Below are positions 1-35,587 of a stretch of 35,587 nt of DNA, piece by piece. The stretch lies in contig VGMU01000023.1 of the NCBI GenBank assembly GCA_016866385.1, positions 1-35,587 of the forward strand, given 5' to 3'. Position numbers and translations under genes: made by a program. The DNA comes from Bacteroidota bacterium. GTDB lineage: Bacteria; Bacteroidota; Bacteroidia; Cytophagales; Cyclobacteriaceae. The notes under the pieces were generated by a model. The model had not been told where the DNA came from. It saw only the letters and a list, made by a program, of their open reading frames with translations, and did not search any database. Each line of letters starts with the position of its first letter. Position 1 is the first letter of the stretch.

Positions 1-27
1 GAGCTCGAGTACTTCGAGCTCTTTTTT
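1..27 (+). terminator. Intrinsic terminator at window edge
   Basis: An 8-bp perfect stem (arms GAGCTCGA and TCGAGCTC, extendable by a G-T pair) encloses a very small loop and is followed directly by six T on the plus strand. This reads as a terminator for a plus-strand gene left of the window that converges on hisIE. It may also serve the minus-strand his transcript, but the bases that would form that U-tract lie outside the window. Confidence 0.6.
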
Positions 28-45
28 GTTGTCCTTCCTTTTAGT

Positions 46-642
46 CTATTTGCCATGTCGTTGCTTGAGTACCTCGACCACCTCATCCAATTCATAGCCT
101 TTGGCCTCCAAAAGAACTAAGTAGTGAAACAATAGATCTGCAGCCTCACCTAAAAAAAGTTCTTTATTGGAATCTTTAGCTTCAATCACCAATTCCACCG
201 CCTCTTCTCCTAGCTTCTGTGCCAATTTATTAATTCCTTTTGCCAAAAGACCGGAAGTATAGGAGCCCTCGATAGGATTTGTTTTACGGTCTTTGATGAT
301 CGCACGAAGCTGGTCAATAAATCCCGTTTGAGAATTGTTGACTTCAGCAAAGCAAGTGTCTGTTCCTTTGTGGCAAATAGGCCCAAATGGCTTGGCTTTG
401 ATGAGGATAGCATCCCCATCGCAGTCCTCCTGCATGCTGACTACTTTTAAAAAATTGCCTGAAGTTTCTCCCTTGGTCCAAAGTTTATTTTTGCTACGCG
501 AGAAAAAGGTAACCCTTCCTGATTCTTTCGTCTTGGCAAGGGACACTTCGTTCATATAGCCTAGCATCAGTACCTTTCCACTTAATTCATCCTGCACCAC
601 TGCTGGTACGAGACCTTCCATTTTTTTAAAATTTATGTTCAT
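46..642 (-). CDS. hisIE: Bifunctional phosphoribosyl-AMP cyclohydrolase / phosphoribosyl-ATP pyrophosphatase
   Basis: Catalyses steps 2 and 3 of histidine synthesis: PR-ATP to PR-AMP (HisE half), then opening of the adenine ring (HisI half). The N-terminal HisI domain, about residues 1-105, shows LMLGYMN, SRSKNKLWTKGETSGN, DCDGDA and the metal-binding CHKGTDTC. The C-terminal HisE domain, about 110-198, shows the helical KLGEEAVELVIEA and EAADLLFHYL motifs. The ATG at 642 gives 198 residues, the normal length for the fusion; a TTG two codons upstream is less likely. It is the last gene of the minus-strand his cluster and is separated from hisF by a repeat-bearing gap of about 200 bases. Confidence 0.97.
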   Translation of the reverse strand: MNINFKKMEGLVPAVVQDELSGKVLMLGYMNEVSLAKTKESGRVTFFSRSKNKLWTKGETSGNFLKVVSMQEDCDGDAILIKAKPFGPICHKGTDTCFAEVNNSQTGFIDQLRAIIKDRKTNPIEGSYTSGLLAKGINKLAQKLGEEAVELVIEAKDSNKELFLGEAADLLFHYLVLLEAKGYELDEVVEVLKQRHGK

Positions 643-668
643 TTTCAAATTTAATTAACTAAATTAAC

Positions 669-842
669 GAAATACAATGGAAATAAATTGATATAAAACG
701 AACCTGCCTGCTGCAGGCAGGCAAGCTCGGTGAAATAGGTCAACCCGCTAGTCAATCTATTCTATTTCACAAAGCAAAGCGGAGTGTATTTCCACTCTAT
801 TTCTAGGTATTTCTACCGTATTTCCCTTCCCTACTTTATTTC
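669..842. repeat. Phased TATTTC / GAAATA array
   Basis: In the hisF-hisIE gap, GAAATA occurs at 669, 680 and 732, and TATTTC occurs at 763, 787, 798, 808, 819 and 837. Four consecutive copies are spaced 11, 10 and 11 bases, one helical turn apart. TGAAATAG (731-738) and CTATTTCA (762-769) form a perfect 8-bp inverted pair. No ORF of note lies here. The function is unknown; it could be a multi-site protein-binding region or decayed repeat DNA. Confidence 0.45.
703..721. repeat. GC-rich 9-bp-arm palindrome
   Basis: CCTGCCTGC and GCAGGCAGG flank a single central T, forming a perfect inverted repeat in otherwise AT-rich DNA between hisF and hisIE. Palindromes built on CCTGCC/GGCAGG are, from memory, common dispersed intergenic elements in Cytophagales genomes. 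Only this one copy was seen in the window, so dispersal cannot be judged here. There is no adjoining T-tract, so a terminator role is not supported. Confidence 0.6.
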
Positions 843-849
843 CGTACTA

Positions 850-1581
850 CTAACTCAAATACATTTTCAATTCAGGAATCCCAATTTCCTTAAAGTGAAA
901 AATACTAGCTGCTAAGGCTGCATCTGCTTTTCCACTGGTAAAAACCTCCTTGAAATGCAGCATGCTACCCGCACCACCTGAAGCAATTACTGGAATCGAT
1001 AAAGACTCCGAAATGCCTGCAGTTAGGTCTAGGGCAAAGCCTCCCTTGGTTCCGTCATGATCCATGGAGGTAAGCAAAATCTCTCCAGCTCCTCGATCTG
1101 CCAATTCCATCGCCCAAGACTTCGTTTGCAAGATAGTTGATTTTCTTCCTCCGTGGGTATGTACCCAATCTATTCCTGCTACTCGCCGGGTATCTATGGC
1201 TACTACTACACACTGAGATCCAAAAGCTTTTGCCATCTCGTTGATGAGGCTAGGCTGATTCACTGCGGCCGAATTGATAGAAATCTTATCAGCTCCTGCA
1301 GCCAATAGCACCTGTACATCTTCTAAGGAAGTAATCCCCCCTCCTACAGTAAAAGGAATGGTGATCTCTTTGGCCACCTCAGTAACCAATTTTGCCAAGG
1401 TTTTTCGCTTGTCTACTGTAGCTGTAATGTCTAAAAACACCAATTCATCTGCTCCTTGCGCTGAATAGAGCTTCGCCAAAGCTACAGGATCACCTGCATC
1501 TCGGAGCTCCACAAAATTCACCCCCTTGACCGTGCGGCCGTCTTTAATATCTAAACAAGGAATGATGCGTTTGGTAAGCAT
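850..1581 (-). CDS. hisF: Imidazole glycerol phosphate synthase, cyclase subunit
   Basis: Cyclase half of the HisH-HisF enzyme, which uses ammonia from HisH to convert PRFAR into imidazole glycerol phosphate and AICAR. It is a (beta/alpha)8 barrel starting [19 protein letters not shown]. The two catalytic aspartates are visible as D11 (CLDIKDG) and D130 (VAIDTRR). Phosphate-binding loops TVGGGI and SGGAGS are present, as is the usual C-terminal [10 protein letters not shown]. The length of 243 is slightly short for the family (about 250-258), with no motif missing. It starts at an ATG and lies 125 bases downstream of hisA. Confidence 0.97.
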
Positions 1582-1706
1582 ATATAGGTTAAATAGTTGT
1601 ATAAAATTAGGTGATTATTCATGAATCTAGTTGGAGATTAAAAACGAACTTGAATCCTAGGAAGGATGATCCAAAGTCCTTGGTATTGGGTCCATCGCAA
1701 CTTTGC

Positions 1707-2429
1707 TCAAGGAGAAACAAAATGAGTGAGCTCTTCCAAACTCACCTTTCCCTCGTAATAGGCCTTTCCCACAACGATTCCATAGACTCCTAATTTTTGC
1801 AAGTCCTCTAGGTCCTTCACAGAAGACACCCCTCCACTGGCGATTAATTTGAGCTCTGGAAATTCCTGCAGAATTTCACGATAAAGAGCAAAGGAAGGCC
1901 CTTGAAGCAAACCATCTTTTGCTACATCGGTGCAAATTACTTCCCTCACTCCCCATTGCACATATTTTTTTAGAAATGGAATCAATTCCTCAGCAGAAGT
2001 TTCCTCCCATCCAGAGACAGCAATTTTCCTTTCCTTTACATCGGCACCCAGGATGATCTTCTCGGCTCCATGGGTAGTTAGCCAATGTTGAAAAAGACTT
2101 GGATTTTTCACGGCAATACTCCCCCCAGTGACCTGCTTGGCACCCAATGCGAAAGCTTTTTCAAGTTCTTGATCCGATTGTACCCCTCCTCCAAAGTCTA
2201 CCAGCAGGGAGGTTCCCTGACAAATTTTGGCTAAAACCTCCCCATTTATGATTTTTTTGGCTTTGGCGCCATCCAAATCTACCAAGTGCAGTCGCTTGAG
2301 GCCTGCCCCTTCAAAGCGCTTGGCCATCTCCAAAGGATCCTCGTGGTACTCAGTTTTACGATAATAATCACCTTGGCTCAGGCGAACGCATTTGCCCTCA
2401 ATAAGATCTATAGCCGGAATTACATGCAT
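1707..2429 (-). CDS. hisA: ProFAR isomerase (HisA)
   Basis: Converts ProFAR to PRFAR, the step before HisHF. It is a (beta/alpha)8 barrel of 240 residues related to HisF. Catalytic Asp8 sits in PAIDLIEGKCVRLSQGDY, and the second Asp at about 130 sits in LGADVKERKIAVSGW. Phosphate loops VDFGGGVQS and IASGGVSS are also present. The start MHVIPAIDL at 2429 is the standard family N-terminus. It lies between hisH (57-base gap) and hisF, in the usual H-A-F order of the histidine pathway. Confidence 0.97.
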   Translation of the reverse strand: MHVIPAIDLIEGKCVRLSQGDYYRKTEYHEDPLEMAKRFEGAGLKRLHLVDLDGAKAKKIINGEVLAKICQGTSLLVDFGGGVQSDQELEKAFALGAKQVTGGSIAVKNPSLFQHWLTTHGAEKIILGADVKERKIAVSGWEETSAEELIPFLKKYVQWGVREVICTDVAKDGLLQGPSFALYREILQEFPELKLIASGGVSSVKDLEDLQKLGVYGIVVGKAYYEGKVSLEELTHFVSP

Positions 2430-2487
2430 GATTTTAATGCTTAGGAGCTAAGGAATAAATTAACGTACCCTCCAGATATGTACTAAA

Positions 2488-3087
2488 TTAAGTGGAAGGT
2501 AATGCTAAGAAATTTTCTAACAGCTTTTCTCCCAGAATACTACTTTTTTCGGGATGGGCCTGTACAGCCCAAAAATTGTCTCGATTCAAAATAGCGGTAA
2601 AGTCCTGAATGTAGGAAGTCGTCGCAAGCGTATGCTCTCCCAATTCTGCATAGTAGCTATGCACATAGTACAGGTACCTGACATCTGGCAAATGGTTGAG
2701 TAATGGATTTTCTTTTATGTTTTTGATTTTATTCCATCCTACATGGGGCACTTTTTCCCATGCAGCGGGAATAAATCGCTTGACCTTGATGGGAAATATG
2801 CCCAAGCAGTCTGTATCGTTCTCCTCAGAGTGAGCGCATAGGAGTTGCAAACCCAAGCACACCCCTAAAAAGGGCTGCTTGATTTCCCGAATTACCTTAT
2901 CCAAATTACGATTCTTCAGGTAGGACATGGCAGAACTCGCTTCCCCCTGCCCAGGAAAAATCACCCGATCGGCAGAAAGGATTTTTTCCTGATCGTCGGT
3001 GAGTTCGGCTTCTACCCCCAAACGCTCTAGGGCATAAAGTACGGATTGGACGTTGCCTGAATTGTATTGGATTAAAACTACTTTCAT
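2488..3087 (-). CDS. hisH: Imidazole glycerol phosphate synthase, glutamine amidotransferase subunit
   Basis: Class I glutaminase that supplies ammonia to HisF. The nucleophile Cys77 lies in FLGVCLGLQLL, and the His-Glu pair is in AVQAHPEKS near residue 180. The oxyanion-strand region reads FPGQGEASSAM. The N-terminus IQYNSGNVQS differs from the common I-D-Y-G-x-G-N form but keeps the fold signature. The length of 199 is normal. It is the first his gene of this cluster, 49 bases downstream of the phenylalanine hydroxylase stop. No attenuator or TAnnTTTG box was found in front of it, so it is probably cotranscribed with the upstream genes. Confidence 0.96.
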   Translation of the reverse strand: MKVVLIQYNSGNVQSVLYALERLGVEAELTDDQEKILSADRVIFPGQGEASSAMSYLKNRNLDKVIREIKQPFLGVCLGLQLLCAHSEENDTDCLGIFPIKVKRFIPAAWEKVPHVGWNKIKNIKENPLLNHLPDVRYLYYVHSYYAELGEHTLATTSYIQDFTAILNRDNFWAVQAHPEKSSILGEKLLENFLALPST

Positions 3088-3136
3088 GGACTAAGGAAGA
3101 ACTCCTCCCTTTCAAGATGGGCTCCTTTCAACTCGT

Positions 3137-3919
3137 TTAATTTTTATTTTCCATCTGCATCAGTTCCTCCAGAACGATTTCTATTTCTGGAAGGGAGGCA
3201 AACAACTGTTCGTAATTTTCAATGACCCAATACTTATCCTGGAAATGATCCTTCCAATAGGCCGTGTTCATGATGTGGCGCACTTCGTAAGGATAATGCT
3301 TGGGTTCTTCCGTCAAAGAATAGGAGGTTTCTCCAGCGGAACTCAAAATTCCTGCTCCATAGACTCGAAGTTGTCCATTTTCACGAATGAGGCCAAACTC
3401 AATGGTAAACCAATAGATCCTACTGAGCAACTGTATGGCCCAAGGATTTTGGATGTGTTTGAGGGCCAGAATGCTCAATTTTTCAAGAAAATCTACATAG
3501 GGTTGATTGGTCAGCAAAGGTAGGTGGGCAAAGGCATCGTGAAACATGTCTGGCTCTTCCAAGTAGTCCAACTGCTCCATTTTGCGCAACCACGTGGAGG
3601 AGGGAAAACGCTTGTTGCTCAGCAAGCCAAAAAACAAGTCGTCGTCAATCAATCCAGGGACCACCTGTACCTGCCATCCAGTAGTCTTTCGGAGGATCTC
3701 GTTTAGTTCCTCAAAATTCGCAATTCTATCTGAAGTAAATTTTACTGTTTTCATCCCCTCCAAATAGGCTTTGGAGGCCGTATGCAGCAAGTTTGGCATT
3801 TGCCTTTCAAAAAGAATCTTCCATACCTTGGCATCTTCTTCTGTGTAGGCCGCGTAGTCTTGACGCAACTCTTTTAATCTCGGGTCAGAAAAGACCCACT
3901 CTTTGGGTTTTTCATTCAT
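3137..3919 (-). CDS. phhA: Phenylalanine 4-monooxygenase
   Basis: Pterin-dependent, non-haem iron hydroxylase converting phenylalanine to tyrosine. The iron-binding 2-His-1-Glu facial triad is visible as His127 and His132 in EPDMFHDAFAHLP and Glu174 in WFTIEFGL. VVPGLIDDDLFFGLLSNKRFP matches the conserved substrate/pterin region. The ATG at 3919 gives 260 residues, the compact bacterial catalytic-domain form without a regulatory ACT domain; a GTG at 3970 would only add an unlikely tail. It is a same-strand gene between trpA and hisH, an odd place for it. A tryptophan hydroxylase activity cannot be excluded from sequence alone, but the bacterial family is normally Phe-specific. Confidence 0.93.
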   Translation of the reverse strand: MNEKPKEWVFSDPRLKELRQDYAAYTEEDAKVWKILFERQMPNLLHTASKAYLEGMKTVKFTSDRIANFEELNEILRKTTGWQVQVVPGLIDDDLFFGLLSNKRFPSSTWLRKMEQLDYLEEPDMFHDAFAHLPLLTNQPYVDFLEKLSILALKHIQNPWAIQLLSRIYWFTIEFGLIRENGQLRVYGAGILSSAGETSYSLTEEPKHYPYEVRHIMNTAYWKDHFQDKYWVIENYEQLFASLPEIEIVLEELMQMENKN

Positions 3920-4074
3920 GGTATTTGGGTTTATAGGGTCTGTATCCCCACTTTTTTGGTAGCACTCCACACTCTTTTCAGTGGATATCTGGTGATGCGC
4001 AGGACTAAGTTACGCAGTGATTTGCCCTCAAGCAACTCCAGTTATACGAAGCCTATGCGCGAAAAGATATATCC

Positions 4075-4848
4075 TCATCCCCGTACTTCTGAAAGAAAGT
4101 TTTTGATATCCTGCTTCAGCTCCTTGGAATCTTTGATTTTCTTAATAAAGGCCGATCCCATGATCGCTCCATTGCTATATCGAGAGGCAAGTTGGAAGGT
4201 AGCAGCATCTGAAATCCCAAAGCCAATGAGTCTGGGATGATTCAAATTCATGGCAGCGATACGCTCAAAGTACTGCTCTTGCTCTTCAGAAATCGCTGAT
4301 TTTGCCCCAGTAATGGCATGGGAAGAGACCATGTAAATAAAGCCCTGAGAATAGCGGTCTATCTCTCGAATTCGGGCTTCTGAGGTTTGGGGAGAGATTA
4401 AGAAAATATTGAAAAGGCCGTACCTCTCAAAAATTTCTTTGTACTCTTCCAAATAATGACTCATGGGAAGATCTGGAAGTATCAATCCATCGATACCTAC
4501 TTCTTTACATTTTTTGCAAAACTCCTCTACCCCAAACTGGATGATTGGATTGAGGTAGCCCATGAGGATAACAGGGACATGGATTTTGGCTCGGAAGCCC
4601 AGCAATTGAGAAAATAATTTTTTTATGCTCATTCCATTTTCCAGGGCTATGGCATTGCTTTCCTGTATGGTTGGCCCATCTGCAATGGGATCAGAATAGG
4701 GTAGACCTATTTCAATCAGGTCAGCGCCCCCCTCCTGAATGGCTTCCAACACGGGTAGCGTGTCCTCCAACTTGGGAAATCCGGCAGTAACGTAGATGGA
4801 AAGGAGGTCTTTATTCTTGTTTTGAAACAAATAATTGATTCGATTCAT
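4075..4848 (-). CDS. trpA: Tryptophan synthase alpha chain
   Basis: Cleaves indole-3-glycerol phosphate to indole and glyceraldehyde 3-phosphate; the indole is channelled to TrpB. Catalytic residues are visible as Glu46 (IEIGLPYSDP) and Asp57 (DPIADGPTIQ), equivalent to E49 and D60 of the E. coli enzyme. The length of 257 residues and the TIM-barrel phosphate loop GFGISDAAT are typical. It starts at the ATG at 4848, 76 bases after the trpB stop, and is the last gene of the trp operon proper. A 155-base gap without a recognisable terminator separates it from phhA. Confidence 0.97.
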   Translation of the reverse strand: MNRINYLFQNKNKDLLSIYVTAGFPKLEDTLPVLEAIQEGGADLIEIGLPYSDPIADGPTIQESNAIALENGMSIKKLFSQLLGFRAKIHVPVILMGYLNPIIQFGVEEFCKKCKEVGIDGLILPDLPMSHYLEEYKEIFERYGLFNIFLISPQTSEARIREIDRYSQGFIYMVSSHAITGAKSAISEEQEQYFERIAAMNLNHPRLIGFGISDAATFQLASRYSNGAIMGSAFIKKIKDSKELKQDIKNFLSEVRG

Positions 4849-4924
4849 CGGATTTTGTAGGCTACTTTTTAGTAAAGAATGAGATCATTACAAGTAAAGT
4901 TGTGTTCTTATCAGGAAGCAAGTA

Positions 4925-6103
4925 TTAGTAATTTCCCCATTGGATATAAGTTTCCAAATCTTTATCTCCCCTTCCAGATAGGTTGATCACAATAAGATCG
5001 CTTGGGCGATAGGAAATTTGATGAAGTGCATGGATGGCGTGGGCCGTTTCGATAGCAGGGATAATCCCTTCCGTTCGACTTAAAAGAATGCCTGCCTGCA
5101 TTGCATTCTCATCCTCCACAGCCACAAATTCTGCTCTACCAATATCATGAAGGTGGGCATGGACTGGACCTATTCCCGGATAATCCAATCCTGCGGATAT
5201 GGAATGCGGTTCGACTACTTGCCCATCCTCGGTCTGCATCAGCAAGGTCTTAGATCCATGCAAAATGCCAGGTGTACCCAAAACCGAAGTAGCTGCTGAC
5301 TTTCCCGAATGTATTCCCAATCCCGCTGCTTCTGCCGCGATGAGCCTGACCGAGGGCTGGTTGTAATAATGGTAAAACGCACCGGCTGCATTGGATCCTC
5401 CCCCCACGCAAGCAATCACGAGATCCGGATTTTCTCTACCTTCCTTGGCTAGCAATTGTCGTTTTATCTCCTCTGAAATCACCGATTGAAAGCGGGCCAC
5501 CATCTCGGGGTATGGATGCGGACCTACCACGGATCCGATGATGTAATGGGTACCCACGGGATCGGTAATCCAAGCCCGCATGGCCTCGTTGGTGGCATCT
5601 TTTAGGGTTTTCGAGCCTGACACAGCCGGAACTACCTTGGCACCTAGGATACGCATGCGCTCCACATTGGGACGCTGGCGCTTGATGTCTAGTTCGCCCA
5701 TGTAGATGGTGCAGTCCATTCCCATCAATGCACATACCGTAGCCGTGGCCACTCCATGCTGCCCTGCTCCAGTCTCGGCAATGATGCGCTTTTTGCCTAG
5801 TTTCTTTGCCAAAATGATCTGCCCTACGGTATTGTTGACCTTGTGAGCTCCCGTATGGCAGAGGTCTTCTCGCTTGAGGTAAATCTTGGCACCAAAACTC
5901 TCAGATAGCCTAGCAGCAAAATAAAGCGGGGTAGGGCGACCTACAAAGTCGCGAAGTAGCCCCTGAAATTCTTCTTGAAAGTCCGAACGGGAGACAATGG
6001 TCTCCCAATTTTCTCGAAGCTCTTCCACGTTGGGATACAGCATTTCAGGGACATAGGCCCCGCCAAACTTTCCATAAAACCCTCTTTCGTCAACTTGTAT
6101 CAT
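4925..6103 (-). CDS. trpB: Tryptophan synthase beta chain
   Basis: PLP enzyme that condenses indole with serine to give tryptophan. The PLP lysine is Lys88 in HTGAHKVNN, and the phosphate cradle is GGGSNAAG. The N-terminus [14 protein letters not shown] is the TrpB1 signature. ATG at 6103 gives 392 residues, normal for the family; a TTG eight codons upstream is not needed. It lies 31 bases after trpF and 76 before trpA. This is the canonical TrpA-partnered TrpB1 rather than a TrpB2 paralogue. Confidence 0.98.
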
Positions 6104-6134
6104 CCTTTTTCCTTTAATGGTCTCCAAAGAGACA

Positions 6135-6761
6135 TTAGCTTTTCAATTTTTCTTTAAATGCTTTTAAGTCCGCTATTTTTTTTACCCCTGGGGCAAATTC
6201 AAAACCTGAGTTGACATCTACCCCTAGCAACTGAGGGAATTTTTGGCTCAAAGCCACTAGCTCATCGGCATGGGCCAAAGTCAGGCCTCCTCCCAGCACA
6301 AAGCCCGTTTCAAAAGGGTAAGACTCTAGAAGTTTCCAATCAAAGGTCTTTCCTGAGCCACCCTTGCTTTTTGTGTCCGTATCAAAAAGAAAACGATCCA
6401 CATAGGGAACAAAGGCCTCCCATGCTTTCCAGTCTATCTCTCCTCCTACCGGTATCACCTTCCAAATTTTAAGTTCAGCCAATTCCTGGAGTCGCTGTAT
6501 CTCGTCTAAGGACTCTCCACCATGCAGCTGCAAAGCCGAGAGTCCAAACAAATAGCTTTTACGCAGGATAGCTGTTTCTTTTTCCCCCACAAATACCCCT
6601 ACCTTCTTCAAAGGTAACTCCTTGATCCATGCGGCATCCTCCTCTGACACTACTCGGGGAGAAGGGGGATAGAAGATCAATCCCATCCAATCGGGTGCTA
6701 CCTCCTCGACCAAGTGCAGGCAGTTGGTCCTCTCCCGCATCCCACAAACTTTAATTTCCAT
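6135..6761 (-). CDS. trpF: Phosphoribosylanthranilate isomerase
   Basis: Amadori isomerase converting phosphoribosylanthranilate to CdRP. It is a TIM barrel of 208 residues starting [10 protein letters not shown] with the active-site Cys6. [18 protein letters not shown] and GVDVNSGFE are the conserved phosphate- and substrate-binding segments. Its ATG lies inside the end of trpC (11-base overlap), indicating translational coupling. TrpF is a separate protein here, not fused to TrpC as in enterobacteria. Confidence 0.97.
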
Positions 6762-7581
6762 ATCCTGCTTTTCCCACTCTGTTTTCTCCCATCAATCGGG
6801 AATATTCTTCCATGAATTCTGCCGCTGCTCTTTCGGGGCTAAGAGTTTTCATGAAATTTTCTCCAATCAGGAAGCCATCGAATCCCACCTTTCGGAATGC
6901 CACCAAGGTACTGGGATCGGAGATGCCACTTTCTGAAATTTTGACTACCTGCTTTGGGATCCTGTCTACCAGCTCCAGGGAAGTATCCACGGATACCTCA
7001 AAGGTTTTTAAATTCCGATTATTCACCCCCACCACATCCAAAGGCTCACAAAACGATTGCTCCAACTCTTCCAAATTATGCACTTCCAAAAGTACCTCTA
7101 GACCCAGACTTTGAGCAAAAGTGGCCAAGGAGTTTACCTTTTCAGGACTTAAGGCGGCAGCAATTAGTAAAATACAGTCGGCTCCCATGGATTTGGCTTC
7201 TAGGATTTGGTATTCGTCTACCACAAAATCCTTTCTCAAGATAGGGATAGTGACCTGCCCCCGGGCTAGTTCAAGGTCTGCTGTGCTACCTCCAAAATAG
7301 AATTGGTCGGTTAAAATGGATAAAGCAGAAGCACCAGCCTGCTCGTAGCCCTTGCTCACTACCTCCACGGAGGAGGTGCCGTTGATTAGCCCCTTAGAGG
7401 GAGATTTTCGTTTAAACTCGGTAATGATGCCTGACTTGGTAGGATTTAGTAGGAAAGTTTTCAAAGAAAAGGTGGGCCTGGAAAAAAAATTACTTTTTTC
7501 CAAATCAGCGACAGTCCGCAGTTTTTTTCTCTCCTCCACTTCCAAATACTTGTCAACAATGATTTTTTCTAGGGTATTCAT
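6751..7581 (-). CDS. trpC: Indole-3-glycerol phosphate synthase
   Basis: Closes the indole ring, turning CdRP into indole-3-glycerol phosphate. Family motifs are ITEFKRKSPSKG (catalytic Lys), ALSILTDQFYFGGS, ILRKDFVVDEYQI, GVNNRNLKTFEV and SESGI, in the order expected along the TIM barrel. The length of 276 is slightly above the usual 255-270. It starts 10 bases after trpD and overlaps trpF at its 3-prime end, so it sits in a tight operon. Confidence 0.97.
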   Translation of the reverse strand: MNTLEKIIVDKYLEVEERKKLRTVADLEKSNFFSRPTFSLKTFLLNPTKSGIITEFKRKSPSKGLINGTSSVEVVSKGYEQAGASALSILTDQFYFGGSTADLELARGQVTIPILRKDFVVDEYQILEAKSMGADCILLIAAALSPEKVNSLATFAQSLGLEVLLEVHNLEELEQSFCEPLDVVGVNNRNLKTFEVSVDTSLELVDRIPKQVVKISESGISDPSTLVAFRKVGFDGFLIGENFMKTLSPERAAAEFMEEYSRLMGENRVGKAGYGN

Positions 7582-7591
7582 CAGAAACAGC

Positions 7592-8602
7592 TTAATTGAA
7601 GGATACGGAGGTTTGGGGTTGGATCAATCCTTTAAAGACCCGAAGGGCCTTGCCACTCTGTAAGGTTTCTTGTGCAAGGGCAATCGCGTCTTCAAAGCCC
7701 AAGTCTTCACGGGAAGTCACCAAGGCAGCAGCAGCATTGGCGATCACCACCTGATTTTGACCTGGGCTACCTTCTCCTCGAAGCACCTGCTCAAAGATAC
7801 GTGCAGACTCGGCAATGCTAGCTCCTCCAAGAATACTTTCTGGGGAGAGCGTGTCTAGGCCTAAAGACTGAGGATGGTAGAGTTTTTCTCCTTCTTGGGT
7901 AATCATTTTAAAGGGGCCAGTAAGGGAAATCTCATCGTAACCGTCTAGGGCATGAAGGATAGCAAACCTGCTATCGGTTTCTTGGTAGAGGTAGCCGTAG
8001 AGCCTGGCCAATTCTAAACTAAACACGCCCACGAGTTGCTTTTTTGGAAAACTTGGATTGACCATAGGTCCGAGCATATTGAAGAAGGTCTTCACTCCGA
8101 GCTCCTTCCGGATAGGCGCCACACTTTTCATGGCAGGGTGAAATAGCGGGGCATGCAAGAAACATAGTCCTACTTGATCCAAACTGCGCCGCAGTTGGTC
8201 CGGATCTGCGCTAAACTCGTATCCAAAATAGGAGAGCAAATTGGATGATCCACAGATGGAAGATACTCCCGTATTGCCATGCTTGGCCACCGCTTGCCCT
8301 GCTCCTGCCACAATAAAAGAGGAGAGCGTAGAAATATTGAAGGTATCCTTTCCGTCTCCCCCCGTACCACAGAGGTCCATAGCATCGTATTCGGAGAGGT
8401 CAACCGGAACGCAAAGTTCGAGCATGGCCTCCCGAAACCCTCGAAGTTCCTCCACGGTGATGCTTCGCATCAGGTAGACAGTCATAAAGGCTGCTACTTG
8501 GCTGCTGGGATAGGAACCCAAAGCCAAGTTTTTCAAAACCTCTTTGGCCTGCTGTTGGGTGAGCGTTTTATGGGCGATCAGGTGATTTAAAATTTCTTTC
8601 AT
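7592..8602 (-). CDS. trpD: Anthranilate phosphoribosyltransferase
   Basis: Transfers phosphoribose from PRPP to anthranilate. The PRPP-binding loop CGTGGDGKDTFNIST is clear, followed by KHGNTGVSS, FLHAPLFHPAMK and FNMLGPMVNP. The ATG at 8602 (MKEILNHLIAHKTLTQQQA) gives 336 residues, the family norm. The longer reading that begins at 8635 would overlap trpG and is rejected. It lies 17 bases after trpG. It is a stand-alone TrpD, not fused to TrpG. Confidence 0.97.
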   Translation of the reverse strand: MKEILNHLIAHKTLTQQQAKEVLKNLALGSYPSSQVAAFMTVYLMRSITVEELRGFREAMLELCVPVDLSEYDAMDLCGTGGDGKDTFNISTLSSFIVAGAGQAVAKHGNTGVSSICGSSNLLSYFGYEFSADPDQLRRSLDQVGLCFLHAPLFHPAMKSVAPIRKELGVKTFFNMLGPMVNPSFPKKQLVGVFSLELARLYGYLYQETDSRFAILHALDGYDEISLTGPFKMITQEGEKLYHPQSLGLDTLSPESILGGASIAESARIFEQVLRGEGSPGQNQVVIANAAAALVTSREDLGFEDAIALAQETLQSGKALRVFKGLIQPQTSVSFN

Positions 8603-8619
8603 GGTATGGTAGAGATCGT

Positions 8620-9186
8620 TTAGGATTGAAGCCAATTTTGAATAAGCTTGGCCCCATGCTCAGTGAGGATACTTTCTGGGTGAAATTGCACTCCCCGCAG
8701 GTCAAAATTCTTGTGCCGTATGGCCATAATGTATTGGTCTGCAGTCCTAGCTATAATCTCCAATTCCTCTGGAAGCGTAACTTCTTCAATGACCCAGGAG
8801 TGGTACCTTCCCACTTCAAACTGGGTAGGAAGTCCCTCAAAGAGTACATCAGGAACGGCAGTTAGTGTAGCCGCAACCCCATGATGAACCTCGGCCAAGT
8901 TGTGAAGTTTGCCCCCAAAAGCTTCTCCTATGGCTTGGTGACCTAGGCAAATCCCAAGGATGGATTTACTGGAAGCATAGCGCTGGATCACTTGAGGCAT
9001 CAGTCCAGCCTCAGCCGGGATCCCTGGTCCTGGGGAAAGTAGAATTTTGTCATATGCCTTTACTTCTTCCAAAGGAAAGGCATCGTTTCTAAGGATATCC
9101 AATTCCTCTCCATAGCCTAGCCTTCGGATCAGGTAGGCCAGGTTGTAGGTAAAGGAATCGTAATTGTCTAGAAGCAATATTCTCAT
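8620..9186 (-). CDS. trpG: Anthranilate synthase, glutamine amidotransferase component
   Basis: Glutaminase subunit feeding ammonia to TrpE. Seen in the sequence: DNYDSFTYNL at the N-terminus, LSPGPGIP, the nucleophile Cys80 in GICLGHQAIGEAFGG, and the His-Glu pair in VQFHPESI near the C-terminus. ATG at 9186 gives 188 residues, the normal size; a longer reading from 9228 would overlap trpE. It begins 10 bases after the trpE stop. The family also includes PabA, and one amphibolic subunit can serve folate synthesis as well. Location in the trp operon supports TrpG. Confidence 0.96.
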   Translation of the reverse strand: MRILLLDNYDSFTYNLAYLIRRLGYGEELDILRNDAFPLEEVKAYDKILLSPGPGIPAEAGLMPQVIQRYASSKSILGICLGHQAIGEAFGGKLHNLAEVHHGVAATLTAVPDVLFEGLPTQFEVGRYHSWVIEEVTLPEELEIIARTADQYIMAIRHKNFDLRGVQFHPESILTEHGAKLIQNWLQS

Positions 9187-9196
9187 AGGACTATCC

Positions 9197-10606
9197 TTAA
9201 ATCTGTTCTGCTGTCTGCAAAGCGACACGCAAGGCTTCCAGCTTGTTGGCTACTTCTTGCAATTCGGAAGAAACATCGCTTTTGGCCACTACCCCTGCAC
9301 CTGCTTGGAAACGCAAGCTATTGTTTTGAGAGACGAAAGATCGAATGATGATGGCATGGTTAAAATCTCCATTGAATCCCAGGTACCCTATGGCCCCTCC
9401 GTAAAATTGACGACTTACCTTTTCGAGTGCATCGATCAATTCCATAGCACGGTACTTTGGAGCACCCGAGAGGGTCCCTGCGGGAAAGGTATCGGCGACT
9501 AACTGCAGCGGGTTGGCTCCCTCTGGGAGAACACCGGTCACCTTAGATACCAAATGGATTACATGGGAATAGTATTGTACCTCCTTAAAGACTTCTACTT
9601 CCACCAAATCTGAGGAGCGGGATAAGTCATTTCTAGCCAAATCTACCAGCATCACGTGTTCGGCATTTTCTTTGGGATCGTCGTAGAGTTTACGAGCCAA
9701 GGCGGCATCTTCTACATCGTTGCCCGTCCGTCGGAAAGTTCCTGCGATGGGATACAGGGTCGCTTTCCTGTTTTTCACCACAATTTGAGCTTCTGGAGAA
9801 CTTCCAAATACCTTGAAAGAACCGTAATCAAAATAAAACAGGTACGGAGAAGGATTGACTGAGCGCAGGGCACGGTACACATTAAACTCGTCTCCTTTGA
9901 AGGCTGTGGTAAAGCGACGAGAGAGAACCAGCTGAAAAACATCCCCTCGAAGACAATGCTTTTGAGCCTGGGACAATAAATCCAAAAACTCCTGGTCACT
10001 GTAGTTGGAAACCTCCTCCCCTACTTTTTTAAAACCATAAGAAGGAATGTTTTTGTTGTGCAGCAGGGTCTCGATCTCATCGAGAAAGGAGGATAAAGGG
10101 GCGTCCTCAGGAAGGTGTTCGAAAAGGTGAAGTTCGTTTTTGTAGTGATCCACCACGATGATGTTTTGATACATGGCATAGTACATCATGGGGATTTCTG
10201 AGACTTGGGTAGTTTGAAGCTTGATGTCTTCAAACCAAGCTACTGTATCGTACTGGGTGTAACCAAAAAGACCATTGCTACTAAACTTGAAAGCATCCGA
10301 AACCGGCCGAAAGGCATTGCCAAATCTCTGCAAGCAGTCCATCAAGGGCTGTGAAGCACCTACTTCGTAGCAATTTTCTTCTCCATTGGGCATTTTTTCA
10401 GTGACTTTGCCTGAAGAAAAAGAAAAAGAAGCCAGGGGATTGAAGCAGATATAGGAGTAGCTATTGTCTTGGCCACGATAATCCGAAGACTCCAACAGTA
10501 TGGGATTGGCAAAGCGATCGCGAACCTGCAAGTAGATACTCACTGGGGTGATGGTATCTGCTAATTTTTTACGGTATTCGGTGCGTATGGGAAAATTTTG
10601 TGTCAT
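9197..10606 (-). CDS. trpE: Anthranilate synthase component I
   Basis: Converts chorismate and ammonia to anthranilate, the committed step of tryptophan synthesis. The chorismate-binding C-terminal half shows GDVFQLVLSRRF, SPEAQIVV, PIAGTFRRTG, ENAEHVMLVDLARND, TLSGAPKYRAMELI and GAIGYLGFNG. Near the N-terminus, ILLESSDYR contains the LLES element that binds the feedback inhibitor tryptophan, so allosteric inhibition is likely retained. The ATG at 10606 gives 469 residues. It is the first structural gene of the operon and starts 20 bases after the U-tract of a leader terminator, so its transcription is probably controlled by attenuation as well as by feedback. Confidence 0.97.
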   Translation of the reverse strand: MTQNFPIRTEYRKKLADTITPVSIYLQVRDRFANPILLESSDYRGQDNSYSYICFNPLASFSFSSGKVTEKMPNGEENCYEVGASQPLMDCLQRFGNAFRPVSDAFKFSSNGLFGYTQYDTVAWFEDIKLQTTQVSEIPMMYYAMYQNIIVVDHYKNELHLFEHLPEDAPLSSFLDEIETLLHNKNIPSYGFKKVGEEVSNYSDQEFLDLLSQAQKHCLRGDVFQLVLSRRFTTAFKGDEFNVYRALRSVNPSPYLFYFDYGSFKVFGSSPEAQIVVKNRKATLYPIAGTFRRTGNDVEDAALARKLYDDPKENAEHVMLVDLARNDLSRSSDLVEVEVFKEVQYYSHVIHLVSKVTGVLPEGANPLQLVADTFPAGTLSGAPKYRAMELIDALEKVSRQFYGGAIGYLGFNGDFNHAIIIRSFVSQNNSLRFQAGAGVVAKSDVSSELQEVANKLEALRVALQTAEQI

Positions 10607-10626
10607 AAAGCGGAAATAAAGGCATG

Positions 10627-10661
10627 AAAAAAGGCTTACCGGGAAATCCAGTAAGCCTTTT
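10627..10661 (-). terminator. trp leader intrinsic terminator (attenuator)
   Basis: On the minus strand, AAAAGGCTTAC (10661-10651) pairs perfectly with GTAAGCCTTTT (10639-10629) around an 11-base loop, and a run of six T ends at 10627. That is an 11-bp stem followed by a U-tract, placed 20 bases before the trpE ATG and after the leader peptide stop. A terminator between promoter and first gene is the hallmark of an attenuator. Confidence 0.88.
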
Positions 10662-10710
10662 GGAGTATGATTTGCGCAATAATTAGGCAAGGGCTTTCTG
10701 AGCTTTCCCG
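10640..10710 (-). promoter_or_regulatory. Predicted trp antiterminator helix
   Basis: The leader segment after the Trp codons can pair with the 5-prime arm and loop of the terminator. CGGGAAA (10710-10704) pairs with TTTCCCG (10646-10640), CAG (10700-10698) with CTG (10651-10649), AAGCC (10696-10692) with GGCTT (10657-10653), and, after one bulged C, TT (10690-10689) with AA (10659-10658). That is 17 base pairs, mutually exclusive with the terminator. A ribosome stalled on the Trp codons (10736-10728) would leave this segment free; one that reaches the stop at 10683 would cover most of it. The pairing is seen in the sequence; function is inferred. Confidence 0.75.
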
Positions 10711-10760
10711 AGGAAAGAGTAGAAATGCCACCACCACTTGTTATTTGCGTTTGTTTTCAT
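10683..10760 (-). CDS. trpL: trp operon leader peptide with three consecutive Trp codons
   Basis: A 25-codon ORF (ATG at 10760, TAA at 10685-10683) begins MKTNANNK and continues WWWHFYSFLGKAQKALA. Three consecutive TGG codons are at 10736-10728. Its position between a TAnnTTTG promoter and the trpE attenuator marks it as a regulatory leader peptide whose translation senses charged tRNA-Trp. When Trp is scarce the ribosome should stall on codons 9-11, letting the antiterminator form; when Trp is ample the ribosome finishes and the terminator forms. The peptide itself probably has no other role. It is too short for routine gene callers and easily missed. Confidence 0.9.
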   Translation of the reverse strand: MKTNANNKWWWHFYSFLGKAQKALA

Positions 10761-10770
10761 TGCTTGAACA

Positions 10771-10800
10771 CAAATTTAGAAAGCCTTTGGAATTAGCAAT
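10771..10800 (-). promoter_or_regulatory. Predicted trp operon promoter
   Basis: Minus strand: TAAATTTG at 10778-10771 is a perfect match to the Bacteroidota -7 consensus TAnnTTTG, with ATTG (10800-10797) 18 bases upstream as a -33-like element. Transcription would start at about 10763-10768, only a few bases before the trpL ATG at 10760. The leader peptide would then be translated from a nearly leaderless mRNA. Confidence 0.7.
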
Positions 10801-10848
10801 GCATCCCATCCATTTTTTTGATTTTTTATTTGTTACAAGGCTGGGTGT

Positions 10849-12606
10849 CTAGGTAAAATAATACAGGGCCCAAGTGGTAATTGCCATCAAGATGGAGGAG
10901 GAAATTCGGACTGCGTTTTTAGGCTGACGAAAATCTAACCACACCCACAAACTGAGAAGAGCTGCCAGCAAAGATACGCTGCTAGGCTGCACCCCAAAGT
11001 AAAAGATCAGCAGCAACATCAATCCTTGGGAAATTAAAAAATAGGTTAAACGCTTAAAATCGATGGGATTTTCGAAAAATTCTTGTTCACGTTTTGCCCG
11101 CAAACCAAGGCTCATACCTACCTGAATGCAAATACAAATCACAAAGACCACAAATACCCGGTGCATAAAATTGAGCTGAGTCCCAAACCAGGTTCTCCAA
11201 AATTCAAAGTTAGAAAGCCAGGAGTCATACAACCATTCTACTGCCAGGCTTAGAATAGGTGCCGCCAGGATGACTACCGCTGCAGAGGCGGGATGTACCC
11301 TTTTCCATAGCACCCCCAAGAAAAAGGCGGACACCACTCCTGGCTTCAGGTAGGAGGTATTTTTAGATAAAACAAGGAAAAAATTGCCTTCAGAATTTGG
11401 ATCAAAGCTCCACCATGCCAGCCCTACTCCCAAGAGGCAAGCCAAGACCACTGCTCCTTTACCTACTGCCACCAGGAGAACATCTGGTGCCTGGGTATGC
11501 AGGTAGCGTTTGTATACATCGATGGCAGCTATGGTAGAAAGGGAATTCAACATGGAATAAATGCTTGAAAAAATGGCCCCTAAAAATCCAGCCAGTATCA
11601 AGCCAATCAGGCCATATCCTTGGGGAACCACTTGTTTCATGAGGTAAATAAACGCATCGTCTGGCTTGACGTGATCTAGGGCATATTTATATTTAAACAA
11701 ATACGCAGCGGCAACCCCTGCGGAAATAGAGAAAAAAGGAATGGTAAGTTTTAAAAAACCAGCAGCAATAGCTCCCAACTGCGCATCTCTATCCGAACGG
11801 GCAGCAAGGACGCGCTGCACCTCAAACTGGTTGGTGGTCCAAAAAAATCCATGCAATATCAATAGCCCACTAAAGACCCCCGTCCAGGGCAGATCGGGAT
11901 GATTGCTGGGAAGGTATAAATTCATTTTCTGCATGCCTTTTTCTGAAGCATCTAAATCCATCAGTCCTGAAAATCCTCCGATTTCGGGCTGAAGAAGCGT
12001 AGAAACACCAACGGTGATAACAGCCACGACCATGAGAAAGGTGATGATATTCTCTGCCCGTACTACCGCGCGCATACCTCCAAAAAACACCAAGAGGCAA
12101 GAGATGGTGGCGATGAGGATCACACCGAGGAGGTAATCTGGGGCATATCCTGTGCCCTGCAGAAGCAATCCCAACTGCCTACTTCCAATATAAAGTCCGC
12201 CGACCAGCAAAATGAGGATGACTGCTAGGATGACCAGGGTGTAGAGCAAGCGAGCGGTTTCATCGTACCTATCCCCCAAATATTCTGAAAGCGTAAATGC
12301 TTTTTTCTGCCGGTAGGCAGGGATAAACACAAAACAGAGCAGGAGGATGGTGGGGATAGCGAGAAACTCGTAATGACTTTGTGCAAAGCCAATGGAATAG
12401 CCAATGCCAAGCATCCCGATGATCTGAGAAAGACTCACATTGGTGCCGTAAATGGAACCCGCCACGGACCACCAAGGCAAATCCCTGTCTGCCATAAAGT
12501 ACTTGGAGGAAGAGCCTTTGCTTCCTGAAGTCTTAGCTGCAAGGACAAACCAAAGGATGCAGAGCAGAAATACAGCCAAGTCAAAATCCTGAAGCAAACC
12601 GATCAT
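10849..12606 (-). CDS. Sodium:solute symporter family transporter (SSS)
   Basis: Inner-membrane sodium-coupled transporter of the SSS/SGLT family. It has 585 residues with roughly 13-14 hydrophobic segments. The N-terminal SKYFMADRDLPWWSVAGSIYGTNVSLSQIIGMLGIGYSIG corresponds to the conserved first repeat, and FLGAIFSSIYSMLNSLSTIAAIDVYKRY to the well-conserved sodium-site helix near residue 350. The substrate cannot be read from the sequence; relatives move sugars, myo-inositol, amino acids or sialic acid. It starts 30 bases after the SsuD-like gene stop and probably shares its transcript. Its stop lies 48 bases before the trp promoter, and no clear terminator separates them. Confidence 0.9.
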   Translation of the reverse strand: MIGLLQDFDLAVFLLCILWFVLAAKTSGSKGSSSKYFMADRDLPWWSVAGSIYGTNVSLSQIIGMLGIGYSIGFAQSHYEFLAIPTILLLCFVFIPAYRQKKAFTLSEYLGDRYDETARLLYTLVILAVILILLVGGLYIGSRQLGLLLQGTGYAPDYLLGVILIATISCLLVFFGGMRAVVRAENIITFLMVVAVITVGVSTLLQPEIGGFSGLMDLDASEKGMQKMNLYLPSNHPDLPWTGVFSGLLILHGFFWTTNQFEVQRVLAARSDRDAQLGAIAAGFLKLTIPFFSISAGVAAAYLFKYKYALDHVKPDDAFIYLMKQVVPQGYGLIGLILAGFLGAIFSSIYSMLNSLSTIAAIDVYKRYLHTQAPDVLLVAVGKGAVVLACLLGVGLAWWSFDPNSEGNFFLVLSKNTSYLKPGVVSAFFLGVLWKRVHPASAAVVILAAPILSLAVEWLYDSWLSNFEFWRTWFGTQLNFMHRVFVVFVICICIQVGMSLGLRAKREQEFFENPIDFKRLTYFLISQGLMLLLIFYFGVQPSSVSLLAALLSLWVWLDFRQPKNAVRISSSILMAITTWALYYFT

Positions 12607-12636
12607 AGGAGTATCGTTGAGGAAGAAATTCGTGTG

Positions 12637-13749
12637 CTAAGTTGCCCTGCCTTGCAATTGATTCAACTTTACTTGAGGCAAATGAGGGAGGACCCACTTG
12701 GCAAAATGCCTTGCCTCATCCATCAGGGGATAGCCCGAGAGGATAAATGCTCGGATACCCAGATCCATGTATTGGTGTAATTTATCCAAGACTTGTTGGG
12801 GATTGCCTACGATGGCGCCTCCACATCCGCTTCTAGCTCTTCCTATTCCCATCCATAAGTGTGGTTCTATGAAATCGTCTTGGTCTGCCAGAAGAGCTCT
12901 AGCCTCGTCTTGCCTTAATACTCCAGCCGACTGGCTGTCTTGTGCCAGATGCTTCAGGTTGTAGCCTTGAGGATCAAACTTACTCATGATGTGTTTGGCA
13001 TGGGCCCTGGCCTCTTCTTCTGTCTCCCTGACGATTACATGAATGCGCAAGCCAAAATCGATACGGCGGTGGTATGACTTGGCACGCTGCGACATCTCCT
13101 CCACCGTAGACCTAATGGAATCTTGGGGCTCGGGCCACATGAGAAAGACGTCGCACTCTCGTGCGGCCACTTCTTTTGATCCCGAAGATATTCCTCCAAA
13201 ATACAGCAATGGACCGCCATTTTTTTGATAGGGTCGTACCGGAGCGGTATCCATGGTAAAGGAGGGGTAAACTTCCCCTTTAAATTCAATGCGCTCTTGG
13301 GTCCAGGACATTCTTAGGATTTGTATCACCTCCTCGCATCGCTTGTAGCGCAAATGTGGATCTTCCTTCCACCCTGGAAGATCTGAATTGATGATGTTTA
13401 CAGTCAACCTTCCCTGAAGCATGTGGTCAAGGGTAGCGAGGTGACGCGCCAGCATGGGGGGATGAATCTCCCCCGTTCGCACCGCAGTAAGTAGGTTAAT
13501 CTGCTTGGTTTGAACCGCAGCCGCGGCGGCAAAAGGAAGGGTCTCCTGTCCCGCCATGTAGGAGGTAGGCAAGAGGATATTGTCGTACCCCAAATCATCG
13601 GCCAATTGGATAATCTGCATGCAATGCGCAAAGGTACTTTGGCGCTGGAGGTCGGGAACGCCTAAAAATTCGGTGTCACCTCCACATAGGTCATCAAACC
13701 ATCCTACTTCACATGCTACCTTTTCTGTTCGGATTAGAGAATTGCCCAT
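12637..13749 (-). CDS. SsuD-like LLM-class flavin-dependent monooxygenase
   Basis: Reduced-FMN-dependent monooxygenase of the bacterial luciferase-like family, closest by eye to alkanesulfonate monooxygenase SsuD. It has 370 residues with no signal peptide, so it is cytoplasmic. FGLRIHVIVRETEEEA matches the SsuD segment with catalytic Arg and His (R226/H228 in E. coli). HLWMGIGRARSGCGGAIVG and FILSGYPLMDEA match the C-terminal part. The SsuD Cys54 region reads LPTSYMAGQE and lacks the cysteine. No ssuE reductase or ssuABC transporter is adjacent; the only partner is the SSS transporter downstream. The substrate is therefore uncertain: a sulfonate or another small molecule. Confidence 0.85.
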   Translation of the reverse strand: MGNSLIRTEKVACEVGWFDDLCGGDTEFLGVPDLQRQSTFAHCMQIIQLADDLGYDNILLPTSYMAGQETLPFAAAAAVQTKQINLLTAVRTGEIHPPMLARHLATLDHMLQGRLTVNIINSDLPGWKEDPHLRYKRCEEVIQILRMSWTQERIEFKGEVYPSFTMDTAPVRPYQKNGGPLLYFGGISSGSKEVAARECDVFLMWPEPQDSIRSTVEEMSQRAKSYHRRIDFGLRIHVIVRETEEEARAHAKHIMSKFDPQGYNLKHLAQDSQSAGVLRQDEARALLADQDDFIEPHLWMGIGRARSGCGGAIVGNPQQVLDKLHQYMDLGIRAFILSGYPLMDEARHFAKWVLPHLPQVKLNQLQGRAT

Positions 13750-13818
13750 GATTAAAAGTATAAAAATGCAGTGATGAAATACTAATTCCTTAGGGAAGGA
13801 TTTTTTTAAATCTATTTT

Positions 13819-13864
13819 GTTTATATTATAAACATTAAAATGTTAATAAAATTAACATTTTAAT
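13819..13864. promoter_or_regulatory. Two abutting palindromes in a divergent intergenic region
   Basis: GTTTATA-T-TATAAAC (13819-13833) is a perfect 7-bp-arm palindrome. It is followed without a gap by ATTAAAATGTTAA, spacer TAAAA, and TTAACATTTTAAT (13834-13864), a perfect 13-bp inverted repeat. They lie about 70 bases upstream of the SsuD-like gene and about 87 upstream of dnaE. There is no T-tract next to the stems, so an operator is more likely than a terminator. A weak -7 box (TAGATTTA, minus strand, 13814-13807) would place the first palindrome inside the promoter of the SsuD-like gene. Confidence 0.55.
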
Positions 13865-13950
13865 CAAGTTTACTGCAGGTGGCTCAGGCGCGATGGCCAG
13901 ATGCAGGACCTCCCTTGCCTTTCTAAATACCCTTGTTCGCAGATCGTATC

Positions 13951-16917
13951 ATGTTTCTCAACTGCCACAGCCACTTCAGTTTCAAATACGGTACCCTGTC
14001 GGTAGACAAGTTGGTAGCAGAGGCCCTTAGGCACAAGATCGATGCCTTGGCCCTGACCGACATCAACAGCAGTGCGGCCCTATTTCCTTTTATTCGCGCA
14101 GCGCAAAAGGCAGGCATACATCCTGTAGTGGGGATTGATTTCCGCAACGGCGTCCAACAGCAGTACATTGGTCTGGCAAGAAACCAGGAGGGACTGTATG
14201 AGCTCAACAAGCACCTTTCGGAACATTTGGTGGAAAAGCGCCCCTTTGGCTACAAAGCTCCTTCCTTTTCGCACAGCCTGATCATTTATCCTTTTTCGGA
14301 AAAGGTTTTCCCTCTAGAAGCCCACGAATACATCGGCATTTCGCCTAGTCAGCTGAGTGCCTTGCGGAGCTCGCCTTGGGCCCGCAAAAAGGAAAAGCTG
14401 GTGCTCTTGCAGCCGGTGAGTTTTTCTTCCAAACTTGAATTTAATGCACATCGCCTGCTGCGAAGCATGGATCTCAACACGCTACTTAGCAAGCTTCCTA
14501 TGCAGGAACAAGCTGCTCCAAGTGAGCATTTTTATAGCTATGCAGAGATGATTGCTCGCTGCGAACATCACAGTTACCTGCTCATCAATGCGCAAAAGCT
14601 TCTGGAGCAATGCCAATTTTCCTTCTACTTTCAGGCCATCAAAAACAAGCGGGACCTACTCGGATCGGGAGGGGAAGACTTCGATTACCTACGGCAGCAA
14701 ACCTACCAAGGTGCCCAAAATAGATACCCTAAGCTTTCCCAAAAGGTCCGGGAACGCATAGAAAAAGAACTGGAACTCATCGAACAAAAGGGCTTTGTGT
14801 CTTACTTTTTAATCAACTACGACCTGGTCAATTATGCCCAGCATCGCAATTTTTACCATGTGGGGCGGGGCTCTGGGGCCAATTCGGTGGTAGCCTATTG
14901 CCTGGGCATCACAGACGTAGATCCTATGGAACTGGACCTGTACTTTGAGCGATTTATCAACCTGTACCGAGAAAACCCTCCCGATTTCGATATTGATTTC
15001 AGTTGGACCGACAGAGACGAGGTCATTGCTTATTTGTTTAAAAAATACCAAAAGAGGAATGATGCTCATGTAGCCTTGCTGGGCTCCTACAGCACCTTTC
15101 AGTACAAGTCTGTGCTTCGAGAGTTAGGCAAAGTCTTTGGGCTGCCCAAAATGGAGATAGAATCGCTACTTCATCATGCAAACCAAGAGGGCTATAGGCC
15201 CGATACCTACGGTAAACTCATCCTTACCTATGCCAAGGTCCTCCACGACATGCCTTCGCACCTGACTATTCATGCCTGTGGGATCTTGCTTTCCCACAAG
15301 TCTATCTATTACTATACTGCCACAGACTTGCCCCCCAAGGGCTTTCCTGTGACACACATCGACATGCACATTGCCGAAGATATCGGTTTACACAAATTTG
15401 ATGTCTTGAGTCAAAGGGGCCTAGGTCACATCAAGTCTACCTTGGAAACCATCTACCAAAACCAAGGCATAGAGGTAAATATTCGAGAAGTAGAAAAATT
15501 CAAAAAAGATCCCAAGGTGAAGTCACTCCTTAGAAATGGACATACGATGGGGGCTTTTTACGTGGAATCTCCTGCCATGCGCATGCTCCTGGCCAAAATG
15601 AAAGTAGACACTTACTTGGAGCTAGTGGCTGCCAGCTCCATCATTAGGCCGGGAGTGGCGCGGTCAGGCATGATGCGGGAGTATATCTTGCGGCACCGGG
15701 ACCCCGAATGCAGGAATCAGGCCCATCCCGTAATGGCGGAAATCATGCCCGAAACCTACGGCATCATGGTCTACCAAGAAGACGTGATCAAGGTAGCCCA
15801 CCACTTCGCGGGCCTGAACCTGGCCGAAGCAGATGTCTTGCGAAGGGGCATGAGTGGAAAGTCCAGATCTAAGGGCGAGTTTGAACAGGTGAAGCAGGCC
15901 TTTTTTGAAAACTGCAAAAAACTAGGGAGGCAGGATGCGGAAGCTGCAGAAGTGTGGTACCAGATCGAAAGCTTTGCGGGCTATTCCTTTGCCAAGGGAC
16001 ATTCGGCCTCCTTCGCCGTAGAAAGCTACCAAAGCCTGTACCTTAAGGCCCACTTTCCCCTGGAATTTATGGTGGGGGTGATCAATAATTTTGGAGGGTT
16101 TTACGCCACGGAGTTTTATGTACATGAGCTCCGCCAACAGGGCGCAGAGGTCCTCGGTCCCCAGCTCAACGAAAGTGATTACCTCACCCGAATCCAGGGA
16201 AAAACGGTTTTTCTAGGGTTTATTCATCTCAAGCACTTGGAAAAAGCAAGTATAGAAAGCCTCTTGGAAGAACGCCGGAGAAGGGGTCCCTTTTTAAGCT
16301 TGGTAGACCTGGTTCGAAGGGTGGATATGGGCTTGGAACAGCTGGTACTCCTCATCCGCATCAATAGCCTAGCATTTACAGGAAAAACCAAGCAACAACT
16401 ACTTTGGGAGGCCCATTTTCTAAAAACAAAGCAAAAAACACTTGCTCCTGTGCAGGATTTATTTCAAGGAGATGATTTGGCATTTGCCTGGGAGCCTAGG
16501 GGCTCTCAAGTACCCCAGTTGGATGAGAGGGACTTTCGTCAGGACATCTTGGATCAAATTGACCTCTTAGAATTTCCCCTAGACTCCCCCTTTCATCTCC
16601 TTCGAGACCCACAAGCAGAAGGAATCAAGGCCAGGGAGTTGCCCTTACATTTGGGAAAGACAGTGGAGATACTGGGGTACCTGGTCACGGTAAAATATAC
16701 CCGAACCGTCAAGGGAGAAGTAATGAATTTTGGGACATTCTTGGACCGAGAGGGAGATTGGATAGATACGGTGCATTTTCCGCCCCTAGTCAAAAAATAC
16801 CCTGTGAAAGGCCGGGGAATTTACCGCATAGTAGGGAAGGTCGTGGAAGAGTTTGAGTTCTACTCCCTGGAGGTGATAAGCCTGGAGCGCATGGCGTATT
16901 GGAATGCGGGGGAATAG
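13951..16917 (+). CDS. DNA polymerase III alpha subunit, short accessory form (DnaE2 type)
   Basis: C-family DNA polymerase of 988 residues, shorter than replicative DnaE (about 1160 or more). The order is PHP domain (about 1-200, starting NCHSHFSFKYG), palm, fingers, thumb, and an OB fold at about 900-985; the tau-binding tail is missing. The three catalytic aspartates are present: PDFDIDF near 344-349 and D484 in KFDVLS. The fingers motif LRRGMSGKSRSKGEF and GYSFAKGHSASFA are also seen. The PHP domain has LTDIN instead of LTDH, so its metal site looks degraded. ATG at 13951 is preferred over a TTG six codons upstream. In other bacteria such polymerases do SOS translesion synthesis with ImuA/ImuB, but neither is a neighbour here. 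Confidence 0.88.
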   Translation: MFLNCHSHFSFKYGTLSVDKLVAEALRHKIDALALTDINSSAALFPFIRAAQKAGIHPVVGIDFRNGVQQQYIGLARNQEGLYELNKHLSEHLVEKRPFGYKAPSFSHSLIIYPFSEKVFPLEAHEYIGISPSQLSALRSSPWARKKEKLVLLQPVSFSSKLEFNAHRLLRSMDLNTLLSKLPMQEQAAPSEHFYSYAEMIARCEHHSYLLINAQKLLEQCQFSFYFQAIKNKRDLLGSGGEDFDYLRQQTYQGAQNRYPKLSQKVRERIEKELELIEQKGFVSYFLINYDLVNYAQHRNFYHVGRGSGANSVVAYCLGITDVDPMELDLYFERFINLYRENPPDFDIDFSWTDRDEVIAYLFKKYQKRNDAHVALLGSYSTFQYKSVLRELGKVFGLPKMEIESLLHHANQEGYRPDTYGKLILTYAKVLHDMPSHLTIHACGILLSHKSIYYYTATDLPPKGFPVTHIDMHIAEDIGLHKFDVLSQRGLGHIKSTLETIYQNQGIEVNIREVEKFKKDPKVKSLLRNGHTMGAFYVESPAMRMLLAKMKVDTYLELVAASSIIRPGVARSGMMREYILRHRDPECRNQAHPVMAEIMPETYGIMVYQEDVIKVAHHFAGLNLAEADVLRRGMSGKSRSKGEFEQVKQAFFENCKKLGRQDAEAAEVWYQIESFAGYSFAKGHSASFAVESYQSLYLKAHFPLEFMVGVINNFGGFYATEFYVHELRQQGAEVLGPQLNESDYLTRIQGKTVFLGFIHLKHLEKASIESLLEERRRRGPFLSLVDLVRRVDMGLEQLVLLIRINSLAFTGKTKQQLLWEAHFLKTKQKTLAPVQDLFQGDDLAFAWEPRGSQVPQLDERDFRQDILDQIDLLEFPLDSPFHLLRDPQAEGIKARELPLHLGKTVEILGYLVTVKYTRTVKGEVMNFGTFLDREGDWIDTVHFPPLVKKYPVKGRGIYRIVGKVVEEFEFYSLEVISLERMAYWNAGE

Positions 16918-16948
16918 CCCCTATGCTAAAAGCACTTTCCTACAACAG

Positions 16949-17584
16949 CTATTCGTCCTTGACAGAAAAAGCTAGCCCATACTTAAGTGCAATGCCCTTT
17001 TTGCCAGGTCCCGCTACAAGCTGAGGCACACAATCCAAACAAGCCAATAAGTAGGTAGATGTTTTGAATTTACCATAGACCAACTTGCTATTGAAATAGG
17101 ATGTTTCTCCACCACCGAGGGTGCGGATATACTTGATCCCCAAGAATACCTCTTGACCTGGGGCAAGCAGCAACCCCTTGGCAGACAAATCGAAGAACAG
17201 TTTACCCCCCAGAGAAGAGGATACCAGGTATTCTTCTTCTATTCGAAGCAGGTGCTCACCCGGTTTGCCCGCCACAGCTTGAAGAATGACCGGTTGCACG
17301 AAAAATCCTTGCCCCTCCTGATCTTCCGCCGTATCAAAGTACAATTCTAACCCTTCTACCTGTATGGTCTTTGATTTTGGGTTGGTAAAGCCCGTCACCA
17401 AGGCGATGGAAGTGAACACCTTGACCTTAGACTCCCGTTGTTTTTTTTCAAAATTGGAGTATACCTCAAGATTTCCTTCAGCAATCACCTCCACGGGAAA
17501 CAATTCAATCACAGGCACATCTTGGGTGTATCCCGACAAGCATAGCCCCCACAATAAGGTCCAAATCAGTCCAAATTTTAGCAT
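16949..17584 (-). CDS. Hypothetical exported protein
   Basis: Not recognised. From the ATG at 17584 it has 211 residues with a hydrophobic N-terminus (MLKFGLIWTLLWGLCLSGYTQ) that looks like a signal peptide ending near residue 20. The mature part is rich in beta-strand-like stretches with aromatic residues, suggesting a beta-sandwich secreted or outer-membrane-associated protein. It contains a CLDC pair near residue 180. It lies 40 bases after a small exported protein on the same strand and is likely cotranscribed with it; it converges on dnaE with only 31 bases between the stops. Confidence 0.75.
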   Translation of the reverse strand: MLKFGLIWTLLWGLCLSGYTQDVPVIELFPVEVIAEGNLEVYSNFEKKQRESKVKVFTSIALVTGFTNPKSKTIQVEGLELYFDTAEDQEGQGFFVQPVILQAVAGKPGEHLLRIEEEYLVSSSLGGKLFFDLSAKGLLLAPGQEVFLGIKYIRTLGGGETSYFNSKLVYGKFKTSTYLLACLDCVPQLVAGPGKKGIALKYGLAFSVKDE

Positions 17585-17624
17585 GGATATACAGGTCAAA
17601 CCCAAAGGTAAAGCAAATCATTCC

Positions 17625-17855
17625 CTATGGCCTGGCAAAAGGACAATTAATTTCTACCAAGTCAATAGTTGTATTCACCGTAATCCAAAAAAATTTTTGG
17701 TGGCATACCACCCTGGTAATGTAACAATTGTCCTCGGTTTGAATAGTCTCCATGTGACAATCCTCTCCAAATGCAGAAGCATTTGCGGTAGAGGAGGAGA
17801 AAAAGGCAATCAATAAAAAGGTTAAAAGCAGTTTTTTTGAAAAAATACTTTTCAT
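17625..17855 (-). CDS. Small exported cysteine-containing protein
   Basis: Not recognised. It has 76 residues, with a classic signal peptide at 1-27 (MKSIFSKKLLLTFLLIAFFSSS then ANASA). The mature chain of about 50 residues has four cysteines (DCHME, NCYIT, VCHQK, NCPFA), which would allow two disulfides in the periplasm or outside. The signal peptide and close same-strand spacing to the next exported protein argue it is real despite its size. A possible -7 box TACTTTTA (minus strand, 17922-17915) is one base off consensus. Confidence 0.6.
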   Translation of the reverse strand: MKSIFSKKLLLTFLLIAFFSSSTANASAFGEDCHMETIQTEDNCYITRVVCHQKFFWITVNTTIDLVEINCPFARP

Positions 17856-18309
17856 GGCTTCATTCTATTTTACTCTCCTGTAGCAATATGCCGGGTGGAA
17901 AGCATTCTTCCCTTTAAAAGTAATCTGACAATAAAAAATCTGCCTAAAAACTGGAGATGCATTTCCAGGGCAAGAGATAGTAAATATAAAAAAAATCAGT
18001 TGAAAAAATCACCCTTTTCTTTAAGAAGATTTGCCCATTCCTCTTAAAAAGTAGTCGAAAAAGTAGATTAAAAAATTCACCCTTATTCTTTTCCCATCCC
18101 TTGCCTAGAATGCAAATTGAAATTACCCGTAATGGTAAAAAACCTGAAAGAGAGGTTACCAAGCCTAATTTGATTTTTTGGAAGAATTACGAAAAGGGAT
18201 AGGGGAGAATAAAAAAAATGGCAAAAAATCGTAATGAAACTTCTTAGCGAGTAATTTTTAATTAATTCGAACTAAAAAAAGTAAACAAGAAAATATTCGT
18301 TTCTTGATT
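17856..18309. other. AT-rich intergenic region, no gene seen
   Basis: This 454-base gap is strongly AT-rich with many A and T runs. It holds a possible promoter for the small exported protein near 17915 and a short interrupted hairpin around 18134-18160 (GGTA, ACCT paired with AGGT, TACC). A terminator-like hairpin lies near its right end (18286-18306). A 72-codon minus-strand ORF at 17944-18162 has low-complexity K/F-rich composition and is not believed. Confidence 0.5.
18286..18306 (-). terminator. Possible terminator of the ENPP-like gene
   Basis: On the minus strand, just after the phosphodiesterase stop, CAAGAAA pairs with TTTCTTG around a 7-base loop and is followed by TTTACTTTTTTTAG. 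The stem is AT-rich and therefore weak, but position and the T-rich tail fit. Confidence 0.4.
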
Positions 18310-19551
18310 CTATTTATGCAAAATAGGATCCAGGATGGCAGCATCCCCATCGATAGCAGTGGGGATAGGTAGGCCCAAAATCCTACAGAGCAAGGGATAC
18401 ACGTGCACATTAGAAAAGGGCTCCACCTGTATTCCCGACTTCAAGAGGGGGCCTTTGGCATAAAAAATTCCCCACATATCGCTCAAGGTAGGACGGTACC
18501 CGTGTTCGCCAAACACCTCAGTACCCCATCTAGCGGTTTGGGATTGGTAGCGCATCATACCTGGAGTATCGGCCAAGTAATACCCTTTTTCAGGTAAAAT
18601 GAGTAGGTCCCCTTTCCGCTGGGGAAAAGCACTCGGATCTTGGTAATTTTCTTTGCAATTCAGGTCATCGATGCGGATGTTTGGGTTTCGAGACAGCAGG
18701 AGTTGAATGACCTTTTCCTCCTCTTTGGGGTCTTCCAAATGCAAGTGAGCCAAGGCTCCGTTATTAACTACTCGGGCAGGTATGCCTTCGGTGAGCTGAT
18801 CCAAATTGATCAGCCTATCCTGGCTCACTTCTGTCATTCCATGGTCCGACACAATCACTACATGGATGGGTAAATCGAAACTTTTCAAGCCTTCAAACAA
18901 AGCCCCCAGCTGCCGATCCAAGGTGAAAAGAGATTTTTTAAGTTCGGCCTCATTGTTTGGTCCAAAACGATGGCCTGTATCGTCCATATTGGAAAAATAC
19001 AGGGTGATCAAGCGGGGTCGTTCCGATTCAGGAAGCTGCAGCCACTCAAATACTTTGGCAATCCGGGTCAAGTTAGGTATTCCCCCATCGTAATCGTAGT
19101 AATAACTTGGACGGACCCCCTGGATCGGGGCCTCTGTGCCTACAAAGAAGTAGCTCGCCGCCTTGATTCCGTATTGCTCAGCCAACACCCAAATGGGAGT
19201 ACCTCCGTACCAATACCCATCCTGTACTAGGGATCGATTGCCCATGGTATAGACTTGGTCTTTTTCTGGTTCGTAAAAATCATTGTCTACCAAACCGTGG
19301 TGCTCTGGGAGCAGCCCTGTGGCGAGGGTGTAATGGTTGGGAAAGGTCTTGGTGGGAAAGGAAGGAATCAAGCCCTTGGCTCCCACCCCCTCGGCAATAA
19401 ATCTACTTAGATTTTCGGGCTGAAAGCGCTCCACATAATCGTGTCGAAAACCATCTAGGGAAATGAAAATAAGGATGGGTTCTTTTTCTTGAGGAAAAGC
19501 TGAAGCACCGATGAAAAAGAGTAGGCAGAGACTAATAAAGGCAGGCTTCAT
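18310..19551 (-). CDS. Exported ENPP-type nucleotide pyrophosphatase/phosphodiesterase
   Basis: Alkaline-phosphatase-superfamily hydrolase resembling ectonucleotide pyrophosphatase/phosphodiesterases, which cleave phosphodiester or pyrophosphate bonds. A signal peptide spans residues 1 to about 20. Metal and catalytic residues are visible: Asp33 (SLDGFRHDY), nucleophile Thr69 in PTKTFPNHYTLATG, then DDTGHRFGP, VSDHGM and GEHGY toward the C-terminus. ATG at 19551 gives 413 residues and puts the signal peptide at the very start; the longer reading adds 17 unlikely residues. The natural substrate is not readable; nucleotide salvage of phosphate outside the cytoplasm is plausible. Confidence 0.92.
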   Translation of the reverse strand: MKPAFISLCLLFFIGASAFPQEKEPILIFISLDGFRHDYVERFQPENLSRFIAEGVGAKGLIPSFPTKTFPNHYTLATGLLPEHHGLVDNDFYEPEKDQVYTMGNRSLVQDGYWYGGTPIWVLAEQYGIKAASYFFVGTEAPIQGVRPSYYYDYDGGIPNLTRIAKVFEWLQLPESERPRLITLYFSNMDDTGHRFGPNNEAELKKSLFTLDRQLGALFEGLKSFDLPIHVVIVSDHGMTEVSQDRLINLDQLTEGIPARVVNNGALAHLHLEDPKEEEKVIQLLLSRNPNIRIDDLNCKENYQDPSAFPQRKGDLLILPEKGYYLADTPGMMRYQSQTARWGTEVFGEHGYRPTLSDMWGIFYAKGPLLKSGIQVEPFSNVHVYPLLCRILGLPIPTAIDGDAAILDPILHK

Positions 19552-19573
19552 GTAAGGAATGGAATAAGGTAAA

Positions 19574-19603
19574 TAAAGATAAGCAGAGCAGCAGGCTTTC
19601 AAA
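19574..19603 (-). promoter_or_regulatory. Predicted promoter of the ENPP-like gene
   Basis: Minus strand: TTTG (19603-19600), an 18-base spacer, then TATCTTTA (19581-19574), one mismatch from TAnnTTTG. A start at about 19567-19570 leaves a 5-prime UTR of 15-20 bases before the ATG at 19551. Confidence 0.5.
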
Positions 19604-19626
19604 GCGCTTCCCCCATGGAATGTAGT

Positions 19627-20154
19627 TTAGCCCCAATCCACCCGCATCAGCCAATCGTTTTGGATTTCGTCCCCAAAGGGAAAGGGATGGCTTCCAAAAA
19701 TACGGAGGCCATTTTTTTTGTAGAAACGAATCGCACGGACATTGTGCTCCCAGACCCCCAGCCAAAGCCAGGTCTTTCCCTCCCGCTTGGCATAAGCAAT
19801 CGCTGCATCGAGGAGCAGCTGCCCTACTCCTTTCCCCCATACCTCCTCCAAGGTATACAGGCGGGCCACCTCCACCGAGTCAGGATCCTGCACCTCGGCC
19901 TGTGCGGCCGCCAGATTGAGCTTGGTATAGCCTACCAATTTCCCCTCCCAACTGGCTACCATAAACGTCGAAGCCAGCTCCTGGATTTCTTTGGTCAACT
20001 GCTCCACCGTAAAGGCCTGGGACAAGTAGGCCTGTACGTTTTCTGGTTTATTCCCCGCTGTAAATGCCTGCACAAAGGAGGTACGGGCGAGTGCCACTAG
20101 CTCAGGTAAATCCGAAAGATGGGCTTGGCGAAGTTTAGGAATAGCGGCGCTCAC
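19627..20154 (-). CDS. GNAT family N-acetyltransferase
   Basis: Acetyl-CoA-dependent acyltransferase, cytoplasmic, 175 residues. The acetyl-CoA pyrophosphate loop is in RLYTLEEVWGKGVGQLLL (the Q/R-x-x-G-x-G/A type motif) near residues 97-113. NVRAIRFYKKNGL near 140-152 is the usual C-terminal GNAT signature. It begins at a GTG (20154), 7 bases after the preceding stop; no alternative ATG exists in the first 60 residues. The substrate is unknown. It follows the exported unknown gene on the same strand and is probably cotranscribed with it. Confidence 0.9.
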   Translation of the reverse strand: MSAAIPKLRQAHLSDLPELVALARTSFVQAFTAGNKPENVQAYLSQAFTVEQLTKEIQELASTFMVASWEGKLVGYTKLNLAAAQAEVQDPDSVEVARLYTLEEVWGKGVGQLLLDAAIAYAKREGKTWLWLGVWEHNVRAIRFYKKNGLRIFGSHPFPFGDEIQNDWLMRVDWG

Positions 20155-20161
20155 AGCTTAA

Positions 20162-20773
20162 TTAGAGTTTTTTGAGGGCTACAGCAATCTGGGAAATGGG
20201 AAACTCCCCAAAAATTGCTCGGTAGTTGCCCTTCGGACTGATCACTACAAAACTTTTGCAAGGGTAAGGGAATTGGAAGAAATGGGTAGCAAAGACCCCC
20301 TCTGGATCTGGAATCCAGGAGTGAATACCCGCATACTTTTCCAAGCCATGCGCCTGCTGGTACAGGTACACCGGAGCTGCCGTTTTAAATTTCTTAGCAT
20401 ACCTCAACACCGCTTCGTGATTGGACCTGAGTAGTTTTGGTTCGGAAGTGGAAGCAGATGAATTGCACTCGTCCTTGCCTGGATAAAAAATCACCACCAA
20501 GGGCCTACCCTCCTGAAAGTCGGCTAGCATTCCCAATTTTTCATAAAACAACCTGGCATGGGTTAGCCCTGTAGGCATTCGGTGGACCAACTTCTGGTCT
20601 CCAGGCTTTTCACCTGGAACTCCAAAATAGGGTCCAGTAAGTATCTTTTGTTCGTAGTCGGCATAGGTGATACGCTTACCCAAGTCATTGAAATAGCTCT
20701 GCGCTTGGAGGCATATTGGAAGCAAAAGAAGCAATCCAATGAACTGAATACGTGTAAAAATCATCTCCATCAT
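20162..20773 (-). CDS. Hypothetical exported protein, possibly thioredoxin-like
   Basis: Not recognised. It has 203 residues with an N-terminal signal peptide (about 1-25, hydrophobic LLLLLPICLQAQS). The central PLVVIFYPGKDECNSS resembles a beta-strand plus post-strand loop of thioredoxin-like folds, and a second cysteine occurs in FPYPCKSFVVI, but there is no CxxC. The C-terminal part (SFVVISPKGNYRAIFGEFP) also looks like the late strands of such a fold. This is a weak fold guess, not a function. Three in-frame ATGs lie within the first four codons. The gene starts 3 bases after the BASS transporter stop, which suggests an operon. Confidence 0.7.
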   Translation of the reverse strand: MMEMIFTRIQFIGLLLLLPICLQAQSYFNDLGKRITYADYEQKILTGPYFGVPGEKPGDQKLVHRMPTGLTHARLFYEKLGMLADFQEGRPLVVIFYPGKDECNSSASTSEPKLLRSNHEAVLRYAKKFKTAAPVYLYQQAHGLEKYAGIHSWIPDPEGVFATHFFQFPYPCKSFVVISPKGNYRAIFGEFPISQIAVALKKL

Positions 20774-20776
20774 TGG

Positions 20777-21655
20777 TTAACGCTTTGCTTCCTGTGTAGA
20801 AGCTATATGGTTACCAAAAAAAATGACCAAGGCGGCAGTTCCGAACATAATCAAACTGTAAATCGCCGAAGGAATGGTCATCACGGAATTCATCAGCAAG
20901 GTAGCTGCAATGGTGATGCCTAATGTGCCATTTTGGATGCCCGACTCTATGGCTATGGTCAGGCCCTGTCGGAAGGGAAGTTTAACCATCTTGGCAGTAG
21001 CAAAACTTAAGAATAAGGTGGACAGATTTAAGGCAAGAGCAGCAGGGCCAGCCTCTACAAAATAGCTAACCAGGTTTTCTTTCTCTTTCAATACGGCTGC
21101 CACGACAATAATCACAAAGAAAATGGTAGAAATGCGCCGGAAAGGGAGATCCAACTTAGCTGCCCATACTGGGGCCTTTGCAAAAACCAACATCCCTAGT
21201 GCTACGGGTAAGATGGTGATCAGAAGCACTGACACGATGGTTCCAAAAATTTGCAATTGCTGCGTTTCCCCACCTGGGATAAAGTAGACCAAGAAATAAT
21301 TGACCAAAAAAGGAATGGTAAAAACAGTAATCATGGAAGAAAAGGCTGTCAGCGTGATAGAAAGAGCTGTATCTCCCTTAGCTAGGTGGGTTATCAAGTT
21401 GGAAGTGGCGCCTCCTGGGCAAATTGCCAGGATCATCAATCCTACGGAGAGTTCTGGAGGAAGAGCAAATAGGTGGACCAGTCCAAAGGCAATCAGCGGG
21501 AGAAAAACTAACTGATTGAACAGTCCAAGCGCTACCGCTTTGGGATATATTAAAATCCGCTTGAAATCATTGATTTGCAAGCTGAGTCCCATCCCAAACA
21601 TGATCACGGCAAGGGAAAAGGGTAAGAAAAGTTCGGTCAATATACTGGATTCCAT
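20777..21655 (-). CDS. Bile acid:sodium symporter family (BASS) transporter
   Basis: Inner-membrane protein of 292 residues with about ten hydrophobic helices. The conserved LAICPGGATSNLITHLAKGDTALSITLTAFSS near residues 77-108 is the BASS sodium-site/crossover signature, and ESGIQNGTLGITIA near 230-245 is the second one. The substrate is unknown; bacterial relatives carry organic anions such as pantoate, pyruvate or sulfonated compounds rather than bile acids. It lies between the DUF819 membrane protein (53-base gap upstream) and the exported unknown. Confidence 0.92.
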   Translation of the reverse strand: MESSILTELFLPFSLAVIMFGMGLSLQINDFKRILIYPKAVALGLFNQLVFLPLIAFGLVHLFALPPELSVGLMILAICPGGATSNLITHLAKGDTALSITLTAFSSMITVFTIPFLVNYFLVYFIPGGETQQLQIFGTIVSVLLITILPVALGMLVFAKAPVWAAKLDLPFRRISTIFFVIIVVAAVLKEKENLVSYFVEAGPAALALNLSTLFLSFATAKMVKLPFRQGLTIAIESGIQNGTLGITIAATLLMNSVMTIPSAIYSLIMFGTAALVIFFGNHIASTQEAKR

Positions 21656-21708
21656 GGCTAAAGGGTAGAGGGTGAATCTGTTACTAATCTAAGGAAAGAG
21701 ATGCAGAT

Positions 21709-22845
21709 CTAAAACAACAAAGCGGCGACGGCAAATCCCACGTAGGTACCTATGGCATTGCCAAGACTACCTACAAGCATTCCAGGAAGTAGCAAATCGG
21801 GTCGTTGAAGGCTTTCGGCAGCGGCAATGGCGGTGGTGTTGCCACCAATATTCGCCTGCGAGGCCACTGCAATCATGTCCCAATCCATTTTGAGCAAGGC
21901 TCCTATCCCAAATAGAACCAAGCCATGTACTGCCACCAGGATCCCTACAAAAAGAAGTAAGGTGCCGGCAAGATCTCCTGCCTCCACCAAAGCACCCAAA
22001 TCACAGAGGGTGCCAATGACGGCTAAAAAAATCAAAATAAAGAAATAGCCGAAGGTGTGCTTCCCTTGCAGTTGCTGCACTGCTGGAAACTGAGCAAAAA
22101 TCAGTGCCAAGGTGGTCAGAAAAATGAGTTCTGGCACCTGAGGAAACCAAATCACCAAAACCTTGCTGCTTGCCATAGCCAATAAGCCCAAAGCCAGCAT
22201 GGCCGCTAAGGACCCCAAAGAAATGCTCTCTTGGGTAGAAACTCTTTCCTTGTCGCCTGCTGTAGCCAATTTTTTTCTTGGAAATACCTTTTGCAGGTAT
22301 TTGGGTAAAATCAAGGTAGCAATAATCCAGGGAGTTCCCACCAGGTTGTCTATGACCGTGGTGGCTGCAAATAAATTACCTGCTTCATTGACTTGGTAAT
22401 GCAAGGCAATGGCATTGAAGTTGACCGATCCTCCGATGTAGGTCCCCGTATACATCCCTGCTACGGCGGGTGCCAATGAGTCTATCACTTCCCCAGGCTG
22501 GACGAGCACCCAGGCGACCAAAACCCCAATCACCGTGGCCAAGGAACCCAACAAAAACAGGAGCAATAAAGGAAGTCCTGCTTTTTTAAGGCTCTTAAGG
22601 TCCACCTCCAACAAGGCAATAAATATGCCCAAAGGTGCCAGGTAAACAAATACTCCTTCGTAAATGGGGTTGGCCTCCATGGCACTGGGAATCCATCCTA
22701 TATTGGAGAGAAAGGCACAAATAAGGATCACAAATATGGGTGTTCCTACAGATTTCGCCCAAGAAAATCGGGTGAGCCAACTTGCAAAAAATACAGCCAA
22801 GCATAAGGCTGCTGGGATCAACAAAAGGGAGGTAGATGAAGCCAT
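21709..22845 (-). CDS. DUF819 family membrane protein (YjcL-like)
   Basis: Inner-membrane protein of about 378 residues with roughly 11-12 hydrophobic helices. MYTGTYIGGSVNFNAIALHY near 130-150, DNLVGTPWI, SQANIGGNTTAIA near the C-terminus and MLVGSLGNAIGTYVG match DUF819 proteins, thought to be transporters of unknown substrate. The ATG at 22845 is preferred; the longer reading begins with TTG in the terminator of the upstream gene. It is read right after the glycosyltransferase terminator, so it probably has its own promoter and may run on into the BASS gene. Confidence 0.88.
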   Translation of the reverse strand: MASSTSLLLIPAALCLAVFFASWLTRFSWAKSVGTPIFVILICAFLSNIGWIPSAMEANPIYEGVFVYLAPLGIFIALLEVDLKSLKKAGLPLLLLFLLGSLATVIGVLVAWVLVQPGEVIDSLAPAVAGMYTGTYIGGSVNFNAIALHYQVNEAGNLFAATTVIDNLVGTPWIIATLILPKYLQKVFPRKKLATAGDKERVSTQESISLGSLAAMLALGLLAMASSKVLVIWFPQVPELIFLTTLALIFAQFPAVQQLQGKHTFGYFFILIFLAVIGTLCDLGALVEAGDLAGTLLLFVGILVAVHGLVLFGIGALLKMDWDMIAVASQANIGGNTTAIAAAESLQRPDLLLPGMLVGSLGNAIGTYVGFAVAALLF

Positions 22846-22871
22846 GGGGAAATGTAAAAAAAAATAGAGGG

Positions 22872-22904
22872 AAAAAAGCGAATACCCCAAAGGATTCGCT
22901 CTTT
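22872..22904 (-). terminator. Terminator of the glycosyltransferase gene
   Basis: Minus strand, a few bases after the glycosyltransferase stop: AGCGAAT (22900-22894 region) pairs with ATTCGCT (22883-22877 region) around a 10-base loop. The stem extends through a G-T and A-T pairs into a T6 tract. The strong stem plus U-tract makes this a convincing intrinsic terminator. Confidence 0.8.
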
Positions 22905-22907
22905 ATC

Positions 22908-24200
22908 TCAAGAGACCTGAGCGATTTTATCCAGCAATTTGGAAAGTTGCTGAGTCAAGGAAGGCCTTGCATACTTCTCCATGGCTTTTTGAGACTGAGC
23001 GGTACCAGCAGAAACAAAAAGAGATCTAAGTTGTGCCTGAATTCCGATTTTATGCTGGTGGGCTAGCACTTCACCCGCTTTGCTCTCCCTCAAAATAGCT
23101 GCCGAATCCCCTTCAGGATCACCTAAAGCTAGAATAGGAATGCCTGTAGCCATGTATTCAAAAAGTTTACCTGGAATATTTCCCTTGGCATTTTTGGTAT
23201 CGGTGAGGATAAGTACCAGGGCATGGGCCTGGGCATAATACGAAAACACCTGGGAATGGGTCACATAGCCCACAAAATGCACCTTGCCACGCAGCCAAGG
23301 ATCGGCAGCGACGAAGTCCTGTACAGCTTGACTCACTTTGCCTACAAAACTGAATTTCACCTCCTCTCCTTTGCTTTCAAACTCAGCCTTCATGGCTTCC
23401 AGCAAAGGTAGGGGATTACGAATGGCATCAATAATACCCGAATACACCAAGTGAAGCATGTTAGCCTGCTTGAACACAGGAGTAAAATGATTCGGTAGAT
23501 CCTCTGGATCAAAGCCATTGGTCAGGAGCTCAATCTTTCGACCAGCCAGTTTTTCTAGGTCCCGCTGAAAGGTGGGTGAAATACTCACCACCACATTGGC
23601 CTCTTGCAAAACCTTTTGCTCCAAGTCTTCGTGACGGCGGCGGATAATGGAGAGCATGGGGAGGGTGTCCAGAAATTCCCACTGGGACCAGGGATCCCGA
23701 AAGTCTGCCAACCAGGGTACTCCATATTTTTTCTTGAGTTGTAGGCCGATCAGGTGCAAACTATGAGGTGGACCTGTGGTTATCACGGCTTGAAATTGCC
23801 CTTCTTGGAGTAGGGTATGAAGAAACTTGACTGCAGGCTTCACCCAGAAAATCCGAGGATCTGGCACGAGGATGTTGGCCCGCAGCCAAATGGCTATTTT
23901 TTCTAATAGCCCCTTGTCTGCTTGCTCTAGCATACGACCCAGATGACTCTTTGCTGTCCTTTTTACTTTCGAAAACAAATGGTATGGCTCCCAGATGGGG
24001 AAGCGAATGACCTCCAGATGGGGAGAGACTTCTTTTAGCAGACTCTCGTCATGGAGGTCGAAGTCCGGATTTTCTGGTGTAAATATTACAGGCTCCCAGC
24101 CCGATTGGGGTAAATACTTGGCAAACTTCAACCAGCGCTGTACGCCAGATCCTCCGCTAGGAGGCCAATAGTAGGTGACGATTAAAACGCGTTTTTTCAT
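22908..24200 (-). CDS. Glycosyltransferase (group 1 / GT4-like)
   Basis: Sugar transferase of the GT-B fold, 430 residues from the ATG at 24200 (MKKRVLIVTYYWPPSGGSGVQRW). The N-terminal acceptor half contains the glycine-rich SGGSGVQRWLKFAKYL loop and WLADFRDPW. The C-terminal donor half shows VYSGIIDAIRNP, KVHFVGYV, and KGNIPGKLFEYMATGIPILAL, the E-containing motif that contacts the nucleotide sugar in GT4 enzymes. No membrane helix is seen. It probably acts at the cytoplasmic face in polysaccharide or glycoprotein synthesis. It stands alone between two terminators, so it is likely monocistronic. Confidence 0.9.
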   Translation of the reverse strand: MKKRVLIVTYYWPPSGGSGVQRWLKFAKYLPQSGWEPVIFTPENPDFDLHDESLLKEVSPHLEVIRFPIWEPYHLFSKVKRTAKSHLGRMLEQADKGLLEKIAIWLRANILVPDPRIFWVKPAVKFLHTLLQEGQFQAVITTGPPHSLHLIGLQLKKKYGVPWLADFRDPWSQWEFLDTLPMLSIIRRRHEDLEQKVLQEANVVVSISPTFQRDLEKLAGRKIELLTNGFDPEDLPNHFTPVFKQANMLHLVYSGIIDAIRNPLPLLEAMKAEFESKGEEVKFSFVGKVSQAVQDFVAADPWLRGKVHFVGYVTHSQVFSYYAQAHALVLILTDTKNAKGNIPGKLFEYMATGIPILALGDPEGDSAAILRESKAGEVLAHQHKIGIQAQLRSLFVSAGTAQSQKAMEKYARPSLTQQLSKLLDKIAQVS

Positions 24201-24233
24201 GGAAAGCTGGCTAATTGGGGAAAGCCCTTGGCA

Positions 24234-24241
24234 CAAATGTA
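24234..24241 (-). promoter_or_regulatory. Predicted -7 box of the glycosyltransferase gene
   Basis: Minus strand TACATTTG (24241-24234) is a perfect TAnnTTTG. It lies just after the terminator of the preceding gene and about 33 bases before the ATG at 24200. No good -33 TTTG is seen at the expected distance. Confidence 0.5.
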
Positions 24242-24249
24242 CTAAAAGA

Positions 24250-24274
24250 AAAAGGGGAATTTTCTTCCCCTTTT
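24250..24274 (-). terminator. Terminator of the isocitrate dehydrogenase gene
   Basis: AAAAGGGGAA and TTCCCCTTTT form a perfect 10-bp stem around a 5-base loop, followed on the minus strand by TCTTTT. Located 30 bases after the isocitrate dehydrogenase stop. The flanking A and T runs make it potentially bidirectional. Confidence 0.85.
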
Positions 24275-24303
24275 CTCGTGTCCCGCCTTTTTCCTGGAGT
24301 CAT

Positions 24304-25758
24304 TTATTCTCCTTGAGCCAAAGAATACCCTTTTACACCATCAAACGTGTACAGGTGTTCGGTCTTGATGAAATCCAATCCCAGATGATTGATTTCTTGA
24401 AGCAAGGCAATGACCTGACGATGGTCAATAGGCCCTCCATTCGTCGATTTGAATCGGCACCTCCAATGGTCCGTGCAGAAGGTTTCTTTCAAACCTTCAG
24501 GGAATACCTTTACTCCACGGTTGGTGATCAACTGTAAGCTTAAGCCAGGGGTTTGGATTTGCTGCAGCATAGCTCCCAATTTGTTGGGATCTCTGTCTTC
24601 TTGGTCCCAGTCAAGAAATACGTCTATGCCCAGCAATTCCTTTTTGCTTTTTGGCTTGGCATTAAGGCGAATGGCCATGGGCTTACCTCCCTCTTTACCA
24701 AAAGAAGCAGGGATTAGTCGACTAGGTTGCTGACCAAGGCGGGAGATGACCGCTTGGGCAAATTCCATAGTGCCAACTTTCTTGGACGAAAGACCTTCCT
24801 GGTAAATGTCAGCCGTATGTATCCCATCTTCTAAGGTTTTCATCCAGGCATTTGAAATTTTTTCTGCTACCTCTGGCATGCCTAGATGAACCAACATCAA
24901 GATGGCTCCATTCAATAAACCGGATGGGTTGGCGATATTCTTGCCTGCAATGTCTGGTGCCGAACCATGGATGGCTTCAAACATGGCTACTTCTTCTCCT
25001 ACATTGGCCGAGCCTCCCAAACCTACCGAGCCCGTGACTTGTGCCGCCACGTCTGAGATAATATCTCCATACAAATTGAGGGTGACAATCACATCAAACA
25101 CTTCGGGGCGCTCGGCAATCAACGCAGTACCGATATCTATGATTTTGTGTTCAGATTGGATGTTTGGATATTCCTTGGCGATTTCATCGAAGGTTTTATG
25201 GAAAAGTCCATCGGCCAACTTCATGATATTGTCTTTGGTCATGCAGGTGACTTTTTTTTTGCCATATTTTTTGGCATACTCAAAAGCATAGCGAATGATC
25301 TTTTCCGAACCAGGTTGAGAGATGACTTTCAGGCATTGGTACACTTCCTGGGTCTGTCTGTGCTCAATGCCCGCATACAAATCCTCCTCATTTTCCCGAA
25401 TAATCACCAAGTCTGTCTTTGGAAAATGGGTTTTTACAAAAGGGGAATAGGACTTACAAGGTCGAACATTGGCAAACAAGCCAAAAGACTTGCGAGTAGT
25501 CACGTTCAGAGACTTGAATCCTCCACCCTGGGGGGTGGTAATGGGGGATTTTAAAAACACCTTGTTGGCACGTAAGGAATCAAAGGCATGGGGTTCCATT
25601 CCCGAACTGATTCCTTTGAGGTATATTTTTTCCCCGATTTCAATGACTTCATAGTCTAAATTAGCTCCTGCTGCATCCAAGATGGAGAGCGTAGCAGTCA
25701 TGATTTCGGGTCCAATCCCGTCGCCATAGGCTACGGTAATTTTTCGATGGTAAGACAT
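24304..25758 (-). CDS. icd: Isocitrate dehydrogenase, long Thermus-type form
   Basis: Oxidatively decarboxylates isocitrate to 2-oxoglutarate in the TCA cycle. It is a beta-decarboxylating dehydrogenase: ITVAYGDGIGPEIM at the start, KSLNVTTRKSFGLFANVRPCKSY, IIRENEEDLYAGIEHRQ, then NLYGDIISDVAAQVTGSVGLGGSANVG and EAIHGSAPDIAGKNIANPSGLLNGAILML (cofactor side). At 484 residues it carries an extra C-terminal domain of about 150 residues after ISRLGQQPS, as in Thermus thermophilus and rickettsial enzymes. The coenzyme (NADP is usual in this subgroup) is not certain from reading. It is monocistronic, divergent from the enoyl-CoA hydratase gene. Confidence 0.9.
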   Translation of the reverse strand: MSYHRKITVAYGDGIGPEIMTATLSILDAAGANLDYEVIEIGEKIYLKGISSGMEPHAFDSLRANKVFLKSPITTPQGGGFKSLNVTTRKSFGLFANVRPCKSYSPFVKTHFPKTDLVIIRENEEDLYAGIEHRQTQEVYQCLKVISQPGSEKIIRYAFEYAKKYGKKKVTCMTKDNIMKLADGLFHKTFDEIAKEYPNIQSEHKIIDIGTALIAERPEVFDVIVTLNLYGDIISDVAAQVTGSVGLGGSANVGEEVAMFEAIHGSAPDIAGKNIANPSGLLNGAILMLVHLGMPEVAEKISNAWMKTLEDGIHTADIYQEGLSSKKVGTMEFAQAVISRLGQQPSRLIPASFGKEGGKPMAIRLNAKPKSKKELLGIDVFLDWDQEDRDPNKLGAMLQQIQTPGLSLQLITNRGVKVFPEGLKETFCTDHWRCRFKSTNGGPIDHRQVIALLQEINHLGLDFIKTEHLYTFDGVKGYSLAQGE

Positions 25759-25795
25759 AGGTATAGTTGGTATAGCCTCAATTCAAAAGCTGGTG

Positions 25796-25803
25796 CAAAA
25801 GTA
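25796..25803 (-). promoter_or_regulatory. Predicted -7 box of icd
   Basis: Minus strand TACTTTTG (25803-25796) matches TAnnTTTG exactly, about 38 bases before the icd ATG. No -33 TTTG at the usual distance. Confidence 0.5.
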
Positions 25804-25929
25804 GGCAAAAGGGGGCGAAAACCCTCTATTTACGTCAAAAAATCAACTTATAGGTAGCATTAAAAAATCTTTGAAAAACAGAGACTCATTTGATGTTCTT
25901 GGTTTTTCCAAATGGCATTGCTTGGCATT

Positions 25930-25951
25930 GTTCTTGTCAAACGTATATTTG
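25930..25951 (+). promoter_or_regulatory. Predicted promoter of the enoyl-CoA hydratase gene
   Basis: TATATTTG at 25944-25951 matches TAnnTTTG exactly. A TTGG about 18 bases upstream is a plausible -33 element. The ATG at 25974 follows 22 bases later, so the UTR is short. This probably drives the plus-strand run starting with the hydratase and flippase. Confidence 0.6.
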
Positions 25952-25973
25952 TCTCACGTAATCTTGCATCCGC

Positions 25974-26756
25974 ATGACTGAACCTGTCAATATCATCTCC
26001 GAAGAGAATAACGGAATTCTTTATTTGACCATCAATAGAGAAGATAAAATGAATGCCCTAAGTTTTTCCACCCTGGAAGAACTCAAGTTGGTCTTCGAAC
26101 AATTGATGGACAACAAATCCATCAAAGCAGTAATTCTCACTGGTGCAGGAGAAAAAGCGTTTGTGGCTGGGGCAGATATCACCGAAATTGCCTCACTCAA
26201 CGAGGTCAATGCACGTAAGTTTGCTGAATTTGGTCAGGAGATTTTCGCCATGATTGAAAATTGCCACAAGCCTGTACTTGCCGTCACCAACGGATATACC
26301 TTAGGGGGTGGATGTGAGTTGGCCATGGCCTGCCACATGAGGATTGCCACGGCTAATGCCAAATTTGGACAACCGGAGGTAAATCTGGGAATCATTCCGG
26401 GATACGGAGGTACCCAAAGACTTACCCTTTTGGTAGGCAGAGGAAAAGCCAATGAATTGATGATGACCGGGGACATGATAGGAGCGGAAGAAGCAAAAAG
26501 TCTAGGCTTGGTCAATCATGTATTCCCTACTAAAGAAGAGGCAATCGCATGCGCAGAAGCAATAGTGGAGAAAATAAGAAGCAAAGCTCCCCTGGCTATC
26601 GGCATGATCGTGGATTGCGTCAATGCGGTATTTTCACAGGAAAATGGATACCAAACCGAAGCTAATTCCTTTGCCAGGTGCGTGAAATCAGGAGATTACA
26701 AAGAGGGAACCTCTGCATTTCTTGAAAAAAGAAAGCCTATCTTCCGTGGAGAATAA
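25974..26756 (+). CDS. Enoyl-CoA hydratase/isomerase (crotonase family)
   Basis: Cytoplasmic crotonase-fold enzyme of 260 residues, probably hydrating 2-enoyl-CoA in fatty-acid beta-oxidation or a related pathway. Both catalytic glutamates are present: Glu115 in LGGGCELAMAC and Glu135 in QPEVNLGIIPGYGGTQRL, with the 20-residue spacing of true hydratases. The oxyanion-hole segment AFVAGADITEI is near residue 62. The flippase gene begins 15 bases after its stop, so the two are likely cotranscribed although functionally unrelated by eye. Other crotonase activities, such as short-chain crotonyl-CoA hydration, are possible. Confidence 0.93.
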   Translation: MTEPVNIISEENNGILYLTINREDKMNALSFSTLEELKLVFEQLMDNKSIKAVILTGAGEKAFVAGADITEIASLNEVNARKFAEFGQEIFAMIENCHKPVLAVTNGYTLGGGCELAMACHMRIATANAKFGQPEVNLGIIPGYGGTQRLTLLVGRGKANELMMTGDMIGAEEAKSLGLVNHVFPTKEEAIACAEAIVEKIRSKAPLAIGMIVDCVNAVFSQENGYQTEANSFARCVKSGDYKEGTSAFLEKRKPIFRGE

Positions 26757-26771
26757 GCTCCTCCTGCCTTC

Positions 26772-28262
26772 ATGAGCCAGCTAAAAAAACTTGCAGGACA
26801 AACAGCCATCTATGGCCTAAGTAGCATTTTAGGTCGTTCCATCAATTTTTTACTCATCATAGTCTACACGGCCTACCTCAGCGAAGCAGATTTGGGCGCA
26901 TTCACGGGGATTTATGCCTTGATCGGGTTTTTTAATATTGTGTTTACTTATGGCATGGAAACGGCCTTCTTTCGATTTTCTACCGGAAAATCTTTAGATC
27001 CAAAAAAAGTATACTCCAACACTCAGTCTCTCTTGCTTTGTTCTACTTTGCTTCTTGGAACCTTGGTTTATTTAGCGGCTCCTTTTCTAGCGCAAAGCAT
27101 GAATTACCCCGATCAAGCCTACCTTTTCCAATGGACAGCCTTGATTTTATCCTTTGATGCACTTTTAGCTATACCTTTTGCCAAGCTAAGGCTAGACAAT
27201 AAAGCGCTCAGCTTTGCTACTGCCAAAGTGATCAATATCCTCTTGAATGTGGGATTCAATTTGCTCTTCCTGATTTGGATTCCTACATGGATCGAAGCAG
27301 GTGCTTTTTCCTCCGATATTTTTCCAAGTACCTGGGGGGTAGAGTATATTTTGCTGTCCAATCTCCTCGCCAATGGACTAATAATTCCTCTGGTGTGGTG
27401 GAAAGCAGGAGCTTTTCATTTTCAACTTAAAAAAGAAATTCTCTATCCCATGTGGGGCTATTCGCTTCCCCTACTTGCCATGGGATTGGCAGGAGTGACC
27501 AACGAATTGCTCTCTAGATTACTTTTTGAGTTTGTCTTACCGCTCAACTTTTACCCTGGATTAAATTCTAGGGAGGCAGCAGGAATTTTTGGAGCCAATT
27601 TTAAGTTGGCGATCCTGATGAACCTGGTCATCCAAGCCTTCAAATATGCCGCAGAACCCTTCTTTTTTAGGCAATCTGGAGAAAAAGACTCCCCTTACCT
27701 GTACGCTCAGGTGATGCATGGATTTGTTATTTTTTGTTCCCTGTTGATGCTTGTTCTCTCAGTTAATTTAAATTGGATTGGACCATTGTTTTTAAAAGGC
27801 TCTTCTTACACCCTGGGATTCTCTACAGTGCCTATTCTTTTGGGAAGCTATTTACTCTTAGGAGTATATTTCAATGTTTCCATTTGGTTTAAACTTACCG
27901 ACAAAACTGCTTACAGTTTTTGGATTACCTGCCTAGGAGCTGCTGTCAGTGCCGGGTGTATTTTTTTACTCGTGCCCGTTTGGGGATTTATGGGCGCTGC
28001 AGTAGGTAGTGTGGCCTGCTACTTGGTGATGACTTTAGTTTGCTTCTATTATGGACAAAAATTTTATCCTATCCCCTATCATAGCTTCAAGGGTTTAGTA
28101 TATGTTACTGTGGCATTTGCATTGAGCTACGTGGGGTTTTACCTGGAATTGGGGTCTTTTTGGTTAGATTTTTTGGCTAAAAACCTGCTTATTCTGCTCT
28201 TTTTGGGAGGTTTTTTTCTTGTTGACCGAAAGTTTATTTCAGGTATTTTAGAAAAAAAATAG
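26772..28262 (+). CDS. Polysaccharide flippase (Wzx/MATE-like)
   Basis: Inner-membrane protein of 496 residues with about 14 hydrophobic helices. It begins LKKLAGQTAIYGLSSILGRSINFLL, the amphipathic lead and first helix typical of the polysaccharide-biosynthesis/MVF/MATE-like flippases. SLPLLAMGLAGVTNELLSRLL near residue 235 and the AAEPFFFR segment also fit. It likely flips a lipid-linked glycan or similar amphiphile across the inner membrane. Its neighbours are the enoyl-CoA hydratase and a TPR protein. No polymerase or other O-antigen genes are adjacent, so the cargo is unknown. Confidence 0.88.
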   Translation: MSQLKKLAGQTAIYGLSSILGRSINFLLIIVYTAYLSEADLGAFTGIYALIGFFNIVFTYGMETAFFRFSTGKSLDPKKVYSNTQSLLLCSTLLLGTLVYLAAPFLAQSMNYPDQAYLFQWTALILSFDALLAIPFAKLRLDNKALSFATAKVINILLNVGFNLLFLIWIPTWIEAGAFSSDIFPSTWGVEYILLSNLLANGLIIPLVWWKAGAFHFQLKKEILYPMWGYSLPLLAMGLAGVTNELLSRLLFEFVLPLNFYPGLNSREAAGIFGANFKLAILMNLVIQAFKYAAEPFFFRQSGEKDSPYLYAQVMHGFVIFCSLLMLVLSVNLNWIGPLFLKGSSYTLGFSTVPILLGSYLLLGVYFNVSIWFKLTDKTAYSFWITCLGAAVSAGCIFLLVPVWGFMGAAVGSVACYLVMTLVCFYYGQKFYPIPYHSFKGLVYVTVAFALSYVGFYLELGSFWLDFLAKNLLILLFLGGFFLVDRKFISGILEKK

Positions 28263-28293
28263 CCTGGAAGGATACCTGTTTTTCGATTGGAAA

Positions 28294-30090
28294 ATGATTT
28301 GTTTTCCCTTATTCCACAAAAGGCATTATGTTTGCAGTGACCTGCAGAAATACCTTCTTCTAGTGAAATTTATTCCCTTTTTTCTTCTTTCATTCTACTT
28401 TTTTTCTCTTCCCTATTTGGGTCAATGCCAAGGTAATCCTTCTAAAAAAGAGCGAAAAGTACAAGAGATACAAACTACGGTAGAACGCTTGTTTATCGAA
28501 GGAGAAAAAGCATCCGTACTGGGGGAATGGGATAAAGCCTATTTCTTATTTGATAAAGCCTTAAACTTGGCTCCCGAGCAGGCAGCCATTTCCTATAAAA
28601 TGGCCGAAGTCCTTGGAAAAAATAAGCAGCCCGAAAAAGCATTGCCTTTTGCCCAAAAAGCTGTTGCCCTGGAACCAAGCAATAGCTACTATGCCTTATT
28701 ACTTGCAGAACTATATCACCAGCAGCAGCAGCCTTTGCGTGCAGCAGAAATTTTGGACAAACTCACTCAAGAATCTTCCAAAAACCAATCCTACACCTTA
28801 GACTTAGCCAGTATTTACTTGGATGCCAACGAATTTGACAAGGCCTTGGTGGTACTGGATAGAGCAGAAGCATTTTATGGGGTACGAGAGCCCTTTACGG
28901 TTCAAAAACAAAGGATTTACCTGAGAAAAGACAACCTGTCCAAAGCTATAGAAGAAGGGGAAAAATTGATTGCTGCCTTTCCAGGAAATCCCGCGTATGT
29001 ATTGGGCTTGGTGGAGATTCTGTTTAACAACGGCAGGCTGGATCAAGCCATCCAATTGGTGGAGGGAGAAATACAAAAATACTCAGACCAGCCCGAATTG
29101 CAGATGGCTGCATACACCCTAAAGTCCGAAAAAGGGGATGCCTCAGGTGCTCTGTCACATTTGATATTTGGAATGAAAAGTGCCGACTTAGCAGGTTCTG
29201 CAAAGGCGAAAGCTTATGAAGGAATTCTTGAGGAAATAAAAACCCAAGAAAGAGAATCTATCCTAGATACCTTAGAATTCCTCATGCTAGGGTCACGTCC
29301 TGAGGATGCCTCCATATTTGAAGCATTAGGAAAGCGCCGCATGGCAGAAAAAAAGGTGGCAGAAGGAATCGCTTTCTACAAAAAATCCTTGTCCCTAGAG
29401 TCAAATAACCAAGGTTTATTGGAAGAGGTTATCCTGAATTCATTTGAAGTAAACACCCCCTACCAAGAAGTAGAAAATTATACCCAGATGGCTGTGGAGG
29501 AGTTTCCGGAGGTAGCTGCCTTTTGGTTTTACGATGGGGTGGTAAAGTCGGCGCAAAAAAAAGATTCTCTGTCGGTAATATCTTTGGAGCATGCCTTACG
29601 ATTGAATGAAGAAAAAAATCAGCAATTGTCCCAAGTAGCCTACGGGACCCTTGCCAATAGCCAATACAACTTAGGGGAGAAAGAAAAGGCCTTTGCCAAC
29701 TTTGAAAAAGCATTGGCTTTAGATTCCAAAGACGACCTGGTATTAAATAATTATGCTTATTTTCTATCCTTAGAGAAGTTGGAACTGGAAAAGGCAAAGA
29801 ACATGGCTGAGCGTGTGGTGAAAAGAAACCCCAATAATTCTACCTACCTGGATACCCTAGCATGGATATTATTTCAGATGAAAAAATACGTGGAAGCTTT
29901 GGCTTACATGGAAAAGGCCATACAATTGGAAAATGATCCCAGTGGAGTCCTAATGGAACATTACGGAGACATTCTTTACCATCTCAATAGGGTAGATGAG
30001 GCCATAACCTGGTGGAAAAAAGCACAGCAACATCCAGAAGGATCGGAAAAATTGGCTCAGAAAATCAAAGAAGGAAAATACCATGAATAA
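28294..30090 (+). CDS. Exported tetratricopeptide-repeat protein
   Basis: A TPR solenoid, about 575-598 residues, exported or periplasm-facing. The ATG at 28294 gives a long hydrophilic lead before the hydrophobic stretch; a GTG at 28363 (then KFIPFFLLSFYFFSLPYLGQ) would put a standard signal peptide at the very start and may be the true one. Recognisable repeats include WDKAYFLFDKALNLAPEQA, PEKALPFAQKAVALEPSN, EKAFANFEKALALDSKDD, and YVEALAYMEKAIQLEND, covering most of the length. It probably acts as a scaffold in envelope assembly. It overlaps the lipoprotein gene by 8 bases, indicating coupling. Confidence 0.9.
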   Translation: MICFPLFHKRHYVCSDLQKYLLLVKFIPFFLLSFYFFSLPYLGQCQGNPSKKERKVQEIQTTVERLFIEGEKASVLGEWDKAYFLFDKALNLAPEQAAISYKMAEVLGKNKQPEKALPFAQKAVALEPSNSYYALLLAELYHQQQQPLRAAEILDKLTQESSKNQSYTLDLASIYLDANEFDKALVVLDRAEAFYGVREPFTVQKQRIYLRKDNLSKAIEEGEKLIAAFPGNPAYVLGLVEILFNNGRLDQAIQLVEGEIQKYSDQPELQMAAYTLKSEKGDASGALSHLIFGMKSADLAGSAKAKAYEGILEEIKTQERESILDTLEFLMLGSRPEDASIFEALGKRRMAEKKVAEGIAFYKKSLSLESNNQGLLEEVILNSFEVNTPYQEVENYTQMAVEEFPEVAAFWFYDGVVKSAQKKDSLSVISLEHALRLNEEKNQQLSQVAYGTLANSQYNLGEKEKAFANFEKALALDSKDDLVLNNYAYFLSLEKLELEKAKNMAERVVKRNPNNSTYLDTLAWILFQMKKYVEALAYMEKAIQLENDPSGVLMEHYGDILYHLNRVDEAITWWKKAQQHPEGSEKLAQKIKEGKYHE

Positions 30091-30820
30091 GCTTCTCCAC
30101 CTTGGATGCCTTCTCGGGCTGGCACTGCTTTTGGGCTGTGCCAAAAAAACCTTGATCTATGAAGGCAATTCCATCATGGAAGATTTTACACCAAGAAAAG
30201 CCTCTTACGAATACCTTCAGGGTAAAGCAAAAATTGTATTAGAGGAAGATTCTGGAAAAATAACTAGGGGCACCCTTCAATTGCGCGCCAAAAATGATAG
30301 TATTCTTTGGTTTTCCCTTTCCCCAGGCTTGGGTTTGGAAGCCATAAGGGGAATAATCACGGCCTCTAAAATACAGATTCAAGATAGAATTGGAGGTAAT
30401 GACGTCAACCTAAGTCATGAAGATTTTGAGCGCCTGTATGGGGTAAACGTTTCTCTTGATCTTTTCCAAAACCTGCTTTGGGCCAATATTCCCTACCCAG
30501 TAAGTTATGAGGATAGATTGCTTCGGGTCGGTAAAAGGTTTGAATTGACTCAGGTAAGAGATAGAATCCGTTATTTTAGTAAAATAGACACCAAGCATGG
30601 CAAAGTAATAGAATTTTCGAGCACTTCTTTGTCCAATTTGGGCTCTATTTTAGGTAGCTTTGAAAAATTTCAAGAGGTCAACTCCCAGGTATTCCCGGTA
30701 GGGGCCCTCTACAAAGTTGCCTTTGTCACCCCTGAAAAAAGTTATTATTTTAGAGTTTACTTGGATTGGACTTCTTTTGAGTTGCAAGAGGCTTCCCTTG
30801 GATTTCCTTTTCGATTTTAA
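30083..30820 (+). CDS. DUF4292 lipoprotein (LolB-like)
   Basis: Lipoprotein of 245 residues: signal peptide with lipobox LLLGC and lipidated Cys19. The mature part has alternating beta-strand pattern (YLQGKAKIVLEE, GTLQLRAKNDSILWFSLSP, LGLEAIRGIIT, IQIQDRIGG), which fits DUF4292, a Bacteroidota family with a lipoprotein-carrier-like beta fold related to LolB. That suggests handling of lipoproteins or lipids at the outer membrane, inferred from fold only. It overlaps the TPR gene by 8 bases and is followed 6 bases later by the EnvC-like gene, a tight three-gene unit. Confidence 0.85.
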   Translation: MNKLLHLGCLLGLALLLGCAKKTLIYEGNSIMEDFTPRKASYEYLQGKAKIVLEEDSGKITRGTLQLRAKNDSILWFSLSPGLGLEAIRGIITASKIQIQDRIGGNDVNLSHEDFERLYGVNVSLDLFQNLLWANIPYPVSYEDRLLRVGKRFELTQVRDRIRYFSKIDTKHGKVIEFSSTSLSNLGSILGSFEKFQEVNSQVFPVGALYKVAFVTPEKSYYFRVYLDWTSFELQEASLGFPFRF

Positions 30821-30826
30821 AATCGT

Positions 30827-32065
30827 ATGAAAATAGTGTTTCGTTTGATATTTATTTTTTGCCTGATTTCATTGCAGATAGAGGTTTTTTCCCAAACCAA
30901 TAAATCAAGGGAGCAACTGGAGCGAGACAAATTGGAAGTGCAAAACCGTTTGAAAGAATTTGATGTAATTCTCAAACAAACCACAGCCACCAAAAGGGAA
31001 TCCTTGGGGGAACTCAATGCGCTGACTAGGCAATTTCAAACCCAAAATCGATTGGTCAATACCTTGGATAGGGAGGTCACCTTGCTTTCTAATGAAATTT
31101 TCGAAATAGAGACTAAAATTTCAAGTTTAGAAAATCAATTGAAAGAGCTAAAAGCAGAGTATGCACGCATGATTTACAATTCATCCAAACTCAATAGAGG
31201 TCTCTCCATCGTAGCTTTTGTATTTAGTTCGGCCAATTTTAATCAGCTCTATATGAGGCTTAAATACCTGAAGCAATACACCGATAATAGAAAACAGCAG
31301 GCAGCACAAATTGAAAAGCTTTCAGTTGACCTAGCCAACCAGCGCATAGCTTTGGATTCTCGAAAATTGGATAAAGAAAAAGTGTTGGTAGAAGAAAAAA
31401 CAGAAAAGGAAAAACTTGAACAAATGCGCAAGGAGCAACAAGGATTAGTCAATACCTTGTCAAAAAAAGAAGGGGAAATCAAGAAGCAAATCACCGCAAC
31501 TAAGAAACAACAAGAACAACTCAATCGCATGATTAAAGCAGCCATTGAAGAAGAAATTCGATTGGCTGAAGCAGCGGCTAAAAAAGAAAACAGTAGCAGT
31601 TCCAAGACATCCGGAAGTAGCATGCCCATGACTCCGGAAGCTGCGGCACTTTCCACCTCCTTTGCTGGCAACAAAGGTAAACTGCCTTGGCCAGTAGAAA
31701 CAGGATTCATTGCTCAGGGCTACGGTACCTACCCCCATCCTACCCTTAAAGGAATTACACTAGAAAATGATGGAGTGGACATCCGTACCCAACCTAATGC
31801 TAGCGTAAGGGCAGTATTTGATGGGGTGGTGTCTAAAATCACCACCATCCCAGGATATGGAAATACACTGATTATTAAGCACGGGGAGTATTTTACCATG
31901 TACAGCAGACTCAAGTCCATTTCGGTATCGGCAGGGCAAACGGTGAAAGCCAAGACCATCATCGGTCAGGTAGCCACCAATGCAGAGGGTGTAGCAGAAG
32001 TTCACTTCCAAACCTGGAAAAGTTTACAGATTATGGACCCTGCAACCTGGATTTTAGCCAAATAG
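30827..32065 (+). CDS. EnvC-like murein hydrolase activator (degenerate M23)
   Basis: Exported protein of 412 residues: signal peptide (1 to about 23), a long coiled coil (about 25-250), a low-complexity S/T linker, and a C-terminal LytM/M23 domain (about 285-412). The M23 active site is degenerate. The first zinc His is Asn314 (ENDGVD, with Asp318 kept), the catalytic YAHL His is Arg361 (YSRL), and the HxH motif is E391-V-H393. It therefore should not cut peptidoglycan but activate an amidase, as E. coli EnvC does for AmiA/AmiB in cell separation. It starts 6 bases after the DUF4292 gene. Confidence 0.88.
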   Translation: MKIVFRLIFIFCLISLQIEVFSQTNKSREQLERDKLEVQNRLKEFDVILKQTTATKRESLGELNALTRQFQTQNRLVNTLDREVTLLSNEIFEIETKISSLENQLKELKAEYARMIYNSSKLNRGLSIVAFVFSSANFNQLYMRLKYLKQYTDNRKQQAAQIEKLSVDLANQRIALDSRKLDKEKVLVEEKTEKEKLEQMRKEQQGLVNTLSKKEGEIKKQITATKKQQEQLNRMIKAAIEEEIRLAEAAAKKENSSSSKTSGSSMPMTPEAAALSTSFAGNKGKLPWPVETGFIAQGYGTYPHPTLKGITLENDGVDIRTQPNASVRAVFDGVVSKITTIPGYGNTLIIKHGEYFTMYSRLKSISVSAGQTVKAKTIIGQVATNAEGVAEVHFQTWKSLQIMDPATWILAK

Positions 32066-32115
32066 TATACAAAAGTAAGAGTTTATAAAAAAGATGTTCT
32101 CAAGGGAAAAATCCC

Positions 32116-32146
32116 TTTGGCCAAGCGGGGGAACCTTGTATATTTG
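32116..32146 (+). promoter_or_regulatory. Predicted promoter of tatA-gatA-mltD
   Basis: TTTG (32116-32119), a 19-base spacer and TATATTTG (32139-32146) form a textbook Bacteroidota -33/-7 pair. Start expected near 32150-32153, about 25 bases before the tatA ATG. Confidence 0.75.
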
Positions 32147-32176
32147 TATCCTATACCTACTTAAACACAAAAGCTT

Positions 32177-32374
32177 ATGGCTACTTTAGGTTTTCTTCAA
32201 AATATGAGCGGAGGATCATTGATTTTGATCATCGTAGTTATCCTTCTTTTGTTTGGTGCTAAGCGAATCCCCGAATTGGCTCGAGGATTGGGAAGAGGAA
32301 TTCGTGAATTCAAAGATGCTACCAAAGAGATTCAAAATGACCTGGAAGATGGCATGAAGGATAAGAAGAAGTAA
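32177..32374 (+). CDS. tatA: Sec-independent translocase subunit TatA/E
   Basis: Twin-arginine translocase pore component. It has 65 residues: one N-terminal membrane helix (GGSLILIIVVILLLFGAKRI), the hinge and amphipathic helix with the conserved F-G hinge and P-E-L (IPELARGLGRGIREFKDA), and a short charged Lys-rich tail. It moves folded proteins with RR signals across the inner membrane. TatA and TatE cannot be told apart by sequence, and no tatB or tatC is adjacent. It is the first gene behind a strong predicted promoter and starts 17 bases before gatA. Confidence 0.94.
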   Translation: MATLGFLQNMSGGSLILIIVVILLLFGAKRIPELARGLGRGIREFKDATKEIQNDLEDGMKDKKK

Positions 32375-32391
32375 ACCCCAGGCAATCACCT

Positions 32392-33816
32392 GTGGAAAAA
32401 TTTAATTCTTTTGATGAGATAAAAAATGCCTTGGAAAAAAAGGCATGTACTTGTCAAACGATAGTTAACCATTACCTCACCAACATCCAGTCGAAGGCCC
32501 ATCTCAATGCCTTCGTCGAAGTTTACGAACATGCTGCTCGTGAACAAGCCCTGAAAGTTGACGATAAAATTGCCCAAGGCATTGCCGGTAAATTAGCCGG
32601 CATGGTCGTCGGTATCAAAGATGTGCTCAATTTTGCCGGTCATCCCGCTACGGCAGGATCAAAGATCTTAGAGGGATACATTTCCCAGCACACGGCTACT
32701 GCGGTTCAACGTCTTCTTGAAGAAGATGCCATCATCATCGGCAGACTCAATTGCGATGAATTCGGAATGGGAAGTTCCAATGAAAATAGCGTCTATGGCA
32801 AGGTGCACAATGCTCTGGACTTCAACAAAGTTCCTGGAGGATCTTCAGGAGGCTCAGCAGTGGCTGTGCAGGCCAATTTGTGTACGGTGTCTTTGGGTTC
32901 GGACACAGGAGGTTCTGTGAGGCAACCTGCCGCTTTTACTGGAGTGATAGGGATGAAGCCCACCTACTCTCGAATTTCCCGTTGGGGCTTGATTGCTTAT
33001 GCCTCCTCATTTGATACCATAGGTATTTTTTCACGAACCATCCAAGATAACGCCCTGGTGATGGAAGTCATCGCTGGATACGATGAATGGGACAGCACTT
33101 CTTCCAAAAAATCTGTTTTGTCTTACAGTCAGCTTCTCCCTTTCAATAGAAAAGTTAAGGTAGCCATACTCAGGGAAACTCTAGATTCTCCTGCTTTGCA
33201 ATCAGAAATTAAAAAGAATACAGAATCTGTTTTGGCAAAATTGAAAAAAGAAGGACACCAGGTAGAGGCAGTAAGTTTTCCGCTTCTAAAGTATCTTTTA
33301 CCTACTTATTATATCTTGAGTACCGCAGAAGCCAGTACCAACCTTTCTAGGTTTGATGGGGTGAAGTACGGGTACCGATCTCCGAAGTCCACTGATTTGG
33401 AAAGCCTGTATACCAAAAGCCGAAGTGAAGGTTTTTCAGAGGAGGTAAAGCGTAGAATCATGCTTGGAACCTTTGTGCTTTCTTCCAATTATTACGATGC
33501 CTATTTTAGTAAAGCTCAAAAAGTACGAAGGGTCATCAAAGAGTTTACCGAACAAATTTTGACTACATTTGACTACATTTTGCTCCCTACTACACCCACT
33601 ACTGCTTTTGCGTTTGGAGAGCACGGAAGTGATCCTCTAGCCATGTATTTGGAAGATTTATTTACTGTACAGGCATCCGTCACCGGAATGCCTGCCATTT
33701 CTATCCCCAACGGAAAGGATGAAGCAGGCATGCCCATAGGCTTACAAGTGATCACAAATTCCTTCAAAGAAGCAGATTTATATGCTTTTAGTGATTATCT
33801 TTTGAAATTGAACTAA
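32392..33816 (+). CDS. gatA: Glu-tRNA(Gln)/Asp-tRNA(Asn) amidotransferase subunit A
   Basis: Amidase-signature glutaminase of the GatCAB complex, which amidates mischarged Glu-tRNA(Gln) or Asp-tRNA(Asn). The Ser-cisSer-Lys triad is present: Lys76 (VGIKDVLN), cis-Ser151 in PGGSSGGSA, and nucleophile Ser175 in SDTGGSVRQPA. RLNCDEFGMGSSNENS and AYASSFDTIGIFS are GatA-specific. 474 residues is the normal length. The start is GTG at 32392, since no ATG is available until deep in the conserved domain. gatB and gatC are not in the window, as is common when the subunits are scattered. Confidence 0.95.
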   Translation: MEKFNSFDEIKNALEKKACTCQTIVNHYLTNIQSKAHLNAFVEVYEHAAREQALKVDDKIAQGIAGKLAGMVVGIKDVLNFAGHPATAGSKILEGYISQHTATAVQRLLEEDAIIIGRLNCDEFGMGSSNENSVYGKVHNALDFNKVPGGSSGGSAVAVQANLCTVSLGSDTGGSVRQPAAFTGVIGMKPTYSRISRWGLIAYASSFDTIGIFSRTIQDNALVMEVIAGYDEWDSTSSKKSVLSYSQLLPFNRKVKVAILRETLDSPALQSEIKKNTESVLAKLKKEGHQVEAVSFPLLKYLLPTYYILSTAEASTNLSRFDGVKYGYRSPKSTDLESLYTKSRSEGFSEEVKRRIMLGTFVLSSNYYDAYFSKAQKVRRVIKEFTEQILTTFDYILLPTTPTTAFAFGEHGSDPLAMYLEDLFTVQASVTGMPAISIPNGKDEAGMPIGLQVITNSFKEADLYAFSDYLLKLN

Positions 33817-33827
33817 AACCAAGCTCG

Positions 33828-35240
33828 ATGAAAAAGTTATTTTTAGGATTCCTATTTCCTCTCCTAAGCTATTTTCTACTGCCTGTGGCAAGTTCTTTTT
33901 CACAGCAGCAGGATCCTGGTCCTCAGGGCACTTCTCAATTTGAAATCGTGATGCCCAATTACCATTACGAGTATGTGCCTGATTTCACTTACCAACAAGT
34001 GGAGGGACGAATCAAGGCCATGAATACTTCCATGCCCTTCGAACTAAATGACCGTATATTTTCCTTTATCCAATACTTTACCGTTAGGAATAGGGAATAC
34101 ATGAAAATGATACTCGCGCGTAAGGAAAAATATTTTCCTATGTACGTAGAAACTTTGGAGCAACAAGGATTACCCATAGAAATTCAGTACTTATCCATAG
34201 TTGAATCTGGGCTAGATCCGAAAATTAAGTCCCGGATGGGTGCCATGGGCTTGTGGCAATTTATGCCAGCTACAGGCCGCATGTATGGCATGCATGTCAA
34301 TGAGGATATCGATGATCGTATGGACCCCGTAAAATCAACTGTGGCCGCTGCAAAATATCTCAAATCTTTATATGACATGTTTGGAAATTGGGAAGTAGCC
34401 TTGGCTGCCTACAATTGCGGTCCCGGAAACGTGCGAAAAGCTATTCGTAGATCAGGCGGAAAATCTATCTTTTGGGAAATTTACGATCACCTACCTAGAG
34501 AAACCAGAAGCTATGTTCCTCAATTTCAAGCCATGCTCTATATTTTGAATCACCTAGAGGCTCATAACTTGAATTTGGAAGAACCTACCTATCCACTTGC
34601 TTACGAGGAAGTAAACTTTGATAAAGCATTTCACCTGGAAAAACTTGCCGAACTATCCTCCATTTGCCTCAATGATTTGGAAGAACTGAACCCTTCTATC
34701 AAGAATAGAAAAATCCCAGAAAGTAATCGATCTCTTTCTATTCGAATTCCAAAGTCAAAAGCGCTATTTGTAAAAGAAAATTTAGCTTGGATTGGAGATT
34801 CTTTGGCCACAAGCCCAAGTACTTTTCTAGCAAGTATAGAGCCACAACCAACTACCACACTAACTCAAGAACCAAGTACCACAGAGCGAATTGCCTATAA
34901 GGTAAAATCAGGGGATGTATTAGGGAAAATTGCTGGAAAATTTGGGGTAAGCATTACCCAGATCAAGCAGTGGAACAACCTTAGTTCTTCTACCATTCGG
35001 GTAGGCCAAATGCTCTACATCTATTCCTCTTCCCTTGCTTCCAACTCTTCAGCATCAGGTGGGCAACCTCTCGCCCTGAGTAACGAGTCATCGTCTACCC
35101 CAAAAACGTATACCGTCCAACCTGGAGATTCTCTATGGAATATTTCAAAAAAACATTCGCTGACTATAGATCAAATCAAGCGTCTCAATAATTTAAATTC
35201 TACTACCATCAAACCTGGTCAACGGTTAATCATTGGGTAG
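33828..35240 (+). CDS. mltD: MltD-like lytic transglycosylase with two LysM domains
   Basis: Exported or membrane-anchored murein lytic transglycosylase, 470 residues. A signal peptide spans about 1-25. The SLT domain, about 105-215, has catalytic Glu126 in LSIVESGLDP, then MGAMGLWQFMPATGRMYGM and ALAAYNCGPGNVRKAI. Two C-terminal LysM peptidoglycan-binding repeats follow at about 354-398 (YKVKSGDVLGKIAGKFGV) and about 425-470 (YTVQPGDSLWNISKKHSL), joined by a Ser/Thr-rich linker. It starts 11 bases after gatA. A T8 run after a weak stem near 35260-35282 may terminate it. Its neighbour EnvC-like gene fits a peptidoglycan-remodelling theme. Confidence 0.94.
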   Translation: MKKLFLGFLFPLLSYFLLPVASSFSQQQDPGPQGTSQFEIVMPNYHYEYVPDFTYQQVEGRIKAMNTSMPFELNDRIFSFIQYFTVRNREYMKMILARKEKYFPMYVETLEQQGLPIEIQYLSIVESGLDPKIKSRMGAMGLWQFMPATGRMYGMHVNEDIDDRMDPVKSTVAAAKYLKSLYDMFGNWEVALAAYNCGPGNVRKAIRRSGGKSIFWEIYDHLPRETRSYVPQFQAMLYILNHLEAHNLNLEEPTYPLAYEEVNFDKAFHLEKLAELSSICLNDLEELNPSIKNRKIPESNRSLSIRIPKSKALFVKENLAWIGDSLATSPSTFLASIEPQPTTTLTQEPSTTERIAYKVKSGDVLGKIAGKFGVSITQIKQWNNLSSSTIRVGQMLYIYSSSLASNSSASGGQPLALSNESSSTPKTYTVQPGDSLWNISKKHSLTIDQIKRLNNLNSTTIKPGQRLIIG

Positions 35241-35355
35241 CTAGACCTAACTAAAAGATGGAAGAACCTCCCCCTTTTTTTTAGATTTATTCATCTTTAG
35301 CTTTTCCCTAACTTGGTTTAAAGAAAATTAACTAGAATCTATCGTGCTACATGCC

Positions 35356-35587
35356 ATGAAAATAATTCATCTTCTACTTGTAATCCTGTTTGGCGCTCTT
35401 ACAATTTCCTGTGGAGAAGGGGAAGGATTTTCAAGTGCAAAACCTAAATCAAAAGGTACCATAGGAGAAATCGTTTTGGCGATTGATTCCACCAAATGGG
35501 TAGGTCCTGTAGGGGAAGAGTTACGGAGTATTTTTATGGCAGATATTCCAGGAATGCTTAGATCGGAACCATTATTTAAGGTACATA
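35356..35587 (+). CDS. DUF4837 family lipoprotein (5-prime end only)
   Basis: Cut by the window end after 77 codons. Read by hand: MKIIHLLLVILFGALTISC, a lipoprotein signal with lipidated Cys19. A Ser/Lys-rich linker follows, then GEIVLAIDSTKWVGPVGEEL and the segment containing FMADIPGMLRSEPLFKV. That start matches DUF4837, a Bacteroidota lipoprotein family of unknown function. It follows mltD after 115 bases without a strong promoter; TAACTTGG near 35310 is one base off the -7 consensus. Confidence 0.85.
   Translation, partial: MKIIHLLLVILFGALTISCGEGEGFSSAKPKSKGTIGEIVLAIDSTKWVGPVGEELRSIFMADIPGMLRSEPLFKVH

Follow-up and report, generated by a model that had tools for sequence, protein, structure and literature searches.

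The 35,587-nucleotide stretch of DNA analysed here (the window), from an Algoriphagus-like member of the Bacteroidota, carries, at the head of its trp operon, an element that is very probably a ribosome-mediated transcription attenuator of the kind known from E. coli. This reading is built on a leader ORF with Trp codons, terminators in the window and its relatives, partner permutation of the helices, co-variation in the terminator, folding with the ribosome at defined positions, and the trp operon downstream. The sequences establish the individual parts, show that these are conserved, and show that all three helix pairs fit when divergent relatives are compared. These findings support the original prediction of this element as real, conserved, and correctly interpreted. 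The observation is not new in kind, since the Bacteroid-trp RNA (RF01692) was published in 2010 and clues to attenuation in Flavobacterium psychrophilum are given in passages of PMC9723704. The fresh detail is the predicted near-leaderless start of the leader peptide mRNA. What emerges is a clean trp attenuator that is kept across a family and has counterparts elsewhere in the phylum; these bacteria initiate translation without Shine-Dalgarno pairing. The features are as follows.

10849-12606, minus strand: symporter gene, on the same strand as the leader, ending 187 nt before the terminator hairpin
10771-10799, minus strand: promoter, with TTG at 10799-10797, an 18-base spacer, and the -7 box TAAATTTG at 10778-10771
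10761-10766, minus strand: predicted 6-nt 5' UTR, start site at about 10766, placed by setting the G of the -7 box at -5
10683-10760, minus strand: leader peptide ORF, 25 codons plus stop, ATG at 10760, stop codon at 10685-10683
10728-10736, minus strand: Trp codons 9-11, TGG TGG TGG
10686-10735, minus strand: span of helix 1:2 (anti-antiterminator), in which the Trp codons pair with the ORF end (folding, partner permutation)
10692-10711, minus strand: segment 2, 5' arm of the 17-bp antiterminator (folding)
10639-10657, minus strand: segment 3, 3' arm of the antiterminator, comprising the terminator 5' arm, its loop, and part of its 3' arm (folding)
10627-10661, minus strand: intrinsic terminator (helix 3:4), T6 at 10632-10627 (folding, co-variation)
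9197-10606, minus strand: trpE, anthranilate synthase component I (TIGR00564, 408.7 bits, under its own cut-off of 517.7)
8620-9186, minus strand: trpG (TIGR00566, above cut-off)
7592-8602, minus strand: trpD (TIGR01245, above cut-off)
6751-7581, minus strand: trpC (NF001377, above cut-off)
6135-6761, minus strand: trpF (best model 131.3 bits, under its cut-off)
4925-6127, minus strand: trpB (TIGR00263, above cut-off)
4075-4848, minus strand: trpA (TIGR00262, above cut-off)

The attenuator thus heads a same-strand operon with the order trpEGDCFBA. No model scored above its cut-off for trpE or trpF, and these two calls rest on E-values, gene order, and neighbours. Past trpA, a phenylalanine 4-monooxygenase-like gene follows on the same strand (3137-3970, minus), and three genes at 850-3087 (minus) match glutamine amidotransferase and histidine-biosynthesis domains, so that the trp operon adjoins his-type genes. 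Ahead of its ATG, the trpE frame has no stop codon across the terminator and as far as a TTG at 10690, which falls in the leader ORF region (9197-10690, minus); automatic annotation could for this reason make trpE too long at its 5' end and obscure the attenuator.

The leader ORF at 10760-10683 (minus) translates to MKTNANNKWWWHFYSFLGKAQKALA, and both its 25 codons and the TGG TGG TGG at codons 9-11 read as originally predicted. Likewise, the best pairing of 10711-10692 with 10657-10639 has the 17 pairs claimed for the antiterminator (-23.5 kcal/mol as a duplex). The terminator had been described as an 11-bp helix with a T6 tract. The tract stands, and the fold of 10661-10628 has 14 pairs (about -20 kcal/mol), the 11 bp being its core. 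With two flanking bases the hairpin reaches -20.7 kcal/mol (z = -7.2), which none of 200 shuffles equals; the leader without the terminator does not fold strikingly better than its shuffles (z = -1.0, 29/200 as good). Twenty-one bases lie between the terminator end and the trpE ATG at 10606. A generic promoter and terminator scan reported neither the trp-leader promoter nor the terminator. The promoter, which had been rightly foreseen before the leader, is of the Bacteroidota type, not sigma-70, and the hairpin came from folding.

Conservation was assessed by a TrpE search of genome contigs, from whose longer list of matches the best 80 loci were retained. These are mostly from Algoriphagus, followed by other Cyclobacteriaceae (e.g., Aquiflexum, Belliella, Cecembia, Echinicola, Cyclobacterium, and Lunatimonas) and a few more distant Cytophagales. 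An ATG-initiated ORF with two or three consecutive Trp codons was present within 400 nt upstream of trpE in all 80 of these best-scoring loci, as expected for a conserved short Trp ORF, and within 250 nt in all except L061 (262 nt) and L101 (266 nt). When 400 kb from a genome of the same genus served as background, only 3/262 long ORFs had such a short ORF in their upstream 250 nt. A terminator-like hairpin with a T-run follows the leader ORF in 81/81 cases (the 80 loci and the window). Phylum-wide, a TrpE match was obtained in 136/148 genomes, and 27 loci (L122-L148, with L121 left out), taken from among the top scores rather than at random, were analysed further: 25/27 have a leader with consecutive Trp codons, 2/27 have Trp-Leu-Trp, and 27/27 have a terminator-like hairpin.

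Several side observations were made on these loci. In L061 (Algoriphagus winogradskyi) the terminator end lies 128 nt from the TrpE match, compared with 36 in its close relative L068, and the extra DNA (L061:1870-2000) contains AT-rich inverted stretches. A similar excess is seen in L101, where the terminator lies 141 nt before TrpE, compared with 26 in L102. Three MAG contigs titled Spirosoma fluviale (L034, L039, and L040) share the leader with the window and encode a TrpE with 84-87% identity to that of the window, which suggests that they are mislabelled. Furthermore, in 3/15 relatives scanned, the strand opposite to trpE carries a Bacteroidales small SRP RNA (RF04183) some 1.0-1.35 kb upstream of the gene (L060:652-744, L082:790-880, and L101:929-1021, minus strand).

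The pairing register shifts between genera and fixed columns reveal no co-variation of the antiterminator; the helices were therefore tested by partner permutation. With 16 representatives less than 75% similar and 20000 permutations for each helix, permuted partners were as good as the native ones in 68/20000 cases for helix 1:2, 41/20000 for 2:3, and 0/20000 for 3:4; with 32 representatives (again 20000 each), the count was 0/20000 for each of the three. All three competing helices thus fit their own partners better than permuted ones, as their retention in relatives requires. An all-pairs swap test over 73 distinct of the 81 sequences gave 2160 divergent pairs that are not independent, which is why the permutation was repeated on representatives. 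In this test the native partner was better in 67.5% (1:2), 77.6% (2:3), and 86.2% (3:4) of pairs and worse in 30.9%, 19.6%, and 2.5%, respectively. Single swaps beat the native partner in a fraction of 0.33-0.39 of cases for helices 1:2 and 2:3, which counts against these two. Compared with shuffled segments, z was below -2 in 27/73 (1:2), 42/73 (2:3), and 70/73 (3:4) sequences, and the window itself has values of -1.8, -2.6, and -6.9.

Fixed-column alignments were made of 42 Algoriphagus-type sequences (A1) and 37 family sequences (A2), out of 76 distinct ones. Compensatory changes had been looked for in both helices. They are found in the terminator, which is 93.5% paired in A2 with both-sided change in 7/14 pairs (0/500 shuffles as high), but not in the fixed columns of the antiterminator among the 42 Algoriphagus-type sequences of A1, where it is 85.8% paired compared with 23.5-59.6% when the arms are slid against each other. 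In A1 the terminator (97.3% paired) is also without both-sided change, and helix 1:2 (86.0% paired) has three both-sided pairs, which is not beyond shuffles (65/500 reach that). The antiterminator is thus supported by conservation within the genus and by partner fit across genera, as judged from these alignments.

The leader peptide itself is also conserved beyond the Trp codons within Algoriphagus (MKTIANKYWWWHS...GKAQKA). This would suit a role in which the peptide or the terminated leader RNA acts mainly in trans and the cis switch is secondary, as for peTrpL/rnTrpL of Sinorhizobium meliloti, and passages of PMC7298713 do describe a trans-acting, leaderless trpL in that species. We consider such a primary trans role very unlikely here: the conserved C-terminal codons coincide with segment 2 and could be kept by RNA pairing alone, and the fit of the helices persists between groups in which the C-terminus is altered or lost. 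Sensing of Phe and Tyr through an HFY motif after the three Trp residues was considered as well and dropped, HFY being found only in the window and L031 of the 81 leaders.

For the cis-acting attenuator, folding was modelled with a ribosome footprint of 12 nt from the first base of the A-site codon, which is an approximation, and with the terminator 3' arm (arm 4) held open. Segment 3 pairs upstream (at least 5 bases) in 81/81 leaders whether the ribosome sits on the first of the Trp codons or on the last, compared with 24/81 when the ribosome is at the stop codon, in agreement with the E. coli-like logic that had been proposed. When the ribosome is absent, segment 3 still pairs upstream in 55/81 leaders, which counts against the scheme. 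In the window, the numbers of segment 3 bases paired upstream are 10, 10, 3, and 3 (first Trp codon, last Trp codon, stop codon, and no ribosome), which in this model is as the classic attenuation scheme wants. If all pairs are allowed, the terminator form is better by a mean of 9.6 and 8.7 kcal/mol in the two stalled states, so that the order of folding must decide the outcome, as it does in attenuation in general.

The start site, translation, stalling, folding order, and termination are the steps that we infer. RNA polymerase would start about 6 nt before the 25-codon leader ORF, with a ribosome close behind. When charged tRNA-Trp is scarce, the ribosome would stall on the three Trp codons and cover segment 1, segments 2 and 3 would pair as the 17-bp antiterminator, the terminator would come too late, and trpEGDCFBA would be transcribed. 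When Trp is plentiful, the ribosome would reach the stop codon and mask segment 2, the terminator 3:4 would form, and a transcript of about 139 nt would be released. Without translation, 1:2 and 3:4 would form, and transcription would stop too. In the L060 group and in Cyclobacterium, the stop codon is placed ahead of segment 2 or at its very beginning, which counts against the scheme; there, helix 1:2 re-forming after ribosome release may do the masking.

A real switch could also act through control of trpE translation or through an RNA-binding protein rather than through ribosome and termination, and with only 21 bases between them the terminator could touch trpE initiation. This is very unlikely: the conservation of both the leader ORF and its Trp codons indicates that the ribosome is the sensor, T-runs follow the hairpin in all 81 leaders, and the distance between hairpin and trpE reaches 141 nt among the relatives (L101). 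That the hairpin is simply the terminator of the same-strand symporter gene ending 187 nt before it, and the ORF a product of chance, is hardly credible given the conserved promoter box and Trp ORF in between, the rarity of such short ORFs upstream of other long ORFs (3/262), and the co-variation of the hairpin with the ORF segment in partner permutation.

The attenuator may have a further property, which concerns its promoter. In 78/81 leaders the ATG of the leader ORF is preceded by a perfect TAnnTTTG, most often at a distance of 10 nt, as in the window, where ten bases separate the -7 box from the ATG at 10760; L105 and L110 are among those with no perfect box. The G of the -7 box maps to -5 (PMC6847099), as is also stated in passages of PMC9723704. 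From promoter position only, and allowing in-frame ATGs before the Trp codons, a 5' UTR of 4-13 nt is predicted in 79/81 leaders, with a mode of 6; by the same measure it is shorter than 10 nt in 66/81 and 6 nt in the window. In the phylum-wide set, a perfect box lies 4-20 nt before the leader ATG in 21/27 loci. For comparison, the -7 box was found within 150 nt of 45/262 long ORFs in the 400-kb same-genus sample, and in 3/45 of these it was within 13 nt of the first ATG, first-ATG starts being approximate. According to passages of PMC7366714, about 3.7% of 5' UTRs in Bacteroides thetaiotaomicron are shorter than 10 nt, and passages of PMC9723704 give 5.5% leaderless mRNAs for F. psychrophilum; 87% of leaders exceed 10 nt in F. 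johnsoniae (PMC6847099). The short predicted 5' UTR of the trp leader hence looks unusual for the phylum, and it opens to testing a link between leader-peptide timing and leaderless initiation. We give even chances to the proposal that the trp leader peptide of Cyclobacteriaceae, and of many other Bacteroidota, is made from a nearly leaderless transcript, with a 5' UTR of about 4-13 nt under selection, and that attenuation rests on initiation at the 5' end. If so, a ribosome would load once the RNA leaves the polymerase, tightening the coupling that attenuation needs. When 400 kb of one same-genus genome was screened for further near-leaderless ORFs that contain amino-acid runs, two ORFs came up, neither of them convincing.

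RF01692, "Bacteroid-trp", is listed as cis-regulatory in Bacteroidetes in passages of Weinberg et al. (PMC2864571), and Rfam describes it as "Bacteroidete tryptophan peptide leader RNA". The family and the window element are both Bacteroidetes leader RNAs with a short Trp-codon ORF. They align over the full length of the model (1-131 of 131), with the start codon, the Trp codons, and the AAAAGGCUU arm in register, at 29.2 bits and thus below the cut-off of 49, and the window locus is the only RF01692 match in its own genome at E up to 10. None of the 15 loci tested (of the 80 relatives' loci) reached the cut-off; within the order, 5 of 118 genomes exceed it, all of them outside the window's own family. 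In the reciprocal direction, a clade model (R1) built from 37 leaders finds all five above-cut-off loci (L111-L115) at 36.5-45.0 bits, and 17/27 phylum-wide leaders score above 25.2 bits, the best score on a 200-kb background. On the window's own genome, R1 gives 109.8 bits for the element (a training sequence), 27.4 for its antisense, and nothing else above 23.5. On the strength of the full-length alignment and the reciprocal detection, the element is probably homologous to RF01692, but without formal membership, as its score is under the cut-off. The current RF01692 threshold overlooks the trp attenuator in the relatives tested. This kind of attenuator is already known in Bacteroidota, and the window is a below-threshold case of it; a literature search that covered few subscription papers returned no description of a trp attenuator in Algoriphagus. 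Three other Rfam matches, RF02377 SurA (21.2 bits, cut-off 100) and two weaker ones, were rejected as chance matches.

In the E. coli trpL attenuator, Trp codons in a leader ORF, three competing helices, and a terminator before trpE provide the switch, and all of these are shared by the window. The window differs from it in its Bacteroidota promoter, its predicted 6-nt 5' UTR, and its three consecutive Trp codons, and the E. coli-type Trp leader of Rfam has no match to the window at E up to 10. Within the same phylum, passages of PMC9723704 report "strong clues" for leader-peptide attenuation before amino-acid operons in F. psychrophilum; these passages do not name trp, and the likeness to the window is by description. 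The attenuator logic is set out for both S. meliloti and E. coli in passages of PMC7298713, where S. meliloti trpLE(G) is described as a Trp attenuator whose RNA starts at the leader ATG and encodes a 14-aa peptide with activity in trans. By prediction, the transcript of the window starts nearly at its leader ATG as well, whereas the S. meliloti system, as described in those passages, is alphaproteobacterial, has a peptide of 14 aa instead of 25 codons, and is the one for which trans activity is reported.
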